A stretch of DNA of 64,000 nucleotides, from contig JAUYHF010000023.1 in NCBI GenBank assembly GCA_030690165.1, positions 1 through 64,000 on the forward strand. Direction: 5' to 3'. Both the position numbers and the translations under genes were made by a program. This DNA comes from Deltaproteobacteria bacterium. Lineage in GTDB: Bacteria; Desulfobacterota; GWC2-55-46; UBA9637. Within the stretch, counting starts at the first letter, position 1. Each line of letters begins with the position of its first letter. Shown one piece after another: positions 1 to 64,000 of the stretch. Under the pieces are notes generated by a model. That model was given only the letters and a program-made list of their open reading frames with translations. It made no database searches and was not told the DNA's origin.

Positions 1-132
1 AGGAGAAGGACAAGACCTATGGGTGTGTTCAGCGACAGAACGAGTATGGAAAGAATACTGTATGCTGTATTTACCTATGAAAACAAAAAGGAGGGAACTA
101 ATACCCCTTTCTTACTGACACATAATAATTGA
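1..132 (+). mobile_element. C-terminal end of an IS256-like (mutator) transposase, cut by window edge
   Basis: Frame 1 is open from the first base to a TGA at 130-132 and gives 43 residues. The segment RRRTRPMGVFSDRTSMERIL followed by an aromatic YAVF stretch resembles the tail of IS256/mutator transposases, where RRTRxxGxF and an SxERxxY motif precede the C-terminus. The rest of the gene lies left of the window, so whether it is intact cannot be judged. No clear terminal inverted repeat is visible in 133-180. The assignment rests on motif resemblance only. Confidence 0.5.
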
Positions 133-180
133 CATTACCCACAATAGAACCGCAACTGCTGTTCGTAAAATAGAACAGAT

Positions 181-1326
181 TTACTTCTCCGGCTCAAGCC
201 GCGCCAGCATGCCGTTCGATTCGTCGGTGAGTAAATAGATATAGCCGTCGGGGCCCACTCGCACGTCGCGGATACGGCCGATGGCCGTGCGCACGAGCCG
301 CTCTTCCTTCACCACCTTTTCGCCGTCGAGTTCCAGGCGCACCAGCATCTCGCCGCGCAGCGCGCCAACGAGAAGATTGCCGCGCCATGCGGTAAATTTA
401 TCGCCCTCGTAGAACGCCATGCCCGATGGCGCAATCGACGGCACCCATTTGTAGAGCGGCTGCTCCATTCCGGGCTTGTGCGTACCCTCGCCGATTTTGG
501 TGCCCAGTCCGTAGTTGACGCCGTAAGTAATCACCGGCCAGCCGTAATTGCGCCCGGCGCGCATTACATTGATCTCATCGCCGCCCTGTGGCCCGTGCTC
601 GTGCGTCCACAGCTCGCCGGTTATCGGATGCAGCGCCGCACCCTGCATGTTGCGGTTGCCGAGCGTGAATTTTTCAGGTTTGGTGCCAGTGCGTTTCACG
701 AATGGATTGTCCGTTGGCACGCGCCCATCGTCGTGCAGCCGGATCACCGAACCAGCATGATCGTCCAGTCTCTGCGCACGCTCCATTTCCCCGCGGTCAC
801 CAAGCGTGAGATAGACATAACCCTGTCGGTCGAACACGATACGTCCGCCGAAATGATGATCCGAAGAAGTCTTGGGCTCCATGCGGAACAGTACCTGCGA
901 CTGCGTAAGCCGGTGGCCGTCCAATTTAGCGCGCATAAGCTCAGTGCCATAACCGCCTGCGCCTGCGCCGCTGTACGATAGGTATATCCAGCCGTTATCT
1001 GCGTATTTCGGGTGCAGCACAACATCGAACAAGCCACCCTGTCCCACCGCGACCACGCTCGGCACGCCCTCGACGGGTCTGGGATCAAGTTTGAAATCCT
1101 TAGATATGATGCGCAGCCGCCCCTCGCGCTCAGTAACCAGCATGCGCCCGTCTGGCAAAAACGCCATCGACCAGGGATGCGAAAGCCCTTCGACCAGCGT
1201 CACCAAGTTGAAAGCATGTTTTTCCGAACTCATTGGCCTGGAATCGGCGGCCGCAGCAAACTGCGATATAACCGCAAGCCATGTGGAGACACATGCTATC
1301 CCCTTCATCATCACATGTGCTTTCAT
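181..1326 (-). CDS. PQQ-dependent aldose sugar dehydrogenase, exported (YliI/Asd-like)
   Basis: A 381-residue protein of the soluble glucose/sorbosone dehydrogenase family, a six-bladed beta-propeller that oxidises aldoses in the periplasm with PQQ. An N-terminal signal peptide (about residues 1-26, ending AAAADS) fits export. Family landmarks are HPWSMAFLPDGRMLVTE near residue 50, HHFGGRIVFDRQGYVYLTLG near 157, GNRNMQGAALHP near 222 and WTHEHGPQGGDEIN near 240. Length is normal. The start ATG has a purine-rich GGGGG about ten bases upstream. Base composition is strikingly GC-rich compared with everything around it, and it lies next to a transposase tail, so recent acquisition or an assembly join is likely. 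No PQQ synthesis genes are in the window. Confidence 0.85.
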   Translation of the reverse strand: MKAHVMMKGIACVSTWLAVISQFAAAADSRPMSSEKHAFNLVTLVEGLSHPWSMAFLPDGRMLVTEREGRLRIISKDFKLDPRPVEGVPSVVAVGQGGLFDVVLHPKYADNGWIYLSYSGAGAGGYGTELMRAKLDGHRLTQSQVLFRMEPKTSSDHHFGGRIVFDRQGYVYLTLGDRGEMERAQRLDDHAGSVIRLHDDGRVPTDNPFVKRTGTKPEKFTLGNRNMQGAALHPITGELWTHEHGPQGGDEINVMRAGRNYGWPVITYGVNYGLGTKIGEGTHKPGMEQPLYKWVPSIAPSGMAFYEGDKFTAWRGNLLVGALRGEMLVRLELDGEKVVKEERLVRTAIGRIRDVRVGPDGYIYLLTDESNGMLARLEPEK

Positions 1327-1381
1327 ATCTGTGTAACCCCCTATATTTTATGCTTTTAAAACAACATGCTATAATTATTTA

Positions 1382-1570
1382 TCAGATTTTTTCAATCCAC
1401 GCTCCCGCGTGGTGGGCTACCACGCGACTTTCACACCATCGCCACACAGTCTTGAGGAAAAGGAGATATGTAAGCTGTTCAACATAATCCCCATAGCTCA
1501 TGCCGTCGTCGCGGAGGACATTGCAGTAATTCCAGAGTTTTTGAACAATTTGTGCAGACCCGTTAGCCAT
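1382..1570 (-). pseudogene. hsdM: 5' relic of a type I restriction methyltransferase gene (hsdM), copy 1
   Basis: The 62-codon frame opens MANGSAQIVQKLWNYCNVLR and continues DDGMSYGDYVEQLTYLLFLK, which is the highly conserved N-terminus of HsdM DNA methyltransferases. After LLFLK the similarity stops and the frame runs through a CRISPR-like repeat to a stop. About 450 residues, including the SAM-binding and NPPF motifs, are missing. It follows the PIN toxin gene directly. A second shorter copy of the same start lies at 2237-2357, on the other side of the toxin pair. It is a relic, not a functional gene. Confidence 0.8.
1389..1420 (-). repeat. Single type I-C-like CRISPR repeat, orphan
   Basis: Read on the minus strand this 32-mer begins GTAGCCCACCACGCGGG and ends AGCGTGGATTGAAAA. 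It matches the general form of subtype I-C repeats (GTCGC, internal CCACGC/GCGTGG palindrome, GTGGATTGAAA end) with a few differences. No second copy, spacer series or cas gene is visible nearby. It sits exactly where hsdM relic 1 loses similarity. It could be a degenerate array remnant or a chance resemblance. Confidence 0.45.
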
Positions 1571-1574
1571 ATCT

Positions 1575-1976
1575 TTATGAGAAACGATTAAGGAATTCGG
1601 TTATCGTAAGTATCTCTATACCTTTGTATTTTTTTAGGCGAAGCAGGTGGGAGTCTCCGCTCACAATAATATCAGCCTTGCCGTCAATAGCAAGATTGAT
1701 AAAGACATTGTCTGAAGGGTCTTCAATGACAACATATTCATTGGATATAATATTGACCTGTTTCCCAAATTTCTGTATATCTGCAATAATCCCATATATC
1801 TCCGAAATCTCAAGAGAGAATTTGACGGACAGTACCCGTACGAGTTCATCCAGAGTCTGCAGGGAAAAGAGGAGGTTGTAACTGGTTTGTATCAGCTTCA
1901 ATGCCTGCCGCGGGGTTCCCTTCCACAGATAAGCTGATATAAGGACATTTGTATCAACAACAATATTACGGATCAC
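1575..1976 (-). CDS. PIN-domain toxin, putative ribonuclease of a type II TA pair
   Basis: A 133-residue PIN protein (PIN_3-type family annotated as TA toxin component). It begins MIRNIVVDTNVLISAYLWKG with the first acidic residue in VVDTNV. A central glutamate is present in QTLDELVRVL, and the C-terminal acidic pair lies in EDPSDNVFINLA and GKADIIVSGDSHLL. These give the four-acid metal site of PIN nucleases. Its start codon overlaps the stop of the upstream small gene by four bases (ATGA), the usual antitoxin-toxin coupling. The pair is bracketed by two hsdM relics. The target RNA is unknown. Confidence 0.85.
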   Translation of the reverse strand: MIRNIVVDTNVLISAYLWKGTPRQALKLIQTSYNLLFSLQTLDELVRVLSVKFSLEISEIYGIIADIQKFGKQVNIISNEYVVIEDPSDNVFINLAIDGKADIIVSGDSHLLRLKKYKGIEILTITEFLNRFS

Positions 1977-2194
1977 TTCACTCCTCTGACCTCATGAACG
2001 ATTTTTTCAATCTCTTTCATTGTCATCAGAGCAAGTTTTTTCTTTTTCACAACCGCGTCCATGGAATCAAAGATGTCCTTTTCTTCCGCAGGGAGAACAA
2101 TCACTTCCACCTTGCTGCCTGCCTTAAAGGGAAGCGCTGTCAAGTGTATGCTCTTTTTCTCGTCTACTTCCAATAGCTTCTTAACTACATTCAT
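1973..2194 (-). CDS. Putative antitoxin partner of the PIN toxin
   Basis: A 73-residue acidic/basic small protein, translated first and overlapping the PIN gene by four bases. It opens MNVVKKLLEVDEKKSIHLTA, and the segment PFKAGSKVEVIVLPAEE has the look of the swapped-hairpin AbrB-type antitoxins or the small DUF-type partners of PIN_3 toxins. The C-terminal half is helical and lysine-rich, as expected for a toxin-binding tail. A purine-rich AAGGAGGC stretch lies upstream of the ATG. Function is inferred from size and coupling; the exact family is uncertain. Confidence 0.65.
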   Translation of the reverse strand: MNVVKKLLEVDEKKSIHLTALPFKAGSKVEVIVLPAEEKDIFDSMDAVVKKKKLALMTMKEIEKIVHEVRGVK

Positions 2195-2236
2195 ATCAAG
2201 CCTCCTTCATGCTTTATTTTACTACATCTGCTCATA

Positions 2237-2357
2237 ATAACAATGCTATTCAATATAATCGCCATCGCGGAGGACATTGCAGTAATTCCAGCCTGCCTGT
2301 GCGTGTCCGCACGCAGACAGGAGTTTTTGAACGATTTGTGCAGGGGCTCATATTTTT
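2237..2357 (-). pseudogene. hsdM: 5' relic of hsdM, copy 2, split by a palindrome
   Basis: On the minus strand the bases that encode AQIVQKL and then WNYCNVLRD in copy 1 recur here almost unchanged (for example GCGGAGGACATTGCAGTAAT on the plus strand is identical). The copy is interrupted after the KL codons by a 30-base hairpin sequence at 2291-2320 and lacks about 15 bases after CTCCGCGA. It then runs out at a TGA. It is not translatable as HsdM. Its value is as evidence that hsdM 5' sequence exists on both sides of the PIN toxin pair. Confidence 0.75.
2291..2320. repeat. 30-base imperfect palindrome inserted in hsdM relic 2
   Basis: The insert starts GCCTGCCTGTGCGTG, has a TCCG loop and returns CACGCAGACAG. 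Comparison with relic 1, which reads straight from ATTCCA into GAGTTTTT, shows the insertion point exactly. The arms pair with one mismatch and a two-base bulge. It is a small REP-like element. Confidence 0.7.
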
Positions 2358-2474
2358 AACCTTTCTGTGAAGTATCGTATCGTTTAGATTTTTTCATATT
2401 GCATTCATTTTAATTTCAGAGTTTTGAAGGATTGACAGACTCATAATAATTCTTTGAAAAATCAGAATGAATTA

Positions 2475-5411
2475 TTATGCTCTGCTAAATGCATATTTCT
2501 TTTCGCGCATATGAAAAGCAGCTTCTCCTCCTTCTAATATTTCGCAAACTTTCTCCCTTGTACCCAAATCTTTCCCTGTTGGGTCCTTCCTCGTATCTTC
2601 AATCGCTCCCAATGAATATGTTATCTTTGTTTCTCCAGAGGGAGGCGTCTTTTCAAATGAAGCAACTATTACTTGTTCTGAATCAGTGTTCACTACAAGG
2701 TTTGGATTGTGTGTTATAAGAATAATCTGTCTTCTGGTCTTAGCCTTCTGAAAATATCCAGTTAAAACTTTGTAGACAGATTGGTTGTCAAGATTCTCTT
2801 CTGGTTGATCTATCAACAGCGGTCGTCTGTCATTCTTGTCCATCTCTAAATACAGGATCAATAATACGATTCCTTTTACTCCAGGCGATAAGTTTTCTAA
2901 CTCTATCCCATCGTACTTAATTCCGTAATTAAGACTTATATGATCTGTGCTATACAGCCAGTCATCAAATTGGGCCTCAGATATTTCAGATAATAATTGA
3001 GATTGTAAAGTATATTCTCCATTTTTATCATCTAATGTTTCTCTTAACTCCAGAAGAGCTTTTTCAATATTCTCCTTATCTCTTGTTATCCAATATTGCT
3101 CTATTATTTCTTTTGCCTTAGTCGCCAGATCACCAGATGCTCTATACGGACCTTTTGTTCTATGGTCAAGTAGCGATTCCCCCTTATTAGCCCAATCAGT
3201 TGTACGAGCTTCCCATTTAATATAAAACTCTAAGCTTCTCTCTTCTTTATTACCAGCTTCCAAAGTATGACTTAGCGATCTATAGAGGTCTTCAAGTGTT
3301 TTCTGCTCCTCTTTAAGATTGTCGAAATAGCTTAAATACTTTCCCCATCGGTCTACAGATTTATTTTTTAGCTGTTCTGATTTACTTGATTTGATATCTT
3401 CTATTGTTTTATTTAGTTTATCAATCTCTGTATCAATAGCTTGAATCCTCTTCTGAATTTCAATGCTTTTTTGCTTCTTTGCCTGATCAACTGTTGATTT
3501 GGCTTCTAATTCAGCAATACGCTTGTCTATAGATTTATGAGTTGTTTTTTCCGGGTATGCATCTGTATCAAGCCCTGAGATTTCTTTAATTTCTCGTTCC
3601 AGTTGGTCATTTCTTTGATTCAATGGGGTTATTACGTCACCTTTAAATAAAGGTTCAAAATTACCAATTGTATCGCCTTCTATTCCTATATGTGCCAAAT
3701 CACTCTTTAATTGCTCGTAAAATTCATTTATATCTTCCTTGAAACTTTCTACCCTGTCTCTAATTTTCACAATCAGCTCAACGAGTTGCTTACTTTCACT
3801 TATCTTCTCAACAATTATTTTCCTTAAATCTCTCAGCTTTATTAATTCTTCTTCTATTTTCTGCTCTTCCTCGTTATCAAATGAAGGTATCTGCTTCTTA
3901 AGACCCTCTTTTTCATTCTTCAATTCATCAATTCTTTTCTCTTTTGAAGGCAATGACCTCTGTTCTTGATTCAGATGTAGTATTTCCTCATTAAGTTTGG
4001 TGATCGCAGCTCTAAGCCTTATCCTCTGTTCTCCAATTCGTTCTGTTTTCGTAGCTCTCAGATCTGCGAAGCTGGTTTCGCCAAGTTTATCTGTATCATC
4101 TAAATATTCAAATATTACATTCTCAATTTCATTTACAAGCTCCAGACCCACACGATCTTCTGAACATAATTGTTCAACAAATTGTTGTGAAAGGTATCGG
4201 ACTTTATTTTCTTTACCCGGCAAAAGAGGCTTTCCTATTTTTTTATTATCTGGTGAACCACCCAACCACTCCACAGTAACCTCAGTTCCTATGAGTTCCT
4301 TATGCGCTTTGTAAAGAAAAGATGCCTTATTCTCCTTCCACGATCCAGTTGCAAAGGCTGTTAAGTCAAGCAATGCTGTTTTGCCTGATCCTTTACCACC
4401 GATTACACTCACTAATGCGGGATTAATTGGGAATTTAATATCTGCAAACCATCCATTAGAATTTTTAAAATGGAGAGACTTTATAATACGATTTTCATCA
4501 CGCGTATCAGGAATTGTTTTGCCAATATGAACTCTTGCTTCAGGTTCATAAAGTATCTGGCGAAGACCTTCAAAAGTAGGATCAGCTTTTATCCAGCAAT
4601 AACGATCTAAATCTGGTTTAAAAAGCTTATCCTCTTTATGAGCGTCAGAACCATGCACACATGGCTTTCTACCATTAATTTTTCTTTCTAATTCTTCTTC
4701 TGTGTCTACTCCTTGTCCTAGAAAATATATGCGATCATTCGGATTACTTGATAACACTATGTGACTAAAACGGTAAATTTCAAGTCTTACAGCTTTATAA
4801 CCATCATCGTGTGACAAACCAGATGCTCCATCATTACTACTATTAGAAACTGCTATTATTGAATTCTTCTTGAGCCACGCCTCATTCTTAAACCAGTCCT
4901 TGAAACTATCGAAACTCGGCTTAAATTGACAAATTCCTTCTCTGTAGGCTACTTCATCTGTAATTAGTAAATCTTGTTTGTAAATTTTTCCAAGATTTGT
5001 TAGGCCGATTTGGTTGCAAGGGTATTTTTGCTCATTAAATGTGAAAGTAAAGCGGCTAAGTGCATCTTCAATATTATCAATATGATTGGAATCGGAAACA
5101 TCAACCAATATATGAATATTTATAGCAGCGCCTTCCTTAGTAAAAGGTGATATCCTGAACTCAATATTAGGCAAAATCAAATGAAAATTTTGAAGACGGT
5201 TGTTAACATTTTTCTCTTTGTAAATATTTTTATAGCCATCTATTGAGGCATAATCAGTAATTCCTATTGCACATATACTTGCATCAGCTAACTCAAGAGC
5301 TTTGATGTATGTCTCCCATCCTTCAAACTTATTATGTAGAACAGATTCTGGTGTATGAATGTGTAAATCCCATCGTCTCCACTCTGATCCTTTCGGGTAT
5401 TTACTTGGCAT
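2475..5411 (-). CDS. TrlF-like protein: PHP domain plus SMC/AAA-type ATPase, likely defence
   Basis: A protein of about 978 residues in the architecture NCBI calls the TrlF family. The N-terminal PHP phosphoesterase domain shows RRWDLHIHTPES (HxH), GITDYASID and a late HGSDAHKED motif. An ABC/SMC-like ATPase follows, with Walker A GGKGSGKTALLD near residue 340, a long charged coiled coil (about 440-720), Walker B LLIDQPEENLDN near 850 and a switch histidine in ILITHNPN. The ATG at 5411 is chosen because GGGAGGGG lies six bases upstream; an in-frame ATG at 5456 lacks this. Base composition is AT-rich compared with the core genes. PHP-ATPase proteins of this kind usually lie in defence islands and are thought to cleave nucleic acid; the actual substrate is unknown here. 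Confidence 0.85.
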   Translation of the reverse strand: MPSKYPKGSEWRRWDLHIHTPESVLHNKFEGWETYIKALELADASICAIGITDYASIDGYKNIYKEKNVNNRLQNFHLILPNIEFRISPFTKEGAAINIHILVDVSDSNHIDNIEDALSRFTFTFNEQKYPCNQIGLTNLGKIYKQDLLITDEVAYREGICQFKPSFDSFKDWFKNEAWLKKNSIIAVSNSSNDGASGLSHDDGYKAVRLEIYRFSHIVLSSNPNDRIYFLGQGVDTEEELERKINGRKPCVHGSDAHKEDKLFKPDLDRYCWIKADPTFEGLRQILYEPEARVHIGKTIPDTRDENRIIKSLHFKNSNGWFADIKFPINPALVSVIGGKGSGKTALLDLTAFATGSWKENKASFLYKAHKELIGTEVTVEWLGGSPDNKKIGKPLLPGKENKVRYLSQQFVEQLCSEDRVGLELVNEIENVIFEYLDDTDKLGETSFADLRATKTERIGEQRIRLRAAITKLNEEILHLNQEQRSLPSKEKRIDELKNEKEGLKKQIPSFDNEEEQKIEEELIKLRDLRKIIVEKISESKQLVELIVKIRDRVESFKEDINEFYEQLKSDLAHIGIEGDTIGNFEPLFKGDVITPLNQRNDQLEREIKEISGLDTDAYPEKTTHKSIDKRIAELEAKSTVDQAKKQKSIEIQKRIQAIDTEIDKLNKTIEDIKSSKSEQLKNKSVDRWGKYLSYFDNLKEEQKTLEDLYRSLSHTLEAGNKEERSLEFYIKWEARTTDWANKGESLLDHRTKGPYRASGDLATKAKEIIEQYWITRDKENIEKALLELRETLDDKNGEYTLQSQLLSEISEAQFDDWLYSTDHISLNYGIKYDGIELENLSPGVKGIVLLILYLEMDKNDRRPLLIDQPEENLDNQSVYKVLTGYFQKAKTRRQIILITHNPNLVVNTDSEQVIVASFEKTPPSGETKITYSLGAIEDTRKDPTGKDLGTREKVCEILEGGEAAFHMREKKYAFSRA

Positions 5412-5598
5412 AATGAACCCCTCCCTTAGAGTTGCTTTTATTGGCCTGATGAACAAGGCTTCCCGAAAACGCCCTTTTCAAAATCGCCTGCCGCAGGCGT
5501 TCAGCACGTTTAAGATTAATGTTCATTGTTCCTTCTATTTCCTCTGTGTTCACCGGGGACAGTCCCATCGTGTTCTCTACTCATTGCGTCCGTCCTTA
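5412..5598. other. Intergenic stretch with two short palindromes
   Basis: A perfect CGCCTGC-C-GCAGGCG hairpin lies at 5485-5499 and a GGGAC-A-GTCCC palindrome near 5555-5565. These look like small dispersed REP-like sequences. No gene or clear terminator is visible. They separate the RelE-type toxin gene from the TrlF-like gene. Confidence 0.5.
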
Positions 5599-5880
5599 TT
5601 ATTTTTTTCTATACACTTCATCGTGACTCCCTATATCAAAAAGGATAATTTCTTTTTCTTTAACGATAATTGTCAGCGTAACACGGTAGCTATGGGTTAG
5701 ACTCACTGCCTGTACGCCCTCAAGTTTTCCACCGAGGTAATGGAATTCAAGATGCGGCTGAAATGGATCACGCCGCAAATCTTCAACGAGTTCCTCAAAA
5801 GCCCGTTTCAAATCAGGGTGCTTTTTAAAAAACTTCTTTGCACAGCGCAAAAAATAGTTGGTGGTTGTTAAGCTGAACAC
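5599..5880 (-). CDS. RelE/ParE-superfamily toxin (mRNA interferase type)
   Basis: A 93-residue RelE-fold toxin. The helix pair CAKKFFKKHPDLKRAFEELV is followed by DLRRDPFQPHLEFHYLGGKL and then VSLTHSYRVTLTIIV and IILFDIGSHDEVYRKK. The last segment is the classic RelE/YafQ C-terminus (IGxHDEVY). It overlaps the upstream antitoxin by one base, which fits translational coupling. It probably cleaves mRNA on ribosomes; ParE-like gyrase poisoning cannot be excluded from sequence. Confidence 0.85.
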   Translation of the reverse strand: MFSLTTTNYFLRCAKKFFKKHPDLKRAFEELVEDLRRDPFQPHLEFHYLGGKLEGVQAVSLTHSYRVTLTIIVKEKEIILFDIGSHDEVYRKK

Positions 5881-6146
5881 TATTTTTCCAGTTCAAGCGC
5901 CTTTATCAACTCTTTGGCATTTTTAAATTTAGTTACCCTTCCTGCCTTTAAATCTTCAAGCGATGCCCGGATGCGGGCATTATACGCCTCATCCTCAGCC
6001 TCGACCAGTTCCTGATACCGTTCTTCTGAGAGGACAACATACTGAGGCTGATTGTTTTTGATAATGTGGACAGGCCCCTCTTTCAAAACTTCATCTACGG
6101 CCGAAATCCCCTTTCTCTTAATTTCCTGTGCAGCCAAGGTATTCAT
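5880..6146 (-). CDS. Phd/YefM-like antitoxin
   Basis: An 88-residue antitoxin, MNTLAAQEIKRKGISAVDEV at the start and HIIKNNQPQYVVLSEERYQEL in the middle. That central strand-helix motif (xxGxPxxVxLSxxxYxxL) is the Phd/YefM DNA-binding fold. The C-terminal third is charged and would wrap the toxin. It precedes and overlaps the RelE-type gene. By analogy the complex probably represses its own promoter in the 92-base gap to 6239. Confidence 0.85.
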   Translation of the reverse strand: MNTLAAQEIKRKGISAVDEVLKEGPVHIIKNNQPQYVVLSEERYQELVEAEDEAYNARIRASLEDLKAGRVTKFKNAKELIKALELEK

Positions 6147-6238
6147 TTTGATACTCCTTTAAGTATCTATTTTAGCGCTTAATTTATCTCAAAATTCCTT
6201 TTTAGTCAATCTAAAATCTTTAAATCGCAAATCTAAAT

Positions 6239-6694
6239 TCATAGTAACCCCGCCACCCCCACATTCTGCCATGTGCCGCTTACGACCTTCCAGTCTTTGT
6301 TTTCCTTTTTGAATATCAATTCAAATCTGTAGCCTGCAGCAGATTCAGGGATTATATCTTTAATGCTTTTTACTTCCTTGCCCCTGACAAGAATCACATT
6401 GGCCTTTACAAGGGCTGTGCCGCCCTTTACCTCTGCGTCTACGCTTCTCACAAAGATAGAAACAGTCTCTGCCCTAATGAAATGGTAAAGGAGTAGCCTC
6501 CTGACACTATCATAATCATTCCCTTCTTGATCTCTGTATGATTTGGAGATATGTTTTCTTACTCCGTCTATATCCTTTTTCTGGCCTGCCTCTGCAATAT
6601 CTTTTACTATGCCTTTTAATATATCTTCATCTGGCACACCCTTTGCACAGCCTGAGAAAATAAGAAGGCTAAGAAGAATAATCGCTGATCTCAT
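6239..6694 (-). CDS. Small lipoprotein of unknown function
   Basis: From the ATG at 6694 the protein has 151 residues and a lipoprotein signal (MRSAIILLSLLIFSGCAKG) with the lipid-accepting cysteine at residue 16. The body has a DEDILKGIVKDIAEAGQKKD helix and a C-terminal KVVSGTWQNV strand, recalling the NTF2/SnoaL-like lipoproteins. An upstream in-frame ATG at 6733 would put 13 residues before the signal and has poor spacing to its ribosome site, so it is less likely. It follows the small membrane protein gene closely. Confidence 0.65.
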   Translation of the reverse strand: MRSAIILLSLLIFSGCAKGVPDEDILKGIVKDIAEAGQKKDIDGVRKHISKSYRDQEGNDYDSVRRLLLYHFIRAETVSIFVRSVDAEVKGGTALVKANVILVRGKEVKSIKDIIPESAAGYRFELIFKKENKDWKVVSGTWQNVGVAGLL

Positions 6695-6713
6695 AACCAC
6701 CTGCTCTAATTTT

Positions 6714-6968
6714 TTATTTCCATTCCTTTCCAATCCTTGCGCCTATGAGTTGGCCTGCAAGAAGGGCAATAACGCTTACAGGGATAATGGCATAGCTGAA
6801 ACCAAAGAGCCTTCGCAGTATAATGTTTGCAAGTATGGGTATGTATATGCACCTCGCCCATGGCCTTGAAAATCTTGTAAATCTTTTTCGGTAGAAACCA
6901 ATCGGAATATTACCAAGCAGTATCAGCGACAGAAATGCAATAATGGAAAAACCTCCTGCCTCTACCAT
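6714..6968 (-). CDS. Small two-helix membrane protein
   Basis: 84 residues with hydrophobic segments at about 8-24 and 55-75, and a basic stretch (FYRKRFTRFSRPWARC) between them. I do not recognise a named family. It lies between the cytochrome c gene and the lipoprotein gene in the same direction, and the downstream gene starts within about 20 bases, so the two are probably co-transcribed. Function is unknown. Confidence 0.55.
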   Translation of the reverse strand: MVEAGGFSIIAFLSLILLGNIPIGFYRKRFTRFSRPWARCIYIPILANIILRRLFGFSYAIIPVSVIALLAGQLIGARIGKEWK

Positions 6969-6999
6969 CCCGCCTCCTCTCTGATATTTTGAATCTTAT

Positions 7000-7374
7000 T
7001 TAGAATATTCCCGCCTGCTTCTGGAGCCAACGGATATACTGAATAATCTGCTCTAACTTATCCCGGCTTATATTGGGAAGAGGCGGCATATTTCCAAATG
7101 TCCAATGGTGCGCTATTACGCCATTCTGAACCGCACGATAGAATGCCTCATCTGCATGATGATTTGGTTCATAAATTTTGTGCACCAACGGCGGCCCATT
7201 ATTAGCGCCTATTCCAGCCTGACCGTGGCATAAAGCACAGTTTTTGTTGAACAAGGTTTCCCCGCCTGTCAACTCCTTGGGAAGCTTTGCCTGCGCCAAA
7301 ACAAGCGCAAGATGAAGAGTTATGCTCAACAAAAATCCGCATATTGCCGCAAAAAAGATATTTTTTATCGCCAT
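7000..7374 (-). CDS. Periplasmic c-type cytochrome, mono-haem
   Basis: 124 residues. An N-terminal uncleaved or cleaved signal segment (residues 5-28) leads to a class I cytochrome fold with haem motif CALCH near residue 46 and a distal methionine in GNMPPLP near 99. The C-terminal helix IIQYIRWLQKQAG is typical of cytochrome c551/c553-like electron carriers. It probably shuttles electrons in the periplasm. It is the first gene after pfp on the same strand, with a short gap. Confidence 0.85.
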   Translation of the reverse strand: MAIKNIFFAAICGFLLSITLHLALVLAQAKLPKELTGGETLFNKNCALCHGQAGIGANNGPPLVHKIYEPNHHADEAFYRAVQNGVIAHHWTFGNMPPLPNISRDKLEQIIQYIRWLQKQAGIF

Positions 7375-7407
7375 AAATTTATTCCTCCTTATAATGTAAT
7401 CATAATC

Positions 7408-8436
7408 TCACCCAAAAAACACCTCTGCCACTTTGTATATATCCATATCAACTGTTTTTGTCTGCTTAACGCCTTCTTCAAGCGGGATGGCGACGATCTT
7501 ATTTCCCTGAAGCGCAACCATCGTGCCAAAATTGCCTTCATTTATACACTCCACTGCCCTGACGCCGTATCTTGTTGCCAAAATCCTGTCGTGGGCTGTC
7601 GGGCCTCCGCCTCTCTGCAAATGACCCAGGACAACATGCCGGCTCTCCACGCCTGTTGCCTTTTCAATCTCCTTTGCAAGGAATTCGCCGATGCCGCCAA
7701 GCATAGCATGGCCGAAGGCGTCTTTTTTTGCGTCCTTTGTAATATAGCCTTCAATCCCCTTTGGCACCGCGCCTTCTGCCACAACAATTATACTAAATCC
7801 CCTTCCCTGCCTTGCCCTTTTTCTGACAATATCAGCAACATCCTTAACCTCAAATGGCTTTTCAGGGATAAGTATCATATCCGCGCCGCCTGCAAGACCG
7901 CCATATACGGCAATCCATCCTGCGTGTCTCCCCATCACTTCAACAACCATTGCCCTGTGATGCGCCTCTGTTGTTGTGTGTAGCCTGTCAAGCGCCTCTG
8001 TTACGATGCTTATTGCCGTGTCAAAGCCGAAAGTAAAATCCGTGCCTGAAAGGTCGTTGTCTATGGTCTTTGGCACGCCTATTGTTTTTATTCCTTGCTT
8101 GTATAATTTTGCGGCAACACCAAGCGTATCATCGCCGCCAACGGCTATAAGCGCATCCAGTCCAAGCTTCTTTATATTATTTACAACCTTCTCTGCCATT
8201 TCAGGAGACTTGAAGGGGTTTGTCCTGGATGTGCCGAGGATCGTCCCACCCCTGGGAAGTATGCCCGATGCTGCTTTGGTATCCAGCGGCACGGTGTCAA
8301 TCTCCACCAGCCCTTTCCATCCGTCCTTGATGCCGATAACTTCATAACCGTAATTGACAGCCTTTTTTACAACTGCCCTTATTACAGCATTAAGTCCGGG
8401 GCAGTCGCCGCCGCCTGTAAGAATTCCTATTTTCAT
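7408..8436 (-). CDS. pfp: 6-phosphofructokinase, probably pyrophosphate-dependent
   Basis: 342 residues of the phosphofructokinase family; it phosphorylates fructose 6-phosphate at C1 in the cytoplasm. The start is GILTGGGDCPGLNAVIR, the catalytic loop is PKTIDND (residues 122-128), and substrate motifs MGRHAGW and GHLQRGG are present. Two donor-site positions are diagnostic: residue 103 is Asp (GGDDT) where ATP enzymes have Gly, and residue 123 is Lys (PKTID) where ATP enzymes have Gly. That combination is the signature of PPi-dependent enzymes, so glycolysis here may be reversible at this step. A strong GGAGGTGA site precedes the ATG. Confidence 0.85.
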   Translation of the reverse strand: MKIGILTGGGDCPGLNAVIRAVVKKAVNYGYEVIGIKDGWKGLVEIDTVPLDTKAASGILPRGGTILGTSRTNPFKSPEMAEKVVNNIKKLGLDALIAVGGDDTLGVAAKLYKQGIKTIGVPKTIDNDLSGTDFTFGFDTAISIVTEALDRLHTTTEAHHRAMVVEVMGRHAGWIAVYGGLAGGADMILIPEKPFEVKDVADIVRKRARQGRGFSIIVVAEGAVPKGIEGYITKDAKKDAFGHAMLGGIGEFLAKEIEKATGVESRHVVLGHLQRGGGPTAHDRILATRYGVRAVECINEGNFGTMVALQGNKIVAIPLEEGVKQTKTVDMDIYKVAEVFFG

Positions 8437-8452
8437 AATCTCACCTCCGTTT

Positions 8453-8497
8453 TTAGCTGATAGCTGATAGCAACTACTATGAGCTATGAGCTACGTT
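8453..8497. repeat. Word-type inverted repeat (AGCTGATAG / GAGCTAT)
   Basis: The stretch TTAGCTGATAGCTGATAG is followed by ACTATGAGCTATGAGCTA: two six-to-nine-base words repeated and arranged so that they partly pair. It lies at the end of the sensor kinase gene and before pfp. A related sequence occurs after gyrA at about 47636-47682. Confidence 0.6.
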
Positions 8498-9933
8498 CAC
8501 TGTTTTGCCATCTCATCCAATATCTCTGCTGTCCTGTCTTTAACAGGCAGATACACCTTAAACACGCTCCCTTTTCCGGCCTCGCTTTCCACCTCTATTT
8601 TACCGCCGTGCGCCTCTGCAATCTCTTTGCAGATGCTTAAGCCGAGACCCACGCCGCCCGCGCCTGTTGTCCTTGCCTTATCCACTCTGTAAAAGCGGTC
8701 AAATATATGAGGAAGGTCTTCCTCTGCAATGCCCATGCCTGTGTCAATTACTTTAATTATAGCCCAATTATCCGACTGTTCCAGCGAAATCTCTATCCTG
8801 CCGTCCTTTGGCGTATATTTAATGGCATTATATATCAGATTGAACAGAAGCTGGCCTATCCCAATCTTGTCCCCCATTATAACAACACCTTCTTTCTTAG
8901 CCATAACCATATCAATGCCTTTGTCTTTTGCCAGAGGCAGGGTTTGATTAAACCTCTCTTCAACAATCCCATCCAGCTTTATATTATCATTAGGCAGTCT
9001 AACCCTGCTGTCAAGTTTTGCAAGATTAAGGAGGCTCTTTACAAGGGCGCTCATCTTATCTATCTCTTCAAGGCTGCTCTTAATAACCTCCTTGAAGCCT
9101 TCTACTGTTTTTTCAGTTTTAAGCGCAATCTCCATCTCGCCTTTCAGAACAGTCAAAGGGGTTTTCAGTTCATGAGACGCATCTGCTGTAAATTGCTTCA
9201 TCTGTTTAAAAGAAAGTTCAAGCCTTGCAATCATGTCATTAAATGTCTTTGCCAATCTCCCGAGTTCATCTTTAGGGCCGGAGACATCTAATCTCTCGTT
9301 TAAGCTCCCTGCCTCTATCTTTCTGGCAAGGACTGTAACCATATCCACAGGGCTAAGCGCTTTTTTTGCAAGGAACCAGCCCACACCGCTTGCCAATATT
9401 ACAGCAAGAGGGATTCCAAATATCAGGATATAAAACAAAGCGTTTAGCGCCGCAGTAGATTCCTGCAGCGGCGCGCCGACCTGCAATATGCTTATTAGCT
9501 GGCCATTTTCCATTAAAGGAAATGTAACAATCCTGACCGGATACTGGCCTATGTTTTTTATGGTCTCATATGTGGCATTGCCGGCAATAGAATGATGATA
9601 CGTCTGGGCTGACAAAGGAAGATGGTTTTTCCCGAGGGTTGAAGATGTAAATACTATCTTGCCATATTCATCCATCAGTTGAATAAAATTGCCTGATGTC
9701 TTTATTCCAAAGAAATGCTCAAGAAAGATATCAAAGTTTTGAGGCAGATTTACGGTGCCGGGCCTGAATACTGCCCTGGAAACCATATCGGCCATGGAGA
9801 ATAACCGCGCATCAATTGAGCTTATAATGTTTCTTGAGAGCGCAACATACAGGATAGAGCCGAATGTGATGAGGCTGGCAGCAAGAAGCGTTGTATACCA
9901 GATTGTCAGTTTAGCCCGGATGGGAAGGGTCAT
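8497..9933 (-). CDS. Membrane sensor histidine kinase with HAMP domain
   Basis: 478 residues. Transmembrane helix 1 spans about 10-32 and helix 2 about 165-187, with a periplasmic sensor loop between. A HAMP linker (PVDMVTVLARKIEAG, DELGRLAKTFNDMI) follows. The phosphoacceptor box FTADASHELKTPLTVLKGE carries the histidine, and the ATPase part has an N box (LIYNAIKYT) and G boxes DTGMGIAEEDLP and GVGLGLSICKEI. It resembles the heavy-metal-type HK subfamily usually encoded right after its response regulator. Here apt lies upstream and no regulator is adjacent, so it is an orphan or its partner was lost. Confidence 0.9.
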   Translation of the reverse strand: MTLPIRAKLTIWYTTLLAASLITFGSILYVALSRNIISSIDARLFSMADMVSRAVFRPGTVNLPQNFDIFLEHFFGIKTSGNFIQLMDEYGKIVFTSSTLGKNHLPLSAQTYHHSIAGNATYETIKNIGQYPVRIVTFPLMENGQLISILQVGAPLQESTAALNALFYILIFGIPLAVILASGVGWFLAKKALSPVDMVTVLARKIEAGSLNERLDVSGPKDELGRLAKTFNDMIARLELSFKQMKQFTADASHELKTPLTVLKGEMEIALKTEKTVEGFKEVIKSSLEEIDKMSALVKSLLNLAKLDSRVRLPNDNIKLDGIVEERFNQTLPLAKDKGIDMVMAKKEGVVIMGDKIGIGQLLFNLIYNAIKYTPKDGRIEISLEQSDNWAIIKVIDTGMGIAEEDLPHIFDRFYRVDKARTTGAGGVGLGLSICKEIAEAHGGKIEVESEAGKGSVFKVYLPVKDRTAEILDEMAKQ

Positions 9934-9958
9934 AATAAGTAAGGATTAGAGGTTGTTT

Positions 9959-10477
9959 TCAAAACTTTATCAGAGAAAATACCGGATAGTCTTTGAGTTT
10001 GCTTCTGCCGTTGAGCGCCTCAATCTCAGAAAGGAATGCGCATCCTACAATCTGGCCGCCCATTTTTTCTATAAGATGTATAACTGCCGACATCGTTCCG
10101 CCTGTTGCCAGTACATCGTCTGCTATAAGCACCTTTTGGCCGGGGCTTACGGCATCCTGATGTATCTCAAGACTGTCTTCGCCATATTCTAATTTATAAG
10201 ATGCCTTATGGGTTTTGTGCGGCAGCTTGCCGGGCTTTCTCACGAGTATAACCCCTGCGCCAAGCTTGTATGCCAGCGCCGCCCCCACAATAAACCCCCT
10301 TGCCTCAATACCTACAATCAGGTCAATGTGCTTCCCGACATAGCGGTGGCTCATCAAGTCCACTGTTGTCTGGAATGAAACAGGGTCTTTTAAGAGCGTT
10401 GTTATGTCTTTAAAGAGTATCCCCTTCTTAGGGAAATCAGGGACATCTCTTATAATCTTTTTTAACGCTTCTACCAT
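9959..10477 (-). CDS. apt: Adenine phosphoribosyltransferase
   Basis: 172 residues from the ATG at 10477. It converts adenine and PRPP to AMP in purine salvage. Family marks are [20 protein letters not shown] at the start, [15 protein letters not shown] and the PRPP loop [14 protein letters not shown]. The start is set by AGGAGG seven bases upstream; earlier in-frame ATGs at 10483 and 10513 lie on or before that site. A word-type repeat fills the gap upstream. Confidence 0.95.
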
Positions 10478-10497
10478 AATCATCCCTCCTATGAAAC

Positions 10498-10625
10498 TCA
10501 AACAACAACTCAAAACTCAAATGTCAAATCTCAAAATTAAAACTCAAAACCTTAAAACTGATTTAAAAGTTTTGAGTTATAAGGCTATAGTTTTGACTTT
10601 TGAGTTATGTTTGAGTTTATACTAT
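10498..10625. repeat. Word-type inverted repeat of AACTCAAA units
   Basis: Left arm words AACTCAAA, CTCAAATG, TCTCAAAA and right arm words TTTTGAGTT, TTTGAGTTA, TTTGAGTTT face each other around a short centre. The whole gap between the M23 peptidase gene and apt is made of these words. The copies are imperfect, and no open frame is visible. Possible roles are RNA stem-loop formation or a small mobile palindrome. Confidence 0.7.
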
Positions 10626-10633
10626 AAACTATT

Positions 10634-11464
10634 TTAAGGCAAGAAAAAAAGAGGGTTTCTTGGCTTCTTGTCCTTTCTTACTTCAAAGTGCAGATGCGGA
10701 CCGGATGAATTGCCGGTATTCCCCAATCTGGCGATAACACTCCCCTTCTCCACCATCTCCCCGCCCTTTACAAGGTTTTCCCTATTATGTGCATAAATCG
10801 TGATGAAGCCGTCTTTGTGCTTTAACATCACCATATTGCCGTAGCCTCTTACGCCGTCGTCGCTGTATATAACCTCGCCGTCAGCAGCGGCTAATACAGA
10901 ACTGCCTGTCGGAGCGGCTATATCTATTCCATCATGCTTTTTTCCATTCCTTACGCCAAATAAAGAAATCATCTCACCCTTTACAGGCCATGAAAATCTC
11001 CATTTTTCCACAACTATCTTGCCTTCCGGTCCTTCTTTTGATTCTTCTCGGGAGGGAGATTGGTTGTTTGTAGATTTGCGTATATCTTGAGTCTTCGGTT
11101 CCCTGCTTAAAACTTGCGGGGACAAGCTTGAGTCTTGCAACTGATATGGTTCAACCTTTAAAACCTGCCATGCGCCCGGTATAAATAGTTTCTGTCCTTC
11201 TTTTATCTGCGTTATATCGGTAATGTCATTAAATTCAGCCACATCCTGAATATCAACATTATAAGTCTTTGCTATCCTCCACAAAGTCTGGCCCTTTTCT
11301 ATTTTGTGATAAACTCCGTATGAAATAGCGCAGCCAAGCAAAACAAGACAGGCCACAGACCAAAGACTCAGGACTAAAGTCTTTAGTCTCGTGTATTGTG
11401 TCTGTTTTAATGAACCGAACCTGTCCACTTTTTTGCCGCAATAAAACCTAATATTAAAAGCCAA
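10634..11464 (-). CDS. LysM and M23 peptidase protein, NlpD-like
   Basis: 276 residues, envelope-located. A hydrophobic segment ending in VLLGC may be a lipoprotein or anchor signal (cysteine near residue 45). A LysM peptidoglycan-binding domain follows (KIEKGQTLWRIAKTYNVDI to EGQKLFIPG), then a low-complexity linker (about 120-165), then an M23 domain with KHDGIDIAAP and PHLHFEVR. Both zinc motifs (HxxxD and HxH) are intact, so it is probably an active endopeptidase rather than a degenerate activator. The start at 11464 overlaps the upstream gene by 58 bases and is uncertain. Upstream are DedA, pcm and surE, the familiar surE-pcm-nlpD order. Confidence 0.85.
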   Translation of the reverse strand: MAFNIRFYCGKKVDRFGSLKQTQYTRLKTLVLSLWSVACLVLLGCAISYGVYHKIEKGQTLWRIAKTYNVDIQDVAEFNDITDITQIKEGQKLFIPGAWQVLKVEPYQLQDSSLSPQVLSREPKTQDIRKSTNNQSPSREESKEGPEGKIVVEKWRFSWPVKGEMISLFGVRNGKKHDGIDIAAPTGSSVLAAADGEVIYSDDGVRGYGNMVMLKHKDGFITIYAHNRENLVKGGEMVEKGSVIARLGNTGNSSGPHLHFEVRKDKKPRNPLFFLP

Positions 11465-12021
11465 ATAAAGATTAAAGACAGGACATTAAAATATTTTTCA
11501 ATAAATTCCTTTATACGTTGACCAAATCTATGTATCAGCCATGCAACAATATAAAACCTAAGAGACCTTCCAACAATTGATGCGATAGTAAATGTAAAGA
11601 TATTCAGCTTAAATGCGCCTGCTGTGATTGTAATTAATTTATACGGTATCGGCGTAAATGCGGCAATAAATACAATCATGGCATTATGCTCCTCATACGA
11701 GCGCCTTATAATCTCATACTGAGAAGTCACGCCATAGAACTTGATTATAGGAAATCCGATAATGTCCATCATTTGCCAGCCTATGAGATACCCAAAAAGG
11801 CCGCCGATAATAGAGCCTAAAGAGCATATAAAGGCGTATCTGAATGATTTGGCGGGTATTGATATGGCAAGCGCGATAAGGAGCACATCCGGCGGAATAG
11901 GGAAAAACGAGGATTCTGTAAATGCCAGAATAAAAAGCGCCCATGTGCCGTAGGGCGTGTGCGCCCAGTGCAAAACCCAGTCATACAACCTTTTTAAAAT
12001 GTGCTGTCTTCTGCCTTCCAT
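11407..12021 (-). CDS. DedA/YqaA-family membrane protein
   Basis: 204 residues from the ATG at 12021, which has GGGAGG five bases upstream. It is a SNARE-associated/DedA-like protein with several membrane helices and the motifs [13 protein letters not shown] near residue 38 and [16 protein letters not shown] near 125. Proteins of this family move lipids such as undecaprenyl phosphate or phospholipids across the inner membrane; the substrate here is unknown. The gene starts inside the 3' end of pcm and ends inside the start of the M23 gene, a tightly packed operon. Confidence 0.85.
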
Positions 12022-12680
12022 CCATACCTCCCGACAAGTTTTACAAATCTGCATCCGCCCATTTCCTGTCTTGTTATTCCTTTCTTGGTTTTCATTATCT
12101 TTACAAGGGTTTGAGAGTATTCATCCCCCACTGGAATAACCAATCTTCCGCCTATATTAAGCTGTTCAACATAACACTTCGGTATATCCGGAGCAGCCGC
12201 TGTAGTAAGTATCGCGTCAAACGGCGCCTCTTCAGACCAGCCAAGGGTTCCGTCCCCGATATTTATCACCACATTGGAGCATCCAAGAGAATCAAGCACC
12301 TTTCTTGCTCCGGCTGCGAGGCTTGATATCCTCTCTATGGAATAAACCTTTTCTGTCAGCATCGAAAGAATAGCGGTCTGATAACCTGAGCCTGTCCCTA
12401 TCTCAAGAACCTTTTCAGTTCCTTTCAGTTCAAGGGCCTCTGTCATAAAGGCAACAATATATGGCTGGGATATTGTCTGCCTTTCACCGATAGGAAGCGG
12501 ATAGTCGCTGTATGCCTGGCTCCACAGAGCCTCTTCAGGAACAAACAGATGCCTCGGTATGGTCAGCATTGCCTCAATAACCCTCTTATCCTTTATACCC
12601 CTCGGGATGAGCTGGGTCTCAACCATTCTCTGGCGGCTCCTCAGATAATCATCTTTCTCTTTTATTTTTAACGGCGGCAT
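11994..12680 (-). CDS. pcm: Protein-L-isoaspartate O-methyltransferase
   Basis: 228 residues. It repairs aged proteins by methylating isoaspartyl residues with SAM in the cytoplasm. Seen are [19 protein letters not shown], the substrate motif [15 protein letters not shown] and the SAM-binding loop [15 protein letters not shown]. It is separated from surE by three bases and overlaps the DedA gene. The surE-pcm neighbourhood is classical for stress survival operons. Confidence 0.95.
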
Positions 12681-12683
12681 AAA

Positions 12684-13424
12684 TTATAGTTTCCAATTCT
12701 TAAGCTCCTCAAGCGATGCATAATTGGTCAAATCCAGATGAACCGGAGTAACTGATATAAATTTACTATCAATAGCCGCAAAATCACTATCCTTGCCGCC
12801 TTCGCACCTCAGAATATCTCCGCCTATCCAGTAATATTTCTTGCCCCTCGGATCAATCTTTTCTATAACGGCGTCGCCGTAAACCCTCTTCCCCTGCCTT
12901 GTTATCCTGTGGCCTTTGATATCGCTCCCTTCAGGCACATTGACATTCAAAAGGGTATCCTTTGGAAGCTTGTTTCTTAATATAAATCTGGCAAGCCTTG
13001 CCGCAAATCCAGCGGCGCTCTTAAAATCAAAATTATCTCTTGATACAAGGGATATGGCAAAGGATGGAATTCCGAGGAGGGTCCCTTCCATGGCAGCGGA
13101 GACAGTGCCTGAATATGTAACATCATCACCGAGATTGCCGCCCTTATTTATGCCTGATACCACAAGGTCAGGCCTTTTTTTAAGTATGCCGTTTACTGCA
13201 ATGTTTATGCAGTCCGTTGGCGTTCCGTCAACAGCGTATGCATTTGGACTATGCCTCTCAACACGCAGAGGCCTGTGAAGCGTTAAAGAATGGCTTACCG
13301 CGCTCTGCTCCCTGTCAGGCGCAACAACAATGACATCGCCTACCCTTTTAAGCGTCCTTGCAATGGCCTTTATGCCTTCAGAATGAATACCGTCATCATT
13401 CGAAATAAGGATTATCTTTTTCAA
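12684..13424 (-). CDS. surE: 5'/3'-nucleotidase SurE
   Basis: 246 residues from a TTG at 13424, which has AAGGTGA about six bases upstream. Translation from there begins (M)KKIILISNDDGIHSEG, exactly the normal SurE N-terminus. An ATG at 13496 would add 24 unrelated residues. Metal and active-site motifs are SNDDG, the asparagine in SGINKGGNLGDDV and TYSGTVSAAMEG. It dephosphorylates nucleoside monophosphates and acts in stationary-phase metabolism. First gene of the surE-pcm-dedA-nlpD cluster. Confidence 0.93.
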   Translation of the reverse strand: MKKIILISNDDGIHSEGIKAIARTLKRVGDVIVVAPDREQSAVSHSLTLHRPLRVERHSPNAYAVDGTPTDCINIAVNGILKKRPDLVVSGINKGGNLGDDVTYSGTVSAAMEGTLLGIPSFAISLVSRDNFDFKSAAGFAARLARFILRNKLPKDTLLNVNVPEGSDIKGHRITRQGKRVYGDAVIEKIDPRGKKYYWIGGDILRCEGGKDSDFAAIDSKFISVTPVHLDLTNYASLEELKNWKL

Positions 13425-13561
13425 ACAAATCACCTTCAATTGGCAAGATAGCTTAAAGTTTAACGGATTGTCAATCCGAAAAATTATAAATATCATTGCA
13501 ACTATGCCTTAAAGTTGCTATGTTTATTTGCGTAGAGGAAAAGAATTGGAGGAACAGCCCC

Positions 13562-13816
13562 ATGAAGATTACCACCTTAATCGGTTTATTGGCAGCCACC
13601 TTGACAACATTATCCTTTGTTCCGCAGGTCGTTAAAACATGGAAAATGAAAGAAACAAGGGACATATCTTTATCAATGTTTTTAATCCTGGGTATCGGTA
13701 TAATTCTATGGACTATTTACGGATTTATGATTCAGGATTTGCCTGTAATTTTAGCCAACTGCGTATCGTTTATTTTTACTGCAATAATAATATTTTTTAA
13801 GGTCAGGTATAAATAA
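13562..13816 (+). CDS. SemiSWEET-type sugar transporter
   Basis: 84 residues from the ATG at 13562, with GGAGG nine bases upstream. Three transmembrane helices and the PQ-type motif LSFVPQVVKTWK near residue 20 identify the SemiSWEET (MtN3/PQ-loop) family, which works as a dimer to move sugars across the membrane. The ETRDISLSMF segment between helices 1 and 2 is typical. It is the only clear plus-strand gene before 50047 and is convergent with hypF. The in-frame region upstream to 13496 is not part of the protein. Confidence 0.88.
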   Translation: MKITTLIGLLAATLTTLSFVPQVVKTWKMKETRDISLSMFLILGIGIILWTIYGFMIQDLPVILANCVSFIFTAIIIFFKVRYK

Positions 13817-13843
13817 CGGGCCTTAAAAAAAGTTTTTACTGTG

Positions 13844-16210
13844 TCATTGCAGACCTCCAATAATCAACTGCCCCAGGCTTATCCCGCCGTCATTAGGCGA
13901 CAGTCTGTTGTGTGTAAAGACATTAAAACCCATATCTTTCAGAAGACAAACTGCCCGTTCTGTTAAAACCTTATTCTGGAAAACCCCGCCGGACAGACAT
14001 ACGGTATTTAAGCCCTTTTCCTGCCTTGCCATCTTTGCCACATGCAAAATCAACTGCGCAAGGGTTTCATGAAAATTTTGTGAAATCGTCGTCATGTTAA
14101 CATTTTTCCACACATCTTCAGCCATAGACTTGAACATAGGCTCCCAATTAAAAATATTCATATTGCCATGGCTTTTAACCTCTATTGGATATGCTGAACC
14201 TGTCCTACCGTCTGCCTTAGCTTCCAACATCATTGCGCCCTGCCCTTCATAAGTTGCCTTATGGCATATACCAAGCAAAGAGGCAATTGCATCAAAAATC
14301 CTGCCGGATGAGGTAGTAAATGGTGAATTAAAACCTTTTTTCAGCATTTGCAGAAATATAGCCAGTTCCGCTTCTGTAAAAATGTCTTTTAAATTTGCAA
14401 TTTGTAATTTGCAATTTACAATTTTTTCTGATCCCTGTTTTAAAATATCCTCTCCATATATCTCATAAAGGATAGAAAAGAGCGCCCTCTCCGGTTCTTT
14501 TACAGCCTGCTCCCCGCCTAAAAGCCTTAATTTACGGAATGTGCAGAATCTTTCAAATCCTTTATAATCTGCAATCAAAAACTCCCCGCCCCATATTGTG
14601 CTGTCAGTTCCGTATCCTGAGCCATCCCATGAAACACCCAGGACATTATCAGTCAGGTGGTTATCCAGCATACATGCTGCAATGTGCGCATGATGATGCT
14701 GAACCTGAATATGTTTTACGCCATTTTGTGAAAACGCCCATTTTGTAGAAATGTAATCAGGATGCATGTCTGAGACAATCCTTGCAGGTTTTATATTATA
14801 AAAACCGGTCAAATCATCAATTGCGTTTTCAAATGCCTCTTTGCCCTCCTCTGTTGTTAAATCGCCGAGATGCTGACTCATCACCGCCTTATCTTCCCAG
14901 CCAAGCGCTATCGTAACCTTCTGATTTCCTCCTACCGCCAAAATAGGTTCATTTAGCTTATACGGGAGTTTGAATACCTGCGGCGTATAGCCCCTTGAGC
15001 GTCTGATAAATACCGGCTTCCCGGCAATGACACGGATAACAGAGTCATCGCATCTTCTGACAATATCCCTATTGTGGAGAAGAAAACCGTCTGCTGTTTC
15101 TTTAAGTCTCTCCATAGCCTCTTTATTGTCTTTTATAATAGGGCTGTCGCTGAAATTTGCGCTCGTTGCAACAATGGCAGTCTTTAAATCTTTTAGCAAT
15201 ATATAGTGCAAAGGAGAATACGGCAGAAAGGCGCCAACTGTATCAAGCCCCGGTGAAATATATCCTGACAGCCGTGAGTCATCTCTTCTTCTCAGGACAA
15301 CTATCGGCCTTTCCCTGTTAATCATTGCCATTTCTTCATCTCCACTTAAAAAGGCCTCTTTCTTCACATACGAAAGCATGTCGTCTTTGTCTGCCGGAAA
15401 GAGCACGGCAAACGGTTTCTCATATCTGGCCTTCCTGTTTCTCAAAAGACTGACCGCATTATCATCTGAGGCGTCTGCCATAAGATGAAAGCCCCCTATG
15501 CCCTTAACCGCTGCTATGCGGCCGCTTTTTATTGCCTCTTCGCATAGTTTGATTGCATCGCTATCTTTTGCAGCAATCCTTCCATCCGGCAGAGCCCAGC
15601 ATACATGAGGCCCGCAAAGAGGACAGGCATTCGGCTCTGCATGAAAGCGGCGGTCAAAAGGGTCGGTGTATTCCATTAAACATTCGGGGCACATTTTAAA
15701 TGAGGCCATTGACGTAAGGGGGCGGTCATAGGGAAGCCCTTTGATTATGGTAAACCTCGGGCCGCAGCCCGTGCAGTTAATGAACGGGTATCTGTACCGC
15801 CTGTTGGATGGATCAAAGAGTTCTTTAAGACAGTCCTCGCATACAGAAAAATCAGGCGGAAATAAAGGCCCTTTGCCGTGAGACCTCCTGCTTTCTTTAA
15901 TTACAAAATCAGCATCTCCTGCAAGAGATACCTCTTTTATCCTGATATCTGATATGCGGGCTGATGATGGGTGACCGGCAAATATATAATTCACAAAATC
16001 CTGCAAATCATGTCCGTTTCCCTGAACCTCTATAATAACCCCGTCTGATATATTCTCTACAAAACCGGCAAACCCTCTTTCCTTTGCGCATCTATAGATA
16101 AACGGACGGAATCCGACCCCCTGCACTATGCCGTTTAAAAAAATTCTTATGCGGCTTAAAGTCTGCCCCCGATTGAAACTATCGGGGGCAGACGAAATTG
16201 GCAATGCCAT
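13844..16210 (-). CDS. hypF: [NiFe]-hydrogenase maturation carbamoyltransferase HypF
   Basis: 788 residues. HypF makes the cyanide ligands of the NiFe centre from carbamoyl phosphate. Domains in order are acylphosphatase (NGIVQGVGFRPFIYRCA, about 27-110), paired zinc fingers (CEDCLKEL, CTGCGPR, CPECLMEY, CPLCGP; about 125-200), YrdC-like (about 210-400) and Kae1-like with HHHAHIAACMLDN near 500. The ATG at 16210 has AAGGGA six bases upstream. Two in-frame oddities are a perfect palindrome coding residues about 6-17 and a TTGCAAA-word insert near residue 600. No hydrogenase or other hyp gene is in the window. Confidence 0.93.
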   Translation of the reverse strand: MALPISSAPDSFNRGQTLSRIRIFLNGIVQGVGFRPFIYRCAKERGFAGFVENISDGVIIEVQGNGHDLQDFVNYIFAGHPSSARISDIRIKEVSLAGDADFVIKESRRSHGKGPLFPPDFSVCEDCLKELFDPSNRRYRYPFINCTGCGPRFTIIKGLPYDRPLTSMASFKMCPECLMEYTDPFDRRFHAEPNACPLCGPHVCWALPDGRIAAKDSDAIKLCEEAIKSGRIAAVKGIGGFHLMADASDDNAVSLLRNRKARYEKPFAVLFPADKDDMLSYVKKEAFLSGDEEMAMINRERPIVVLRRRDDSRLSGYISPGLDTVGAFLPYSPLHYILLKDLKTAIVATSANFSDSPIIKDNKEAMERLKETADGFLLHNRDIVRRCDDSVIRVIAGKPVFIRRSRGYTPQVFKLPYKLNEPILAVGGNQKVTIALGWEDKAVMSQHLGDLTTEEGKEAFENAIDDLTGFYNIKPARIVSDMHPDYISTKWAFSQNGVKHIQVQHHHAHIAACMLDNHLTDNVLGVSWDGSGYGTDSTIWGGEFLIADYKGFERFCTFRKLRLLGGEQAVKEPERALFSILYEIYGEDILKQGSEKIVNCKLQIANLKDIFTEAELAIFLQMLKKGFNSPFTTSSGRIFDAIASLLGICHKATYEGQGAMMLEAKADGRTGSAYPIEVKSHGNMNIFNWEPMFKSMAEDVWKNVNMTTISQNFHETLAQLILHVAKMARQEKGLNTVCLSGGVFQNKVLTERAVCLLKDMGFNVFTHNRLSPNDGGISLGQLIIGGLQ
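14391..14425 (-). repeat. TTGCAAA-type word repeat read in frame inside hypF
   Basis: The coding strand reads AAAATTGTAAATTGCAAATT and then ACAAATTGCAAATTT. It is translated as KIVNCKLQIANLK between normal HypF sequence on both sides. The same words form the junction elements before modA, modC, pilC and the TPR lipoprotein. The reading frame is kept. Confidence 0.75.
16161..16193. repeat. Perfect 13-base inverted repeat inside the hypF start region
   Basis: Arms GTCTGCCCCCGAT and ATCGGGGGCAGAC flank a seven-base loop (TGAAACT). The hairpin covers HypF codons 6-17, upstream of the acylphosphatase domain. Because the only start with a ribosome site lies upstream at 16210, the palindrome is translated. 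It could also act as an mRNA stem near the start. Confidence 0.8.
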
Positions 16211-16226
16211 ATTGTGTCCCTTCAGA

Positions 16227-17669
16227 CTACGTCGCCTTTATCCTCCATATTGTTCCTTTGGAGGTATCTTCAAGGAGAATACCCTTTCCCTCTAATTCTT
16301 TTCTTACAGCATCAGCCTTCTTGAAATCTTTTTTCTTTTTTGCCTCATCTCTTTTCAGGAGAAGATTTTTAATCTCCTCTTCCGATATGATAAGGCGCGC
16401 CTTTTTCTCTCCAAAATATTCTTCCGGGCTCCTGTTAAACACGCCGAGAATTTTCCCCACTTCTTTAAAAAATGCCCTGATAACAGGCAAAACCTCCTGA
16501 AACTCTTTGTCCACTCCTGTTGTTTTAGCCAAGTCCAACAAACGATTTGCCCTGTTTACTTCTTTAAAGACAAAGCCTACGGCAGAGGCGGTATTGAAGT
16601 CATCATCCATAGCATTGATAATGGATTGAAGAACCAACTTTTTCCGTTCTTCATTTACCTCTGCATTTACAACATCCGGCCAATCCCTTTCCATTCTCTC
16701 CATGGTTTCATGGAATCTATCCAACTCTGCCTCAGCATTCCGAAGCGACTCCTGAGAATAATCTATCGGCGACCTGTAATGGCTTGACAAAAGGAAAAGT
16801 CTTACAGCCTCTGCTGAATAATTCTTCAAGGAATCCCTTATTGTCAGGATATTTCCCAGCGACTTGCTCATCTTTTCCTTTTCAATATTCACAAAGCCGT
16901 TGTGAAGCCAGTATCTCACAAAAGGCTTGCCTGTTGCAGCCTCGGACTGTGCAATCTCATTTTCATGATGAGGGAAAATCAAATCCTTACCGCCGCCGTG
17001 GATGTCAATTGTCTCTCCAAGAAATTTCTGGCTCATTGCAGAGCATTCTATATGCCAACCAGGACGCCCTTCGCCCCAGGGAGTGGGCCACGACGGCTCG
17101 CCTGGTTTGCTTTTTTTCCAAAGTGCGAAATCCAGAGGGTCTTGTTTTCTCTCATCCACCTCAACCCTTGCGCCTGACTCAAGCTCTTCTATATTTTTCC
17201 CTGACAACTTGCCATAGCCCTTGAATTTCCTTACAGAATAATAAACATCGCCGTTAAGCGTATATGCAAACCCCTTATCAATCAATCTCTGTATTACATC
17301 TATCATCTCTTTTATCGTCTCTGTTGCCTTCGGGCAATCAGCGGGAATCTCCACACCAAGCGCAGCCATATCTTCATCAAACGCCTTTACATACCTTTCA
17401 GCAATTTCCTTCCAGTTCACACCGTCCTTATTCGCCCTGTTTATGATTTTGTCATCTATGTCTGTATAGTTCCTCGTGTATCTGACATTAAAACCTTTGT
17501 ATTTCAGATAACGATAGATTACATCAAAGGCTACAGCGCTTCTGGCATGGCCTATGTGGCTCAAATCATAAACAGTAGGTCCGCAGACATACATAGTAAC
17601 ATCGCTGCCTTTAATGGGTTTGAATTCTTCTTTTTGACGTGTAAGGGAGTTATAGATTCGTAAAGGCAT
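16227..17669 (-). CDS. cysS: Cysteinyl-tRNA synthetase
   Basis: 480 residues from the ATG at 17669, where the sequence MPLRIYNSLTRQKEEF is the usual CysS start. An in-frame ATG at 17723 would add 18 atypical residues encoded by a hairpin region. Class I signatures are CGPTVYDLSHIGHAR (zinc cysteine and HIGH), GWHIECSAMS, HHENEIAQSE and the KMSKS loop. The C-terminal DALR domain is complete. No good Shine-Dalgarno sequence is seen before 17669, so the start keeps some doubt. It is followed closely by hypF. Confidence 0.93.
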   Translation of the reverse strand: MPLRIYNSLTRQKEEFKPIKGSDVTMYVCGPTVYDLSHIGHARSAVAFDVIYRYLKYKGFNVRYTRNYTDIDDKIINRANKDGVNWKEIAERYVKAFDEDMAALGVEIPADCPKATETIKEMIDVIQRLIDKGFAYTLNGDVYYSVRKFKGYGKLSGKNIEELESGARVEVDERKQDPLDFALWKKSKPGEPSWPTPWGEGRPGWHIECSAMSQKFLGETIDIHGGGKDLIFPHHENEIAQSEAATGKPFVRYWLHNGFVNIEKEKMSKSLGNILTIRDSLKNYSAEAVRLFLLSSHYRSPIDYSQESLRNAEAELDRFHETMERMERDWPDVVNAEVNEERKKLVLQSIINAMDDDFNTASAVGFVFKEVNRANRLLDLAKTTGVDKEFQEVLPVIRAFFKEVGKILGVFNRSPEEYFGEKKARLIISEEEIKNLLLKRDEAKKKKDFKKADAVRKELEGKGILLEDTSKGTIWRIKAT

Positions 17670-17685
17670 GGAAGATTCACGGACA

Positions 17686-17707
17686 GCCGAGGCTAAAAAG
17701 CCCCGGC
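17686..17707 (-). other. Hairpin between fkpA-like gene and cysS
   Basis: Arms GCCGGGGCT and AGCCTCGGC with a TTTT loop form a nine-base stem with one mismatch. There is no U-run after it on the minus strand, so it is not a standard terminator. It may be an attenuator-like or processing stem just before cysS. Confidence 0.4.
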
Positions 17708-17746
17708 GTCTCGGTGAAAACAATGTATTGATTTAAAATGTTTTAC

Positions 17747-18436
17747 TTATTTAACAGATAACAACTCAACTTCAAATATAAGCGCGGCATTTGGACCTAT
17801 TACTCTGCCTTGACCACGTTCGCCGTATGCTATCGCCGTCGGCAGAAACAACTGCCATTTTGAGCCAACCTTCATCATTTGCAGTGCCTCAGTCCAGCCC
17901 GGTATAACACCGTTCAAAGGAAAGCTTGCAGGCTCTCCACGTTTATAAGAACTGTCAAACTCTGTGCCGTCAATTAGTGTACCGCTATAATTGACTGTCA
18001 CGGTATCTGTCGCCTTAGGCGTCTGACCATTTCCATCCTTGATTATCTTATACTGTAAACCGCTCGATGTAGTCTTTACTCCCTCTTTTCCCTTGTTTGC
18101 GGCAAGGAAGGCCTCTCCCTCTTTCTTGTTTGTTTCAGCAAGCGCCTTTGTCTGCTCACCATGTTTGGCTGTCATTTCCTTTTGAAAGGCCGTCATGGTT
18201 TCCTGAATCTCCTTCTCTGTCATTAAAGGCTTGCTGCCGGAAAGGGCGTCTTTTATACCTTTTAGAAGGACGTCCGTGTTGATATCCACTGATTGACTTT
18301 TAAAATTGCCGCCAATATTAAGCCCGATGCTGTAACTGACCTTGTCTTTCTCATTTTTCAACATTGTGTCGCCTCCTGCGTTCGCACAACCTGCTATAAG
18401 CACAGTGCTTAACGTTACTGCCAATAGTGTTTTCAT
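17747..18436 (-). CDS. FKBP-type peptidyl-prolyl isomerase, lipoprotein (FkpA/Mip-like)
   Basis: 229 residues. The signal MKTLLAVTLSTVLIAGCANA has a lipobox LIAGC. A helical FKBP_N dimerisation region (about 25-120) is followed by the FKBP domain with TVNYSGTLIDGTEFDSSYKR, PASFPLNGVIPGWTEALQMM and the C-terminal GPNAALIFEVELL. It catalyses proline isomerisation on periplasmic proteins. Length and layout match the FkpA/Mip group. A GGAGAT-type site precedes the start. Confidence 0.93.
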   Translation of the reverse strand: MKTLLAVTLSTVLIAGCANAGGDTMLKNEKDKVSYSIGLNIGGNFKSQSVDINTDVLLKGIKDALSGSKPLMTEKEIQETMTAFQKEMTAKHGEQTKALAETNKKEGEAFLAANKGKEGVKTTSSGLQYKIIKDGNGQTPKATDTVTVNYSGTLIDGTEFDSSYKRGEPASFPLNGVIPGWTEALQMMKVGSKWQLFLPTAIAYGERGQGRVIGPNAALIFEVELLSVK

Positions 18437-18547
18437 TCTTTATCTCCTTTTTTAGTGGTATATATAGATAATTTATAGAGCCGAAAGTGTAACAACTCAA
18501 ATCAGATTTGTCAAAACAAATATCTATTAAAACATCTATTTAATTTA

Positions 18548-19390
18548 TTACCTCAATTCACTCGTAGTTTTTATTGAACCATCTTTATCAATGTAAAACT
18601 TCCCGCCGTATGGGTCTTTGGGGATTTCCTTGATTATGTTTTTTGCTAACAGGTCATTCAATGTTTCAGGCCGAGTTTTAAATCTATCCTCGTAAACTGA
18701 CGCAGCCCTTTCCAGAAAGAGTATGGCTTTAAGCGCATTCAATCGCATCCCATACATCTTTTTTGTATTTTCATCATCGGTTCTTAACAACATCTCTTGT
18801 AAAAAGATGATAGCATTTTCAGTCCTGTTGGCCTTATACATGAGCCTGGCCGCAAGTTGGGGAAGTAGTGACGGAGAACCAGACCGCTTCGATGCCTCCA
18901 TTAAATAAACTGCGCCCTCTTCATTATTCTGTAAAAAATAAAAATGGTTGAACCCGATATAAAACGGTATATTCCAATCCCAATCTCTATATCTGCTCCC
19001 TTTTTCCAGCAATGTATTTGTCTCCCTCACCATATTACCTTCCCATATTAGATGGGCCTGAGCCACATAGTAGGGATCCAAAAAATACGGATCAAGATCA
19101 GTGGAGGCATTTAAGATATTATAAAACCATCTCCACTCCCATTCCTTTAACCGCGGTCTTTCCTTTCGTTCAAAGGTGCTTCCAAAAAAGACCAGGCCCT
19201 GCAGAAAGGCATAGTCTGAGGCAAGGCCGTCAAATTCAAGAGCCATTATCTTTAATATCGGCGAGGGCAGGACATAAGATGTATCTTCACCCTTTGGGAG
19301 CAGTTTCTTACCCTCTGTAACTTTAGAGATAATAGAGGCATGAACGGGGAATAACAAGAGAATGAGAATAATCGGCAATGCCCTCTGCAT
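18548..19390 (-). CDS. Exported TPR-like protein linked to an ABC exporter
   Basis: 280 residues from the ATG at 19390. A signal segment (MQRALPIILILLLFPVHA) precedes a helical body: ASDYAFLQGLVFFGSTFE, WRWFYNILNASTDLDPYF, IGFNHFYFLQNNEEGAVYLM and ARLMYKANRTENAIIFLQ look like degenerate tetratricopeptide repeats. The C-terminal part has KDPYGGKFYIDKDGSIKTTS. The start overlaps the stop of the ABC permease gene, so it is the third gene of that operon. I do not recognise a named family; a periplasmic helper of the exporter is a reasonable guess. Confidence 0.65.
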   Translation of the reverse strand: MQRALPIILILLLFPVHASIISKVTEGKKLLPKGEDTSYVLPSPILKIMALEFDGLASDYAFLQGLVFFGSTFERKERPRLKEWEWRWFYNILNASTDLDPYFLDPYYVAQAHLIWEGNMVRETNTLLEKGSRYRDWDWNIPFYIGFNHFYFLQNNEEGAVYLMEASKRSGSPSLLPQLAARLMYKANRTENAIIFLQEMLLRTDDENTKKMYGMRLNALKAILFLERAASVYEDRFKTRPETLNDLLAKNIIKEIPKDPYGGKFYIDKDGSIKTTSELR

Positions 19391-19391
19391 A

Positions 19392-20204
19392 TTAAGGGAA
19401 CTCCCTCCTTCTAAAAATAATGCTGGCAAGGATTATGGTTAAACATGTATAAACAACTCCATAAGAGACTGCCCAGAAGATATATGACAATGATATTGGC
19501 AGGGCATGCGCTGCCTGAAGTTTGATGTCAAATATGGAAAGATTCGGAAAGATATAATATGCCGCCTGAACCACCTTTACAGTTACAGATGAAACCTTAA
19601 TGCCCACTGCCTGAGGGGCCTCCACAAGTGCCTTCACATCCATTATAGACTGGCCGATGATGTAGGATACAATGGTCAAAACTAAAGTAATAAAAGATGT
19701 GGATGAAAGGGATGCAAAGAGAAAGGTCAATGCAGAAAGGAGTATAAGCGAAATTGTAATAAATGATATGGATAGTAACACCATGGGCCATGAGAACCTG
19801 GGGAAATAACCCGGATAGCTCAGCTTAACCATTAAGATAGAGATGATAGCAAAGATGCTCAAGATAGATATGGTCGTCAGGATAAGGAGCGCCATCCCAA
19901 AGAATTTGCCGAGGATATATTGAGGTCTTGATATAGGCCGGGAGAGGACCATATAGATAGTCTTTTTATCCAGATCCTTTGCCATAAGATTAATCCCTAC
20001 AAACAAAACAAGAAGCAGCCCTGCAAATGATACAGTGGATAAGGCCATATCTACAGCCACCTTGCCCACCTCTTGCATAATCATACTGGAGATAAGGAGG
20101 TTTGCGCCCAATAAGAGAAGCGCAAATATGGAAATACCATAAATTGCCCTGTTTCTGATTCCCTCTTTAAAGGTTATTACTGCAATAGGCCAAAGCACAG
20201 TCAT
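19392..20204 (-). CDS. ABC-2 type transporter permease
   Basis: 270 residues with about six transmembrane helices and the ABC-2 motif GINLMAKDLDKKTIYMVLSR near residue 70, followed by PISRPQYILGKFFG. This is the membrane partner of the ATPase encoded upstream; the genes overlap by four bases. The substrate is not evident. A TPR-like exported protein follows in the same operon. Confidence 0.88.
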   Translation of the reverse strand: MTVLWPIAVITFKEGIRNRAIYGISIFALLLLGANLLISSMIMQEVGKVAVDMALSTVSFAGLLLVLFVGINLMAKDLDKKTIYMVLSRPISRPQYILGKFFGMALLILTTISILSIFAIISILMVKLSYPGYFPRFSWPMVLLSISFITISLILLSALTFLFASLSSTSFITLVLTIVSYIIGQSIMDVKALVEAPQAVGIKVSSVTVKVVQAAYYIFPNLSIFDIKLQAAHALPISLSYIFWAVSYGVVYTCLTIILASIIFRRREFP

Positions 20205-20944
20205 ACTTCAGCACCTCCGCCAGACAACTCCACCTCTCTCAAAAATATCTCTTCCAAAGTAGCCGCCCCTGATAAGAGGCTATCTAATCTATCAACCAAT
20301 CTTAATTTACCGCCGACAATAATTCCCACCCTGTCGCAGAAACGTTCTATATCAGTAAGGATATGAGATGAGAAAAAGATGGTCTTGCCCTGCGCCTTTA
20401 GTTCCATCATTATATCACCCACCATCTTTCTCCCTATGGGGTCAAGGCCGCTCATAGGCTCATCAAGTATGACGACATCAGGGTCGTGTATCAGCGCAAG
20501 GGCAATGCCCGCCCTCTGAACCATGCCCTTGGAATATGTCCTTAATTGCCTCTTGCGAGCGCTATGGAGATTGACCTTGTTTAATAACTCGTCTGTCCTT
20601 TCCCTAATAGCAGTAGAAGATAGACCTGACGCCCTTCCGCCGAACCAGAGGAGTTCCTCTGCCGTGAGATAATCATAGAAATAGGGGTTTTCAGGGAGAT
20701 AACCGACATGCCTTCTCGTATCCTTATCCATCACATCCATTCCCATTATGGATGCATGGCCGGCATCAGGAGAAATAAGGTTTATAAGTATCTTTATGGC
20801 AGTGGATTTGCCTGCTCCGTTTGGCCCTAAAAAGCCAAAGACCTCCCCCTTATGAATATCAAGGGTGAGGTCTTCCAATGCTATGATCTTTCTGTAGCTA
20901 ATACTCTCTTTAAATTGCTTTGAAACCCCTTCAATCCTTATCAT
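20201..20944 (-). CDS. ABC transporter ATP-binding protein
   Basis: 247 residues. Walker A is GPNGAGKST, the Q-loop region is VGYLPENPYFYDYLTAEELL, the signature is YSKGMVQRAGIALAL, Walker B is DPDVVILDEPMSGLDP and the switch histidine is in FFSSHILTDIE. It belongs to the CcmA/NatA-like group that pairs with ABC-2 permeases. It opens the three-gene operon. Confidence 0.92.
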   Translation of the reverse strand: MIRIEGVSKQFKESISYRKIIALEDLTLDIHKGEVFGFLGPNGAGKSTAIKILINLISPDAGHASIMGMDVMDKDTRRHVGYLPENPYFYDYLTAEELLWFGGRASGLSSTAIRERTDELLNKVNLHSARKRQLRTYSKGMVQRAGIALALIHDPDVVILDEPMSGLDPIGRKMVGDIMMELKAQGKTIFFSSHILTDIERFCDRVGIIVGGKLRLVDRLDSLLSGAATLEEIFLREVELSGGGAEV

Positions 20945-21115
20945 AAAAATTATTTATACTCATCCTTTCCGCAATGTCAATATTTTTTCTTGGACAGTCC
21001 AATAAAAAGGACCCTATTTTTGACAATACATCGAAATCTTAAAGACTATAAGAGAGGCCATCAAAAGTATAGTTTTAACATCCTGATCAATGACCAATCG
21101 TTAGATCATGTATTA

Positions 21116-22225
21116 TTATTTTGACTCGTAGGTTTGAGATTTGCTATCAATGGATGAAATGGCCTTTTGCGCTGGAATAAAGTCTGGCCTTAATTTTAAA
21201 GCTATCTCAAATTCTTCTTTAGCTTTATCCATCAATCCCTTTTTTTTATAGGCATTCCCAAGGTTAGTATGTGCCTCTACAAAATCCGCATTAAGTTTTA
21301 GTGCAGTCAAGTATTCTCCTATGGCCTCATCAAGCCGACCTTGGCTAAAATAGACAGAACCAAGATTATTATGTGCTTCTGCATAGCCTGGGTCTAATCT
21401 CAATGCTATTTCATATTCTTGCAGTGCCCCATCCAATCTTCCTTGTTTGGCATAAATATTCCCTAAATTATAATGAGCCTTTTCACTGTCTGATTTAAGT
21501 CTTAATGCCGCAAGATATTCATCTTCAGCCTCTTTCAATTTTCCTTGGCTCAGATAGAAATTCCCAAGATTACTATGAGCCTCTGCAAACTCAGGTTTGA
21601 GTTCTAATGCCATTCTGTATGCCTGCAGCGCCTCGTCCGATCTCCCCTGTTTAGAATAGATATTACCCAAGTTATAATATGCTTCTGGAAGGTCGGGTTT
21701 TAGCCGTAATGCATTCAGATATCCATTAATAGCCTCGCCAAATTCCCCTCTGTCATAATATGCGTTTCCAATGTTGTTGTATGCCTTTGCGTTGCCGGGA
21801 CTTAATTCTACCGCAATCCTATATTCCTTTAAAGCCTCATCCAGCCGCCCCTGCTTTGAATATACATTACCGAGGTTTATACGGGCCTCCACAAGGTCGG
21901 GGTTTAGCTTTAACGCTGTTAAGTGCCTTGTAACAGCCTTATCAAAATCACCTTTATCAAAATAAGCCACACCAAGGGCAGTGTATCCGCGCCCCTTTTT
22001 AGGACTTCCCCTCTCCACATCCTCCCACAGCAGCAGTTCATCTTGCCATAATTTGTTTCTTTTAAAGGTTGTGAATGCAACAGGGATTATAACTAATATA
22101 AAAAGGGCATGAATATACAACATCTTAAGGGCAGAAGAGGTATTGCAAAGATTATCCACAGGCGCTTTGCCTCTGTTTTTAGTTCTTCCGGCTTTTTCTG
22201 TCTCGGGCATTGCCTTTTTGAACAT
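21116..22225 (-). CDS. TPR protein, apparent C-terminal part of a TMTC-like membrane protein
   Basis: 369 residues. One membrane helix (about 36-53) is followed by KLWQDELLLWEDVERGSPKKGRGY (shown here in two parts: KLWQDELLLWEDVE and RGSPKKGRGY). The rest is about eight canonical TPRs of the form GNxYxxxGRLDEALxEYxxALxLxP. The W-DELLLW-E-SPxxxRGY linker is what normally joins a multi-pass glycosyltransferase-like membrane domain to TPRs in large proteins of the TMTC/GT-C type. Here that membrane domain is absent and a dispersed repeat begins right at the 5' end. It may be a truncated remnant that is still translated. Confidence 0.75.
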   Translation of the reverse strand: MFKKAMPETEKAGRTKNRGKAPVDNLCNTSSALKMLYIHALFILVIIPVAFTTFKRNKLWQDELLLWEDVERGSPKKGRGYTALGVAYFDKGDFDKAVTRHLTALKLNPDLVEARINLGNVYSKQGRLDEALKEYRIAVELSPGNAKAYNNIGNAYYDRGEFGEAINGYLNALRLKPDLPEAYYNLGNIYSKQGRSDEALQAYRMALELKPEFAEAHSNLGNFYLSQGKLKEAEDEYLAALRLKSDSEKAHYNLGNIYAKQGRLDGALQEYEIALRLDPGYAEAHNNLGSVYFSQGRLDEAIGEYLTALKLNADFVEAHTNLGNAYKKKGLMDKAKEEFEIALKLRPDFIPAQKAISSIDSKSQTYESK

Positions 22226-22226
22226 A

Positions 22227-22304
22227 AGGTACGTTTGGTTGGGTCAAACGCAGTGGACCCAACATTGTTTTGATGGGTTCGCTTTGCTTAACCCATCCTA
22301 TAGT
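22227..22304. repeat. Two-hairpin dispersed repeat at the 5' end of the TPR gene
   Basis: Stem 1 is TTGGGTC (22239-22245) with GACCCAA (22256-22262); stem 2 is ATGGGTT (22273-22279) with AACCCAT (22290-22296). The organisation GGGTC-aaacgca-GGACCC and GGGTT-cgctttgc-AACCC is that of a common bacterial interspersed repeat type. It abuts the first codon of the TPR fragment and may mark the truncation point. Confidence 0.65.
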
Positions 22305-22330
22305 CTAATTATATTAAATTGGAGGAGAAT

Positions 22331-22368
22331 AAAAAAACTGTCCGGTCAATCTTTAATTGACCGGACAG
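22331..22368 (-). terminator. Rho-independent terminator of pilA
   Basis: On the minus strand CTGTCCGGTCAAT, a five-base loop, ATTGACCGGACAG and then seven T. The 13-base stem is perfect. It lies 35 bases after the pilA stop. Confidence 0.93.
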
Positions 22369-22402
22369 CGAAAGCTAACTCAATAGTAAAAATAACCATT
22401 TG

Positions 22403-23044
22403 CTACTGGGAAATAAAGTTTGTGCATTTACCTACGGTTGCAGCGTTAAGATTATCTGCTGTAGCTACTCCAGTAGTGGAAGCAGGAATATCTCCAACAA
22501 CAAGGGCTATCCCCTCCTGATTCAGAGACGTAGCCCTATATGATGCTGTGCTATCAGAATCCCTTCCATAACACGCGTTACCGGCTGTATGCTTTGCTAC
22601 AATTACATAAGCGCTGCATGCTGTTCCTGATGCCGGAACTGTACCGCTAGCGCCGATACCAACATTATTGCTTACAGAAAACCCAGCTGTACCCCTTGCA
22701 TTAAAGAGGAAGGTACCAGCTACACTTGGTGTTGAAGGGCTTAGCGGCCCGGTGGCCATAACTGGACCAGCTGTGCAGGCGCCTGTTGTTGCTGGTAATG
22801 CAACTGTGTCAATTTGTCCATACGCCTGTGCATCTGCAAAAAGGGCCTCTTGGGTTGTTGCAAGGTTCCTTGAATCAGAATTGGCCGCGGCATTAAACCC
22901 CCTGATTCTGTATGCGCTGAACTGCGGTATTGCTATGGCCGCCAGAATGGCGATGATTGCCACAACAATGAGGAGCTCAATGAGTGTAAAGCCCTCTTCC
23001 TTTCTGAGTGTTGGACTCAGTAATTTTGCTAATTTTGTAAACAT
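22403..23044 (-). CDS. pilA: Type IV major pilin-like protein
   Basis: 213 residues. The prepilin leader ends EEG and is followed by FTLIELLIVVAIIAILAAIA, the N-methylated hydrophobic helix with Glu5. The globular part is rich in Ala, Thr, Gly and Ser and has a cysteine pair typical of a D-loop (one near the ACTAG segment, others near 150-170). GGAGGT lies eight bases upstream. A sigma-54 type promoter and a strong terminator frame it as a single-gene unit, in the same cluster as pilR and pilS. Confidence 0.93.
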   Translation of the reverse strand: MFTKLAKLLSPTLRKEEGFTLIELLIVVAIIAILAAIAIPQFSAYRIRGFNAAANSDSRNLATTQEALFADAQAYGQIDTVALPATTGACTAGPVMATGPLSPSTPSVAGTFLFNARGTAGFSVSNNVGIGASGTVPASGTACSAYVIVAKHTAGNACYGRDSDSTASYRATSLNQEGIALVVGDIPASTTGVATADNLNAATVGKCTNFISQ

Positions 23045-23195
23045 GGTAGTTTACCTCCTTTTGAGTTTTTTGTAACTTAAACCTTTAGGTTTGAGGTTTT
23101 CAAGGTTTAAGCCTTGAGCTACAGTTTCTTCTCCACCTCCTTTTTATTTTAAAGTTTTCAATAAACCTTTTTAAACCTCTTTGATAATAAGTTAC

Positions 23196-23212
23196 TGCAA
23201 ACCTTATGCCAA
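23196..23212 (-). promoter_or_regulatory. Sigma-54 (-24/-12) promoter for pilA
   Basis: The minus strand reads TTGGCATAAGGTTTGCA, giving GG-N10-GC with TGGCA and TTGCA boxes. It lies about 150 bases before the pilA ATG. The nearby pilR gene encodes a sigma-54 activator, as in other type IV pilus systems. The leader between promoter and ATG contains small self-complementary words (AAACCT/AGGTTT, CAAGG/CCTTG). Confidence 0.85.
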
Positions 23213-23342
23213 ATTTATTTTTATAAGTAAAAACAATTAGTTAGAATTTAATGGATTTTATCGGGAGACAAATCTGACAAAAATTGTTATTAGTGAGACA
23301 ATAATTGTCACGAAATCCCTTGACGGAAGCGTCCATTTTCCT

Positions 23343-23834
23343 TTAATCGGTCATTTTAAATAAAAAATGCAAGAATCCTTTAATGTCCCTTTTAAGACAT
23401 TTGAAAGCCGTATCAAGTTTCTTTGCAAGAGATAAGACCTTCTCTGGTTTTATGTTGAAGGTGTAAATATTTCTTGCAAGATGCCTGAATTTACGAAAAT
23501 CGTCTAATAAGTCATAAGTTTTCACGCTAATAACAGGCGGCCTGAGATTTCTTACATCCCTGGTCATATTTTTGAGAAGAATGCTGTGCCACCTTTCTCC
23601 CTCAGGCAAACCTTCTTCTGTTGCCGCGCAAATCATCTTGAGTATCTCTTCAACAGCCATGTAAAAGTTTTCTATGTTATGAGAGATACTATCTATGTAT
23701 ACTTCATAAGCGCCGTCTGAAGATGACGGAAGGTTATCCATTCTCACTTTTATGATTTCCGCAATCCTTCTTACATTTTCCAGTTCCTCGGACAACTCTG
23801 TTTCAAACCGCAGAATCTCTTCCTTCTTAAACAA
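23343..23834 (-). CDS. HepT-like HEPN protein (toxin partner of MntA-like protein)
   Basis: 163 residues, all helical. Landmarks are YIDSISHNIENFYMAVEEIL (about 46-65) and DLLDDFRKFRHLARNIYTF (about 108-126), where RHLARN holds the RxxxxH-like HEPN catalytic region. It overlaps the nucleotidyltransferase gene upstream by eight bases. In HepT/MntA systems the HEPN ribonuclease is inactivated by AMPylation from MntA. It interrupts the gap between pilA and pilR. Confidence 0.75.
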   Translation of the reverse strand: MFKKEEILRFETELSEELENVRRIAEIIKVRMDNLPSSSDGAYEVYIDSISHNIENFYMAVEEILKMICAATEEGLPEGERWHSILLKNMTRDVRNLRPPVISVKTYDLLDDFRKFRHLARNIYTFNIKPEKVLSLAKKLDTAFKCLKRDIKGFLHFLFKMTD

Positions 23835-24174
23835 GGACGCCCTCCCTTTCGATCTTTTGCCTCACCGTCGGCAAAGTCTCCTCCATGTCTACAAGGTCAA
23901 ATGGTATGTCACCCAATATTTCTTCTATAAGTCCAATAGCCTTAAAATATGCATTAGAAGACAACCCCTCTACGGCAATATCAACATCCGAACCCCTGCG
24001 AAACCTCCCTGTTGCAAGGGACCCAAACAAGACAACTCGTTTCCCTCCAATTCTTTTTATCGCAATTGCGCACTCTTTAACCTTTTCCATTAACCGGATA
24101 CGTCTTAACATTAGCATCTCCTCTTCCAGACGCCTTCGATTATCCCATGCCTTTTTATATTTGTCCGCTTCCAT
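23827..24174 (-). CDS. MntA-like nucleotidyltransferase (antitoxin)
   Basis: 115 residues of the minimal nucleotidyltransferase family. The key motif is VVLFGSLATGRFRRGSDVDI, giving GS-x-(10)-DxD. It would AMPylate the HepT partner. GGGAG lies five bases before the ATG. The N-terminal part (KAWDNRRRLEEEMLMLRRIR) is helical and longer than in short MntA proteins. Translationally coupled to the HEPN gene. Confidence 0.82.
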   Translation of the reverse strand: MEADKYKKAWDNRRRLEEEMLMLRRIRLMEKVKECAIAIKRIGGKRVVLFGSLATGRFRRGSDVDIAVEGLSSNAYFKAIGLIEEILGDIPFDLVDMEETLPTVRQKIEREGVLV

Positions 24175-24255
24175 ATTGACTCCCTTTGGATATGTTCTTT
24201 TTCCTAAATCTTTATCCGGACAGAATTACCCTGCCGCCGCCCGATGGCCATTTTT

Positions 24256-24435
24256 TCAGCGCTGGAATAAGGCCAATATAGCAATTAAAGAACCTCCCTT
24301 TTCAGGTATGAGATAAAGACAGGATATAGTTCCTGTTACGGATGAGCCGAAAAGAAAGGCAAAGACCACATCGTCCCTCTTTTCAAAATAGGTTTTGAGG
24401 GGCTTTAACAATGTATCAGGCAAATTCTGTTTCAT
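24256..24435 (-). pseudogene. Truncated MntA-like nucleotidyltransferase start
   Basis: A 59-codon frame from ATG 24435. The first half reads LKTYFEKRDDVVFAFLFGSS, the N-terminus of a second, different MntA-type protein, up to the GS of the catalytic motif. The following residues (VTGTISCLYLIPEKG) no longer fit, and the DxD motif is missing. The gene was cut or fused to foreign sequence. It lies just downstream of a duplicated pilR 3' end. Confidence 0.6.
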
Positions 24436-24504
24436 AAATTTTATCCTTGCCTTTTTGTATCACAAACTTGCTACCCTGTCCATAAGAATCCCCACCAAGT
24501 ATGT

Positions 24505-24543
24505 TTACTCTATTCCATATTTGTCCAGCTTATACCTCATAGA
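24505..24543 (-). pseudogene. pilR: Duplicated 3' end of pilR
   Basis: The minus strand encodes SMRYKLDKYGIE and a stop, identical in protein to the last 12 residues of PilR at 25187-25226. Over 39 bases the copies differ at three third-codon positions (all synonymous) and in the stop codon (TAA versus TAG). The match begins sharply at the Ser codon. The two copies bracket the MazEF-like module. Confidence 0.85.
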
Positions 24544-24570
24544 GTGGACAAAGCCCACCCTACTTTCTTC

Positions 24571-24897
24571 CTACTCCAAACCAAGCACCCGCTTAATCCC
24601 ATTTTCAATCATAGGCCATTCATTTCCTGGAATCTCACCTATCTTCTTTTTTAATCTGGATTTATGAATCGGGCCAATGGATTCGCATTTTGCATAACTT
24701 TTTTGTTTCAGTCCTGTAGCTGATTCGTCTTCTAACAAAGGGATTCTTAAAGGGCCCGGCTTCGTTGTTACAGGGATAAGAATGACATCCGGACAGAGAT
24801 CATTAATTGGGTCGATGCTTGCAACAATGGCCGGCCTGGGTTTTGGATTGGCCAATAATTCTACTATCCACACTTCTCCCCGTCTTATTCGCTCCAC
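24571..24897 (-). CDS. MazF/PemK-type toxin endoribonuclease
   Basis: 108 residues from a GTG at 24897 preceded by AGGAGG. It begins VERIRRGEVWIVELLANPKP, followed by RPAIVAS, VILIPVTTKPGPLRIPL and the loop with SYAKCESIGPIHKSRL. The GEVW, RPAI and PxT segments define the MazF fold, an mRNA-cleaving toxin. It overlaps the antitoxin gene by 13 bases. The pair sits between two copies of the pilR 3' end. Confidence 0.88.
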   Translation of the reverse strand: MERIRRGEVWIVELLANPKPRPAIVASIDPINDLCPDVILIPVTTKPGPLRIPLLEDESATGLKQKSYAKCESIGPIHKSRLKKKIGEIPGNEWPMIENGIKRVLGLE

Positions 24898-25115
24898 ATA
24901 GCCTCCTCTACAGTGGATTCCCATGATTCCCGCTCTGCCTTTTCATCATCCCCCTCTTTGCAGCCGGATAGCAGGCTGCGAAGTTTCTTTTCTTCCTTTA
25001 TTCGTTTGACTTTTTGTAAAAGACGTTCCAGTTTTTCTGAACGGCTTTCACCTGGCAAAGAGTCGAGGAAATTGATTAGAGGTTTTTCAATGGTAGTTGA
25101 TAGCTTAGCCTTCAT
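24885..25115 (-). CDS. MazE-like / ribbon-helix-helix antitoxin
   Basis: 76 residues. It begins MKAKLSTTIEKPLINFLDSL with ESRSEKLERLLQKVK next, which reads as a ribbon-helix-helix DNA-binding domain. The C-terminal tail is acidic (EREsWESTVEEAMWSE in the last 16 residues) and should bind MazF. It has AAAGGAGGA upstream of the ATG and comes first in the pair. Confidence 0.8.
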   Translation of the reverse strand: MKAKLSTTIEKPLINFLDSLPGESRSEKLERLLQKVKRIKEEKKLRSLLSGCKEGDDEKAERESWESTVEEAMWSE

Positions 25116-25186
25116 AATTGTTTATCCTCCTTTATAGAAGATATTATATCTTCTTTATAAGAATATTGCAAGGATGATTTTTCTGT

Positions 25187-26611
25187 CTACTCTATCCCGT
25201 ATTTGTCCAGCTTGTACCTCATAGACCTGAAACTCATACCCAGCAGTTCTGCCGCTTTTTTCTTTACACCGCCTGCCTTTTTAAGGGCGTCTATTATAAT
25301 TGCCTTCTCGTAATCTTCTACATTCTTTTCCAGATTAAAACCCTCTTGCGGAATCTCAATTTTAGGCTGAAGGCTTTCGTCTAAGGCGGAAGCTGAAAGT
25401 TCTTTCTCTGACACTTTGACTTTCTGATACTTTGCTTCTCTTTTTAAATATTCCGGCAGGCTTTCAGGCATAATGAGGGGAGTGGATTCCAGCGCAATAG
25501 CCCGCTCTATTATATTTTCAAGCTCTCTTATATTGCCCTGGTATGAGTAAGACTCAAGATAATCCATTGCCTCACGCGATATGCCCTTTATATCCTTGCC
25601 AAGCTCTTGCTTGTGTTTTTCAAAAAAGTGTTCTGCGAGAAGCCGGATATCTTCTTTCCTTTCTCTTAAGGGCGGCATATGGATTGGGATTACATTCAGT
25701 CTATAGAACAGGTCTTCCCTGAACCTTCCCTCTTTGACCTCCCTCTCAATATCCTTATTTGACGCCGCAATTATTCTCACATCCACCGATATATCTTCAA
25801 TTCCGCCAACCCTTCTGAAATTTCTTTCCTGGATTACACGAAGGAGTTTTACCTGAAGCTGGATTGGAAGCTCTGTGAGCTCGTCAAGAAATATCGTGCC
25901 TTCATTTGCCACCTCAAACAAGCCGCTTTTATTCGCCGCTGCGCCGGTAAATGCGCCCTTCTGGTAACCGAACAGCTCGCTTTCAAGCAGATTTTCTGGT
26001 ATCGCGCCGCAGTTTATCGGAACAAACGGCTTATCCTTTCTTATGCCCTCATAATGGATAGCCCTTGCCACAAGCTCTTTGCCTGTGCCGCTTTCGCCGG
26101 TAAGAAGGATGTTTGTCTTTGTATCCGCGACCCTTTTTATAATCTCGTATATCTCCAGCATCTTCGGACTTGTGCCGATAATGTTGCCGAAGGCATGTTT
26201 TGTCTTTAATTCCCTTTTTAAGAGGATATTCTCAGTCTCAAGCCTTTTCTTATCCAGGGCATTTCTTATGATATGCTTTACTTCGTCTATCTTGAACGGC
26301 TTTGTTATGTAGTCATACGCCCCTGCCTTCATCGCATCAATTGCAGTGTCAACTGATGCGTATGCTGTAATCATAAGGACTACAGTTTCAGGATTAATTT
26401 CTTTTATACTTTTCAAAACTTCAACGCCGCCCATGCCTTTCATCCTGACATCGCTTATTACAAGGTCATAGCTGCTGTTATTAAAGAGCCTCATTGCCTC
26501 CTCTCCGCCAGGGGCAGAACTAACTCTGTAGCCTTCCTTTTTAAGCATTATCTCAAGGAAGTCCCTTATGCCCTTTTCATCGTCAACTATGAGTATCTTC
26601 TCTTTTGACAT
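25187..26611 (-). CDS. pilR: Sigma-54 response regulator PilR (NtrC family)
   Basis: 474 residues. Receiver domain 1-120 with acceptor Asp in DLVISDVRM, AAA+ domain about 143-370 with GESGTGKELVARAIH, the sigma-54 contact loop GAFTGA and Walker B GTIFLDELTELP, and a Fis-type helix-turn-helix at the end (KKKAAELLGMSFRSMRYKLD). The order pilS then pilR on the same strand and a -24/-12 promoter at pilA support the role as pilin activator. A dispersed repeat separates it from pilS. Confidence 0.93.
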   Translation of the reverse strand: MSKEKILIVDDEKGIRDFLEIMLKKEGYRVSSAPGGEEAMRLFNNSSYDLVISDVRMKGMGGVEVLKSIKEINPETVVLMITAYASVDTAIDAMKAGAYDYITKPFKIDEVKHIIRNALDKKRLETENILLKRELKTKHAFGNIIGTSPKMLEIYEIIKRVADTKTNILLTGESGTGKELVARAIHYEGIRKDKPFVPINCGAIPENLLESELFGYQKGAFTGAAANKSGLFEVANEGTIFLDELTELPIQLQVKLLRVIQERNFRRVGGIEDISVDVRIIAASNKDIEREVKEGRFREDLFYRLNVIPIHMPPLRERKEDIRLLAEHFFEKHKQELGKDIKGISREAMDYLESYSYQGNIRELENIIERAIALESTPLIMPESLPEYLKREAKYQKVKVSEKELSASALDESLQPKIEIPQEGFNLEKNVEDYEKAIIIDALKKAGGVKKKAAELLGMSFRSMRYKLDKYGIE

Positions 26612-26649
26612 ATTTACCCCTTACTTCGTCCCGAAAACACCATCTTTAC

Positions 26650-26768
26650 CCCATCCCCACCCTAACCCTCCCCTTGAAGGGGAGGGAGATTTTCCTCTCC
26701 CTCCGGGAGAGAATTTTCCCTCTTTTCTTCCTCTCCCTCAGGGAGAGGATTAAGGTGAGGGTGGGGTT
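26650..26768. repeat. Dispersed CCCTCACCCTAACCC-type repeat, copy 1
   Basis: Short GC-rich words (CCACCCTAACCCTCC, GGGGAGGGAG, CTCTCCCTC, GGGAGAGGATT, AAGGTGAGGGTGGGG) form nested hairpins in the gap between pilS and pilR. A related copy lies at 39548-39660. This family is widespread in unrelated bacteria. Confidence 0.75.
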
Positions 26769-26807
26769 AATTTTCATCCTCCTTTGTGAGCGAAGCTCAT
26801 GCGGGTT

Positions 26808-28505
26808 TCACCTATTTACCATCGGCAGTGTTATTTTAAAACTCGTCCCATCGCCCTTCTTGCTTTTTACCTCTATCCTGCCATGATGACCTTCCACAAT
26901 CCTGTGAACAACGGCAAGGCCAAGACCTGTGCCGAAATCACTTGTTGTAAAGAATGGGTCAAATACCCTGTTTATATCCTCTGCGTCAATGCCGCTGCCT
27001 GTATCAGAGATGGTAATCTCTGTAAATTCAGGGGTCAGGGTTCGGGGTTCGGGGGGCAACCCCTGACCCCTGACCCCTGACCCCTGACCCCTGTTTTTTT
27101 GACACCTGACCTCCAATCTTCCCCCATTGGGCATTACATGCCCTGCATTCAAAAATAGATTCCAGAATACCTGCTTTAACTGTCTGATATCGCCTTCCAC
27201 TATAAGGCCGTCTTCTAATTTAATCTGAATGTCAATCCCTTTACATTCCGGGCTATTCTTAAATATTTCTATGGTTTCCATTATGATCTCATTCAGGCTA
27301 ACATCAGTCATCTTAACAGCGGGTTTTGCAAACAAGAGAAAATCTGTAATAAGGGTATTCAGCCTGTCTGACTCCCTGATAATAATATCCATAAGGTGTT
27401 TATTGTCGCCGCCCAATACCACACTGTCCTTTAAGACCTGCACTGACCCGCTTATAGACGCCAGAGGATTCCTTACCTCATGCGCCATGCCTGCTGCCAA
27501 CTCGCCAAGCGCCCTCAATCTATCCGCCCTTTTAAGCTGTTCCTCTATATCTTTAATCCTTGTCAAATCCTGAAATATTATTATATAGCCGCCCTCTTTC
27601 ATTGGCGATACCGAAAGGCCAAGAAATATCTCTTTCCCATCCTTTCTTTTAAAGGGTTTATCTATCCTCAAATATGACTGGTCTCCTTCTAAAGATGCAA
27701 CAGAATAACCCTCCTTCATCAAAAGAGGAAACACCATGTCAACTGCTTGATTGTATACCTCGCCAAGGGTATAGCCGGTAATCTTTTCCGCAGCCCTGTT
27801 AAAGGATGTTATCCTTGCATCAGCGTCTATAGTAAGTATGCCGCTGTTTATATTTTCTATAATATATTTATTTATGGCCTCAAGTTTCCTGAAATCAAAC
27901 TTCTTTTCCTCAAGCTCCTTCTCTACTGTTACTGTCCTTCCTGCAAGATACCCTGTCAGAAACGCGACAGTAAAAAAGCCTATGATGTTAAGCGCCAGAG
28001 TAGCAAGTATATCCCCTCTTTCGTAACTAATGCCGCCTATTAAAATAACTTTATATTTTGCCGGAAGCGCCCTGTAAAAATCAAGGTTAACCAAAAGTCC
28101 ATACGCTATGCTGCTTGCAGATGCGGCATAAAACCCGCCTTTGCGGTTAAGGAGGATGCTGGCGCTTATTATTGACAGAAAATAGAGGAATGATAAAAAA
28201 CTTTCCAGTCCGCCTGTCACATACACAGTGGCTGTGATAAGGAATATATCGCCGAATATCTGGATGTATGCAAATACCTTTGCATTTTTAATCCATCTGA
28301 ATATAACCGAATATATAATCGTAAAGAAGCAGGTAATAATTACAATTGCATACAACGGATATATGTTTGTTTGAAACGGCGAGGAACCCTTCAACTGAAA
28401 CCACGCAGAAACCCCGGTGAATAGAACAACCAGCGCCACCCTCAAGACCATCAGCCATTTGAGTCGGGTTTTTAAGATGATATATAGGGAAGGTTGGGTA
28501 GGCAT
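26808..28505 (-). CDS. pilS: Sensor histidine kinase PilS
   Basis: 565 residues. About six membrane helices in 15-205, a PAS domain (about 225-335, ILTIDADARITSFNRAAEKI), HisKA box ELAAGMAHEVRNPLASISGS and an ATPase domain with FLNAGHVMPNG, DTGSGIDAEDI and GTGLGLAVVHRIVEGH. It is the partner of PilR. Between LEVRCQKN and TEITISDTG an insert of about 25 residues is encoded by GGGGTCAG-type words, at a surface strand turn of the ATPase domain; the frame is kept. The gene is the first of the pilS-pilR pair. Confidence 0.93.
   Translation of the reverse strand: MPTQPSLYIILKTRLKWLMVLRVALVVLFTGVSAWFQLKGSSPFQTNIYPLYAIVIITCFFTIIYSVIFRWIKNAKVFAYIQIFGDIFLITATVYVTGGLESFLSFLYFLSIISASILLNRKGGFYAASASSIAYGLLVNLDFYRALPAKYKVILIGGISYERGDILATLALNIIGFFTVAFLTGYLAGRTVTVEKELEEKKFDFRKLEAINKYIIENINSGILTIDADARITSFNRAAEKITGYTLGEVYNQAVDMVFPLLMKEGYSVASLEGDQSYLRIDKPFKRKDGKEIFLGLSVSPMKEGGYIIIFQDLTRIKDIEEQLKRADRLRALGELAAGMAHEVRNPLASISGSVQVLKDSVVLGGDNKHLMDIIIRESDRLNTLITDFLLFAKPAVKMTDVSLNEIIMETIEIFKNSPECKGIDIQIKLEDGLIVEGDIRQLKQVFWNLFLNAGHVMPNGGRLEVRCQKNRGQGSGVRGQGLPPEPRTLTPEFTEITISDTGSGIDAEDINRVFDPFFTTSDFGTGLGLAVVHRIVEGHHGRIEVKSKKGDGTSFKITLPMVNR
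27024..27114 (-). repeat. GGGGTCAG-word inverted repeat inside pilS
   Basis: The coding strand has AGGGGTC repeated four to five times, then TTGCCCCCCGAACC, then GACCCCTG: direct words in each arm and inverted between arms. It is translated as RGQGSGVRGQG and on to PRTLTP. A shorter set of the same words codes the first residues of tyrA at 57766-57797. Confidence 0.85.
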
Positions 28506-28588
28506 CTTAAGAGAGAGTCAAAGAGTCAGAGAGTCAAAGGGATAAAGTTTTTGCTTTGACTCTCTGACTCTTTGATACTTTGATGCTG
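28506..28588. repeat. GAGTCAAA-word inverted repeat between pilC and pilS
   Basis: Left arm GAGAGTCAAAGAGTCAGAG and right arm TGACTCTCTGACTCTTTGA with a spacer of about 20 bases. It fills the whole junction. A close relative lies between pilT and pilB (31071-31146). Confidence 0.8.
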
Positions 28589-28593
28589 TCTTA

Positions 28594-29808
28594 TCATCCT
28601 CCAACAGCGCCGGCAAGGCTGAATATAGGCAGATACAACGCAATAATCAGACCTCCAACAGTCACACCGAGGAAGGCCATAAATACCGGTTCTATGAGGG
28701 ACATCAATGTATCCACTGCCTGGTCCACCTCTTCTTCATAGAAATCCGCAATCTTGGAAAGCATGGCATCAAGTGCGCCGGTAGACTCGCCAACCGCTAT
28801 CATCTGAACAACCATAGAGGGAAAAACTTTTGCTTCAGCAAGCGGCTCTGCCAGTGTTTTGCCCTGGCTAAGTGCTGTCCTTGTTTTCATAATGGCCTCT
28901 TCTATTATTTTGTTGCCTGCTGTCTTTGCGACAATCTCAAGCGCCTCAAGTATAGGCACGCCGCTTGACATCATGGTAGACATTGTCCTTGTAAATCTTG
29001 CAACAGCGGTTTTTCTTATCAGGTCTCCAAATATAGGGAGCTTTAACTTAATACCGTCCATTACTACCCTGCCTTTGGGTGTCGCATTGAACTGTTTAAG
29101 ACCTATTACTATGCCTGCAATAGTCCCTATAAATATATACCAGTATGCCTTTAAAACATTGCTTAAGTTCACAACAAACTGCGTAGGCGCGGGAAGCGCC
29201 CTGCCAAAGTCTTTAAACATACCTTCAAAGATTGGCACAACAAACAAGAGCAAGCCGCCGACAATCACAACAGCAATTATAGATATTACAAGAGGATACA
29301 TAAGTGCGCCTTTAATCTTGCCTTTTAATTTTTCCGCCTTTTCCATAAAGCCTGCAAGCCTGCCCAATATAGTATCCAGGATACCGCCAACCTCGCCTGC
29401 TGCAACCAGGTTTACATAAAGGTCGTCAAATATCTTTGGATGCTTGCGAAGGGCGTCGGCAAAGGTTGAGCCGCCCTCAACGCTCTTTTTTATTTCTGTC
29501 AAGGTTGTTTTAAATAGCGGATTTGGCTGCTGGCTGGAAAGTATATCAAGACACTGGACAAGCGGAAGGCCCGCATCAATCATGGTTGCAAACTGACGGG
29601 TAAAGATAACTATCTCTTTAGTTGTTACCTTGCCGCCAAATCCTGGGAGCTTTAAGGTAAAGCCCACTGCCTTTTTTTCCGCAACCTTACTTGTTATTAT
29701 CTGCTGTCTTCTAATATTGGCAGTAGCAACAGCAAGGCTTGAGGCCTCTATCTCGCCTTTCCTCGGCTCACCTCTTAAGGTTTTTCCTTCGTATATAAAT
29801 GTTGGCAT
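28594..29808 (-). CDS. pilC: Type IV pilus inner-membrane platform protein PilC
   Basis: 404 residues from ATG 29808 (MPTFIYEG), the normal PilC start. Two T2SSF domains each with membrane helices (about 70-190 and 275-395); landmarks are FTRQFATMIDAGLPLVQCLD, GEVGGILDTILGRLA and the mirrored VGESTGALDAMLSKIA. The ribosome site GGAG of the start is inside a repeat (GGAGCGAAGCGAC) also found before modC. An open frame extends upstream through the repeat but is not PilC-like. It anchors the PilB and PilT motors. Confidence 0.95.
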   Translation of the reverse strand: MPTFIYEGKTLRGEPRKGEIEASSLAVATANIRRQQIITSKVAEKKAVGFTLKLPGFGGKVTTKEIVIFTRQFATMIDAGLPLVQCLDILSSQQPNPLFKTTLTEIKKSVEGGSTFADALRKHPKIFDDLYVNLVAAGEVGGILDTILGRLAGFMEKAEKLKGKIKGALMYPLVISIIAVVIVGGLLLFVVPIFEGMFKDFGRALPAPTQFVVNLSNVLKAYWYIFIGTIAGIVIGLKQFNATPKGRVVMDGIKLKLPIFGDLIRKTAVARFTRTMSTMMSSGVPILEALEIVAKTAGNKIIEEAIMKTRTALSQGKTLAEPLAEAKVFPSMVVQMIAVGESTGALDAMLSKIADFYEEEVDQAVDTLMSLIEPVFMAFLGVTVGGLIIALYLPIFSLAGAVGG

Positions 29809-29928
29809 CTTGTCGCTTCGCTCCATTGCAAATTGCAAAATGAAAATTGCAAATTGTTTTCCCGTTTTAAAATTTTCAATTCGCAATCTTCAATTTGCAA
29901 TCTTCAATCTTCAATTTGCAATATCCCT
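29809..29928 (-). repeat. TTGCAAA-word element at the pilT-pilC junction
   Basis: The coding strand runs from the pilT stop through ATTGCAAATTGAAGATTG words, a centre with AAAACGGGAAAAC, inverted words (CAATTTGCAATTTTCATTTT) and ends GGAGCGAAGCGACAAG before the pilC ATG. The end part supplies the only Shine-Dalgarno-like sequence for pilC. The modB-modC junction has the same ending. Confidence 0.8.
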
Positions 29929-31053
29929 CTATCTTGCCATTCCCCCCGGCCTCATACCGCCTGCATTTGACATCATCTGTCGGAGTTCATCCGGGTCCGA
30001 ACTTCTGCCAATAGCCTCATCAAGAGATATAAGCCTTCTTTGATAAAGCAGCAGAAGAGATTGGTTCATTGTCTGCATGCTGAATTTGGCCTGGCCTACC
30101 TGCATCTGTGAATATATCTGGTGAACCTTGTCTTCCCTTATAAGGTTTCTTATGGCGGCATTGGGAACCATCACCTCCAGCGCCATGACCCTTCCCTTGC
30201 CATCCGCTGTTGGTATCAGGAGTTGAGACATAACACCTTCCAGAACAAAAGAGAGCTGCGCCCTTATCTGCGGCTGCTGATTCGCCGGGAATACATCAAC
30301 AATCCTGTTTATGGTTTGAACGCAGGAATTGGTATGGAGGGTAGCAAGGCAGAGGTGTCCCGTCTCTGCAACAGTAAGAGCTATTTCTATGGTCTCCATA
30401 TCCCGCAGCTCACCAAGCAGAACAACATCCGGATCCTGCCGCAACACATGCTTCAATGCCTTTTTAAAGCTGCTGGTATCCGCGCCAACCTCTCTTTGGT
30501 TCACGAGGGCCTTTTTAGATGGATGGAGATATTCGATAGGATCTTCAATGGTTATGATGTGCTCTTCCCTTTCCTCGTTTATCTTGTTTATCATGGCAGC
30601 AAGGGTTGTGGTCTTGCCGCTGCCTGTAGGGCCTGTCACAAGGATAAGCCCCCGCGGCTTTTTAGAAAGCTCTTCTACAATAGGCGGCAGACCGAGCTCC
30701 TGAAATGTCTTTATCTTAAAAGGAATTGTCCTGAAAACACCCCCTGTTGCCCCCCTTTGAACAAACAGATTGCCCCTGAATCTGGACAAGCCCTTTAAAC
30801 CAAATGAGAAATCAAGCTCATTTCCCTCTTCAAATGTGTGTTTTTGGGCATCGGTTAACACGGTATATGTCATCTGTTTCGTATCAACAGGGGTCAAAGG
30901 CGGAAGTTGTTCCAGCGGCAAAAGTTTGCCGTTTACCCTTATCCTCGGCGGCGAGCCAGCTGTTATATGCAGGTCAGAACCTCCCTTGTCTATCATAACC
31001 TTCAAAAGGTCCTGAAGTGGCGGCATCTTTTTTTGTTCTGTGGCTGCTTCCAT
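29929..31053 (-). CDS. pilT: Type IV pilus retraction ATPase PilT
   Basis: 374 residues. N-terminal PAS-like region (GGSDLHITAGSPPRIRVNGK), Walker A GPTGSGKTTTLA, Asp box EDPIEYLHPSKKALVNQRE, Walker B VVLLGELRDMET, His box TAETGHLCLATLHTNS and the PilT-specific AIRNLIRE motif near residue 300. The hexameric motor retracts pili for twitching. The order pilB-pilT-pilC is conserved. Confidence 0.96.
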   Translation of the reverse strand: MEAATEQKKMPPLQDLLKVMIDKGGSDLHITAGSPPRIRVNGKLLPLEQLPPLTPVDTKQMTYTVLTDAQKHTFEEGNELDFSFGLKGLSRFRGNLFVQRGATGGVFRTIPFKIKTFQELGLPPIVEELSKKPRGLILVTGPTGSGKTTTLAAMINKINEEREEHIITIEDPIEYLHPSKKALVNQREVGADTSSFKKALKHVLRQDPDVVLLGELRDMETIEIALTVAETGHLCLATLHTNSCVQTINRIVDVFPANQQPQIRAQLSFVLEGVMSQLLIPTADGKGRVMALEVMVPNAAIRNLIREDKVHQIYSQMQVGQAKFSMQTMNQSLLLLYQRRLISLDEAIGRSSDPDELRQMMSNAGGMRPGGMAR

Positions 31054-31070
31054 TATATCTCCCTCTTTAT

Positions 31071-31146
31071 AGAGTCAAAGAGTCAGAGGGTCCAAGAGTC
31101 AAAGTTTTTACCTCTGACTCTATGACCCTTTGACACTCTGACACTG
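31071..31146. repeat. GAGTCAAA-word inverted repeat between pilT and pilB
   Basis: Left arm AGAGTCAAAGAGTCAGAG with a diverged third word, right arm CTCTGACTCTATGACCC and TTTGACACTCTGAC. Same design and words as the element at 28506-28588. Confidence 0.8.
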
Positions 31147-31151
31147 TACTT

Positions 31152-32855
31152 TTAATCCGCCATTGTCGCCCTTACTACTTCCTCTATTGTTGTCACGCCC
31201 TCTTTTATCTTTGTGATTCCGCTCATCCTCAGGCTCTTCATCCCTTCCTTTATAGCGCCCCTTTTTAATTCAGCGGATGATGCGCCGTTAAGCACAAGCT
31301 CTTTTAATCCCTCTGTCATGGGCATAACCTCGTAAAGCGCTATCCTCCCTTTGCATCCTGTGCCACCGCATGTTGCGCAGCCCTTTCCATGAAAACATTT
31401 AAATGTCTTTGCCTCTTCAGGAGGAACGCCGATCTCTATCAATGCCTGAGGCGGCACATGTATCTCCTCTTTGCAGTCCTTGCATATCTTTCTTGCAAGC
31501 CTCTGCGCCAGTATAAGGTTTGTGGCTGAAGAAATAAGAAACGGCTCTATACCCATGTTTAAAAGCCTGTTTATTGTGGACGGCGCGTCGTTTGTATGAA
31601 GCGTGGAAAGAACCATGTGGCCTGTAAGCGCCGCCTTAACGGCTATTTCAGCGGTCTCAAAATCCCTTATCTCTCCGACCATTATTATATCCGGGTCTTG
31701 TCTTAAAAATGACCTTAATGCGCTGGCAAAGTTCAAACCGATAGCCTCGTGCATCTGAACCTGGTTTATACCTGCGAGATTAAACTCTACAGGGTCTTCA
31801 GCAGTAGATATGTTATCAGAAATCTTATTTAATTCAGAAAGCGCTGAATAAAGAGTTGTTGTCTTGCCGCTTCCTGTCGGGCCTGTAACAAGAACCATAC
31901 CCCAGGGTTTTTCAATCGCATCTTTAAAATCCTTCAATGCCTTCTCTTCAAACCCAAGTTTGGTCATATCAAGCTGGAGGTTGGATTTGTCGAGAAGCCT
32001 CATAACAACCTTCTCGCCGAAGAGGGTCGGAAGGACAGAAACCCTGTAATCCATCTCTTTATCCTTGCCGAGCTTCATCTTTATCCTTCCATCCTGCGGA
32101 AGCCGCCTCTCTGCAATATCAAGATTAGACATAATCTTCATCCTTGAAACAATGGCGTTCTTAAGCTTAAGCGGCGGTTTCATAACCTCTGATAAAACAC
32201 CGTCCACCCTGTACCTGACCCTGAACGATTTTTCATAAGGCTCTACATGGATATCGCTTGCCCCCTTTTTAATTGCATCGGTGAGGATAATATTAACAAG
32301 CTTGACTACAGGCGCATCTTCAACTGCCTTTTTAAGATCAGCTACATCAACATCTTCCTCCTCATGCAGAATCTCCATTTCACTTTCATCAAATTCTGTC
32401 AGGACATCCCCAAGCGCCATCTCCTCCTCAGCAACAGCATAATATTTCTCTATAGCGTCTTTTATAGCCGTCTCAGAGGCAATCACTGATTCAACATTGT
32501 ACCCGGTAAGAAATTTTATATCATCTATTGCAAAGATATTGGACGGATCTGCCATTGCCATAATCAAAGTGGAGCCTGTTCTGCTAATTGGAATAACCTG
32601 GTATTTCTTGGCAACATCTTCCGGAATAAGTTTGATTATTTCCGTATCTATCTCTGTGGCAGTAAGATCTACTGAAGGTATGCCGTATTGCCTGCTTAAA
32701 AAGGTTGTAAGGTCTTTTTCATTTATATAACCCAGCTTAGCCAGATTATACCCCAGCCGCCCGCCTGACGACCGCTGTTCCTCAATAGCCTTTTTAAGCT
32801 GTTCAGCGCTTAGAAGTTTTTCCCTGACTAACAGTTCACCGAGTCTATCGGCCAT
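31152..32855 (-). CDS. pilB: Type IV pilus assembly ATPase PilB
   Basis: 567 residues. N-terminal MshEN/T2SSE_N domain (ADRLGELLVREKLLSAEQLK), then the GspE ATPase with Walker A GPTGSGKTTTLYS, Asp box EDPVEFNLAGINQVQ, Walker B IIMVGEIRDFET and His box LTGHMVLSTLHTND. A zinc-binding four-cysteine region (CKDCKE and CATCGGTGCKG) near 465-510 is intact. It powers pilus extension. It opens the pilB-pilT-pilC run. Confidence 0.96.
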   Translation of the reverse strand: MADRLGELLVREKLLSAEQLKKAIEEQRSSGGRLGYNLAKLGYINEKDLTTFLSRQYGIPSVDLTATEIDTEIIKLIPEDVAKKYQVIPISRTGSTLIMAMADPSNIFAIDDIKFLTGYNVESVIASETAIKDAIEKYYAVAEEEMALGDVLTEFDESEMEILHEEEDVDVADLKKAVEDAPVVKLVNIILTDAIKKGASDIHVEPYEKSFRVRYRVDGVLSEVMKPPLKLKNAIVSRMKIMSNLDIAERRLPQDGRIKMKLGKDKEMDYRVSVLPTLFGEKVVMRLLDKSNLQLDMTKLGFEEKALKDFKDAIEKPWGMVLVTGPTGSGKTTTLYSALSELNKISDNISTAEDPVEFNLAGINQVQMHEAIGLNFASALRSFLRQDPDIIMVGEIRDFETAEIAVKAALTGHMVLSTLHTNDAPSTINRLLNMGIEPFLISSATNLILAQRLARKICKDCKEEIHVPPQALIEIGVPPEEAKTFKCFHGKGCATCGGTGCKGRIALYEVMPMTEGLKELVLNGASSAELKRGAIKEGMKSLRMSGITKIKEGVTTIEEVVRATMAD

Positions 32856-32978
32856 AATCCTGCTCCCTTTATAGTTTAAAAGTTGGTTCCCTAACCCCTC
32901 AACTCTTTTTCCACATTTTATTAGAAAGCTACCTAAATTGTCAACCTAAAAACAGACATAGACGACATTGCCTAATAT

Positions 32979-34643
32979 CTATAGCCGCAGCTTTATGTTT
33001 GCTAACCATTCACCATCCCCTTCCTCCGGCCACAACTTTTCTTCCAGAACTTTTAACAGACTGCCCAGGGTCTCTTTGTGGGTAGCGGATACGGCCACGG
33101 CGTTGTGGCGGCGGCAAAGATTTTTTACTATATCAGGGTCAACCAAATCCTCTTTATTAAAAACAAGAAGCCTCTCAATATTATCCAGGCCTATTTCTTT
33201 TAAAACATTATCCACCACCTCAACCTGTTTCTCAAAATTAGGGCTGCTTATATCCGCAAGGTGGATAAGAAGGTCTGCGTCCTCCATCTCCTCAAGGGTT
33301 GACTTGAATGCCTTAAGAAGGTCAAGAGGCAGATGCCTGATAAATCCCACTGTATCTGTTATAACCGCATCCCTTTCCCTTGGAAATCTGAGCCTTCTGG
33401 ATGCAGTATCTAAAGTCGCAAACAAAAGGTCTTCCACCTTTGTTTCGCTCTTTGTAAGGGCATTTAAAAGCGTTGTCTTCCCCACATTTGTATATCCCAC
33501 AATGGATATTATGGGCACGTCGCTCTTTGCCCGGCTGCGCCTCCGCTCCAGTCTTCCGCGGCTTAAATGTTTGAGCTGTTTTTCAAGATGGCTTATCCTG
33601 TCCTGCACCCGCCGCCTGTCAACCTCAAGTTTTGTTTCACCCGGCCCCCTTCCCCCTATGCCGCCTGCCAACCTTGACATGGCGCTGCCTTTACCGGAAA
33701 GTCTTGAAAGGCGGTATTTTAATTGGGCCAGTTCCACCTGCACCTTGCCGTCTCTGCTGTGCGCCCTTCTGGCAAATATATCAAGTATAAGCTCTGTTCT
33801 GTCAATTACCTTCAGTTCTGTCACCTCGCCTATCTCACGCATCTGCGTTGGCGTCAGTTCCTGGTCAAATATTATAAGGGTTGCCTCTTTCTGAAGGGCA
33901 TTTATTATGAGTTCCTTAAGCTTTCCGCTGCCCATGAGATATTTTGGACTGAGTTCCTTTGGCCTCTGAATAATCGCATCCAGCGCCGCAACATTTGCAG
34001 AGCGGGCTAATTCTTTAAGCTCCTCCATGGAAAGAAGCTGTTCTTCTCTGTCTCCTCTTGATACGCTTACAAGGATTGCCCTCTCCCTTTTATCCTTTAC
34101 ATCCCTTACTATAGTCCTGCCCATCTCATGTTCAATGGCCTCAGTAAATTCATCCATCTTTAAATTCAGCCTGTGAAATGATATGGGCGGATGAAGTTCA
34201 TAAGTCTTGCCTTCAGGGTTTAACGGCAAAAGATGAGACATATAAATATTGCCCGGCAGACCGTCTTCAAGAACGCCTATTGCTGCCATAATGTCCAACC
34301 TGAGCAAGGCAAGGTCTGTGAGGTCATCCTGGCTTAGGGGTTCATTTTTAAGGTGGGTGTGTATGCAGCGAATACCCCTTAAATGTCTTCTTCCGAGTGG
34401 ATAATCAGAGAGGACAGGTATGACAATCTCCCTTTCATCTCCAACGATTGCGCATACAACAATGCCCATGCGGTTTACAATAATGCCTATCTGTCTGCCT
34501 ATTTCTCTGGAAAGCTCTGTGAGGTATCTTCCGAATTCAGGCTGGATAACGAGGCTGGGTGGAATCCGGCGCCGGTATATAAGCTGTAATTTTCTTATTT
34601 GATTGGCCTTAAGGCCTGCGGTATTTCCGTAGAGATGTGATAT
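32979..34643 (-). CDS. hflX: GTPase HflX, with an unusual ATA start
   Basis: Ribosome-splitting/associated GTPase. Marks are GGIGGRGPGETKLEVDRRRV, G1 GYTNVGKTTLLN, G3 DTVGFIRHLP and G4 NKED. The first in-frame ATG is at 34469, but the frame stays open upstream and encodes YGNTAGLKANQIRKL and LTELSREIGRQIGIIV, which are conserved HflX N-terminal sequence. No ATG, GTG or TTG occurs there; an ATA at 34643 lies seven bases after a perfect AGGAGG. I therefore place the start at 34643 (554 codons), with the exact initiation codon uncertain. It follows the Lon-like gene by 44 bases. Confidence 0.88.
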   Translation of the reverse strand: MSHLYGNTAGLKANQIRKLQLIYRRRIPPSLVIQPEFGRYLTELSREIGRQIGIIVNRMGIVVCAIVGDEREIVIPVLSDYPLGRRHLRGIRCIHTHLKNEPLSQDDLTDLALLRLDIMAAIGVLEDGLPGNIYMSHLLPLNPEGKTYELHPPISFHRLNLKMDEFTEAIEHEMGRTIVRDVKDKRERAILVSVSRGDREEQLLSMEELKELARSANVAALDAIIQRPKELSPKYLMGSGKLKELIINALQKEATLIIFDQELTPTQMREIGEVTELKVIDRTELILDIFARRAHSRDGKVQVELAQLKYRLSRLSGKGSAMSRLAGGIGGRGPGETKLEVDRRRVQDRISHLEKQLKHLSRGRLERRRSRAKSDVPIISIVGYTNVGKTTLLNALTKSETKVEDLLFATLDTASRRLRFPRERDAVITDTVGFIRHLPLDLLKAFKSTLEEMEDADLLIHLADISSPNFEKQVEVVDNVLKEIGLDNIERLLVFNKEDLVDPDIVKNLCRRHNAVAVSATHKETLGSLLKVLEEKLWPEEGDGEWLANIKLRL

Positions 34644-34687
34644 GAAAAAACCTCCTGATTATTGCGTATCTATTTTTGACTCAGCAA

Positions 34688-37117
34688 TCACTGTTTATTC
34701 TCCTCTTTCTTCACTGCCCCTTTTCCCTTCCCAAATTCCTTCAATGTCTTTGCAAGCCCTTTGAGCCGTTTTGCAACAAGGAAGTTTACAGTTCCATCAG
34801 GGTATACGCCGTCAGGCTGCCTTTCTCCCGCAGCCGCTCCGGTGAGTATTTCCAAGCCCTCTTCTACTCTCTCAATCGGATAGACGGCAAACTTTCCTGT
34901 CTTCACTGTTTCAATCACCTCTTTTTTAAGCATGAGGTTTCTTACATTCTTCTTTGGTATTATCACACCCTGTTTCCCTGTAAGACCTTTTGCAGCGCAG
35001 ACATCAAAGAACCCTTCTATCTTTTCATTTATCCCGCCAACAGGCTGAACCTCGCCAAACTGGTTCATTGAACCTGTTACTGCAATGCCCTGAGAAATGG
35101 GAAGACCGGAGAGGCTTGAAATAAGCGCGTAAAACTCAGTGCATGTGGCGCTGTCTCCTTCTATCTCTTCATAGAGCTGCTCAAAACAGATGGACGCAGA
35201 AAGTGTCAGAGGCGTATCCTGCGCAAACTTTTCTCCGAGATAGCTTGTTAAAATCATGAGGGCCTTATTGTGGATACGGCCGCTCATCTTTACCTCCCTC
35301 TCAATATTTACCACGCCGGCATCGCCGAGAAATGTCTTTGCCGTTATTCTTGAAGGCTTGCCGAAGGCATAATCTCCCATATCAAGCACCGCTATGCCGT
35401 TTATCTGACCTGCCACAGCGCCATCTGTGTCTATGAGGAAAGTCCCTTCTGTGATAAGTTCTCTTATTCGCTCTTCTATCCTTGAATTCCTGAAAATCCG
35501 CTCTGACACAGCCCTGTCCACATGGCCTGCTGCGACAAATTTGCCCCCATCCACCCCTGCCCAATAACTTGCCTCTCTTATTATATCCGTTATCTCGCTG
35601 AATTGCGCGGTGAGTTTTTCTTTATCATTTGCAAGCCTTGCCCCGTACTCAACAACCCGCGCTGCGCCTGTCTTGTCAAAAGGGTTAAGTCCTTCTTCTT
35701 TGCACCTTGCGGCAATAAAGGCGCCATACTTTGCTATATTTTCCGCGATTAGCGGCATCCTGTTGTCAAAGTCAGCCTTAACCTTAAACAATTTTCTATA
35801 TTCATCATCAAGGCTGTAAAGCAGATAATAGATATACGGACTTCCTATCAGAACTATCTTTATGTCCACAGGTATCGGCTCCGGCTTTAACGTTGTTGTG
35901 GATACAAGTCTGTATTGTTCCCACACATCTTCCACCTTCACCTCTTTATTCTTTATCATCCGTTTCAGCGCATCATAAGCAAAAATATTCCGCAAGAGGT
36001 CAAGGGCATTAATGACAAGATAGCCGCCGTTTGCCCTTTGTATAGAGCCTGCCTTAATCATTGTAAAATCAGTCATTGCAACGCCGTACTGGACGCGGTG
36101 TTCAATCCTGCCAAAGAGATTATAATAGGTCGGGTTAGTTTCAATAACAACAGGCGCGCCCTTTGCCTCCTTATTGTTTACCAGTAGATTCACACTATAT
36201 CTCTCAAAGCTTGGCTCCATCTTTGGAAGCTTAAGCCCCGGCAGGGAAAGCGCAAACTCCTCCTTTGGCCTGAAATCATCTGAATGCGCCAGCACATCTT
36301 CCTTTACCTGACTTAGATATTCAATTACATCCGGATACTGCTTGTATTTATCCAGAAGCTCATTGAGCAGAGGATTTACCACATACTGGACAACCTCTCT
36401 GTCCAGGGCATTTATCCTTTCTTTTGTCTCCTTTTCAACAACCCTTGCCTCACGGATTGTGTCGCTGAGCCTGTCCTGTAAAAACTTGCCCTCCTCCTCT
36501 ATCCTTGCCTTCTCGCCTTTTGAAAGTTTCTCAAAATCTTCATGGCCAAATGTCTTGCCGTCCTTTGCCGGCAAAACAGCCAAGCCGCTCACAGTCTTTT
36601 TGAGGATAAAGCCTTTTTCCTGAGCCTTCTGCTCCAATCTGTAAAAAAGGGCCTTTGTCCTTTCCTGCTGGCCGTCCAAAATCTCATCCCTGTGCTTTTC
36701 ATAATCCTTGCTCTCAAAGACCTTCGGTATATCACGTCTTAACGACTCTACCAGATCCGCCATATCAATTTTTAACCCGCCGCCAATCCCCTGCGGAAGA
36801 TTTAATGCATTTGGCCTGTCAGGATCCGCAAAATTATATACATAGCACCAGTCGTCAGGAACCTTTTCATTGCCCGCCTTTTTTTCAAGCATTGCCCTGA
36901 CAGTGGATGTCTTTCCTGTTCCGCTCTCGCCAAGGACATAGATATTAAAGCCGTGGCTCTCAAGCCCCAGGCCAAAATCCATTGCCCGCAAGGCCCTCTC
37001 CTGGCCGATAGTTTCCTCAAGCGGCTGGATTTCATCTGTTGTCATGAATGGAAACTGATTAGGGTCGCATGTCCAGCGCAGTTCTTCAGGCGTTAACGAT
37101 TGTGGTTTTTTTGGCAT
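34688..37117 (-). CDS. Lon-family ATP-dependent protease (AAA_32 / Lon_C type)
   Basis: 809 residues from ATG 37117, preceded by GGAGG four to five bases upstream. The N-terminal AAA-like ATPase has GESGTGKTSTVRAM near residue 70, and a coiled coil covers about 170-270. The C-terminal Lon protease domain has the nucleophile in GDSATCTEFYALIS and the catalytic lysine in GGINEKIEGFF, a Ser-Lys dyad. This is the LonC/LonB-like bacterial family without the usual Lon N-terminal domain. Cytoplasmic proteolysis is likely; substrates are unknown. Confidence 0.9.
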   Translation of the reverse strand: MPKKPQSLTPEELRWTCDPNQFPFMTTDEIQPLEETIGQERALRAMDFGLGLESHGFNIYVLGESGTGKTSTVRAMLEKKAGNEKVPDDWCYVYNFADPDRPNALNLPQGIGGGLKIDMADLVESLRRDIPKVFESKDYEKHRDEILDGQQERTKALFYRLEQKAQEKGFILKKTVSGLAVLPAKDGKTFGHEDFEKLSKGEKARIEEEGKFLQDRLSDTIREARVVEKETKERINALDREVVQYVVNPLLNELLDKYKQYPDVIEYLSQVKEDVLAHSDDFRPKEEFALSLPGLKLPKMEPSFERYSVNLLVNNKEAKGAPVVIETNPTYYNLFGRIEHRVQYGVAMTDFTMIKAGSIQRANGGYLVINALDLLRNIFAYDALKRMIKNKEVKVEDVWEQYRLVSTTTLKPEPIPVDIKIVLIGSPYIYYLLYSLDDEYRKLFKVKADFDNRMPLIAENIAKYGAFIAARCKEEGLNPFDKTGAARVVEYGARLANDKEKLTAQFSEITDIIREASYWAGVDGGKFVAAGHVDRAVSERIFRNSRIEERIRELITEGTFLIDTDGAVAGQINGIAVLDMGDYAFGKPSRITAKTFLGDAGVVNIEREVKMSGRIHNKALMILTSYLGEKFAQDTPLTLSASICFEQLYEEIEGDSATCTEFYALISSLSGLPISQGIAVTGSMNQFGEVQPVGGINEKIEGFFDVCAAKGLTGKQGVIIPKKNVRNLMLKKEVIETVKTGKFAVYPIERVEEGLEILTGAAAGERQPDGVYPDGTVNFLVAKRLKGLAKTLKEFGKGKGAVKKEENKQ

Positions 37118-37128
37118 AAGACCTCCGT

Positions 37129-37326
37129 TTAAATCTCTGTTTTGCATTTCGGACAGATAAACCTGTTTTCAATAGCTATATCATAAAGAAAACCGGGCAA
37201 GAGAAAGAAAAGCCATAAAAATATCCTTAACAGTATCTGCTTAGGCTGTGTAGACAATTTCTTTGCCTTTCCTTCGAAGCCACATTCACGACATTTTATC
37301 CAACGGTTATTATGAGACATATTCAA
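37129..37326 (-). CDS. Small zinc-ribbon membrane protein
   Basis: 65 residues. CRECGFEGKAKK near the start and FICPKCKTEI at the end give two CxxC knuckles; between them is a hydrophobic helix (ILLRIFLWLFFLLPGFLYDI). This split zinc ribbon around a membrane helix is seen in small uncharacterised proteins. It lies directly upstream of the Lon-like gene. Function is unknown. Confidence 0.6.
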   Translation of the reverse strand: MNMSHNNRWIKCRECGFEGKAKKLSTQPKQILLRIFLWLFFLLPGFLYDIAIENRFICPKCKTEI

Positions 37327-37511
37327 AGTTGTATAAACCAGCAGTAAATAGTTTCATCTAAAAATACCTTCTTTGTCATTCCGTAATCCTTTTTCTTGCC
37401 TTTCCATCTGTTCATGAATTTTTGTGATATGAGGCTGGATACCAAAAATCTCATTTTTTGTGAAAAAAGGAGTGATGTTGTCTATGTTGAGGTTGAGGTT
37501 GATGTTTGGCA

Positions 37512-37754
37512 TTATCTACGGGTATCAGCCGTCAGAGGTACCGGCTTGTTAGATTGTGTAGTTTCTACCTGTTCGTAAGATAAGTACGGCAAACTTGCCT
37601 GCTCTCTGGCGTGCTCAATAGTCATTGCAACCAGATTGCCTGAAACATCGATGTCAATATATATGTTTTCGTTTATCTCCTTCGTCTCCGCTACTTCGTG
37701 ATCAGAAAACTCTACTAGCGCAGTATCAGTATCTGAAAAATATTTGATTTTCAT
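37512..37754 (-). CDS. DUF2283 protein, putative TA component
   Basis: 80 residues with the DUF2283 pattern MKIKYFSDTDTALVEFSD, then ENIYIDIDVSGNLVAMTIEH. It overlaps the DUF4258 gene by four bases (ATGA). DUF4258/DUF2283 pairs are often seen as two-gene modules like toxin-antitoxin systems, with DUF2283 as the likely antitoxin; this is inference from context. The C-terminus runs on into about 20 less typical residues. Confidence 0.78.
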   Translation of the reverse strand: MKIKYFSDTDTALVEFSDHEVAETKEINENIYIDIDVSGNLVAMTIEHAREQASLPYLSYEQVETTQSNKPVPLTADTRR

Positions 37755-37993
37755 GGCATCCCTCCTTTAAAACTTCTATCAAAAAATGCATTATGCACTG
37801 TTTCTCCATCAGGAAGTAATACTACTCGTAGGATTTTACCCTCTTCCGCTATCTTTTTCCACTTTCTTATTCTTCCGTCTGCTTGAATTTCAGTATGGAT
37901 TGGATTTTTGACGGCATCTTCAATCCACTCCATTTTTATTTTAGCACGGTCTGGTCGTTTTTTGACATAAAGAAAATATTGGGTGAATTTCAT
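37751..37993 (-). CDS. DUF4258 protein, putative TA toxin
   Basis: 80 residues. It shows YVKKRPDRAKIKMEWIEDAV, HTEIQADGRIRKWKKIAEEG and ILRVVLLPDGETVHNAFFDR. The RxRxW and late VHNAFFDR segments are typical of DUF4258 partners of DUF2283. Translated first and coupled by a four-base overlap. A BECR/RelE-like RNase fold has been suggested for this family; there is no direct proof here. Confidence 0.75.
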   Translation of the reverse strand: MKFTQYFLYVKKRPDRAKIKMEWIEDAVKNPIHTEIQADGRIRKWKKIAEEGKILRVVLLPDGETVHNAFFDRSFKGGMP

Positions 37994-38069
37994 TGGAATA
38001 GTTTATATCCTAAAGTGATTTCACTTTTGATATTAAAATAAATCTCATTCCCCATCTTTTACACTAATT

Positions 38070-38156
38070 TTAAACAGCCTTCCGCCCCTGCTCAAGAAGA
38101 GATGCAAGATTAGTGATGAGGGTGGAATAGATTTGTGTTTTTATGCGCTTCCTCAT
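38070..38156 (-). pseudogene. 5' relic of a DUF1016/YhcG nuclease gene, copy A
   Basis: From ATG 38156 the frame reads MRKRIKTQIYSTLITNLASL and then LEQGRKAV before a stop. This is the start of a YhcG-type PDDEXK protein. The bases from 38072 to 38178, including 20 bases before the ATG, match copy B at about 38843-38947 at roughly 85 percent. It begins right at the hicA stop codon. Confidence 0.75.
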
Positions 38157-38179
38157 TTTAAATTTTGAAGGTTTGATTC

Positions 38180-38410
38180 TTACAAAGAACTCCATTCATC
38201 GGCAGTAATTTGCCGGTCTATTATTGTTTCTACTTCTCTAATCATAAATCGTAGTTGAGGAATAGAATATTCGGCATTGGAAGGAATTGCTAAACGACAT
38301 TGATTGTAAACCATGAACTGATGTCTTGTTCCTGAAAAAGGACCGTCAAAACCAATGTCCCGTAATCGCTTTATAAAATCTTTCCGCTTACACGGTGCCC
38401 ACTGGCTCAC
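38180..38410 (-). CDS. hicA: HicA-type toxin
   Basis: 76 residues with a GTG start inside the hicB 3' end (23-base overlap). The double-stranded RNA binding-like fold of HicA is seen in KRKDFIKRLRDIGFDGPFSG followed by TRHQFM, with the catalytic histidine in that motif. The sequence RLAIPSNAEYSIPQLRFMIR replaces the usual VPxHxxxxL segment. It should cleave mRNA. HicB is translated first here. The module is flanked by two yhcG relics. Confidence 0.85.
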   Translation of the reverse strand: MSQWAPCKRKDFIKRLRDIGFDGPFSGTRHQFMVYNQCRLAIPSNAEYSIPQLRFMIREVETIIDRQITADEWSSL

Positions 38411-38660
38411 GAATAGGCTCCTTGTTTAGATCAATACCTTCAATTACCGGTAAAGGATGACCAAGTTTTAATCCCACTAAAATCCAATCTTCAAGAGTTG
38501 AACGCAATTCATCCTCGCACCCGCGCAATGTAATCCCAAAAGCCAAAACCCCTTTACACGAAGGAATTCTACCGGTGAATGTGCCGTCTTCAAGTTTGTC
38601 ATAGACAGCCCCTGACATAGCCTGTTCCAGATACTCACTCAAAATATAATGTATAGGCAT
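38388..38660 (-). CDS. hicB: HicB-type antitoxin
   Basis: 90 residues with the HicB RNase-H-like fold: GAVYDKLEDGTFTGRIPSCK, GVLAFGITLRGCEDELRSTL and EDWILVGLKLGHPLPVIEG. It lacks a long C-terminal DNA-binding domain. GGGAGG lies six bases before the ATG. It neutralises HicA, with which it overlaps. Confidence 0.88.
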   Translation of the reverse strand: MPIHYILSEYLEQAMSGAVYDKLEDGTFTGRIPSCKGVLAFGITLRGCEDELRSTLEDWILVGLKLGHPLPVIEGIDLNKEPIREPVGTV

Positions 38661-38774
38661 AGTGTTCCTCCCTTTGTTCAGTCTTCAAACAAGACATATT
38701 ATAACAGATTCCCTTTTGAATGTTAATCTTACCCACCCTGTTATTATTGTGGCGAGCCTGTCGAAATTCAAGAT

Positions 38775-38921
38775 TCAAGACCCTATTTGCGCTTTGAACC
38801 AGTAAGTAGCCACCAAAGCAGTGTTCACATACCGCACTGCTGTCTTGCGCCCCTGCTTAATTAGAGAAGCAAGGTCGGTGATGAGGGTGGAATAGTTTTG
38901 TGTTTTTATGTCCTTCTTCAT
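38775..38921 (-). pseudogene. 5' relic of a DUF1016/YhcG nuclease gene, copy B
   Basis: The 48-codon frame reads MKKDIKTQNYSTLITDLASL, then IKQGRKTAVRYVNTALVATY and WFKAQIGS before a stop. The VRYVNTALVATYW stretch is a hallmark of DUF1016 N-terminal domains. The nuclease domain is missing. It lies upstream of hicB and downstream of the GIY-YIG-like gene, with copy A on the other side of hicBA. Confidence 0.8.
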
Positions 38922-38967
38922 TTTAAATTTTGGAGGTTTGATTCTTGCTCATTTCCAACAAAAAACC

Positions 38968-39393
38968 TCACCTTTCAAATTTCAAGAGGGTTTTAGCAAT
39001 TGTCTTTTCGTTAAAATACTCAAATTCATCAGTTCTTTTCTTGTCTTTGAGTTTCTTATTACATAAAGGAACCGCTCCGTACTCTCTTCTAAATGCCAGA
39101 ACAAATGCAGCTTCAAGTTTTTTCCAAATTAAAACTTTATTTCGTGGTTTACATGAAATAACAAATGCCTCAATATGCGTTATACCATGTTTACCAAGAG
39201 CAAGCTCTCCTCTATAAACGATGCTTTGGCTAACACGTGAGGCACCTTTTTTTGTTGTTCCAATATAAATTACTTTTGACCGCTTCACTTGGTATTTGAT
39301 TGGTTTATTTGCCACAAGCAGATAGATGCATTTGTCCTTCTTGAAGGCTATCCGTTTTAGTGTCATAACAATTTTTGGTGAACTAAATTTCAT
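38968..39393 (-). CDS. GIY-YIG-like endonuclease-fold protein
   Basis: 141 residues from ATG 39393, which has GAGG six bases upstream. It contains CIYLLVANKPIKYQ, KVIYIGTTKKGASR and EAAFVLAFRREYGAVPLCNK. The YLL...YIGTTxxGxxR pattern is that of a GIY-YIG nuclease, and the later glutamate (KLEAAFV) fits the metal ligand. The frame is also open upstream of the start into a dispersed repeat (39548-39660), so an original N-terminus may have been lost. It sits with the HicBA/YhcG patch, suggesting mobile or defence DNA. Confidence 0.6.
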   Translation of the reverse strand: MKFSSPKIVMTLKRIAFKKDKCIYLLVANKPIKYQVKRSKVIYIGTTKKGASRVSQSIVYRGELALGKHGITHIEAFVISCKPRNKVLIWKKLEAAFVLAFRREYGAVPLCNKKLKDKKRTDEFEYFNEKTIAKTLLKFER

Positions 39394-39547
39394 GTCAAAC
39401 CTCTGAAATATTACTATGCAGTGCAAGATAGCGTCTAACTCGTTTATATCTGAAACTGTTTCGTCTATACTCCTTATTTGGAGTGCTATCCGAAGTATTT
39501 CGTATATCCCAATTCTGGCGACATTTATATCAAATAAAGATAATTCG

Positions 39548-39660
39548 TTCCCCTCACCCTAACCCTCTCCCGCAAGGGGAGAGGGAACTTAATTTTCCCC
39601 CTTGACGGAAAGGGAACTTATTATTTCCCATCCCTTGACGGGAGGGGATTCAGGGGCGGG
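39548..39660. repeat. Dispersed CCCTCACCCTAACCC-type repeat, copy 2
   Basis: CCCCTCACCCTAACCCTCTC, CGCAAGGGGAGAGGG and further words (CCCTTGACGG, GGGAGGGGATTCAGG) build nested hairpins. It fills most of the 39394-39703 gap, in which no other gene is seen. It is related to the copy at 26650-26768. Confidence 0.8.
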
Positions 39661-39703
39661 TGAATCATGTGTCAACTTATTTAAGTCGTTCACTATAGTT
39701 TTA

Positions 39704-40627
39704 TCAATGCCCATGCTCCTTATGTTCAATAGTCCTGAAAAGCTGGCTGGTCATGCAGCCGTTGCACTCTGCCTGTAGGGTAGTATAGAAGATGTGGTGG
39801 TCTTTGGCAAGTTTTTGGTTTATCAATTCAAGGATTTCACCTCTGCGGTTGCTTGCTTTTTCTTCCATATCTATATGCGCGCTCATGGCATGGATGTTTG
39901 AACAGATGCTCCATATGTGCAGGGTATGGATGCCCTGCACTCCGTCTATAGCCTTTATATCCTCCACAATACTTTTGATATTGACCTCTCTCGGCACCCC
40001 CTCTAAAAGTATATGGGCGGACTCCTTGATTATTTTAACAGCGCCAGGGATAATTATTATGCCTATGCCGATGCTTATGAGCGGGTCCGCGGCAAACCAG
40101 TTTGTCCAATAAATTATAATGCCGCTTAAAATAACGCCGACAGAGGCAACCGCATCCCATACAACATGGAGATATGCGCTCCTTATATTCAAATCTTCAT
40201 GTTTATGCCCTTTGAGCCATGATGCAACGATAATATTGACTGCAAGGCCGATGAATGCAACGACCATTGTGCCTATGGCTCTGACCTCCGGCGGAGATAC
40301 CAGCCTTTGATATGCCTCATAGAATATAACCAGAGATACAAATAAAAGCGTTACGCCGTTTATAAATGCCGCAAAGACCTCGCTCCTGTGCCATCCGTAT
40401 GTCCTCGTCTCAGTAGCCGGCATGGCGCATATATAAAGGGCAAGCCAGCTTAAGCCGAGGCTGGATACATCCATGAATACATGGGCGGAGTCAGATAAGA
40501 GTGCAAGGCTGTTAAATAAAAAACCGCCAATAAACTCAGCGAAAAAGATAAACGCTGTAAGAAATATCGCGAGCTTAAACCTGCCCCTTAGTTCTATGTC
40601 AATGTGGGAGTTTGCCATCAGCCCCAT
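39704..40627 (-). CDS. Cation diffusion facilitator (Zn/Co/Cd efflux), CzcD/ZitB-like
   Basis: 307 residues, six membrane helices and a C-terminal cytoplasmic domain. Metal-site residues are in LLSDSAHVFMDVSSL (helix 2) and HVVWDAVASVGV (helix 5). The His-rich loop between helices 4 and 5 is short (KGHKHED). The C-terminal domain has TLHIWSICSNIHAMSAH and ends HKEHGH. It exports divalent metals in exchange for protons. The start overlaps the modC 3' end; a second ATG at 40618 is possible. Confidence 0.92.
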   Translation of the reverse strand: MGLMANSHIDIELRGRFKLAIFLTAFIFFAEFIGGFLFNSLALLSDSAHVFMDVSSLGLSWLALYICAMPATETRTYGWHRSEVFAAFINGVTLLFVSLVIFYEAYQRLVSPPEVRAIGTMVVAFIGLAVNIIVASWLKGHKHEDLNIRSAYLHVVWDAVASVGVILSGIIIYWTNWFAADPLISIGIGIIIIPGAVKIIKESAHILLEGVPREVNIKSIVEDIKAIDGVQGIHTLHIWSICSNIHAMSAHIDMEEKASNRRGEILELINQKLAKDHHIFYTTLQAECNGCMTSQLFRTIEHKEHGH

Positions 40628-41732
40628 CCTGCCTTTCAGGTATTATCCATATACTCTCTTTTTTCAAAGACACTGCAATCTTTTTGCCTTTGCTGAGTTT
40701 AAGTTTTCTATATACAAAATTCGGAATTTCTATCTTAAACGTTGCATCCCTGTCTTTCACCTTAAGGTATATGGTATAGCTGTCCCCTTTCCCAAGGGTC
40801 GTCAGAACCTCGCCTTCCAGTATATTATCCTGAACCTGTTTATCTATCGGTTTATCGGGTCTTATAATCATAATCTCTTCAGGCCTTATTCCGAATGTTA
40901 TTTTTTCTCCAATAACGAGCTGGGCATCTTCAGGATGTATAAATGCCTTAACCTCTCCAATATCAGGGTTTTCTATTGTAACTGTTATACCATTCAAAGA
41001 AATAACTTTACCGCTGAACATATTCCTTGCGCCCAGAAATTTTGCAACGTTTTTTGTCTTAGGCTTATAAAAGACATCTTCCCTTGCGCCGAACTGCTCA
41101 AGTCTGCCGTTGTTTATTATCGCAATCTTTTCACCCATGACAAACGCCTCTTCAAGGTCATGGGTGACAAAGAGCGTTGTTATCGGGTATCTCTGGTGTA
41201 TCATCAAAAGGTCAGCCCTTAATTTTTCCCTGACCTGATAATCAAGGGCTGAAAACGGCTCATCGAGGAGGAGTATTCTGGGTTCTGTTGCAATGGTCCT
41301 TGCAAGCGCCGTCCTCTGCCTCTGTCCGCCTGACAACTCCTTTGGAAATCTGTCCTGAAATCCGCCAAGCCTCATAAGAAGAAGAAGCCCTTCAACCTTT
41401 GCCTTTATTTTATTTTTGGGCAGATGGCTTATGCCGTAGGCGATATTTTCAAAAACAGTCATATGCGGAAAAAGGGCATAGTCCTGAAACACAAAACCTA
41501 TCCTTCTGTCCTTTATCGGAATGTCTATTCCTGCTCTGGAATTAAAAACCTCTGTATCGTCAATCCTGACAAAACCTTCGTCAGGTCTTATAATGCCTGA
41601 GAGCATATTTAAGAGAAGACTCTTTCCTGCGCCCGACGGCCCGAACAGGACAGCCATATTTTCTTCAGTAGAAAATCCAAGGTCAATTGAAAAACCATGG
41701 AAATGTCTTTTAAGATGAAAGGAAAGTGACAT
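40599..41732 (-). CDS. modC: Molybdate ABC transporter ATPase ModC
   Basis: 377 residues from ATG 41732 (MSLSFHLKRHFHGF). Walker A GPSGAGKSLLLN, Q-loop FQDYALFPHM, signature LSGGQRQR, Walker B RILLLDEPFSALD, switch FVTHDLEEA. The C-terminal region ends in a MOP/TOBE-like domain with RKLKLSKGKKIAVSLKK that binds oxyanion. Its ribosome site lies in a repeat (GGAGCGAAGCGAC) shared with pilC. It forms an operon modA-modB-modC-cdf. Confidence 0.94.
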   Translation of the reverse strand: MSLSFHLKRHFHGFSIDLGFSTEENMAVLFGPSGAGKSLLLNMLSGIIRPDEGFVRIDDTEVFNSRAGIDIPIKDRRIGFVFQDYALFPHMTVFENIAYGISHLPKNKIKAKVEGLLLLMRLGGFQDRFPKELSGGQRQRTALARTIATEPRILLLDEPFSALDYQVREKLRADLLMIHQRYPITTLFVTHDLEEAFVMGEKIAIINNGRLEQFGAREDVFYKPKTKNVAKFLGARNMFSGKVISLNGITVTIENPDIGEVKAFIHPEDAQLVIGEKITFGIRPEEIMIIRPDKPIDKQVQDNILEGEVLTTLGKGDSYTIYLKVKDRDATFKIEIPNFVYRKLKLSKGKKIAVSLKKESIWIIPERQDGADGKLPH

Positions 41733-41818
41733 GTCGCTTCGCTCCATTGCAAAATGCAAAGTGAAGATTGAAAAACTAATCCGCATTTTGCAATTTACAA
41801 TCTTCAATTTGCAATGAA
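41733..41818 (-). repeat. TTGCAAA-word element at the modB-modC junction
   Basis: After the modB stop the coding strand reads CATTGCAAATTGAAGATTG, further TTGCAAAATG words, a short centre and the inverted words CAATCTTCAC and TTTGCATTTTGCAAT, ending GGAGCGAAGCGAC and the modC ATG. It matches the ending of the pilT-pilC element. Confidence 0.8.
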
Positions 41819-42475
41819 CTAATACTTGCCTCTGGTAAACCGGTTTACAAAATAAATCACCGAAAATGAGAATAAAGTTATAATTCCTACAAGGAGATTT
41901 GCCGTCGCTGTATCTCCCATCTGCACTGCATCATATATGCCAACCGGCAATGTTTGTGTCACGCCAGGGATGTTTCCGGCAATCATAAGGGTTGCGCCGA
42001 ATTCACCGGTTGCCCTGGCAAATGCAATTATGCCGCCTGCAACAATCCCCCTCCATGCCAAGGGGATTGTTATGGTTTTTAAAACCTCCCATTCTGTCTT
42101 GCCGAGAAGCCTCGCAGCATTTTCAAGATTTCTGTCAACACCTTCAATGGCAGCCCTTGCCGGCCTTACAAACAGAGGCAGAGACGCCACAAATGCCGCA
42201 ACTACAGCGCCTTTCCATGTAAATACCAGGGTTATCCCCGCAGTATCTTCAAGAAATCTTCCTAATGGGCTTGATCTGCCTAATAATACCAGCAGATAAT
42301 ATCCAAGCACAGTCGGAGGTATTACAAGGGGCTGCATGATAATGGCGTCAAGAATGCCTTTTCCAAAAAAATCCCTTCTTGCCATGAGCCATGCAAAACA
42401 CAGGCCGATAACTATAGAAAAAAAGGTTGCGAAGATAGAAACCTTGAGGGTCAGGTATAATGGAAATACATCCAT
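41819..42475 (-). CDS. modB: Molybdate ABC transporter permease ModB
   Basis: 218 residues, five membrane helices. The ABC-contact motif EGVDRNLENAARLLGKTEWE is followed by TIPLAWRGIVAGGIIAFARA (EAA-loop type) and TGEFGATLMIAGNIPGVTQT. It lies two bases after modA. It forms the membrane channel for molybdate or tungstate. Confidence 0.94.
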   Translation of the reverse strand: MDVFPLYLTLKVSIFATFFSIVIGLCFAWLMARRDFFGKGILDAIIMQPLVIPPTVLGYYLLVLLGRSSPLGRFLEDTAGITLVFTWKGAVVAAFVASLPLFVRPARAAIEGVDRNLENAARLLGKTEWEVLKTITIPLAWRGIVAGGIIAFARATGEFGATLMIAGNIPGVTQTLPVGIYDAVQMGDTATANLLVGIITLFSFSVIYFVNRFTRGKY

Positions 42476-42477
42476 TG

Positions 42478-43296
42478 TTAAAACTCCCCCGGCAGGAGGA
42501 AACCGTATTTTTTCATGATCGGCCTGCTGTGCGGGCCGTTTACATAATTTATAAATTCCCTTGCCTCTTTTTCAGCCTTTGTTATTTTAATCACAGCTAC
42601 TGCCTGATTAATAGAATTGTGGATGTTATGGTCAATAAGCGTCCATGTTATTTCTGGCGCATCAGCAACTGATAATGCTATTATACCCGCTTGGGCATTG
42701 CCTGTCTGGATATACTGCAATGCCTGTCGTATATTTTCGCCATACACAAGCTTTGGTTTTAGGGCATCCCATAAATTCAGTTTTTTCAATGCCTCCATTG
42801 CGGCAATCCCATAGGGGGCATGGTCAGGATTGGCGATGGCAATCTTTTTAATGGATGGGTCAAACAGGTCTTCCAGTTTTTTTGCATTTATCCCATATGT
42901 TTTATTCACAGCAAGGACAATCCTTCCCTGCGCATACAGTTTTTTCGTATCAAGGATAATAAGACCTTTGTCTTTCAATTCGTCAATATACTTTTCACTG
43001 GCAGCAAAAAAAATATCGAAAGGCGCATCGTTCTCTATCTGCCGGGTGAGCATTCCTGTAGAGCCAAATGAGAGCGCAACTTTTATGCCGGTATCTTTTT
43101 CAAATTTTTGAGATATTTCCTTTAATGCAAAAGAAAGGTCAGCGGCAGCAGCGATTGTGAGATGTTTTTCTTCTGCAAAAACTGAGGCAGCAAGCAATAA
43201 GCAGGATAAAAGAAGAAGCTGTAAAATGCAAATGGGAAAATGCAAATTTAAAGGAAAAGGCTTTAAGTTTTGCAATTTACAATTTGCATTTTGCAT
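42478..43296 (-). CDS. modA: Molybdate-binding periplasmic protein ModA, leader from a repeat
   Basis: 272 residues. The mature part starts EEKHLTIAAAADLSFALKEI and has LSFGSTGMLTRQIENDAPFD, the usual ModA binding-site segments (AAADLSFA and SGSTG-like). It captures molybdate or tungstate. The first about 40 residues are odd: MQNANCKLQNLKPFPLNLHF then PICILQLLLLSCLLLAAS. The first half is encoded by a TTGCAAA-word element, and the same leader, including the LLLSC stretch, is found before the TPR lipoprotein at 45181. It could be a type I signal or a lipoprotein signal. The ATG directly follows the gpsA stop. Confidence 0.92.
   Translation of the reverse strand: MQNANCKLQNLKPFPLNLHFPICILQLLLLSCLLLAASVFAEEKHLTIAAAADLSFALKEISQKFEKDTGIKVALSFGSTGMLTRQIENDAPFDIFFAASEKYIDELKDKGLIILDTKKLYAQGRIVLAVNKTYGINAKKLEDLFDPSIKKIAIANPDHAPYGIAAMEALKKLNLWDALKPKLVYGENIRQALQYIQTGNAQAGIIALSVADAPEITWTLIDHNIHNSINQAVAVIKITKAEKEAREFINYVNGPHSRPIMKKYGFLLPGEF
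43190..43296 (-). repeat. TTGCAAA-word leader cassette, copy at gpsA-modA
   Basis: From the gpsA stop the coding strand has ATCTTAAATGCAAA, TGTAAATTGCAAAACTTAAA, CTTTTCC, AAATTTGCATTTTCCCA, TTGCATTTTACA and CTTCTTTTATCCTGCT. These blocks occur in the same order at 45060-45181. It contains the modA start codon and signal-peptide codons. Confidence 0.85.
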
Positions 43297-44301
43297 TTAA
43301 GATAATTCCCCCTTCAATCTCCTTGTCATTAAATCCATAACCGCATCCTTTGGCGATTTATCTTCATACAGGACGCGGTATACCTGCTCTGTGATTGGCA
43401 TCTCCACCCCATATTTTTTAGCAAGTTCATACGCTGCCTTTGCAGTCTTTACCCCTTCTGCCACCATCTTCATCTCTGATAGTATATCATTTAGTTTGCG
43501 GCCTTTTCCTATCATCATGCCGACAGACCTGTTCCTGCTAAGTTCGCCTGTGCATGTTAAAACAAGATCTCCAAGCCCGGACAGGCCTGCAAATGTTGCC
43601 GCATCCGCCCCCATGCTTATGCCGAGCCTTGAAATCTCCGCAAGGCCTCTGGTTATAAGGGCTGCCCTTGCATTCATTCCAAGGGACAGACCATCGGATA
43701 TGCCTGCCGCTATGGCAATTACATTTTTTAATGCGCCGCTAATTTCAACACCTGTCATGTCGCTATTTGTATAAACCCTGAAATAATTGGTATTAAAAAC
43801 CTGCTGCACTTTTTCCGCCACAGCCTTTTTATTAGCTGCGACACAAATGGCAGTTGGAAGTTTCCGGCTTACCTCTTTGGCAAAGGTCGGGCCTGAAAGC
43901 ACGGAAAGATTTTGATGGAATGCCTTGGGAAGGGATTGCCTTAATATCTGGGAAACAGTCAGCAGGGTTTCCTGCTCAATCCCCTTTGATGCGTTTACTA
44001 TAATTGCATCTTTTGATAAAAATTTTGATGCCTGCGCGAATATGTCCCTTACCCCATGAGACGGAATTACGCATAGGATAATAGCCCTGTTTTTTACAGC
44101 CTCCTCTATGGAATTGGTTGACGTGATATTGTGCGCGAGTTTTATGCCGGGGAGGAAGAAGGCGTTTTCCCTTGTCTCCCGGATGATCCGATATAATTCT
44201 TCTTCCCTTACCCAAAGGCTTATATCAAAGCCTTTCTCAGCAAGGATATTCGCAAGGGTTGTCCCCCAGCTTCCTGCGCCGAGCACACATATCTTTTCCA
44301 T
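43297..44301 (-). CDS. gpsA: Glycerol-3-phosphate dehydrogenase [NAD(P)+]
   Basis: 334 residues from ATG 44301, chosen because AAAGGA is eight bases upstream; an ATG three codons earlier sits on that site. It reduces dihydroxyacetone phosphate to sn-glycerol 3-phosphate for phospholipid synthesis. Motifs are VLGAGSWGTTLANILA, NASKGIEQETL, LSGPTFAKEV and the catalytic lysine in SGALKNVIAIAAG. Starts at the stop of the TPR lipoprotein gene. Confidence 0.96.
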   Translation of the reverse strand: MEKICVLGAGSWGTTLANILAEKGFDISLWVREEELYRIIRETRENAFFLPGIKLAHNITSTNSIEEAVKNRAIILCVIPSHGVRDIFAQASKFLSKDAIIVNASKGIEQETLLTVSQILRQSLPKAFHQNLSVLSGPTFAKEVSRKLPTAICVAANKKAVAEKVQQVFNTNYFRVYTNSDMTGVEISGALKNVIAIAAGISDGLSLGMNARAALITRGLAEISRLGISMGADAATFAGLSGLGDLVLTCTGELSRNRSVGMMIGKGRKLNDILSEMKMVAEGVKTAKAAYELAKKYGVEMPITEQVYRVLYEDKSPKDAVMDLMTRRLKGELS

Positions 44302-44302
44302 T

Positions 44303-45181
44303 TCAGTCATCCTTTTTCAGCGCCACCGGGGTATTCTTGTTTTCCCTCGCCTCTATTGCATCTATCCTTACCTTTATAGCTTCCGGGTTGGGATAGCTTT
44401 TTTCCAACTCCTTATAAAACCTCATCGCCTCCGCAATATCCCCTGTCTCTTCAATGCAGACAGCCTTATTAAGCCTTGCCTCATTAGCATAGGAGTTGTT
44501 CGGATATAACGAAATCACCCTTTCGTAGGCATTAATAGCCTCTTTATAATCACCCTCCAGATGATAGGTATTTGCTATCTGATAATAAATCTCCGGGCCA
44601 AGGGTAGAATCTGGAGAATTTTTGACAATTTCCTGAAGCTCTATCCTTGTCTGCTTAATATCTGTGAGCTTAAGATAGGTCATGGCTATCTGATATTGAA
44701 AATTGTCCCGCTGTATCCCGCCTGAATTTCTCATCAGCCATTGATACTCTCCTATGGTTTTTCTGTAATCGCCTTTTCTTGCATATATCTCTGCCATATC
44801 CTGCCTCGCCAATAGCACCTCTTTGCTATCAGGATAAAGGAGCATCAATGCAGCATAGGCATTCATAGCCCTTCTCATATCCTTAAGATAGAGATTGTTG
44901 ATAAGGCCGATCTTATACTGGCTGGCAGGGGCATACGGGCTTTCGGGGTGTTTGTTGACAATATTACTGTAACTTTCTATAGCCTTTGCATATGCCATCT
45001 GGCTGAAAAGCCCTTCTGCCTTTTCATACAAAGGCTGGGCAGGGTCTGCGGAGCAGGATAAAAGAAGAATACATATTGCAAGTTGTAAAATGCAACTGGG
45101 AAAATGCAAATTTGAAGGAAAAGACTTTAAGTTTTGTAATTTACGATTTACAATTTGTAATTTGCAATTTGCAATTTGCAT
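44303..45181 (-). CDS. TPR lipoprotein (BamD/YbgF-like), leader from a repeat
   Basis: 292 residues. The lipoprotein signal ends CILQLAICILLLSCSADPA with the cysteine near residue 43. About five TPRs follow, for example YAKAIESYSNIVNKHPESPY, IGEYQWLM and EGDYKEAINAYERVISLYPN. Proteins of this layout (BamD, CpoB/YbgF) work in outer-membrane biogenesis or Tol-Pal; I cannot choose between them. The first 30 residues (MQIANCKLQIVNRKLQNLKS and on) are encoded by TTGCAAA words, the same element that starts modA. The ATG follows the gyrA stop; the GAGGAGG in the gyrA end is its ribosome site. Confidence 0.82.
   Translation of the reverse strand: MQIANCKLQIVNRKLQNLKSFPSNLHFPSCILQLAICILLLSCSADPAQPLYEKAEGLFSQMAYAKAIESYSNIVNKHPESPYAPASQYKIGLINNLYLKDMRRAMNAYAALMLLYPDSKEVLLARQDMAEIYARKGDYRKTIGEYQWLMRNSGGIQRDNFQYQIAMTYLKLTDIKQTRIELQEIVKNSPDSTLGPEIYYQIANTYHLEGDYKEAINAYERVISLYPNNSYANEARLNKAVCIEETGDIAEAMRFYKELEKSYPNPEAIKVRIDAIEARENKNTPVALKKDD
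45060..45181 (-). repeat. TTGCAAA-word leader cassette, copy at gyrA-TPR lipoprotein
   Basis: The coding strand begins ATCTTAAATGCAAA at the gyrA end, has six TTGCAAA-like words, then ACAAAACTTAAAG, CTTTTCCTTC, AAATTTGCATTTTCCCA, TTGCATTTTACA and CTTCTTTTATCCTGCT. It is longer than the modA copy by word number and by a small insert before the last block. Confidence 0.85.
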
Positions 45182-47617
45182 TTAAGATTCCTCCTCTTCC
45201 TCTTTCTCCGCAATCGGCGCTATACCGGTCACCCTCTCATCCTTTTCAATATCAATAAGCTTAACACCCTGCGTATTTCTGCCGATTACAGACACACCTT
45301 TCATTGCTATCCTTATAATCTTTCCGATATTGGTGGTAATCATGAGTTCGTCTTCACCCGTTACCTGGGCGATGCCGACAACAGGGCCGTTCTTCTCCGT
45401 AACCTTGATGTTGATTATGCCCATCCCCCCGCGCAGTTGGCTCCGGTATTCTTTAATCTCAGTCCTCTTGCCATATCCCCTCTCTGTTACAGTCAGAATA
45501 GTTCTCCCCTCTTCAAGGGCCTCCGCTGCCACGACCACATCGTCTTTGCCGAGGTTTATTGCCCGCACACCTCTCGCAACCCTTCCCATATCCCTCACCT
45601 GCGATTCATTAAATCTTATTGCCTGGCCTTCCTTTGTGCCAAGGAAAAGTTCCTTAGAGCCGTCAGTCAACCGTGTTGCAATCAATTCATCCCCTTCATC
45701 CAATCCGAGGGCAATGAGACCGCCTGATCGGATATTGGCAAAGGCCGGCAGATCGGTCTTTTTTATCACGCCGCATTTTGTGGCCATAACAATAAATTTT
45801 CCCTCTGTAAATTCTCTTACCGGCAGGAATGCGGTCATCTTTTCTCCCTGTGCAAGGTTCAAAAGATTGACAATGGCCTTCCCCTTTGTAGCAGTGCCTG
45901 CCTGAGGAATATCATACACCTTCAGTGAATAGACCTTGCCCTTGTCCGTAAAGAAGAGTATGAAACTGTGGGTTGACGCAACAAACATATGCTCAACAAA
46001 ATCCTCTTCCTTTGTTGTCATGCCGATCTTGCCTTTGCCTCCACGTCTCTGTGTTCTGAACAGGCTTGTCGGATTCCGCTTGATGTATCCGCCGTGGCTG
46101 ATGTTCACCATCATGTCCTCTTCGGCAATGATGTCTTCCATAGTTATTTCGCCGGTCTTTTCAATGATCTCCGTGCGCCGCTCATCGCCGAACTGCTTTT
46201 TAATTTCTTTGAGTTCATTGACGATAACTTCAATCAGGAGTTTTTCGTCGGTCAGTATCTCTTCCAGCCTCTTGATTAGCTTCAAAACCTCTTTATATTC
46301 CTCAATGATCTTATCCCTCTCAAGGGCAGTCAACCTCTGAAGTTTCATATCAAGGATTGCCTGAGCCTGAATATCGGAAAGCTTGAATCGCTTTATCAGG
46401 CCTTCCCTTGCCTCCTGAGGGGATTTGCTCTTTCTAATCAGGGTTATAACCTCGTCAAGATTATCTATTGCAATCTTTAACCCCTCTAATATATGGGCGC
46501 GCTCTTTTGCCTTTTTAAGTTCAAATATTGTCCTTCGTGTTACGATCTCATTTCTGAATCTTACAAATTGCTGTAGAAGTTCCTTTAGATTTAATACCTT
46601 TGGCTGACCGTCAACAATGGCAAGGTTTATAATGCCGAATGTGGTCTGCATCTGGGTGTGCAGGAACAGATTATTGAGGATGACCTCTCCAACCTCATCC
46701 CTCTTTAAGTCAACAACAATCCTCATCCCATCCCTGTCAGATTCATCTCTTATATCAGCAATACCCTCAACCTTTTTATCCCTGACCAATTCCGCAATCT
46801 TTTCAATAAGCCTTGCCTTGTTCACCTGATAGGGTATCTCGGTTATTACAATCGCCTGCCTGTTTGTCCTCGGATTCTTTTCTATTGCGGCCCTTGCCCT
46901 CATCTGGATAATGCCTCTGCCGGTTTCATACGCGGCCTTGATACCTTCCCTTCCGTGGATAAAACCGGCGGTTGGGAAATCAGGGCCTGGAATGAGCTTC
47001 ATCAATTCCTTGATAGTTGCGTCAGGCTTATTTATTATATGTATCAGGCCGTCTATCACCTCTGAAAGATTATGCGGAGGCATGTTTGTAGCCATGCCAA
47101 CAGCAATGCCTGACGAGCCGTTTACAAGGAGATTGGGGAACGCAGCAGGCATCACTAACGGCTCTTTCAGGGATTCATCATAGTTTGGCCTCCAGTCAAC
47201 AGTCTCCTTATCTATATCAGACAGAAGCCCGCCTGTAAGCCGCGCCATCCTCACTTCCGTATAACGCATGGCAGCAGGCGCATCTCCGTCAACAGAACCA
47301 AAGTTGCCCTGGCCGTCTATTAAGGGGTATCTCAGGGAAAAATCCTGAACCATCCTTGTTATTGCGTCATAAACAGCAGTATCACCATGAGGATGATATT
47401 TACCGATCACATCTCCGACAACACGGGCGGATTTTTTATAGGGCTTATTCCACTCAACCCCCATCTCATGCATTGCATAAAGTATTCTCCGGTGAACCGG
47501 CTTTAACCCATCCCGCACATCCGGCAATGCCCTGCCGACAATTACGCTCATGGCATAGGCCAGATACGATTTTTTCATCTCATCTTCAATATAAACCGGA
47601 ATCTTTTCCTGAGCCAT
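45182..47617 (-). CDS. gyrA: DNA gyrase subunit A
   Basis: 811 residues. The breakage-reunion domain has [20 protein letters not shown] and the catalytic tyrosine in [13 protein letters not shown]. The C-terminal beta-pinwheel contains the GyrA box [10 protein letters not shown] near 540, which separates gyrase from topoisomerase IV. The quinolone-resistance region reads [13 protein letters not shown], so Ser83 is replaced by Thr in this alignment. The last residues are acidic (EKEEEEES). AGGATAG lies before the ATG. gyrB is not in the window. Confidence 0.96.
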
Positions 47618-47635
47618 CTATCCTCCATTATTAGT

Positions 47636-47682
47636 TCATAGCCCATAGCTCATGGTAGTTACTATCAGCTATAAGCTGTTTT
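47636..47682. repeat. AGCTAT/GCTCAT word repeat upstream of gyrA
   Basis: Words CATAGCCCATAGCTCATGG and TACTATCAGCTATAAGCTG face each other. They resemble the element at 8453-8497. The rest of the 47618-47848 gap shows no gene; a gyrA promoter must lie here, but I see no convincing -35/-10 pair. Confidence 0.55.
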
Positions 47683-47848
47683 TTTATCTCTGGTATAATA
47701 ATGTGGAATTACAGACCTGTCAAGATTATAAAGGAAAGTTTCATAGAAAGGCTATACCTATATCATAATTATCCATCTGTCCTGATTTTAGATTGGCCTG
47801 ACTTTGGATTAGATAGATATTATTTGGCAGTGAGGTATGTATCTGGAT

Positions 47849-47909
47849 AAAAAAACAGCCCCCTCCCCCTTTATACCCTCATAGAGGGGGACAGTGGGAG
47901 GGGGCTGTT
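47849..47909 (-). terminator. Terminator after the cytochrome c gene
   Basis: On the minus strand ACAGCCCCCTCCC and GGGGGAGGGGGCTGT pair, with an inner CCCCCTCT/AGGGG part, and are followed by a T-rich run. It lies 28 bases after the stop. Confidence 0.85.
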
Positions 47910-47936
47910 ACAGGAATTCCTGTGAAATCACAAAAC

Positions 47937-48272
47937 CTATTTCTGTGTCTGTAATTCGCCTTGTTCATACTTTACAACTGCTTCTGCATCTGCTTCAGAA
48001 AGACCCGACTTGGGCATGTCAATCGGGAATTCTTTGTACTTCTTTGCTGCACCAGCGCGGCCTTCAAGGACGAGCTTTTTAAGATCTTCTGGTTTGCTCT
48101 CGATAATAAATTTATTGCCTTTGTGTGCCGGCGCCAGACCCTTCGTGCCCTGACCTTTCGCGCCATGACATACAGCACATTGTTTGTAGATCTCTGCCCC
48201 ATCTCTTGCCATTGAATTAACAGCAAATACAAGGCTTATTACCACAACTGCCGACCATATAACTTTACGCAT
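47937..48272 (-). CDS. Small periplasmic cytochrome c
   Basis: 111 residues. Signal peptide about 1-22 (ending NSMARDGA), haem motif CAVCH near residue 33, and a distal methionine likely in FPIDMPKSGLSEADA. Cytochrome c551/c5-like electron carrier. GGAGGT lies six bases before the ATG, and a strong terminator follows, so it is a single-gene transcript. Confidence 0.9.
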   Translation of the reverse strand: MRKVIWSAVVVISLVFAVNSMARDGAEIYKQCAVCHGAKGQGTKGLAPAHKGNKFIIESKPEDLKKLVLEGRAGAAKKYKEFPIDMPKSGLSEADAEAVVKYEQGELQTQK

Positions 48273-48421
48273 GATTTACCTCCTTTCTTTAGAATTTATT
48301 TACTATAATTTATAAATTAAATTAAAATATATACCTTGTCAAGTATTTTTTTAAAAACATTTTTTAAAAAGGAAAAGGTTTTACAGACGCTCTATATTTT
48401 TCGGGACGAATTTATACGTCA

Positions 48422-48889
48422 TTAAAACCCACCAAGCCTTAAAAATACCGCAAAAAGCACGATAGCAAGCGCTATAAAAAGATTAGACCTGCCCAACCAC
48501 TTGGCAATATTACTGTAAACAGACGAGTTTCTTGCTTTTGGGCCAAAAATAAAATCATGAAGCAGACTTGTAGATATGATAAAAATGACAAATAAGATTT
48601 TAATGGCTAATGTCTTGCCGTAAGGGGTTCTGTGGAAAGAAGGGTCAATAAGATTAGACAAAGGTGTTCCCATTAAACGCAGGTTTAATGTGCCTGTTAT
48701 AACCAGTATTGATATGGCAACCCAGCCCCAGAACCTGAAACCTCTGCCGACACTCTGGTATATGCTGGACCGCTCCTTTGCATCCTGGATTGTCTTTAAA
48801 AACGGCGTAATAATCAGGGTTAAAAACAGCATCCCGCCTATCCAGAATAAGGCAGCAACAATATGAAAAAATAAGGAGAGTTTCAGCAT
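48422..48889 (-). CDS. CopD-like four-helix membrane protein
   Basis: 155 residues with four hydrophobic helices. FFHIVAALFWIGGMLFLTLI at the start with its conserved histidine and WIGG, RFRFWGWVAISILVITG (written RGFRFWGW in the protein) and a C-terminal helix are as in CopD / DUF2269-like copper or haem membrane proteins. No CopC is adjacent. Function is only suggested by family. Confidence 0.7.
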   Translation of the reverse strand: MLKLSLFFHIVAALFWIGGMLFLTLIITPFLKTIQDAKERSSIYQSVGRGFRFWGWVAISILVITGTLNLRLMGTPLSNLIDPSFHRTPYGKTLAIKILFVIFIISTSLLHDFIFGPKARNSSVYSNIAKWLGRSNLFIALAIVLFAVFLRLGGF

Positions 48890-48923
48890 AGTATTATATT
48901 ATATAGAGTCAAATTTAAGATGC

Positions 48924-49895
48924 CTATAGGGTTGTTAATCCTCTAGCCATAGCAGCAGCGCCGATAACTGCCGCCTTTTCACCCAATCCGGCCTTGACTA
49001 TTTTTAGATGAGTTGAAGCAGCCTTAAGGGCATGTTTCTTCACCCCTTGTTCAGCCATTGATATAAATATTGTCAAATTCTCAATCACGCCTCCACCAAG
49101 GATAATAAGGCACGGGTTAAATGCATTGACTATGCTTACAATACCGGCAGCCAGATACATGCCTGTCTCCTCAACAAGTTGACAGGCAAGGGGGTCTTTA
49201 TCCTGATATGCCTTATTAAGCGCAACAGCAGTAATATTCTCAACACCCCCTGCAAGTTTAAGCAGATATAGACCTGATTCGGCATTACACTTTACAGCCT
49301 CCTTTACCCTTTCTGCAATAGCCCACCCTCCGGCATATGCCTCAAGGCATCCCATGTTTCCACAATTGCAGCGTCTGCCGTCAGCCCTAATGGTTATATG
49401 CCCAAGTTCTCCGGCTGTATTGCTGCAACCTTCAAGCATGCGGCCGCCGCTTATTACGCCGCCGCCGATACCTGTGCCAACAAAGATAGCGACAAGGTCA
49501 TCCACACCATGCCCTGCCCCATAGAGCCACTCTCCATATGTGGCAGCGCGGACATCATTTGTAACAATTACCGGCAGACCAATGCCTTTTTCCAATTCGT
49601 TCTTAAGCGGAACATTCTGCCATCTCAGGTTAGGGGCAAACCGCACATTGCCTGCAGACGGCTCCACCTGACCTGCCACACCAATGCCCAGAGCAAGTAT
49701 ATCTTCCGATGTCTTGCCGAGACAATCCTTAACATAAGTTGTGATATCAGCTATGACCCCGTCAGGGCCTTTTTGGGGATTAGTGGGATATCGGCGGGAA
49801 AAAATTATACCTCCGGCGCCATCTACCACTGCCACATCCACTTTGGTGCCGCCCAAGTCAACACCGAGGGTTATGGGTTTCCTTTTTCGTCCCAT
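48924..49895 (-). CDS. ROK-family sugar kinase (glucokinase-like)
   Basis: 323 residues. The ATP phosphate motif is GVDLGGTKVDVAVVDGAGG, the sugar site includes VTNDVRAATYGEWLYGAG, the GTGIGGGVI loop follows and the ROK zinc motif is CNCGNMGCLEAYAGG. It phosphorylates glucose or a related hexose. There is no helix-turn-helix domain, so it is an enzyme rather than a repressor. Divergent from dnaE. Confidence 0.9.
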   Translation of the reverse strand: MGRKRKPITLGVDLGGTKVDVAVVDGAGGIIFSRRYPTNPQKGPDGVIADITTYVKDCLGKTSEDILALGIGVAGQVEPSAGNVRFAPNLRWQNVPLKNELEKGIGLPVIVTNDVRAATYGEWLYGAGHGVDDLVAIFVGTGIGGGVISGGRMLEGCSNTAGELGHITIRADGRRCNCGNMGCLEAYAGGWAIAERVKEAVKCNAESGLYLLKLAGGVENITAVALNKAYQDKDPLACQLVEETGMYLAAGIVSIVNAFNPCLIILGGGVIENLTIFISMAEQGVKKHALKAASTHLKIVKAGLGEKAAVIGAAAMARGLTTL

Positions 49896-49913
49896 TAGAA
49901 CCGCCTATCCTTG

Positions 49914-49950
49914 TTTACCCCCACACCAAAGATTTTGGTGTGAGGGTAAA
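49914..49950. promoter_or_regulatory. Inverted repeat in the ROK kinase / dnaE divergent gap
   Basis: Outer arms TTTACCC and GGGTAAA and inner arms CACACCAAA and TTTGGTGTG with a three-base loop: 16 paired bases with one mismatch. It lies 19 bases before the ROK gene start and about 100 bases before dnaE. It may be an operator or an mRNA stem; a terminator is unlikely as no gene ends here. Confidence 0.5.
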
Positions 49951-50046
49951 ATAATATACTGTCTTTACTAAATTATCCATAAAATATTCAATAGATTTAC
50001 ACAACCACTTCCAAAAACATATAAAGTGTGATAGTCTTTTTACCCT

Positions 50047-53000
50047 ATGCAACACGCCAATTTTGTCCATTTGCATCTCCATACACAGTACAGTCTCCTT
50101 GACGGGGCAATAAGGCATGATGACCTTTTTAAACTTGCCAGGGAATACAAGATGCCTGCCCTTGCAATGACCGACCACGGCAATATGTTTGGCGCAATTG
50201 AGTTTTATGAGAAGGCCTCTCACTATGGAATAAAGCCGATAATCGGATGCGAGGTGTATGTTGCCACAGGCAGCAGATTGAACAAAACTTCTGTGCGCGG
50301 CAATAAAGAGGGGGGTGAGCAGGAGGTATCGTTTCACCTGATTCTTCTGGTAAAAAACATAAAGGGATACAAAAATCTCTGCAAACTTGTCACTGCCGGC
50401 TATCTTGAAGGTTTTTATTACAAACCAAGGATAGACAAAGAACTTCTAATGGCAAATAACGAAGGTCTTATTGCCTTGACCTCATGCCTTCACGGAGAGA
50501 TTCCATATCTTTTAAATAACGGGAATATGGAAAAGGGATTGAAGGTTGCAGAGGACTATAAGGCAATTTTTAACAATAACAGATTCTTTCTGGAACTTCA
50601 GGATAATAAACTGCCTGAGCAGAAAAAGGTAAACGAAGGGCTTCTTAATATCAGCAAGAAACTGGATATCCCGATAGTTGCCACAAATGACTGTCATTAT
50701 CTTAAGAGAGAAGAGGCAAAGGCGCATGACATCCTTGTCTGTATTCAGACAGGGAAGACTGTGAACGCGACTGACAGGCTTAAATTCAGGACTGATGAAT
50801 TTTATTTTAAATCGCCGCAGGAGATGGAAACAGCCTTTAGCTCCTATCCAGAGGCGATAAGGAATACGATTGAGATTGCAGAGCGGTGCAATCTTGAGCT
50901 TAAGCTTAACGAACCTCATCTGCCGGTCTTTCCTGTTCCAAACGCCGAAGATATTGACACCTTTTTTGAGAAACAGGCAAGGCATGGTTTAGAGAAAAGA
51001 TTGGCAGATATGCATAACAAAGGAGAAGATGCAGAGTCGCAAAAATGGCACTATTATGAAAGATTGGAAAAGGAGCTTAAAGTAGTTAAGGCAATGGGGT
51101 TTGCAGGGTACTTTCTCATTGTGGCGGATTTTATAGGTTTTGCAAAAATGAGAAATATACCCGTAGGTCCTGGCAGGGGATCTGCTGCCGGCAGTCTGGC
51201 TGCATATGCGCTTGGCGTTACAAATCTGGACCCCATACAACACAACCTTTTGTTTGAAAGATTTTTGAACCCCGACAGAATAAGTCTTCCTGATATTGAC
51301 ATAGACTTCTGTATTGAAGGCAGGGATGATGTTATAAAATATGTTTCAGAAAAATACGGCAGGGATAATGTCAGCCAGATAATAACGTTCGGCCAGATGC
51401 GGGCAAAGGCGGTAATACGCGATGTAGGCAGGGCGCTGGATATTCCTTATAGCGAGGTTGACAGGATAGCAAAGCTTGTTCCGAATATATTGAATATAAC
51501 CATTGAGGGCGCCGTTAAACAGGAGCCGAGACTCAAGGAATACATTGACAAGGATGCGCGGATTAAAGAGTTGATAGATGTTGCAAAGACCCTGGAAGGT
51601 CTGCCGCGGCATGCCTCAACCCATGCTGCAGGCGTTGTTATCTCAAATAAGCCTTTGCTGGAATATCTGCCGCTTTACAAGGGGCCCAAAGAAGAGGTTG
51701 TAACCACGCAGTATGCGATGAAGGATGTTGAAAAGATAGGCCTTGTAAAATTTGATTTTCTCGGTTTAAAAACTCTGACGGTTATAGACAGGACAGTAAA
51801 GATTCTCAAAGAGAATAAGGGGGCAGATATTGATATAGATAATTTGAGTCTTGATGATGCTGATACATACAAGCTGCTCAGCTCCGGCAATACAAATTGC
51901 ATATTTCAGCTTGAAAGCTCCGGCATTAAGGAACTGCTCATGAAGCTGAAGCCGGAGACGTTTGAGGATATCATGTCGGTTGTTGCCCTGTATAGACCTG
52001 GGCCGCTGCAGAGCGGAATGGTTGATGATTTTATCAAGAGAAAACATGGCAAGGCTTCCATAAAATACGAACTGCCGCAGCTGAAAGATATACTGGCCAA
52101 TACATACGGTGTTATTGTTTATCAGGAGCAGGTTATGGAGATAGCCAAGGTCCTTGCCGGCTTCGGCCCTGGCGATGCTGATGTGCTTAGAAAGGCGATG
52201 GGCAAGAAGCTTCCTGAAGAAATGGTTATTCAAAGGGAAAGATTTATAGAAGGGGCAAAGAAAAACAAGGTGGAACAGAAAAAGGCGGAAAAGATTTTTG
52301 ATCTCATGGCAAACTTTGCGGGATACGGTTTTAATAAATCTCACAGCGCGGCGTATGCGCTCATTGCATATCAGACTGCGTATCTCAAGGCGCATTTCCC
52401 TGTGGAATTTATGGCAGCCACGTTGACCTCTGAAATGACCGATACTGACAAGGTAATCAAATATATCGGAGAATGCCGCGATATGGCAATAGAGATACTA
52501 CCGCCGGATTTGAATGAAAGCAGGAAAGACTTTACGGTTATTGGCGGGAGGATAAGATTTGGACTGGCTGCTGTAAAGAATGTTGGAGAGGCTGCAATAG
52601 ATGTGATATTAAAGACAAGGGAGGAAGAAGGGCAGTTTACATCTATTTTGGATTTTTGCACAAGGGTTGACTTGAGAAAGGTAAACAGACGTGTTATAGA
52701 AAGCCTGATAAAATGCGGCGCATTTGATTTTACAGGCGCGAAGAGGTCTCAGCTTATGGCGTCCCTTGATAGAATTATGGATATATCGCAGGCTGTGCAG
52801 AAAGATAAGGTCAACGGTCAGATAAGCATATTCCAGACAGCCCGCCCTGGCGGGGGGGGCAGAAACAGCGGGATGGCGGCAATAGAGCTTCCTCAGATGG
52901 AGGAATGGCACGAGGCGCAGCTTTTAAGCTATGAAAAAGAGTCGCTTGGTTTTTATATTACAGGCCATCCCCTTGAAAAATATGCCAAAGATCTGGAATA

Positions 53001-53556
53001 TCTGACAAATGCCGATACAGAGGGTGTAAAAGAAAAACAGGATGATGAAGAGGTGACTATCGCAGGCATAGTAACAGCTGTAAAAGAGGTAAATACAAAA
53101 AAGGGCGACAGAATGGCATTTATAACATTGGAAGACTTGAAGGGTTTTGTTGAGGTAGTTATGTTTTCTGATGTGTATAAAAATGCCGCTTCATACTTTA
53201 GCGACGATGCGCCTGTTCTTGTTAAAGGTAAGGTGGATAAAGGCGGGGAGCATGTAAAGATTATTGCAAATTCTGTATATCCTGTGGCGCAGGCAAAGAC
53301 AATGTTTGCCAATGTGGTTCATATTAAAGCCGACGCATCCAGACTTGAGACAGGTTCTCTGGAAAAGGTAAAAGGAATATTAAGCGCTCATTCAGGCAAC
53401 TCCCCTGTCTATTTCCATCTCCTGTGGCCTGACAGAGATGTGGTAATTGCAATCCCTGAAAAACTCAAGGTTGCCCCTTCTGAAAAATTTGTAAAAGATA
53501 TTGAAACGCTTCTGGGAGACGGCAGTATCAATATTGTTCAGGGAGGTGTTGCCTGA
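50047..53556 (+). CDS. dnaE: DNA polymerase III alpha subunit
   Basis: 1169 residues, full length. The N-terminal PHP domain ([38 protein letters not shown]) keeps several metal ligands. The palm has [17 protein letters not shown] and the catalytic LPDIDIDFC, and the fingers have [21 protein letters not shown] helix-hairpin-helix and an OB domain ([20 protein letters not shown]) follow. Replicative polymerase. Codons 936-938 lie in an eight-G run (52852-52859) that could be slip-prone. No clear ribosome site precedes the ATG. First gene of the plus-strand block. Confidence 0.96.
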
Positions 53557-53557
53557 T

Positions 53558-54526
53558 ATGGCGCTTCAACAATTTATGGAATTTGAAAAACCTGTGGTTG
53601 AGCTTGAAAAAAAGATAGAAGAGCTGAAAGAGACAGCTCTGGAGAAGAAGATTGATAATAGCGATGAGATAGAAAAACTGAGCAAAGATATGAGCAGGCT
53701 CCAGGAGGAGATATTTTCAAATCTTACGCCGTGGCAGATAACGCAGCTTGCCAGGCACCCGCTCAGGCCATATACATTGGATTACATCCCCCGCATATTC
53801 AGTGATTTTATTGAACTGCACGGCGACAGAAATTTCAGAGACGACCCTGCCATAGTAGGCGGTCTTGCAATGCTTGAGGGAGAGCCTGTTATGGTTATAG
53901 GCCATCAAAAAGGCAGAACAACAAAGGAGAAGGTTTTTAGGAATTTTGGCATGCCCAATCCTGAGGGTTACAGAAAGGCCATCAGACTTATGAGCATGGC
54001 TGAAAGATTAAAAAAACCGATTATAACATTTATAGATACCCCCGGCGCCTTTCCCGGCATAGGCGCAGAAGAGCGAGGCCAGGCAGAGGCCATTGCCAAA
54101 AACCTTATGGTTATGTCAAGGCTTAAGGTGCCTATCATTATTGTTGTTATAGGAGAGGGCGGCAGCGGCGGCGCGCTGGCAATCGGTGTTGGCGATAAGA
54201 TACTGATGCTGGAATACGCAACATATTCGGTAATATCGCCTGAAGGGTGCGCTGCAATACTATGGAAAGACGGAAGCAAGGCGGATATTGCGGCAAGGGC
54301 GCTCAAGATAACGGCAAAAGACCTTTATAACCTCGGGATAATTGATGAGATAGTAAAAGAACCGCCTGGCAGCGCCCATAGGAATCCGGATTCAATGGCA
54401 ATTACCATGAAAGAGGTTCTTATAAAATCGCTTCAGGAACTAAAGAAATTATCTCCGGATGAATTGGTGGATATGAGATATAAGAAATACAGGAAGATAG
54501 GAAAGTTTTACGAATCAGTAGCTTAA
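53558..54526 (+). CDS. accA: Acetyl-CoA carboxylase carboxyltransferase subunit alpha
   Basis: 322 residues from ATG 53558 ([20 protein letters not shown]), one base after the dnaE stop, with GGAGGT eleven bases upstream. The carboxyltransferase core has [20 protein letters not shown] and [15 protein letters not shown]. It carries out the second half-reaction of malonyl-CoA synthesis with AccD, which is not in the window. The dnaE-accA order is common. Confidence 0.96.
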
Positions 54527-54546
54527 TGATATTGGAGCTTTCTATT

Positions 54547-55626
54547 ATGGATAACTCAAAAAAACTAAAAGAGATAAGGGCAAAGATAGACGGCATTGAC
54601 GATAAGATTCTGGAACTCTTAAATAAGAGGGCGGCCCTTGTTGTTGAGGCCGGCAAAGTCAAGAGGGAAGGGAAAAGGGAAATCTATGCGCCTGAAAGGG
54701 AAAAGGAGATATATAAGAGGCTGACAAAAAATAACAAAGGCCCGTTTCCAAATCAGGCGTTAAAAAACGTGTTCAGGGAGATTATGTCCGCATCATTGTC
54801 GCTTGAGAAACCTATAAAAGTCGCATTCCTTGGGCCTAAGGCGACATTTACGCATCTGGCATGCATGCAGCATTTCGGCATGTCAACGGATTTTATACCT
54901 AAAAATGATATTGCAGATGTGTTTGATGAAGTGGAAAGGGGCAGCGCTGATTATGGAGTTGTGCCTATAGAGAATACTACAGAGGGCGTTGTAAGCCACA
55001 CGTTGGATATGTTTGTGACATCAAATTTGTATATATGCGGCGAGATCATGCTTGAGATAAGCCTTGCCCTTTTAAATAAGACAGGGGATATCAAGGATGT
55101 TAAAAAGGTCTATTCGCATCCCCATGCCATTGCAGAGTGCAAAAAATGGCTGAATGACAACCTTTCCAATGCAGCGGTGTTTGATGTGTCCTCAACTGCA
55201 ATGGCGGCGCAGACAGTCATGGACGACGCCTCTGCCGCAGCAATTGCAAGCGAACAGGCAGCGGCGCTTTACGGCCTGCAGGTGGTTGCAAGGAAGATTG
55301 AAGACCAGTTGAATAATTTTACGAGGTTCCTTGTTATAGGGAAGAAACTACCAGGAAAGACCGGAGAGGATAAGACATCCATCCTTTTTTCCGTAAAGGA
55401 TTCACCGGGCATCCTTTTTAGAATACTAAAGCCTTTTGCCGGAAGGGGAATAAACCTTACAAAGATAGAGTCAAGGCCTCAGAAGAAAAAGGCATGGGAG
55501 TATATATTCTTCCTTGATATGGAAGGGCATGTGTCTCTACCGAAGGTAAAAGAGGCGCTGAAGGAGATGGAAGAGATGTGCTCATTTCTGAAGATATTAG
55601 GGTCTTATCCAAGGATGGGGAAGTAG
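54547..55626 (+). CDS. pheA: Bifunctional chorismate mutase / prephenate dehydratase
   Basis: 359 residues from ATG 54547 with GGAG nine bases upstream. Chorismate mutase domain about 1-85 (LKEIRAKIDGIDDKILELLN), prephenate dehydratase about 90-270 (VAFLGPKATFTHLA, VPIENTTEGVVSHTLDM, NNFTRFLVIG) and an ACT domain with the phenylalanine-binding ESRP motif. It makes phenylpyruvate and should be inhibited by phenylalanine. First of the pheA-hisC-aroF-tyrA run. Confidence 0.96.
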   Translation: MDNSKKLKEIRAKIDGIDDKILELLNKRAALVVEAGKVKREGKREIYAPEREKEIYKRLTKNNKGPFPNQALKNVFREIMSASLSLEKPIKVAFLGPKATFTHLACMQHFGMSTDFIPKNDIADVFDEVERGSADYGVVPIENTTEGVVSHTLDMFVTSNLYICGEIMLEISLALLNKTGDIKDVKKVYSHPHAIAECKKWLNDNLSNAAVFDVSSTAMAAQTVMDDASAAAIASEQAAALYGLQVVARKIEDQLNNFTRFLVIGKKLPGKTGEDKTSILFSVKDSPGILFRILKPFAGRGINLTKIESRPQKKKAWEYIFFLDMEGHVSLPKVKEALKEMEEMCSFLKILGSYPRMGK

Positions 55627-55650
55627 TAAAAATAAAAGAAAGGTAAAACA

Positions 55651-56751
55651 ATGATTGCAATAAAAAAATTTGTATCAGACGAAATTGAGGCTTTAGTCCC
55701 ATATCCGCCGGGCAAGCCTATGGAAGAGTTAGAGCGGGAGTTGGGGATAAAGGGCTCTATAAAACTTGCATCTAATGAGAATCCATTGGGGCCTTCTCCA
55801 AAGGCTTTGGATGCAGTTTCAAAGGCGCTCAAAAATCTCCACAGGTATCCTGACGGAGGATGCTATTATCTTAAAGAAAAGCTGGCGCAGCACGTTAAGA
55901 TGAAGCCTGAAAACCTTATAATAGGCAACGGCTCCAATGAGATTATTGAACTTGTTGTAAGGACTTTTTTAAGGCCCGGGGAAGAGGCTGTAATGGGTAA
56001 TCCTTGTTTTGCTGTTTATCCGCTGGCAGTGCCTGCTGCCGGCGGGAAGTCTGTGCTTGTGCCGTTAAAGAATCTTACGCATGATTTGGATGCAATGGCT
56101 GATGCAATCACAGAAAAGACAAAGATTGTGTTTATTGCAAACCCGAATAATCCAACAGGCACGATGGTTGCGAAAAAAGAGCTTGATAAGTTTTTCGCAA
56201 GATTGCCGGAAGATATAATCCTTGTTCTGGACGAGGCCTATTATGAGTTTGTGACAAGCAAGGATTTCCCAAACTCATTTGAGTATCTGAAAGAGGGGAG
56301 AAATGTTGTGATACTCAGGACTTTTTCAAAGATTTACGGCCTTGCGGGTTTGAGGATTGGTTACGGCATAGCGCCTGAAAAGCTTGTATTTTATATGAAT
56401 AAGGTAAGGCAGCCCTTTAATGTCAACAGCCTTGCCCAGATTGCTGCAATGGCTGCTCTGGATGATGATGGGCATTTAAAAAGATCACAGCAGAATAACA
56501 GGGAAGGGCTTGCGTATCTCTTTGGAGAATTAAAGGCAATGGGTCTTGAATATGTGCCTACGCAGGCAAATTTTTTCCTTATAAAGGTCGGCAAAGGCAA
56601 AGAGATTTACGATGCGCTTTTAAGACAGGGCGTGATTGTAAGGCCAGTGGCAAGCTACGGCCTCGGCGAATACATCCGCGTAACAGTCGGAACGGCTGAG
56701 GAGAATAAGAGGTTTGTGGAGGCGATTAGGAAGGCATGGAGGTGTTTATGA
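55651..56751 (+). CDS. hisC: Histidinol-phosphate / aromatic aminotransferase
   Basis: 366 residues, PLP fold type I. Seen are LASNENPLGPSPKALDAV, NPNNPTGTMV, VLDEAYYEFV, the PLP lysine in RTFSKIYGLAGLRIGYG and VRPVASYGLGEYIRVTVGT. The family is HisC. Lying between pheA and tyrA, it probably serves as the phenylpyruvate/hydroxyphenylpyruvate (or prephenate) aminotransferase as well as or instead of histidine synthesis; this is inference from context. Overlaps aroF by four bases. Confidence 0.93.
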   Translation: MIAIKKFVSDEIEALVPYPPGKPMEELERELGIKGSIKLASNENPLGPSPKALDAVSKALKNLHRYPDGGCYYLKEKLAQHVKMKPENLIIGNGSNEIIELVVRTFLRPGEEAVMGNPCFAVYPLAVPAAGGKSVLVPLKNLTHDLDAMADAITEKTKIVFIANPNNPTGTMVAKKELDKFFARLPEDIILVLDEAYYEFVTSKDFPNSFEYLKEGRNVVILRTFSKIYGLAGLRIGYGIAPEKLVFYMNKVRQPFNVNSLAQIAAMAALDDDGHLKRSQQNNREGLAYLFGELKAMGLEYVPTQANFFLIKVGKGKEIYDALLRQGVIVRPVASYGLGEYIRVTVGTAEENKRFVEAIRKAWRCL

Positions 56752-57761
56752 TTATTGTTTTAAGGCCGGATGTAACCAAGGAACAGGTTGACCATATTAT
56801 TGAAAAGATAAAAGGTCTTGGCCTGACAGTGCATACATCAAAGGGCAAGGAAAGGACAATACTTGGCGTGATAGGCGATGAGTCGCTGTTGGAAGGCACT
56901 CCGCTGGAAGTCTTGCCGGGCGTGGAAAAAGTTATGCCGATACTTAAGCCGTATAAATTGGTAAGCAGAGAATTTAGAAAAGAGGATACAATAATAGATG
57001 TTGACGGAATTAAGATAGGCGGCAAAGAGATACAGGTAATTGCAGGCCCATGCAGCATAGAGACGCAGGAGCTTTTATTTGACGCCGCAAAAAAGGTGAA
57101 AAAGGCGGGGGCAAGATTCCTGAGGGGAGGCGCATTCAAGCCGAGGACGTCGCCGTATGCGTTCCAGGGGCTTGGCGAGGAGGGGCTGAAATACCTAACA
57201 GAGGCAAAGAAGAAGACAGGGATGCCTGTTGTAACAGAGATTATGGATCCGAGGGATATTGATGTTATCTATCAGAATACCGACATAATCCAGATAGGCG
57301 CAAGAAATATGCAGAATTTCAGGCTTTTGACAGAGGTAGGTAAAACGGATAAACCTATCCTTCTGAAAAGGGGTTTGTCCGCCACAATAAAGGAGTTCTT
57401 AATGTCAGCAGAATACATTGCCGCAGAGGGCAATCACAGGATAATACTCTGTGAAAGAGGGATAAGGACATTTGAGACCGCAGTTCGCAATACCCTTGAT
57501 TTAAGTGCTGTGCCTGTTCTCAAAGAGGAAACGCACCTTCCCATAATAGTGGATCCAAGCCATGCAGTCGGGCGGTGGGACATGGTGGCGCCCCTGGCCA
57601 AGGCCGCAATTGCAGTTGGCGCAGACGGGCTTATGATAGAGGTTCACGCAGACCCTGAAAATGCCCTTTGCGACGGCGCGCAGTCCCTAAGACCGGATAA
57701 ATTCGCGAGTCTGATGAAAGAGCTCAAGAAGATAGCAGAGGCAATCGGAAGGACGATGTAA
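56748..57761 (+). CDS. aroF: 3-deoxy-7-phosphoheptulonate synthase with N-terminal regulatory domain
   Basis: 337 residues from ATG 56748, preceded by GGAGG. A ferredoxin-like N-terminal domain (about 1-70, [20 protein letters not shown]) is joined to the type I-beta DAHP synthase barrel with [38 protein letters not shown] and [10 protein letters not shown]. It condenses PEP and erythrose 4-phosphate, the first step to aromatics. The N-terminal domain is the known site of Phe/Tyr feedback in this class. Coupled to hisC by an ATGA overlap. Confidence 0.95.
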
Positions 57762-57762
57762 G

Positions 57763-58665
57763 ATGCAGGTGTCAGGGGCCAGGGGTCAGGGGTCAGACAA
57801 ATTACACTTTAATAAGGTCGCAATAATTGGTGTTGGGCTTATCGGCGGCTCCCTTGCAATTATTTTAAGAGAGAAGGGAATTGCAAAAAATATTGTCGGC
57901 ATTGGCAGGGGGCTAAAAAATCTTGAGACAGCAAAAAAACTCGGCGTTGTTGATTCATATACGCAGGATGTAAGAGAAGGCGTAAAGGGCGCAGACCTTG
58001 TTGTTGTGGCAATACCTGTTGCAAGCATTGCAAGGGTTATAAAAGAGGCGCTGCCATCTCTCAAAAAAGGCGCAATAGTCACAGATGTCGGCAGTGTCAA
58101 AAAAATCATTGTTGATGAGATAGAAAAAATTCTTCCCGATACAATCCATTTTATTGGCGGGCATCCTATAGCAGGCACTGAGAATGCAGGCGTTGAGGCT
58201 GCATTTCCCACACTCTTTCAGAAAAGAAGATGTATCCTTACCCCTACTAAAAAAACAAACAAGGCTGCGCTTAAAAAGGTAAAAAAACTCTGGGAGATTG
58301 CCGGCTCTGAAGTAATCCTGATGGATGCCGATAAGCATGACAAGATACTTGCAGTAGTAAGCCATTTGCCGCATGTTGTTGTCTATTCTCTTGTAAACAC
58401 TGTAAGCAGTATAAATGATTTCAATGAAAGCCTTGTGAAATATTCAGCAGGCGGTTTTAAGGACTTTACCCGTATTGCCTCAAGCCCCCCTGAGATGTGG
58501 CGGGACATCTGTCTTCTAAACAAAGACGCCATCCTTGATGTTATCCGGAGATTTCAGAACACGTTGAAAGGGCTGGAGGAGATGATAAAAGCCGGCGATG
58601 GAGACGGGCTTCAAAAAGAATTTGAAAAGGCAAAAGAGGTAAGAGATGAGTTGAAAATGAGATAA
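57763..58665 (+). CDS. tyrA: Prephenate dehydrogenase
   Basis: 300 residues. After an odd start (MQVSGARGQGSDKLHFN) comes the Rossmann motif VAIIGVGLIGGSLAIILRE, GSVKKIIVDEI and the substrate region FIGGHPIAGTENAG. It oxidises prephenate to hydroxyphenylpyruvate for tyrosine. The first about 11 residues are encoded by GGGGTCAG words also found inside pilS. No other start fits, so the repeat is translated. One base separates it from aroF. Confidence 0.94.
   Translation: MQVSGARGQGSDKLHFNKVAIIGVGLIGGSLAIILREKGIAKNIVGIGRGLKNLETAKKLGVVDSYTQDVREGVKGADLVVVAIPVASIARVIKEALPSLKKGAIVTDVGSVKKIIVDEIEKILPDTIHFIGGHPIAGTENAGVEAAFPTLFQKRRCILTPTKKTNKAALKKVKKLWEIAGSEVILMDADKHDKILAVVSHLPHVVVYSLVNTVSSINDFNESLVKYSAGGFKDFTRIASSPPEMWRDICLLNKDAILDVIRRFQNTLKGLEEMIKAGDGDGLQKEFEKAKEVRDELKMR
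57766..57797 (+). repeat. GGGGTCAG-word repeat at the tyrA start
   Basis: The stretch CAGGTGTCAGGGGCCAGGGG continues TCAGGGGTCAGAC. Its words, including AGGTGTCA, are those of the pilS insert at 27024-27114. Only one arm is present. Confidence 0.8.
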
Positions 58666-58752
58666 GAAGAGGTTGTCAGGAGCTATCTTCAGATTGATTA
58701 GCACGATAACGTTGTGGTAGTCTTTATGCTGCCGGTATTTAAAAGGTGTTCT

Positions 58753-59076
58753 ATGCCATTAAAACAATCAGAAAAAAATGCCATTGGGGAGCTAAAGAAG
58801 ATTTTAAGCGAAAAATATAGCCTGCTTGATTTTCGCGTGTTCGGTTCAAAAGCAAGGGAGGAGGACACCCCTGAATCTGATATAGATATAATGATTGAAC
58901 TATCTGAATTAAACCCGCGTATTGAGGCTGATATTGACAAAGCCATATTCAATATCAATTTACAATATGACTGTTTTATATCAGCAGTGCTTTTCAGCAA
59001 GAAGGAGTTAGAAGAAGGTCCGCTTGACCAATCGCCGTTATACAGGGTTATAGAAAGGGAGGGAATATCTCTTTGA
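58753..59076 (+). CDS. MNT-type nucleotidyltransferase (antitoxin-like)
   Basis: 107 residues from ATG 58753 with AAGGTG four bases upstream. FRVFGSKAREEDTPESDIDI gives the GS and DxD metal motif, and SPLYRVIEREGISL is the usual MNT tail. It overlaps the HEPN gene by four bases. In such pairs the nucleotidyltransferase modifies and silences the HEPN RNase. It marks the left edge of the AT-rich accessory block. Confidence 0.88.
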   Translation: MPLKQSEKNAIGELKKILSEKYSLLDFRVFGSKAREEDTPESDIDIMIELSELNPRIEADIDKAIFNINLQYDCFISAVLFSKKELEEGPLDQSPLYRVIEREGISL

Positions 59077-59483
59077 CCTCCGAAGAAAAAAGGCGCGAAC
59101 TGGCCATTTATCGCCTGAAACAAGCCGCAGAAACCCTTGATGAGGCGAAATATCTTTTGTCCGGCAGAAAAAGTCCCAGGTCTGTAATAAATAGAGTTTA
59201 CTATGCAATGTTTTATGCCATCCTCGGCCTGCTGATATTTGAGCCTTACACATCCTCCAAGCACAGCGGAGTTTTATCCTACTTTAACCGCAGATTTATC
59301 AAAAGCGGCCTATTGCCAAATGATATTGGCGAAGCCGTGAATATTGCCTTTGAGATGCGCCAACGAGGGGACTATAGGGAATATGTAGAGCTTACTTATG
59401 AGCAGGCAGAACCTTTCATAGATAAGACCGAGTGGTTTATCAAGGCCATTCGGAATTATTTGTCGGAGAATAAACTGATTTGA
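59073..59483 (+). CDS. HEPN-domain protein (toxin-like)
   Basis: 136 residues, TTG start. Helical HEPN fold: IYRLKQAAETLDEAKYLL, SPRSVINRVYYAMFYAILGL and TYEQAEPFIDKTEWFIKAI. The NRVYYAMFYA segment is typical of the HEPN family that pairs with MNT proteins. The RxxxxH catalytic motif is not obvious, so this may be a substrate-binding rather than RNase-type HEPN. Coupled to the MNT gene. Confidence 0.85.
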   Translation: MTSEEKRRELAIYRLKQAAETLDEAKYLLSGRKSPRSVINRVYYAMFYAILGLLIFEPYTSSKHSGVLSYFNRRFIKSGLLPNDIGEAVNIAFEMRQRGDYREYVELTYEQAEPFIDKTEWFIKAIRNYLSENKLI

Positions 59484-59559
59484 GAACTGGCAATAAACGG
59501 ACGCTATTTTATCTTTTAAAAAGCTTATAATCTATTCAAAATTGTTAATGTGAGAGTTT

Positions 59560-60579
59560 ATGGAAAATATAACTGTAAATCTTGATGGCATTCCAACAGA
59601 GATACGACGGTTAAAAATTCCCTTGAAGCAGCTTATTCTTGATATAGAAAATCCGCGTATACAGTATTACCTTGATACCAGATTAAATGACAATATTACT
59701 CAAGAGAAGGTAAAATTTGCTCTTGCTGAAGGTAACGACCAATATGAAAGGTTAAAGGACCACATAGAACGCAATGGAGGTATATACGACCCAATATGGG
59801 TGGTAGTTTCTAAAGATGACCACTTTACTGTAATAGAAGGGAATACAAGGGCATTTATTTATGAAGAGCTTTCGGAGAAATATGTTACTGATGAGAAATG
59901 GAAAACTATTGATGCTTGTATATTGCCGTATAAAGTAGACCAAAACAGAATAAATTTCATACGGTTGGAGAAACATCTTTTTGGGTCAACTCCTTGGGCA
60001 GCCTATGAAAAGGCAAGAGAATTATATCGCCTTCATACTCAAGAAGATTATTCTTTAAAGCGTCTCGAACAACTTACGAAACTAAAAGCTGCTGATATAA
60101 GGAATAATATTCAGGCTTATATGGATATGGAAGAACAATACCTTAAAAAATATAATAAGCCTTCAGAGAGGCTTAAGTTTAGCTATTTTGTTGAATTCAG
60201 AAAAAACAAGGAACTAAAAAAATTGGTCAAGGACGGCAAACTCTCATTGATAGATTTCTGTGATTGGGTTGGTGAAGGGAAATTTGGCAGAGGTGAAGAT
60301 GTTCGGAAGCTACCATTAGTGCTTAAAGATGAGCAAGCAAGGGAAGCTTTGATTAGCGATAATTTTCAGGTAGCCCTTGACCAGTTAGAGCAAAAAAATC
60401 CTGCTGCCAAATCAAAACTATTTGAGAAAATTGAAGATGTGATAGAAGGATTTGAAAGTCTGCCTTTTGGAGAATTGGATGAAATTAAGAGAGGGCTTCA
60501 ACCTGCGAAAGTTAATGCTCTCAAGAGACTGCTTGATGTAACTTCAAACCTTTTAAAGAATATAGGCACGATTAAATAG
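59560..60579 (+). CDS. ParB/Srx-fold protein 1 of a putative defence operon
   Basis: 339 residues. N-terminal ParB-like domain (about 15-130): LKQLILDIENPRIQYYLDTR at its start and TVIEGNTRAFIYEELSEKY, where EGNTR is the ParB/Srx nucleotide-binding motif. A helical segment with LKRLEQLTKLKAADIRNNIQ could be helix-turn-helix-like. The C-terminal half has FSYFVEFRKNKELKKLVKDG and DFCDWVGEGKFGRGEDVRKL. It is colinear with the protein at 62409. A GAG-type weak ribosome site precedes the ATG. The next gene starts with the overlapping GTG of TAGTG. Likely a CTPase/ATPase-like DNA-binding regulator or nuclease; not a chromosome-partition ParB. Confidence 0.8.
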   Translation: MENITVNLDGIPTEIRRLKIPLKQLILDIENPRIQYYLDTRLNDNITQEKVKFALAEGNDQYERLKDHIERNGGIYDPIWVVVSKDDHFTVIEGNTRAFIYEELSEKYVTDEKWKTIDACILPYKVDQNRINFIRLEKHLFGSTPWAAYEKARELYRLHTQEDYSLKRLEQLTKLKAADIRNNIQAYMDMEEQYLKKYNKPSERLKFSYFVEFRKNKELKKLVKDGKLSLIDFCDWVGEGKFGRGEDVRKLPLVLKDEQAREALISDNFQVALDQLEQKNPAAKSKLFEKIEDVIEGFESLPFGELDEIKRGLQPAKVNALKRLLDVTSNLLKNIGTIK

Positions 60580-60986
60580 TGGCTAGCGATAAACATCAAT
60601 TTATACTTGGATTGGTTATCAAGAAAATGAGAGAGGAAGGAGTCATTATATATGGCGTTGATGGAGATTATCCTGGGCTTTTTGGAGAAAAAATAGAATT
60701 ACCTCCCCAGATATTAAGGCACAGGCCTGATGCTATAGGAATTAAAGAAAGTAGGCAGGTCTGTATTGGCGAAGCTAAAACAGAAACTGACATTACAAAT
60801 GATAGGACATATGAGCAACTTCATGATTTTTCATCTATTGAACTTAATGGGAAACAATGCGAAATTTTTATTGGTATACCTAAGTCTTCCGAATGTATTT
60901 TTAACAAAAGTTTAGAAAGGATAGGACTAAAAGATTGCAGTAATATCCATGTGTTGTATATACCAGATGAAATAATCAATGATTGA
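60579..60986 (+). CDS. PD-(D/E)XK nuclease-like protein
   Basis: 135 residues, GTG start overlapping the previous stop. The core reads HRPDAIGIKESRQVCIGEAK, a PD-(x13)-ExK pattern with hydrophobic strands either side, as in PD-(D/E)XK nucleases. The following segment TDITNDRTYEQLHDFSSIEL has a conserved-looking Thr/Gln helix. No other domain is visible. It overlaps the helicase gene by eight bases. Suggested to be the DNA-cutting or DNA-binding part of the operon; the motif assignment is from sequence only. Confidence 0.65.
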   Translation: MASDKHQFILGLVIKKMREEGVIIYGVDGDYPGLFGEKIELPPQILRHRPDAIGIKESRQVCIGEAKTETDITNDRTYEQLHDFSSIELNGKQCEIFIGIPKSSECIFNKSLERIGLKDCSNIHVLYIPDEIIND

Positions 60987-62406
60987 GACAAAACAAAACT
61001 ATGAAGCAAAAACACAAGCACTTCCTCATCAGACTGAAGCTATTAATTTTATATACGAGCATCAAGAAGTAGCATTATTTGATGAGCAAGGTCTCGGTAA
61101 AACAAAAATTATTATTGATGCATTATGTTGGGCAATGAGGCGTGGAGAAATAGAAGGGGTGTTGGTGGTAGTACCTATGTCATTGCTCTATATTTGGGAA
61201 CAAGAAGTAATAAAACATTCCTTTCTTATTCCAATTATATTAAAAGGTTCTAAAAGAGAAAAGCGATATAAATTTATGACTGGTGCAAATTTTTATGTAA
61301 CCAATTATGAAGCCGTTATTGCCGAGACTCAGCGGATAAAGCGATTTTGTAAAAGCCGTAAAGTTGCTATTGTTCTTGATGAATCTGCAAGAATTAAAGA
61401 CCCTTCTACTAAAACTGCACAGGCATTATTTCAACTTATTCCATTCTCAACTAAAAGAATAATAATTACAGGAACCCCCGTGGCTAACAAACCTTTTGAT
61501 TTATGGTCGCAATTTTATTTTCTTGATGAAGGGAAACTTTTAGGTGCAGATTTTGATGAATTTAAGGCAAAGTTTAATGAAAGAAGCCCTGTCTATCAAG
61601 AAAATCTCGGCGAATTAAAAAAGATAGTTGCAAATAATTCCATTAGACGTTGTAAAAATGAAGTCTTGGAGCTTCCAGAAAAGAGGTTTATAAATTGTTA
61701 TGTGGAACTCTCAGGGAAGCAGCTTGGTTTATACAATAAACTACGTGGGGAATTAAAAGTTGAAGTTATGAATACCAACGGCGATATTATTATTGACGAA
61801 GCTGAAAATATCCTCAAAAAGTTACTGAGGCTGACACAGATTGCAAGCAATCCCGCTCTCATAGATAAAGGCTATACTGACACTCCGGTAAAGTTTGCAT
61901 TCCTTGACAATTTGCTGAAAGAAATTGTCTCAAAAAGGGAGAAGGCTATTGTATGGACAAATTTTGTGGAAAACATTATGATTCTTAAAAATAGATTTTT
62001 TCAGTATAGCCCCCTTATAATTTATGGAGAAATTCCAATTAAAGATAGGGCAGAGGCTGTAAAAAAATTTCAGGATTCAGATAAAAACATGATTATGATT
62101 GCTAACCCGGCAGCAGCAAGAGAAGGATTGACTTTAACGAGGGCAAATAATGCTATTTATTTAGATAGAAACTTTAATCTTGTTGATTATCTTCAGTCTC
62201 AGGATAGAATTCACCGAATATCCCAGACAAAAGAATGTAATATATATAAAATATTGGCCAAAAACACTATAGATGAGTATATAGATAAATTGGTAGAAGT
62301 AAAACAGGATATTGCTGGATATATACAAGGAGACAAAAAGGTGTTTCAAGATGAGAGTTACGAATTTTTATTAAATAAGCAAGAACTATTAAGCATACTG
62401 GGATAA
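60979..62406 (+). CDS. SNF2-type superfamily 2 helicase
   Basis: 475 residues, short. Motif I DEQGLGKTKIIID, Ia VVPMSLLYIWEQEV, motif II as VLDESARIKDPSTK, motif III IITGTPVANKPFDLWSQFYF, motif V GLTLTRANNAIYLDRNFN and motif VI SQDRIHRISQT. These define a compact SNF2/RapA-like translocase. Motif II is DESA rather than the common DEAH/DEGH. It has no fused extra domain, so partners probably supply target recognition and cutting. Overlaps the upstream gene and lies two bases before the second ParB-like gene. Confidence 0.92.
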   Translation: MIETKQNYEAKTQALPHQTEAINFIYEHQEVALFDEQGLGKTKIIIDALCWAMRRGEIEGVLVVVPMSLLYIWEQEVIKHSFLIPIILKGSKREKRYKFMTGANFYVTNYEAVIAETQRIKRFCKSRKVAIVLDESARIKDPSTKTAQALFQLIPFSTKRIIITGTPVANKPFDLWSQFYFLDEGKLLGADFDEFKAKFNERSPVYQENLGELKKIVANNSIRRCKNEVLELPEKRFINCYVELSGKQLGLYNKLRGELKVEVMNTNGDIIIDEAENILKKLLRLTQIASNPALIDKGYTDTPVKFAFLDNLLKEIVSKREKAIVWTNFVENIMILKNRFFQYSPLIIYGEIPIKDRAEAVKKFQDSDKNMIMIANPAAAREGLTLTRANNAIYLDRNFNLVDYLQSQDRIHRISQTKECNIYKILAKNTIDEYIDKLVEVKQDIAGYIQGDKKVFQDESYEFLLNKQELLSILG

Positions 62407-62408
62407 AA

Positions 62409-63443
62409 ATGACAAAGAAAGAGACAATAATAGTAAAAGGCAGAGAAATATCATACGAAATAAAAGATGTAGATATTTATAGTCTTGAGTATTATAAAGA
62501 GAATCCGAGAATTAACTATATTATAAGTAAACATCCTCCAGAAAAAGTAACACAAGAATTTATCCAGGATGAGCTTCTTAAATTGGACTCGGTCAAGGAG
62601 AGGATTAAAGACCTTGAAGAAAATAAAGGACTTTTGGACGAAGTTTATGTTCTTGGCAATAAAGTTGTTGAAGGCAATACAAGGCTATGTGCTTTCAGAA
62701 GGCTACATAAAAAACATCAAGACGACCCGAGGTGGAAGTTTATTAAAGCAAGAATTCTTCAAAATGATGTTACCGATGATGAGCTTTTTTATATTCTTAG
62801 TACTTTTCATATAAAAGGTAAAACTGAATGGGATGCTTATGAAAAGGCAGCTTATATCTATAAAATGATTAAAGTTTTAAATAAAAATCCTGAAGAAATA
62901 TGTAAACAATTGGGCAAGCAGAGAAAGACTGTTGAAGCTATGTTGAATGCTTATGAAATGATGTCAAGAAAGTATCTCGCTACTATCCCAGAGACAGAAC
63001 TAGTTAATGGTGTAAGAGACCAATTGAAAAAATACAGTTATTTTGAGGCATTTTTTCTGCAAAAGGACTTGGTGCAAAGGATTAAAGAGACCCCTGCTTT
63101 TCTGGATGAATTTGTTGAGTGGGTTAAAGAAGATAGGTTCAAAAGGGCACAAGAAGTTAGGGAGCTTCCGAAAATTTTGGGTAATAAAAAAGCATGCAAA
63201 ACCTTTTATGAAGCTGACGCTGAGGAGGCATTTGATGATGCAATACACATTCTTTATGAACATAAGCCAGAGAAGGTGGATAGATTTTATAAAAAGGTTA
63301 GAGAGTTTAGAGATTTAATTAAAGAGGTTGAAGCTCTAAAAATCAAAGCAGAGATAGAGGAGAATAAGAACAAGAAGGCAGAGCTACAACAATGTTATAA
63401 GGAATTAAAGAGGTTTTGTAAGGAAGTAGGGCTTGAAGTATGA
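62409..63443 (+). CDS. ParB/Srx-fold protein 2 of a putative defence operon
   Basis: 344 residues, paralogous along its whole length with the protein at 59560. It shares ENPRINY, VVEGNTRLCAFRRLH, TEWDAYEKAAYIYKM, KYSYFEAFF and FVEWVKEDRFKRAQEVRELP in the same order and spacing. The C-terminus has a lysine/glutamate coiled coil (about 300-340). The pair suggests a heterodimer or a duplicated target-recognition part. It begins two bases after the helicase stop. Confidence 0.8.
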   Translation: MTKKETIIVKGREISYEIKDVDIYSLEYYKENPRINYIISKHPPEKVTQEFIQDELLKLDSVKERIKDLEENKGLLDEVYVLGNKVVEGNTRLCAFRRLHKKHQDDPRWKFIKARILQNDVTDDELFYILSTFHIKGKTEWDAYEKAAYIYKMIKVLNKNPEEICKQLGKQRKTVEAMLNAYEMMSRKYLATIPETELVNGVRDQLKKYSYFEAFFLQKDLVQRIKETPAFLDEFVEWVKEDRFKRAQEVRELPKILGNKKACKTFYEADAEEAFDDAIHILYEHKPEKVDRFYKKVREFRDLIKEVEALKIKAEIEENKNKKAELQQCYKELKRFCKEVGLEV

Positions 63444-63462
63444 ATAAGAGGAGGTACATCAA

Positions 63463-64000
63463 ATGGGTATTTTTAAAGTGCAAAGAGTACAACAAAATGA
63501 TTGGGTGTTTTATGTCTTTGTTATAAAGTCTGATTTGTTAAACAAAATAGCTTATGTAAGTAGTAGATATAAAGATAAAATTGAAGGTTATCAAAGAAAC
63601 CTTTCAGAAAAAAGAGCAGAAGAAATACAAGATTATATTTTTAAACTTAAAGGTGTTATTCCTAATAATATAATCCTGAATTTCAATATAGAATTAAACT
63701 ATAATGAGAAAAATAACACAATATCCTTTGATATAAACGATAATATTGCATGGATAATAGATGGTCAGCATAGGCTCTATGGATTAGTATTAAGTAAAAC
63801 GCCAATTGATGTTGTTGTAGTTGCTTTTGAAAAACTAGACATATCGGATCAAACCAAGATTTTTAAAACAATAAACTCAACACAGAAAGGTGTAAACGCC
63901 TCTTTAATTTATGACCTTATCGATTTAATAAAGGATACAAGTTATATAGAGGCAAGGGCACATGAGTTGGTTAAAAAATTAAATGAAGATATAGAATCTC
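63463..64000 (+). CDS. DGQHR-domain (DndB-like) protein, 3' end outside window
   Basis: The frame is open from ATG 63463, with GAGGAGG seven bases upstream, to the window end (179 codons). The hallmark is NIAWIIDGQHRLYGLVLSKT near residue 105, followed by IFKTINSTQKGVNASLIYDL. This is the DGQHR domain of DndB-type proteins, found near phosphorothioate modification and other restriction loci. It is the fifth gene in a row and the third with a ParB/DGQHR-like nucleotide motif. Low GC like the genes before it. Confidence 0.85.
   Translation, partial: MGIFKVQRVQQNDWVFYVFVIKSDLLNKIAYVSSRYKDKIEGYQRNLSEKRAEEIQDYIFKLKGVIPNNIILNFNIELNYNEKNNTISFDINDNIAWIIDGQHRLYGLVLSKTPIDVVVVAFEKLDISDQTKIFKTINSTQKGVNASLIYDLIDLIKDTSYIEARAHELVKKLNEDIES

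Follow-up and report, generated by a model that had tools for sequence, protein, structure and literature searches.

We found that a 64,000-nucleotide stretch of contig JAUYHF010000023.1 from a Deltaproteobacteria bacterium (hereafter the window) ends in part of a gene set that is widespread, mobile and repeatedly transferred, that has no name and that PADLOC does not call. The set joins two ParB-fold proteins, a small PD-(D/E)XK nuclease and a compact SNF2 translocase, in fixed order and with intact catalytic motifs, to a DGQHR protein, a radical SAM (rSAM) protein and a GHKL ATPase. Our preferred reading, which we think has an even chance of being right, is a mobile two-module restriction-type defence in which ParB proteins load a split motor–nuclease and the rSAM protein supplies or controls a self mark.

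A preliminary description, made from the sequence by a model, had reported five closely spaced genes on one strand. These open reading frames are present from position 59560 onward on the plus strand, each overlapping the next or separated from it by at most 20 bases (Table 1), and two related loci, L003 and L004, carry homologues of equal length and order at 66–86% protein identity, the exception among the five being the DGQHR protein, for which the window and L004 share only 35%. In well-matched pairs dN was 0.08–0.25 and dS was saturated or >1.6, which indicates purifying selection on the genes. The segment is AT-rich, as had been noted: the cassette has 33.3% GC, compared with 37.4–45.9% in same-size background windows, and GC falls to 33% from the cassette start onward. 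A blastn alignment with a same-genus genome (G147) runs at 91% identity and ends at 59494. An MNT/HEPN pair (Pfam NTP_transf_2 and HEPN) does lie next to the operon, as described, but we rejected it as a member of the system because same-genus homology spans the pair up to that same position and because the pair is absent beside L003 and L004. The pair is a longer-standing part of this genus's chromosome, and the cassette is a low-GC insert directly behind it. The contig stops at 64831, short of the expected rSAM/GHKL part; an rSAM gene is predicted to lie within about 1 kb beyond that point. The suggestion that genes to the right might complete the operon was borne out at related loci, where rSAM and GHKL genes are found; these are the most informative parts of the system, and the preliminary description missed them because the contig ends. 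A search for the rSAM gene in the rest of the window's genome assembly found none.

Table 1 Features of the cassette in the window
Feature	Position	Strand	Description
ParB1	59560-60579	+	ParB/Noc-like putative clamp protein, 339 aa; NPR and EGNTR motifs; module A
Small PD-(D/E)XK nuclease	60579-60986	+	135 aa; PD51...E65xK67; module A
Compact SNF2 translocase	60979-62406	+	475 aa; motor core only; module A
ParB2	62409-63443	+	ParB1 paralogue, 344 aa; EGNTR motif; module A
DGQHR protein	63463-64467 (contig)	+	DndB/DpdB-related, 334 aa; crosses window end at 64000; module B
Insertion left edge	59495-59559		Directly after the HEPN gene; same-genus homology stops at 59494

To determine how far the gene order is conserved, a check that the preliminary description had proposed, we compared unrelated genomes. 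The order ParB1, PD-(D/E)XK, SNF2, ParB2 is shared by 16 loci, the window included, in Nitrospirae, Brocadia, alphaproteobacterial plasmids and integrative or prophage contigs, and two additional loci have the same gene types in rearranged order. When loci were recovered by ParB or SNF2 searches alone, the same rSAM family lay within about 8 kb in 15 of 16; the sixteenth, L048, has an rSAM gene of another subfamily directly upstream. This family is rare, being present in 4 of 297 genomes from the phylum. A DGQHR protein and a GHKL ATPase are the usual further companions of the cassette, although no DGQHR gene was detected at several of the loci (L044–L050), and L003 and L004 have a 277 aa protein or an MBL protein beside the rSAM gene in place of GHKL, so that GHKL is not universal. 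Several loci also carry PIN_8 partners and a weak match to HEPN_Swt1. Tyrosine integrases were found at the locus edge in L037 and L045, and several carriers are conjugative plasmids. In viral contigs, where the window SNF2 alone found no relatives, an SNF2 profile matched 80 loci. Exactly eight of these, those scoring at least 531 bits, have contiguous same-strand ParB1–PDExK–SNF2–ParB2 genes, and the remaining 72 have none of the other genes; plasmid SNF2 matches divide likewise (39–45% versus at most 30.5%). Descent of the cassette from a phage helicase–nuclease pair is not supported, given these 72 phage-type loci and the lack of any annotated nuclease next to the helicase of THSA-485A.

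The protein assignments of the preliminary description were examined by profile searches and structure prediction. ParB1 matched Helicobacter pylori Spo0J (4umk, E = 3e-4), and its AlphaFold model (pLDDT 86.1) gave Noc, ParB and KorB as best Foldseek matches (E 3e-6 to 5e-4, ~230 columns), which confirms a ParB/Srx fold with nucleotide motifs in the model, nucleotide binding itself being predicted. ParB2 is 33% identical to ParB1 (E 2.6e-27), and EGN[T/S]R is kept in both proteins in 16 of 16 loci. The 135-residue protein had no Pfam match, yet it has the described PD-x13-ExK motif, P50, D51, E65 and K67 are invariant across eight aligned homologues, and its model (pLDDT 88.9) has a restriction-endonuclease-like topology with EndoMS/NucS (2vld and 5gke, E 2–4e-4) as best Foldseek matches. 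The PD..ExK motif is intact in 15 of 16 loci, with L048 carrying AD instead of PD. The SNF2 and DGQHR assignments agreed with database matches and motifs: the former matched Pfam SNF2-rel_dom (7e-35), Helicase_C (3e-14) and the Sulfolobus Rad54/SNF2 core 1z63 (E = 1e-46) and has GLGKT, DES and QxxDRxxRxSQ motifs; the latter has the DGQHR motif and matched the NCBIfam DGQHR domain (1.6e-37) and Pfam DndB (5e-12). Sequence searches of the small nuclease and the DGQHR protein against the PDB gave no useful match. The rSAM proteins of L003 and L004 are above the Pfam Radical_SAM cut-off, and the CX3CX2C cluster motif is present in 14 of 14; no PDB chain matched at E<=0.01, no NCBIfam model exceeded its cut-off, and the closest generic models include enzymes acting on proteins, lipids and small molecules. 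A GHKL ATPase lies near other system genes in 12 loci, and DxGxG and GxxGxG are intact in all 12 GHKL_a proteins.

Judged by distance comparisons, the set splits into two co-inherited, recombining modules: A, ParB1–nuclease–SNF2–ParB2, and B, DGQHR–rSAM–GHKL. Distances correlate at r=0.93–0.97 inside module A and at 0.87 (rSAM–GHKL) and 0.97 (rSAM–DGQHR) inside module B, compared with 0.38–0.78 between modules. Exchange is evident in two Rhizobiales plasmids, L012 and L015, which share 98% identity in rSAM and only 41% in ParB1 and 36% in PDExK, and in L045 and L046 (rSAM 90%, ParB1 45%). Module B is also used with other defence-like partners: the rSAM gene follows PbeA/PbeC/PbeD-like genes in L031, an assembly with no DndC match, has HerA and GHKL as neighbours in L020 and L032, and is accompanied by a large DGQHR protein in L017 and L018. 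A ParB resembling PD-Lambda-5_A adjoins the rSAM gene in L041.

Like the preliminary description, we infer a modification-guided or nucleotide-gated restriction system, now on firmer ground. Module A would be the sensing and cutting half: its two ParB-fold proteins probably load onto DNA in the manner of nucleotide-gated clamps and bring in the SNF2 motor and the small nuclease, a pair that would act as a split translocating endonuclease and cleave DNA. Module B would be the identity half. A chemical mark on the host's DNA would most likely be made or licensed by the rSAM enzyme, with help from the DGQHR protein, a relative of DndB/DpdB, and from a MORC-like GHKL clamp gated by ATP, and this mark would let module A spare self DNA. 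Dnd is a DNA-modification system with a DGQHR component. The DGQHR protein of Dpd has likewise been described as a component of a DNA-modification system (PMC12839542), and operons of GHKL, SNF2, REase and methylase genes form the MORC R-M theme (PMC2292703). More tentatively, and with less confidence than in the general scheme, we suggest that an rSAM enzyme with a B12-binding-like N-terminal region makes a new base or backbone modification that is read by paired ParB clamps loading the split SNF2/PD-(D/E)XK nuclease, the rSAM block being a portable self-identity module of several unrelated restriction modules. Few DNA-modifying chemistries are known, namely methylation, phosphorothioation, and 7-deazaguanine and its relatives; an rSAM mark would be a new class and would explain why ParB-fold and DGQHR proteins recur near modification systems. 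The recombining two-module design offers a testable route to assigning self marking and attack to separate blocks, and culturable carriers (Rhizobium and Mesorhizobium, with Novosphingobium for module B) make the system accessible to study; in Rhizobium leguminosarum WSM1325 the set lies on plasmid pR132505.

Several observations run against the preferred reading: the rSAM protein has no PDB or NCBIfam match at the cut-offs used, GHKL is not universal, DGQHR escaped detection at several loci, and the window's own assembly lacks the rSAM gene. In addition, a near-constant rSAM beside strongly diverged ParBs is unlike a sequence-specific, methylase-like partner. Such constancy would be expected if the rSAM protein had no need to match sequence specificity and instead modified protein, RNA or the nucleotide pool, following a viperin-like logic, with the ParB–SNF2–nuclease genes as a separate effector against invader DNA or for abortive infection. 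The range of rSAM chemistry is very wide, none of the family matches points to DNA as the substrate, and the PIN_8 partners, like the weak HEPN_Swt1 match, would fit RNase or suicide effectors. The recurring company of the rSAM gene is nevertheless DNA modification and restriction machinery (DGQHR, PbeA/C, and GHKL with SNF2 and REase), which is not decisive but leaves a non-DNA substrate, in our judgement, a serious minority possibility. We consider it unlikely that the cassette serves maintenance or competition of plasmids and integrative elements, with ParBs that partition DNA or block rivals and a nuclease and motor that destroy competitors. Many carriers are such elements, the ParB folds are near Noc, ParB and KorB, and some ParB/Srx proteins mediate conjugative-plasmid conflict, according to the title of reference 19 in PMC10853773; however, the conserved block has no ParA partner, the copies in the window, L003 and L004 lie in chromosomal-type neighbourhoods, and partition would leave the rSAM, GHKL and nuclease genes unexplained. 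Least probable is a diverged Dnd, Dpd, Zorya, BREX or DISARM system that has lost parts. The DGQHR gene resembles DndB/DpdB and the SNF2 gene resembles ZorD, DpdE and DrmD, but the SNF2 similarity is confined to the motor half of the ZorD and DpdE profiles, with scores far below those that NCBIfam requires (for ZorD 104 of 1500 bits, for DpdE 18 of 500), the genome lacks DndC and the locus has no other named component.

Restriction-type defence by the two modules also has to be set beside known systems. As the preliminary description had supposed, no named system with this set was found in PADLOC, NCBIfam or the literature searched. The downstream genes at related loci are not those of Dnd, BREX or DISARM, a possibility it had raised, and no locus protein matched PglZ, BrxC, DrmA–DrmB or the methylase of BREX/DISARM above cut-off. 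With Dnd the set shares a DndB/DGQHR relative, for which only the DGQHR domain model is above cut-off (the DndB equivalog TIGR03233 gives 34 of 328 bits at best); DndC (TIGR03183) had no match at E<=1e-10 in the window's genome (G000) or four others. With Dpd it shares a DpdB-like DGQHR protein (119 bits in L003) and a DpdE-related SNF2 helicase, at scores far under the equivalog cut-offs (300 and 500 bits), and DpdA (TGT), DpdC and other Dpd genes were absent among the operon proteins of the window, L003, L004 and L012. The same rSAM family follows Pbe-like genes in L031, but module A shares no gene with PbeABCD; PbeA HKD-helicase and PbeC ABC ATPase had no PADLOC match among module A/B proteins and were seen in L031 only, beside the rSAM gene. 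The SNF2 motor resembles the helicase half of ZorD from type I Zorya, in which SNF2 is linked to an Mrr-like nuclease, whereas here the nuclease is separate; ZorA/ZorB and the N-terminal half of ZorD are absent from the locus. The ParB1 N-terminus weakly matches PD-Lambda-5_A (E 5e-8, ~85 residues only), and the other components of PD-Lambda-5 are absent. With the ParB, Noc and KorB CTPases there is a shared predicted fold, with NPR and EGNxR at the expected nucleotide site; the differences are the missing ParA, the nuclease and motor neighbours and the two paralogues per locus. The MORC/paraMORC R-M operons (Iyer et al. 2008, PMC2292703) likewise combine GHKL, a SWI2/SNF2-type helicase and an REase-fold protein in a mobile operon. 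In our set, an intact GHKL ATPase near an SF2 helicase and nuclease was found in 12 loci, L003 and L004 not among them. The MORC/paraMORC operons carry DNA methylases, and ParB and radical SAM are not mentioned there, whereas the conserved block here has no DNA methyltransferase: an rSAM gene takes the methylase position, and two ParBs are added.

The five plus-strand genes of the cassette lie where the preliminary description placed them. Homologues of the same length and in the same order occur in two MAGs, one from Nitrospirae (L003) and one from Candidatus Brocadia (L004). The SNF2 proteins of L003 and L004 are 75–76% identical to that of the window; in well-matched homologue pairs dN was 0.08–0.25, with synonymous change saturated or above 1.6. 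To the right of 64000, the DGQHR reading frame, open at the window edge, ends at contig position 64467, and the frame that follows, truncated where the contig stops at 64831, shares 54% identity with a 277-residue protein of L003. The SNF2 protein consists of the motor core alone (Pfam SNF2, 7e-35); its closest solved relative is the Sulfolobus SNF2 core 1z63, and the DGQHR protein matches TIGR03187 at 1.6e-37. The 135-residue nuclease (PDExK) had no match in Pfam; its PD-x13-ExK motif is invariant across eight homologues, and restriction-endonuclease-like folds, EndoMS/NucS among them, match its AlphaFold model (pLDDT 88.9). ParB1 and its paralogue ParB2 share 33% identity, and the ParB1 model matches Noc, ParB and KorB over approximately 230 columns (E values 3e-6 to 5e-4), with low TM-scores (0.2–0.6) that reflect matching domains only and not their arrangement.

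Between the window and a genome of the same genus (G147), homology at 82–91% identity takes in tyrA and the MNT/HEPN pair and ends at window position 59494, past which G147 has genes for a 244-residue protein, a 170-residue protein and then aroA. Because homology ends there and other genes stand in its place, the cassette, with a GC content of 33.3% against a background of 37.4–45.9%, is an insert. The same synteny, spanning the MNT/HEPN pair and halting at 59494, rules this pair out as a cassette member. The interval between HEPN and aroA is possibly a defence-gene hotspot. A tyrosine integrase adjoins several other cassette copies, and the surroundings of one copy, L045, suggest a defence island.

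As anticipated, genes further to the right complete the set: in L003 and L004 the block runs on to a radical SAM protein (rSAM), ahead of whose position the window copy is cut by the contig end. In these closest relatives of the window, no GHKL gene adjoins rSAM. Between DGQHR and rSAM lies a 277-residue protein in L003 and a metallo-beta-lactamase in L004; the two DGQHR genes share no more than 35% identity, whereas the flanking genes are 69–87% identical, so this segment has been swapped. A plasmid search with ParB returned seven records in Rhizobium, Mesorhizobium, Bradyrhizobium and Roseomonas; two Mesorhizobium records are one plasmid, and all six distinct loci combine the ParB–nuclease–SNF2–ParB genes with those for DGQHR, radical SAM and a GHKL ATPase, although the Bradyrhizobium copy is rearranged. 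A PIN_8 and GHKL pair is also frequent at plasmid loci. DGQHR–rSAM–GHKL forms a separate convergent operon in Roseomonas and Bradyrhizobium; the set therefore has two halves, module A (ParB1–nuclease–SNF2–ParB2) and module B (DGQHR–rSAM–GHKL). Among the compared loci, no DGQHR gene was detected on several contigs.

The linkage of these genes is not due to chance. Scanning viral_contigs with an SNF2 alignment yielded 80 loci (IMG/VR contigs are possibly prophages or host fragments); all eight scoring at least 531 bits carry module A in order on one strand, and none of the remaining 72 has any of ParB1, PDExK or ParB2. rSAM and GHKL adjoin module A in seven of the eight; directly upstream of it in the eighth, L048, a non-orthologous rSAM of a different subfamily stands in for the usual one. 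Of the 16 loci that searches with ParB or SNF2 alone recovered, 15 carry the family rSAM, which is rare in the window's phylum (4 of 297 genomes).

Pairwise protein distances correlate at 0.93–0.97 within module A, at 0.87 for rSAM–GHKL and at 0.97 for rSAM–DGQHR, but at only 0.38–0.78 between blocks. Between two Rhizobiales plasmids (L012 and L015), rSAM is 98% identical, whereas ParB1 (41%), nuclease (36%), SNF2 (60%) and ParB2 (49%) are not; L045 and L046 show the same pattern. Such contrasts indicate either that the blocks are swapped against each other or that module A diversifies much faster, and the near constancy of rSAM while module A diverges argues against sequence specificity residing in rSAM itself. 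Module B is also found with other partners: a large DGQHR protein (L017, L018; in Novosphingobium its C-terminus weakly matches HEPN_Swt1), HerA plus GHKL (L020, L032), a PD-Lambda-5_A-like ParB (L041) or PbeA/PbeC/PbeD-like genes (L031). The assembly with L031 gave no DndC match, and at this locus the usual modification partner may have been replaced by rSAM. The rSAM and GHKL of L036 could be phage self-protection, if rSAM marks DNA.

Coordinates of features at the window and compared loci
Coordinates	Source	Feature
Window 58714-59483		MNT/HEPN (nucleotidyltransferase and HEPN); older resident, position after tyrA kept in G147 (91% DNA identity)
L132:10502-11236	G147:C55	HEPN–aroA interval; 244-residue protein, HTH and nuclease-like domain by eye
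L045:8919-11801		SNF2-type helicase resembling DISARM DrmD (by eye), directly after both modules, near integrase-bearing edge
L003:13485-14318	Nitrospirae MAG	DGQHR–rSAM interval; 277-residue protein, family unassigned
L004:13460-14734	Candidatus Brocadia MAG	Same interval; metallo-beta-lactamase
L048:3788-11455	IMGVR_UViG_2878915049_000003, prophage-like contig	Consecutive reverse-transcriptase-like protein (by eye), other-subfamily rSAM (6200-7558) and module A
L017:15183-17492; L018:8499-10859		Large DGQHR protein (769-786 residues) in module A's place beside DGQHR–rSAM–GHKL
L031:4163-10382	G168:C570	PbeA, PbeC and PbeD-like genes, then directly same-family rSAM
L036:2191-5408	IMGVR_UViG_3300044686_000005, phage-like contig	rSAM and GHKL alone, without module A
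L019:7995-10771	Marinitoga camini virus 1	Related rSAM (34% identity) beside HerA and nuclease-like gene; resembles HerA–GHKL–rSAM clusters of L020, L032
L023:6615-12188	Uncultured archaeon plasmid LC711081.1	Distant rSAM (63 bits), then three consecutive genes annotated as DNA methyltransferases

Proteins with a ParB fold act as nucleotide-gated clamps on DNA, double-stranded DNA is the track along which SNF2 motors translocate, and both Dnd and Dpd include DGQHR proteins. Module A would be a split motor-nuclease loaded by clamps, and the self mark, or the licence for it, may come from module B. For GHKL proteins of restriction–modification operons, a role in looping the DNA that separates recognition sites from cleavage sites has been proposed (PMC2292703), and PMC12839542 describes DpdB as a ParB-like ATPase that serves in base insertion. 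The view that no named system has this set held up: none of the PADLOC (2023), NCBIfam (2026) and Pfam profiles names it, and we found no description of ParB–nuclease–SNF2–ParB with a radical SAM protein in the open-access literature, although an earlier description elsewhere is possible. By the features tested, the cassette is part of none of the Dnd, BREX and DISARM modules to which it might have belonged, and is likewise distinct from Dpd, Zorya and Pbe; by analogy, it would work like a modification-linked restriction system.
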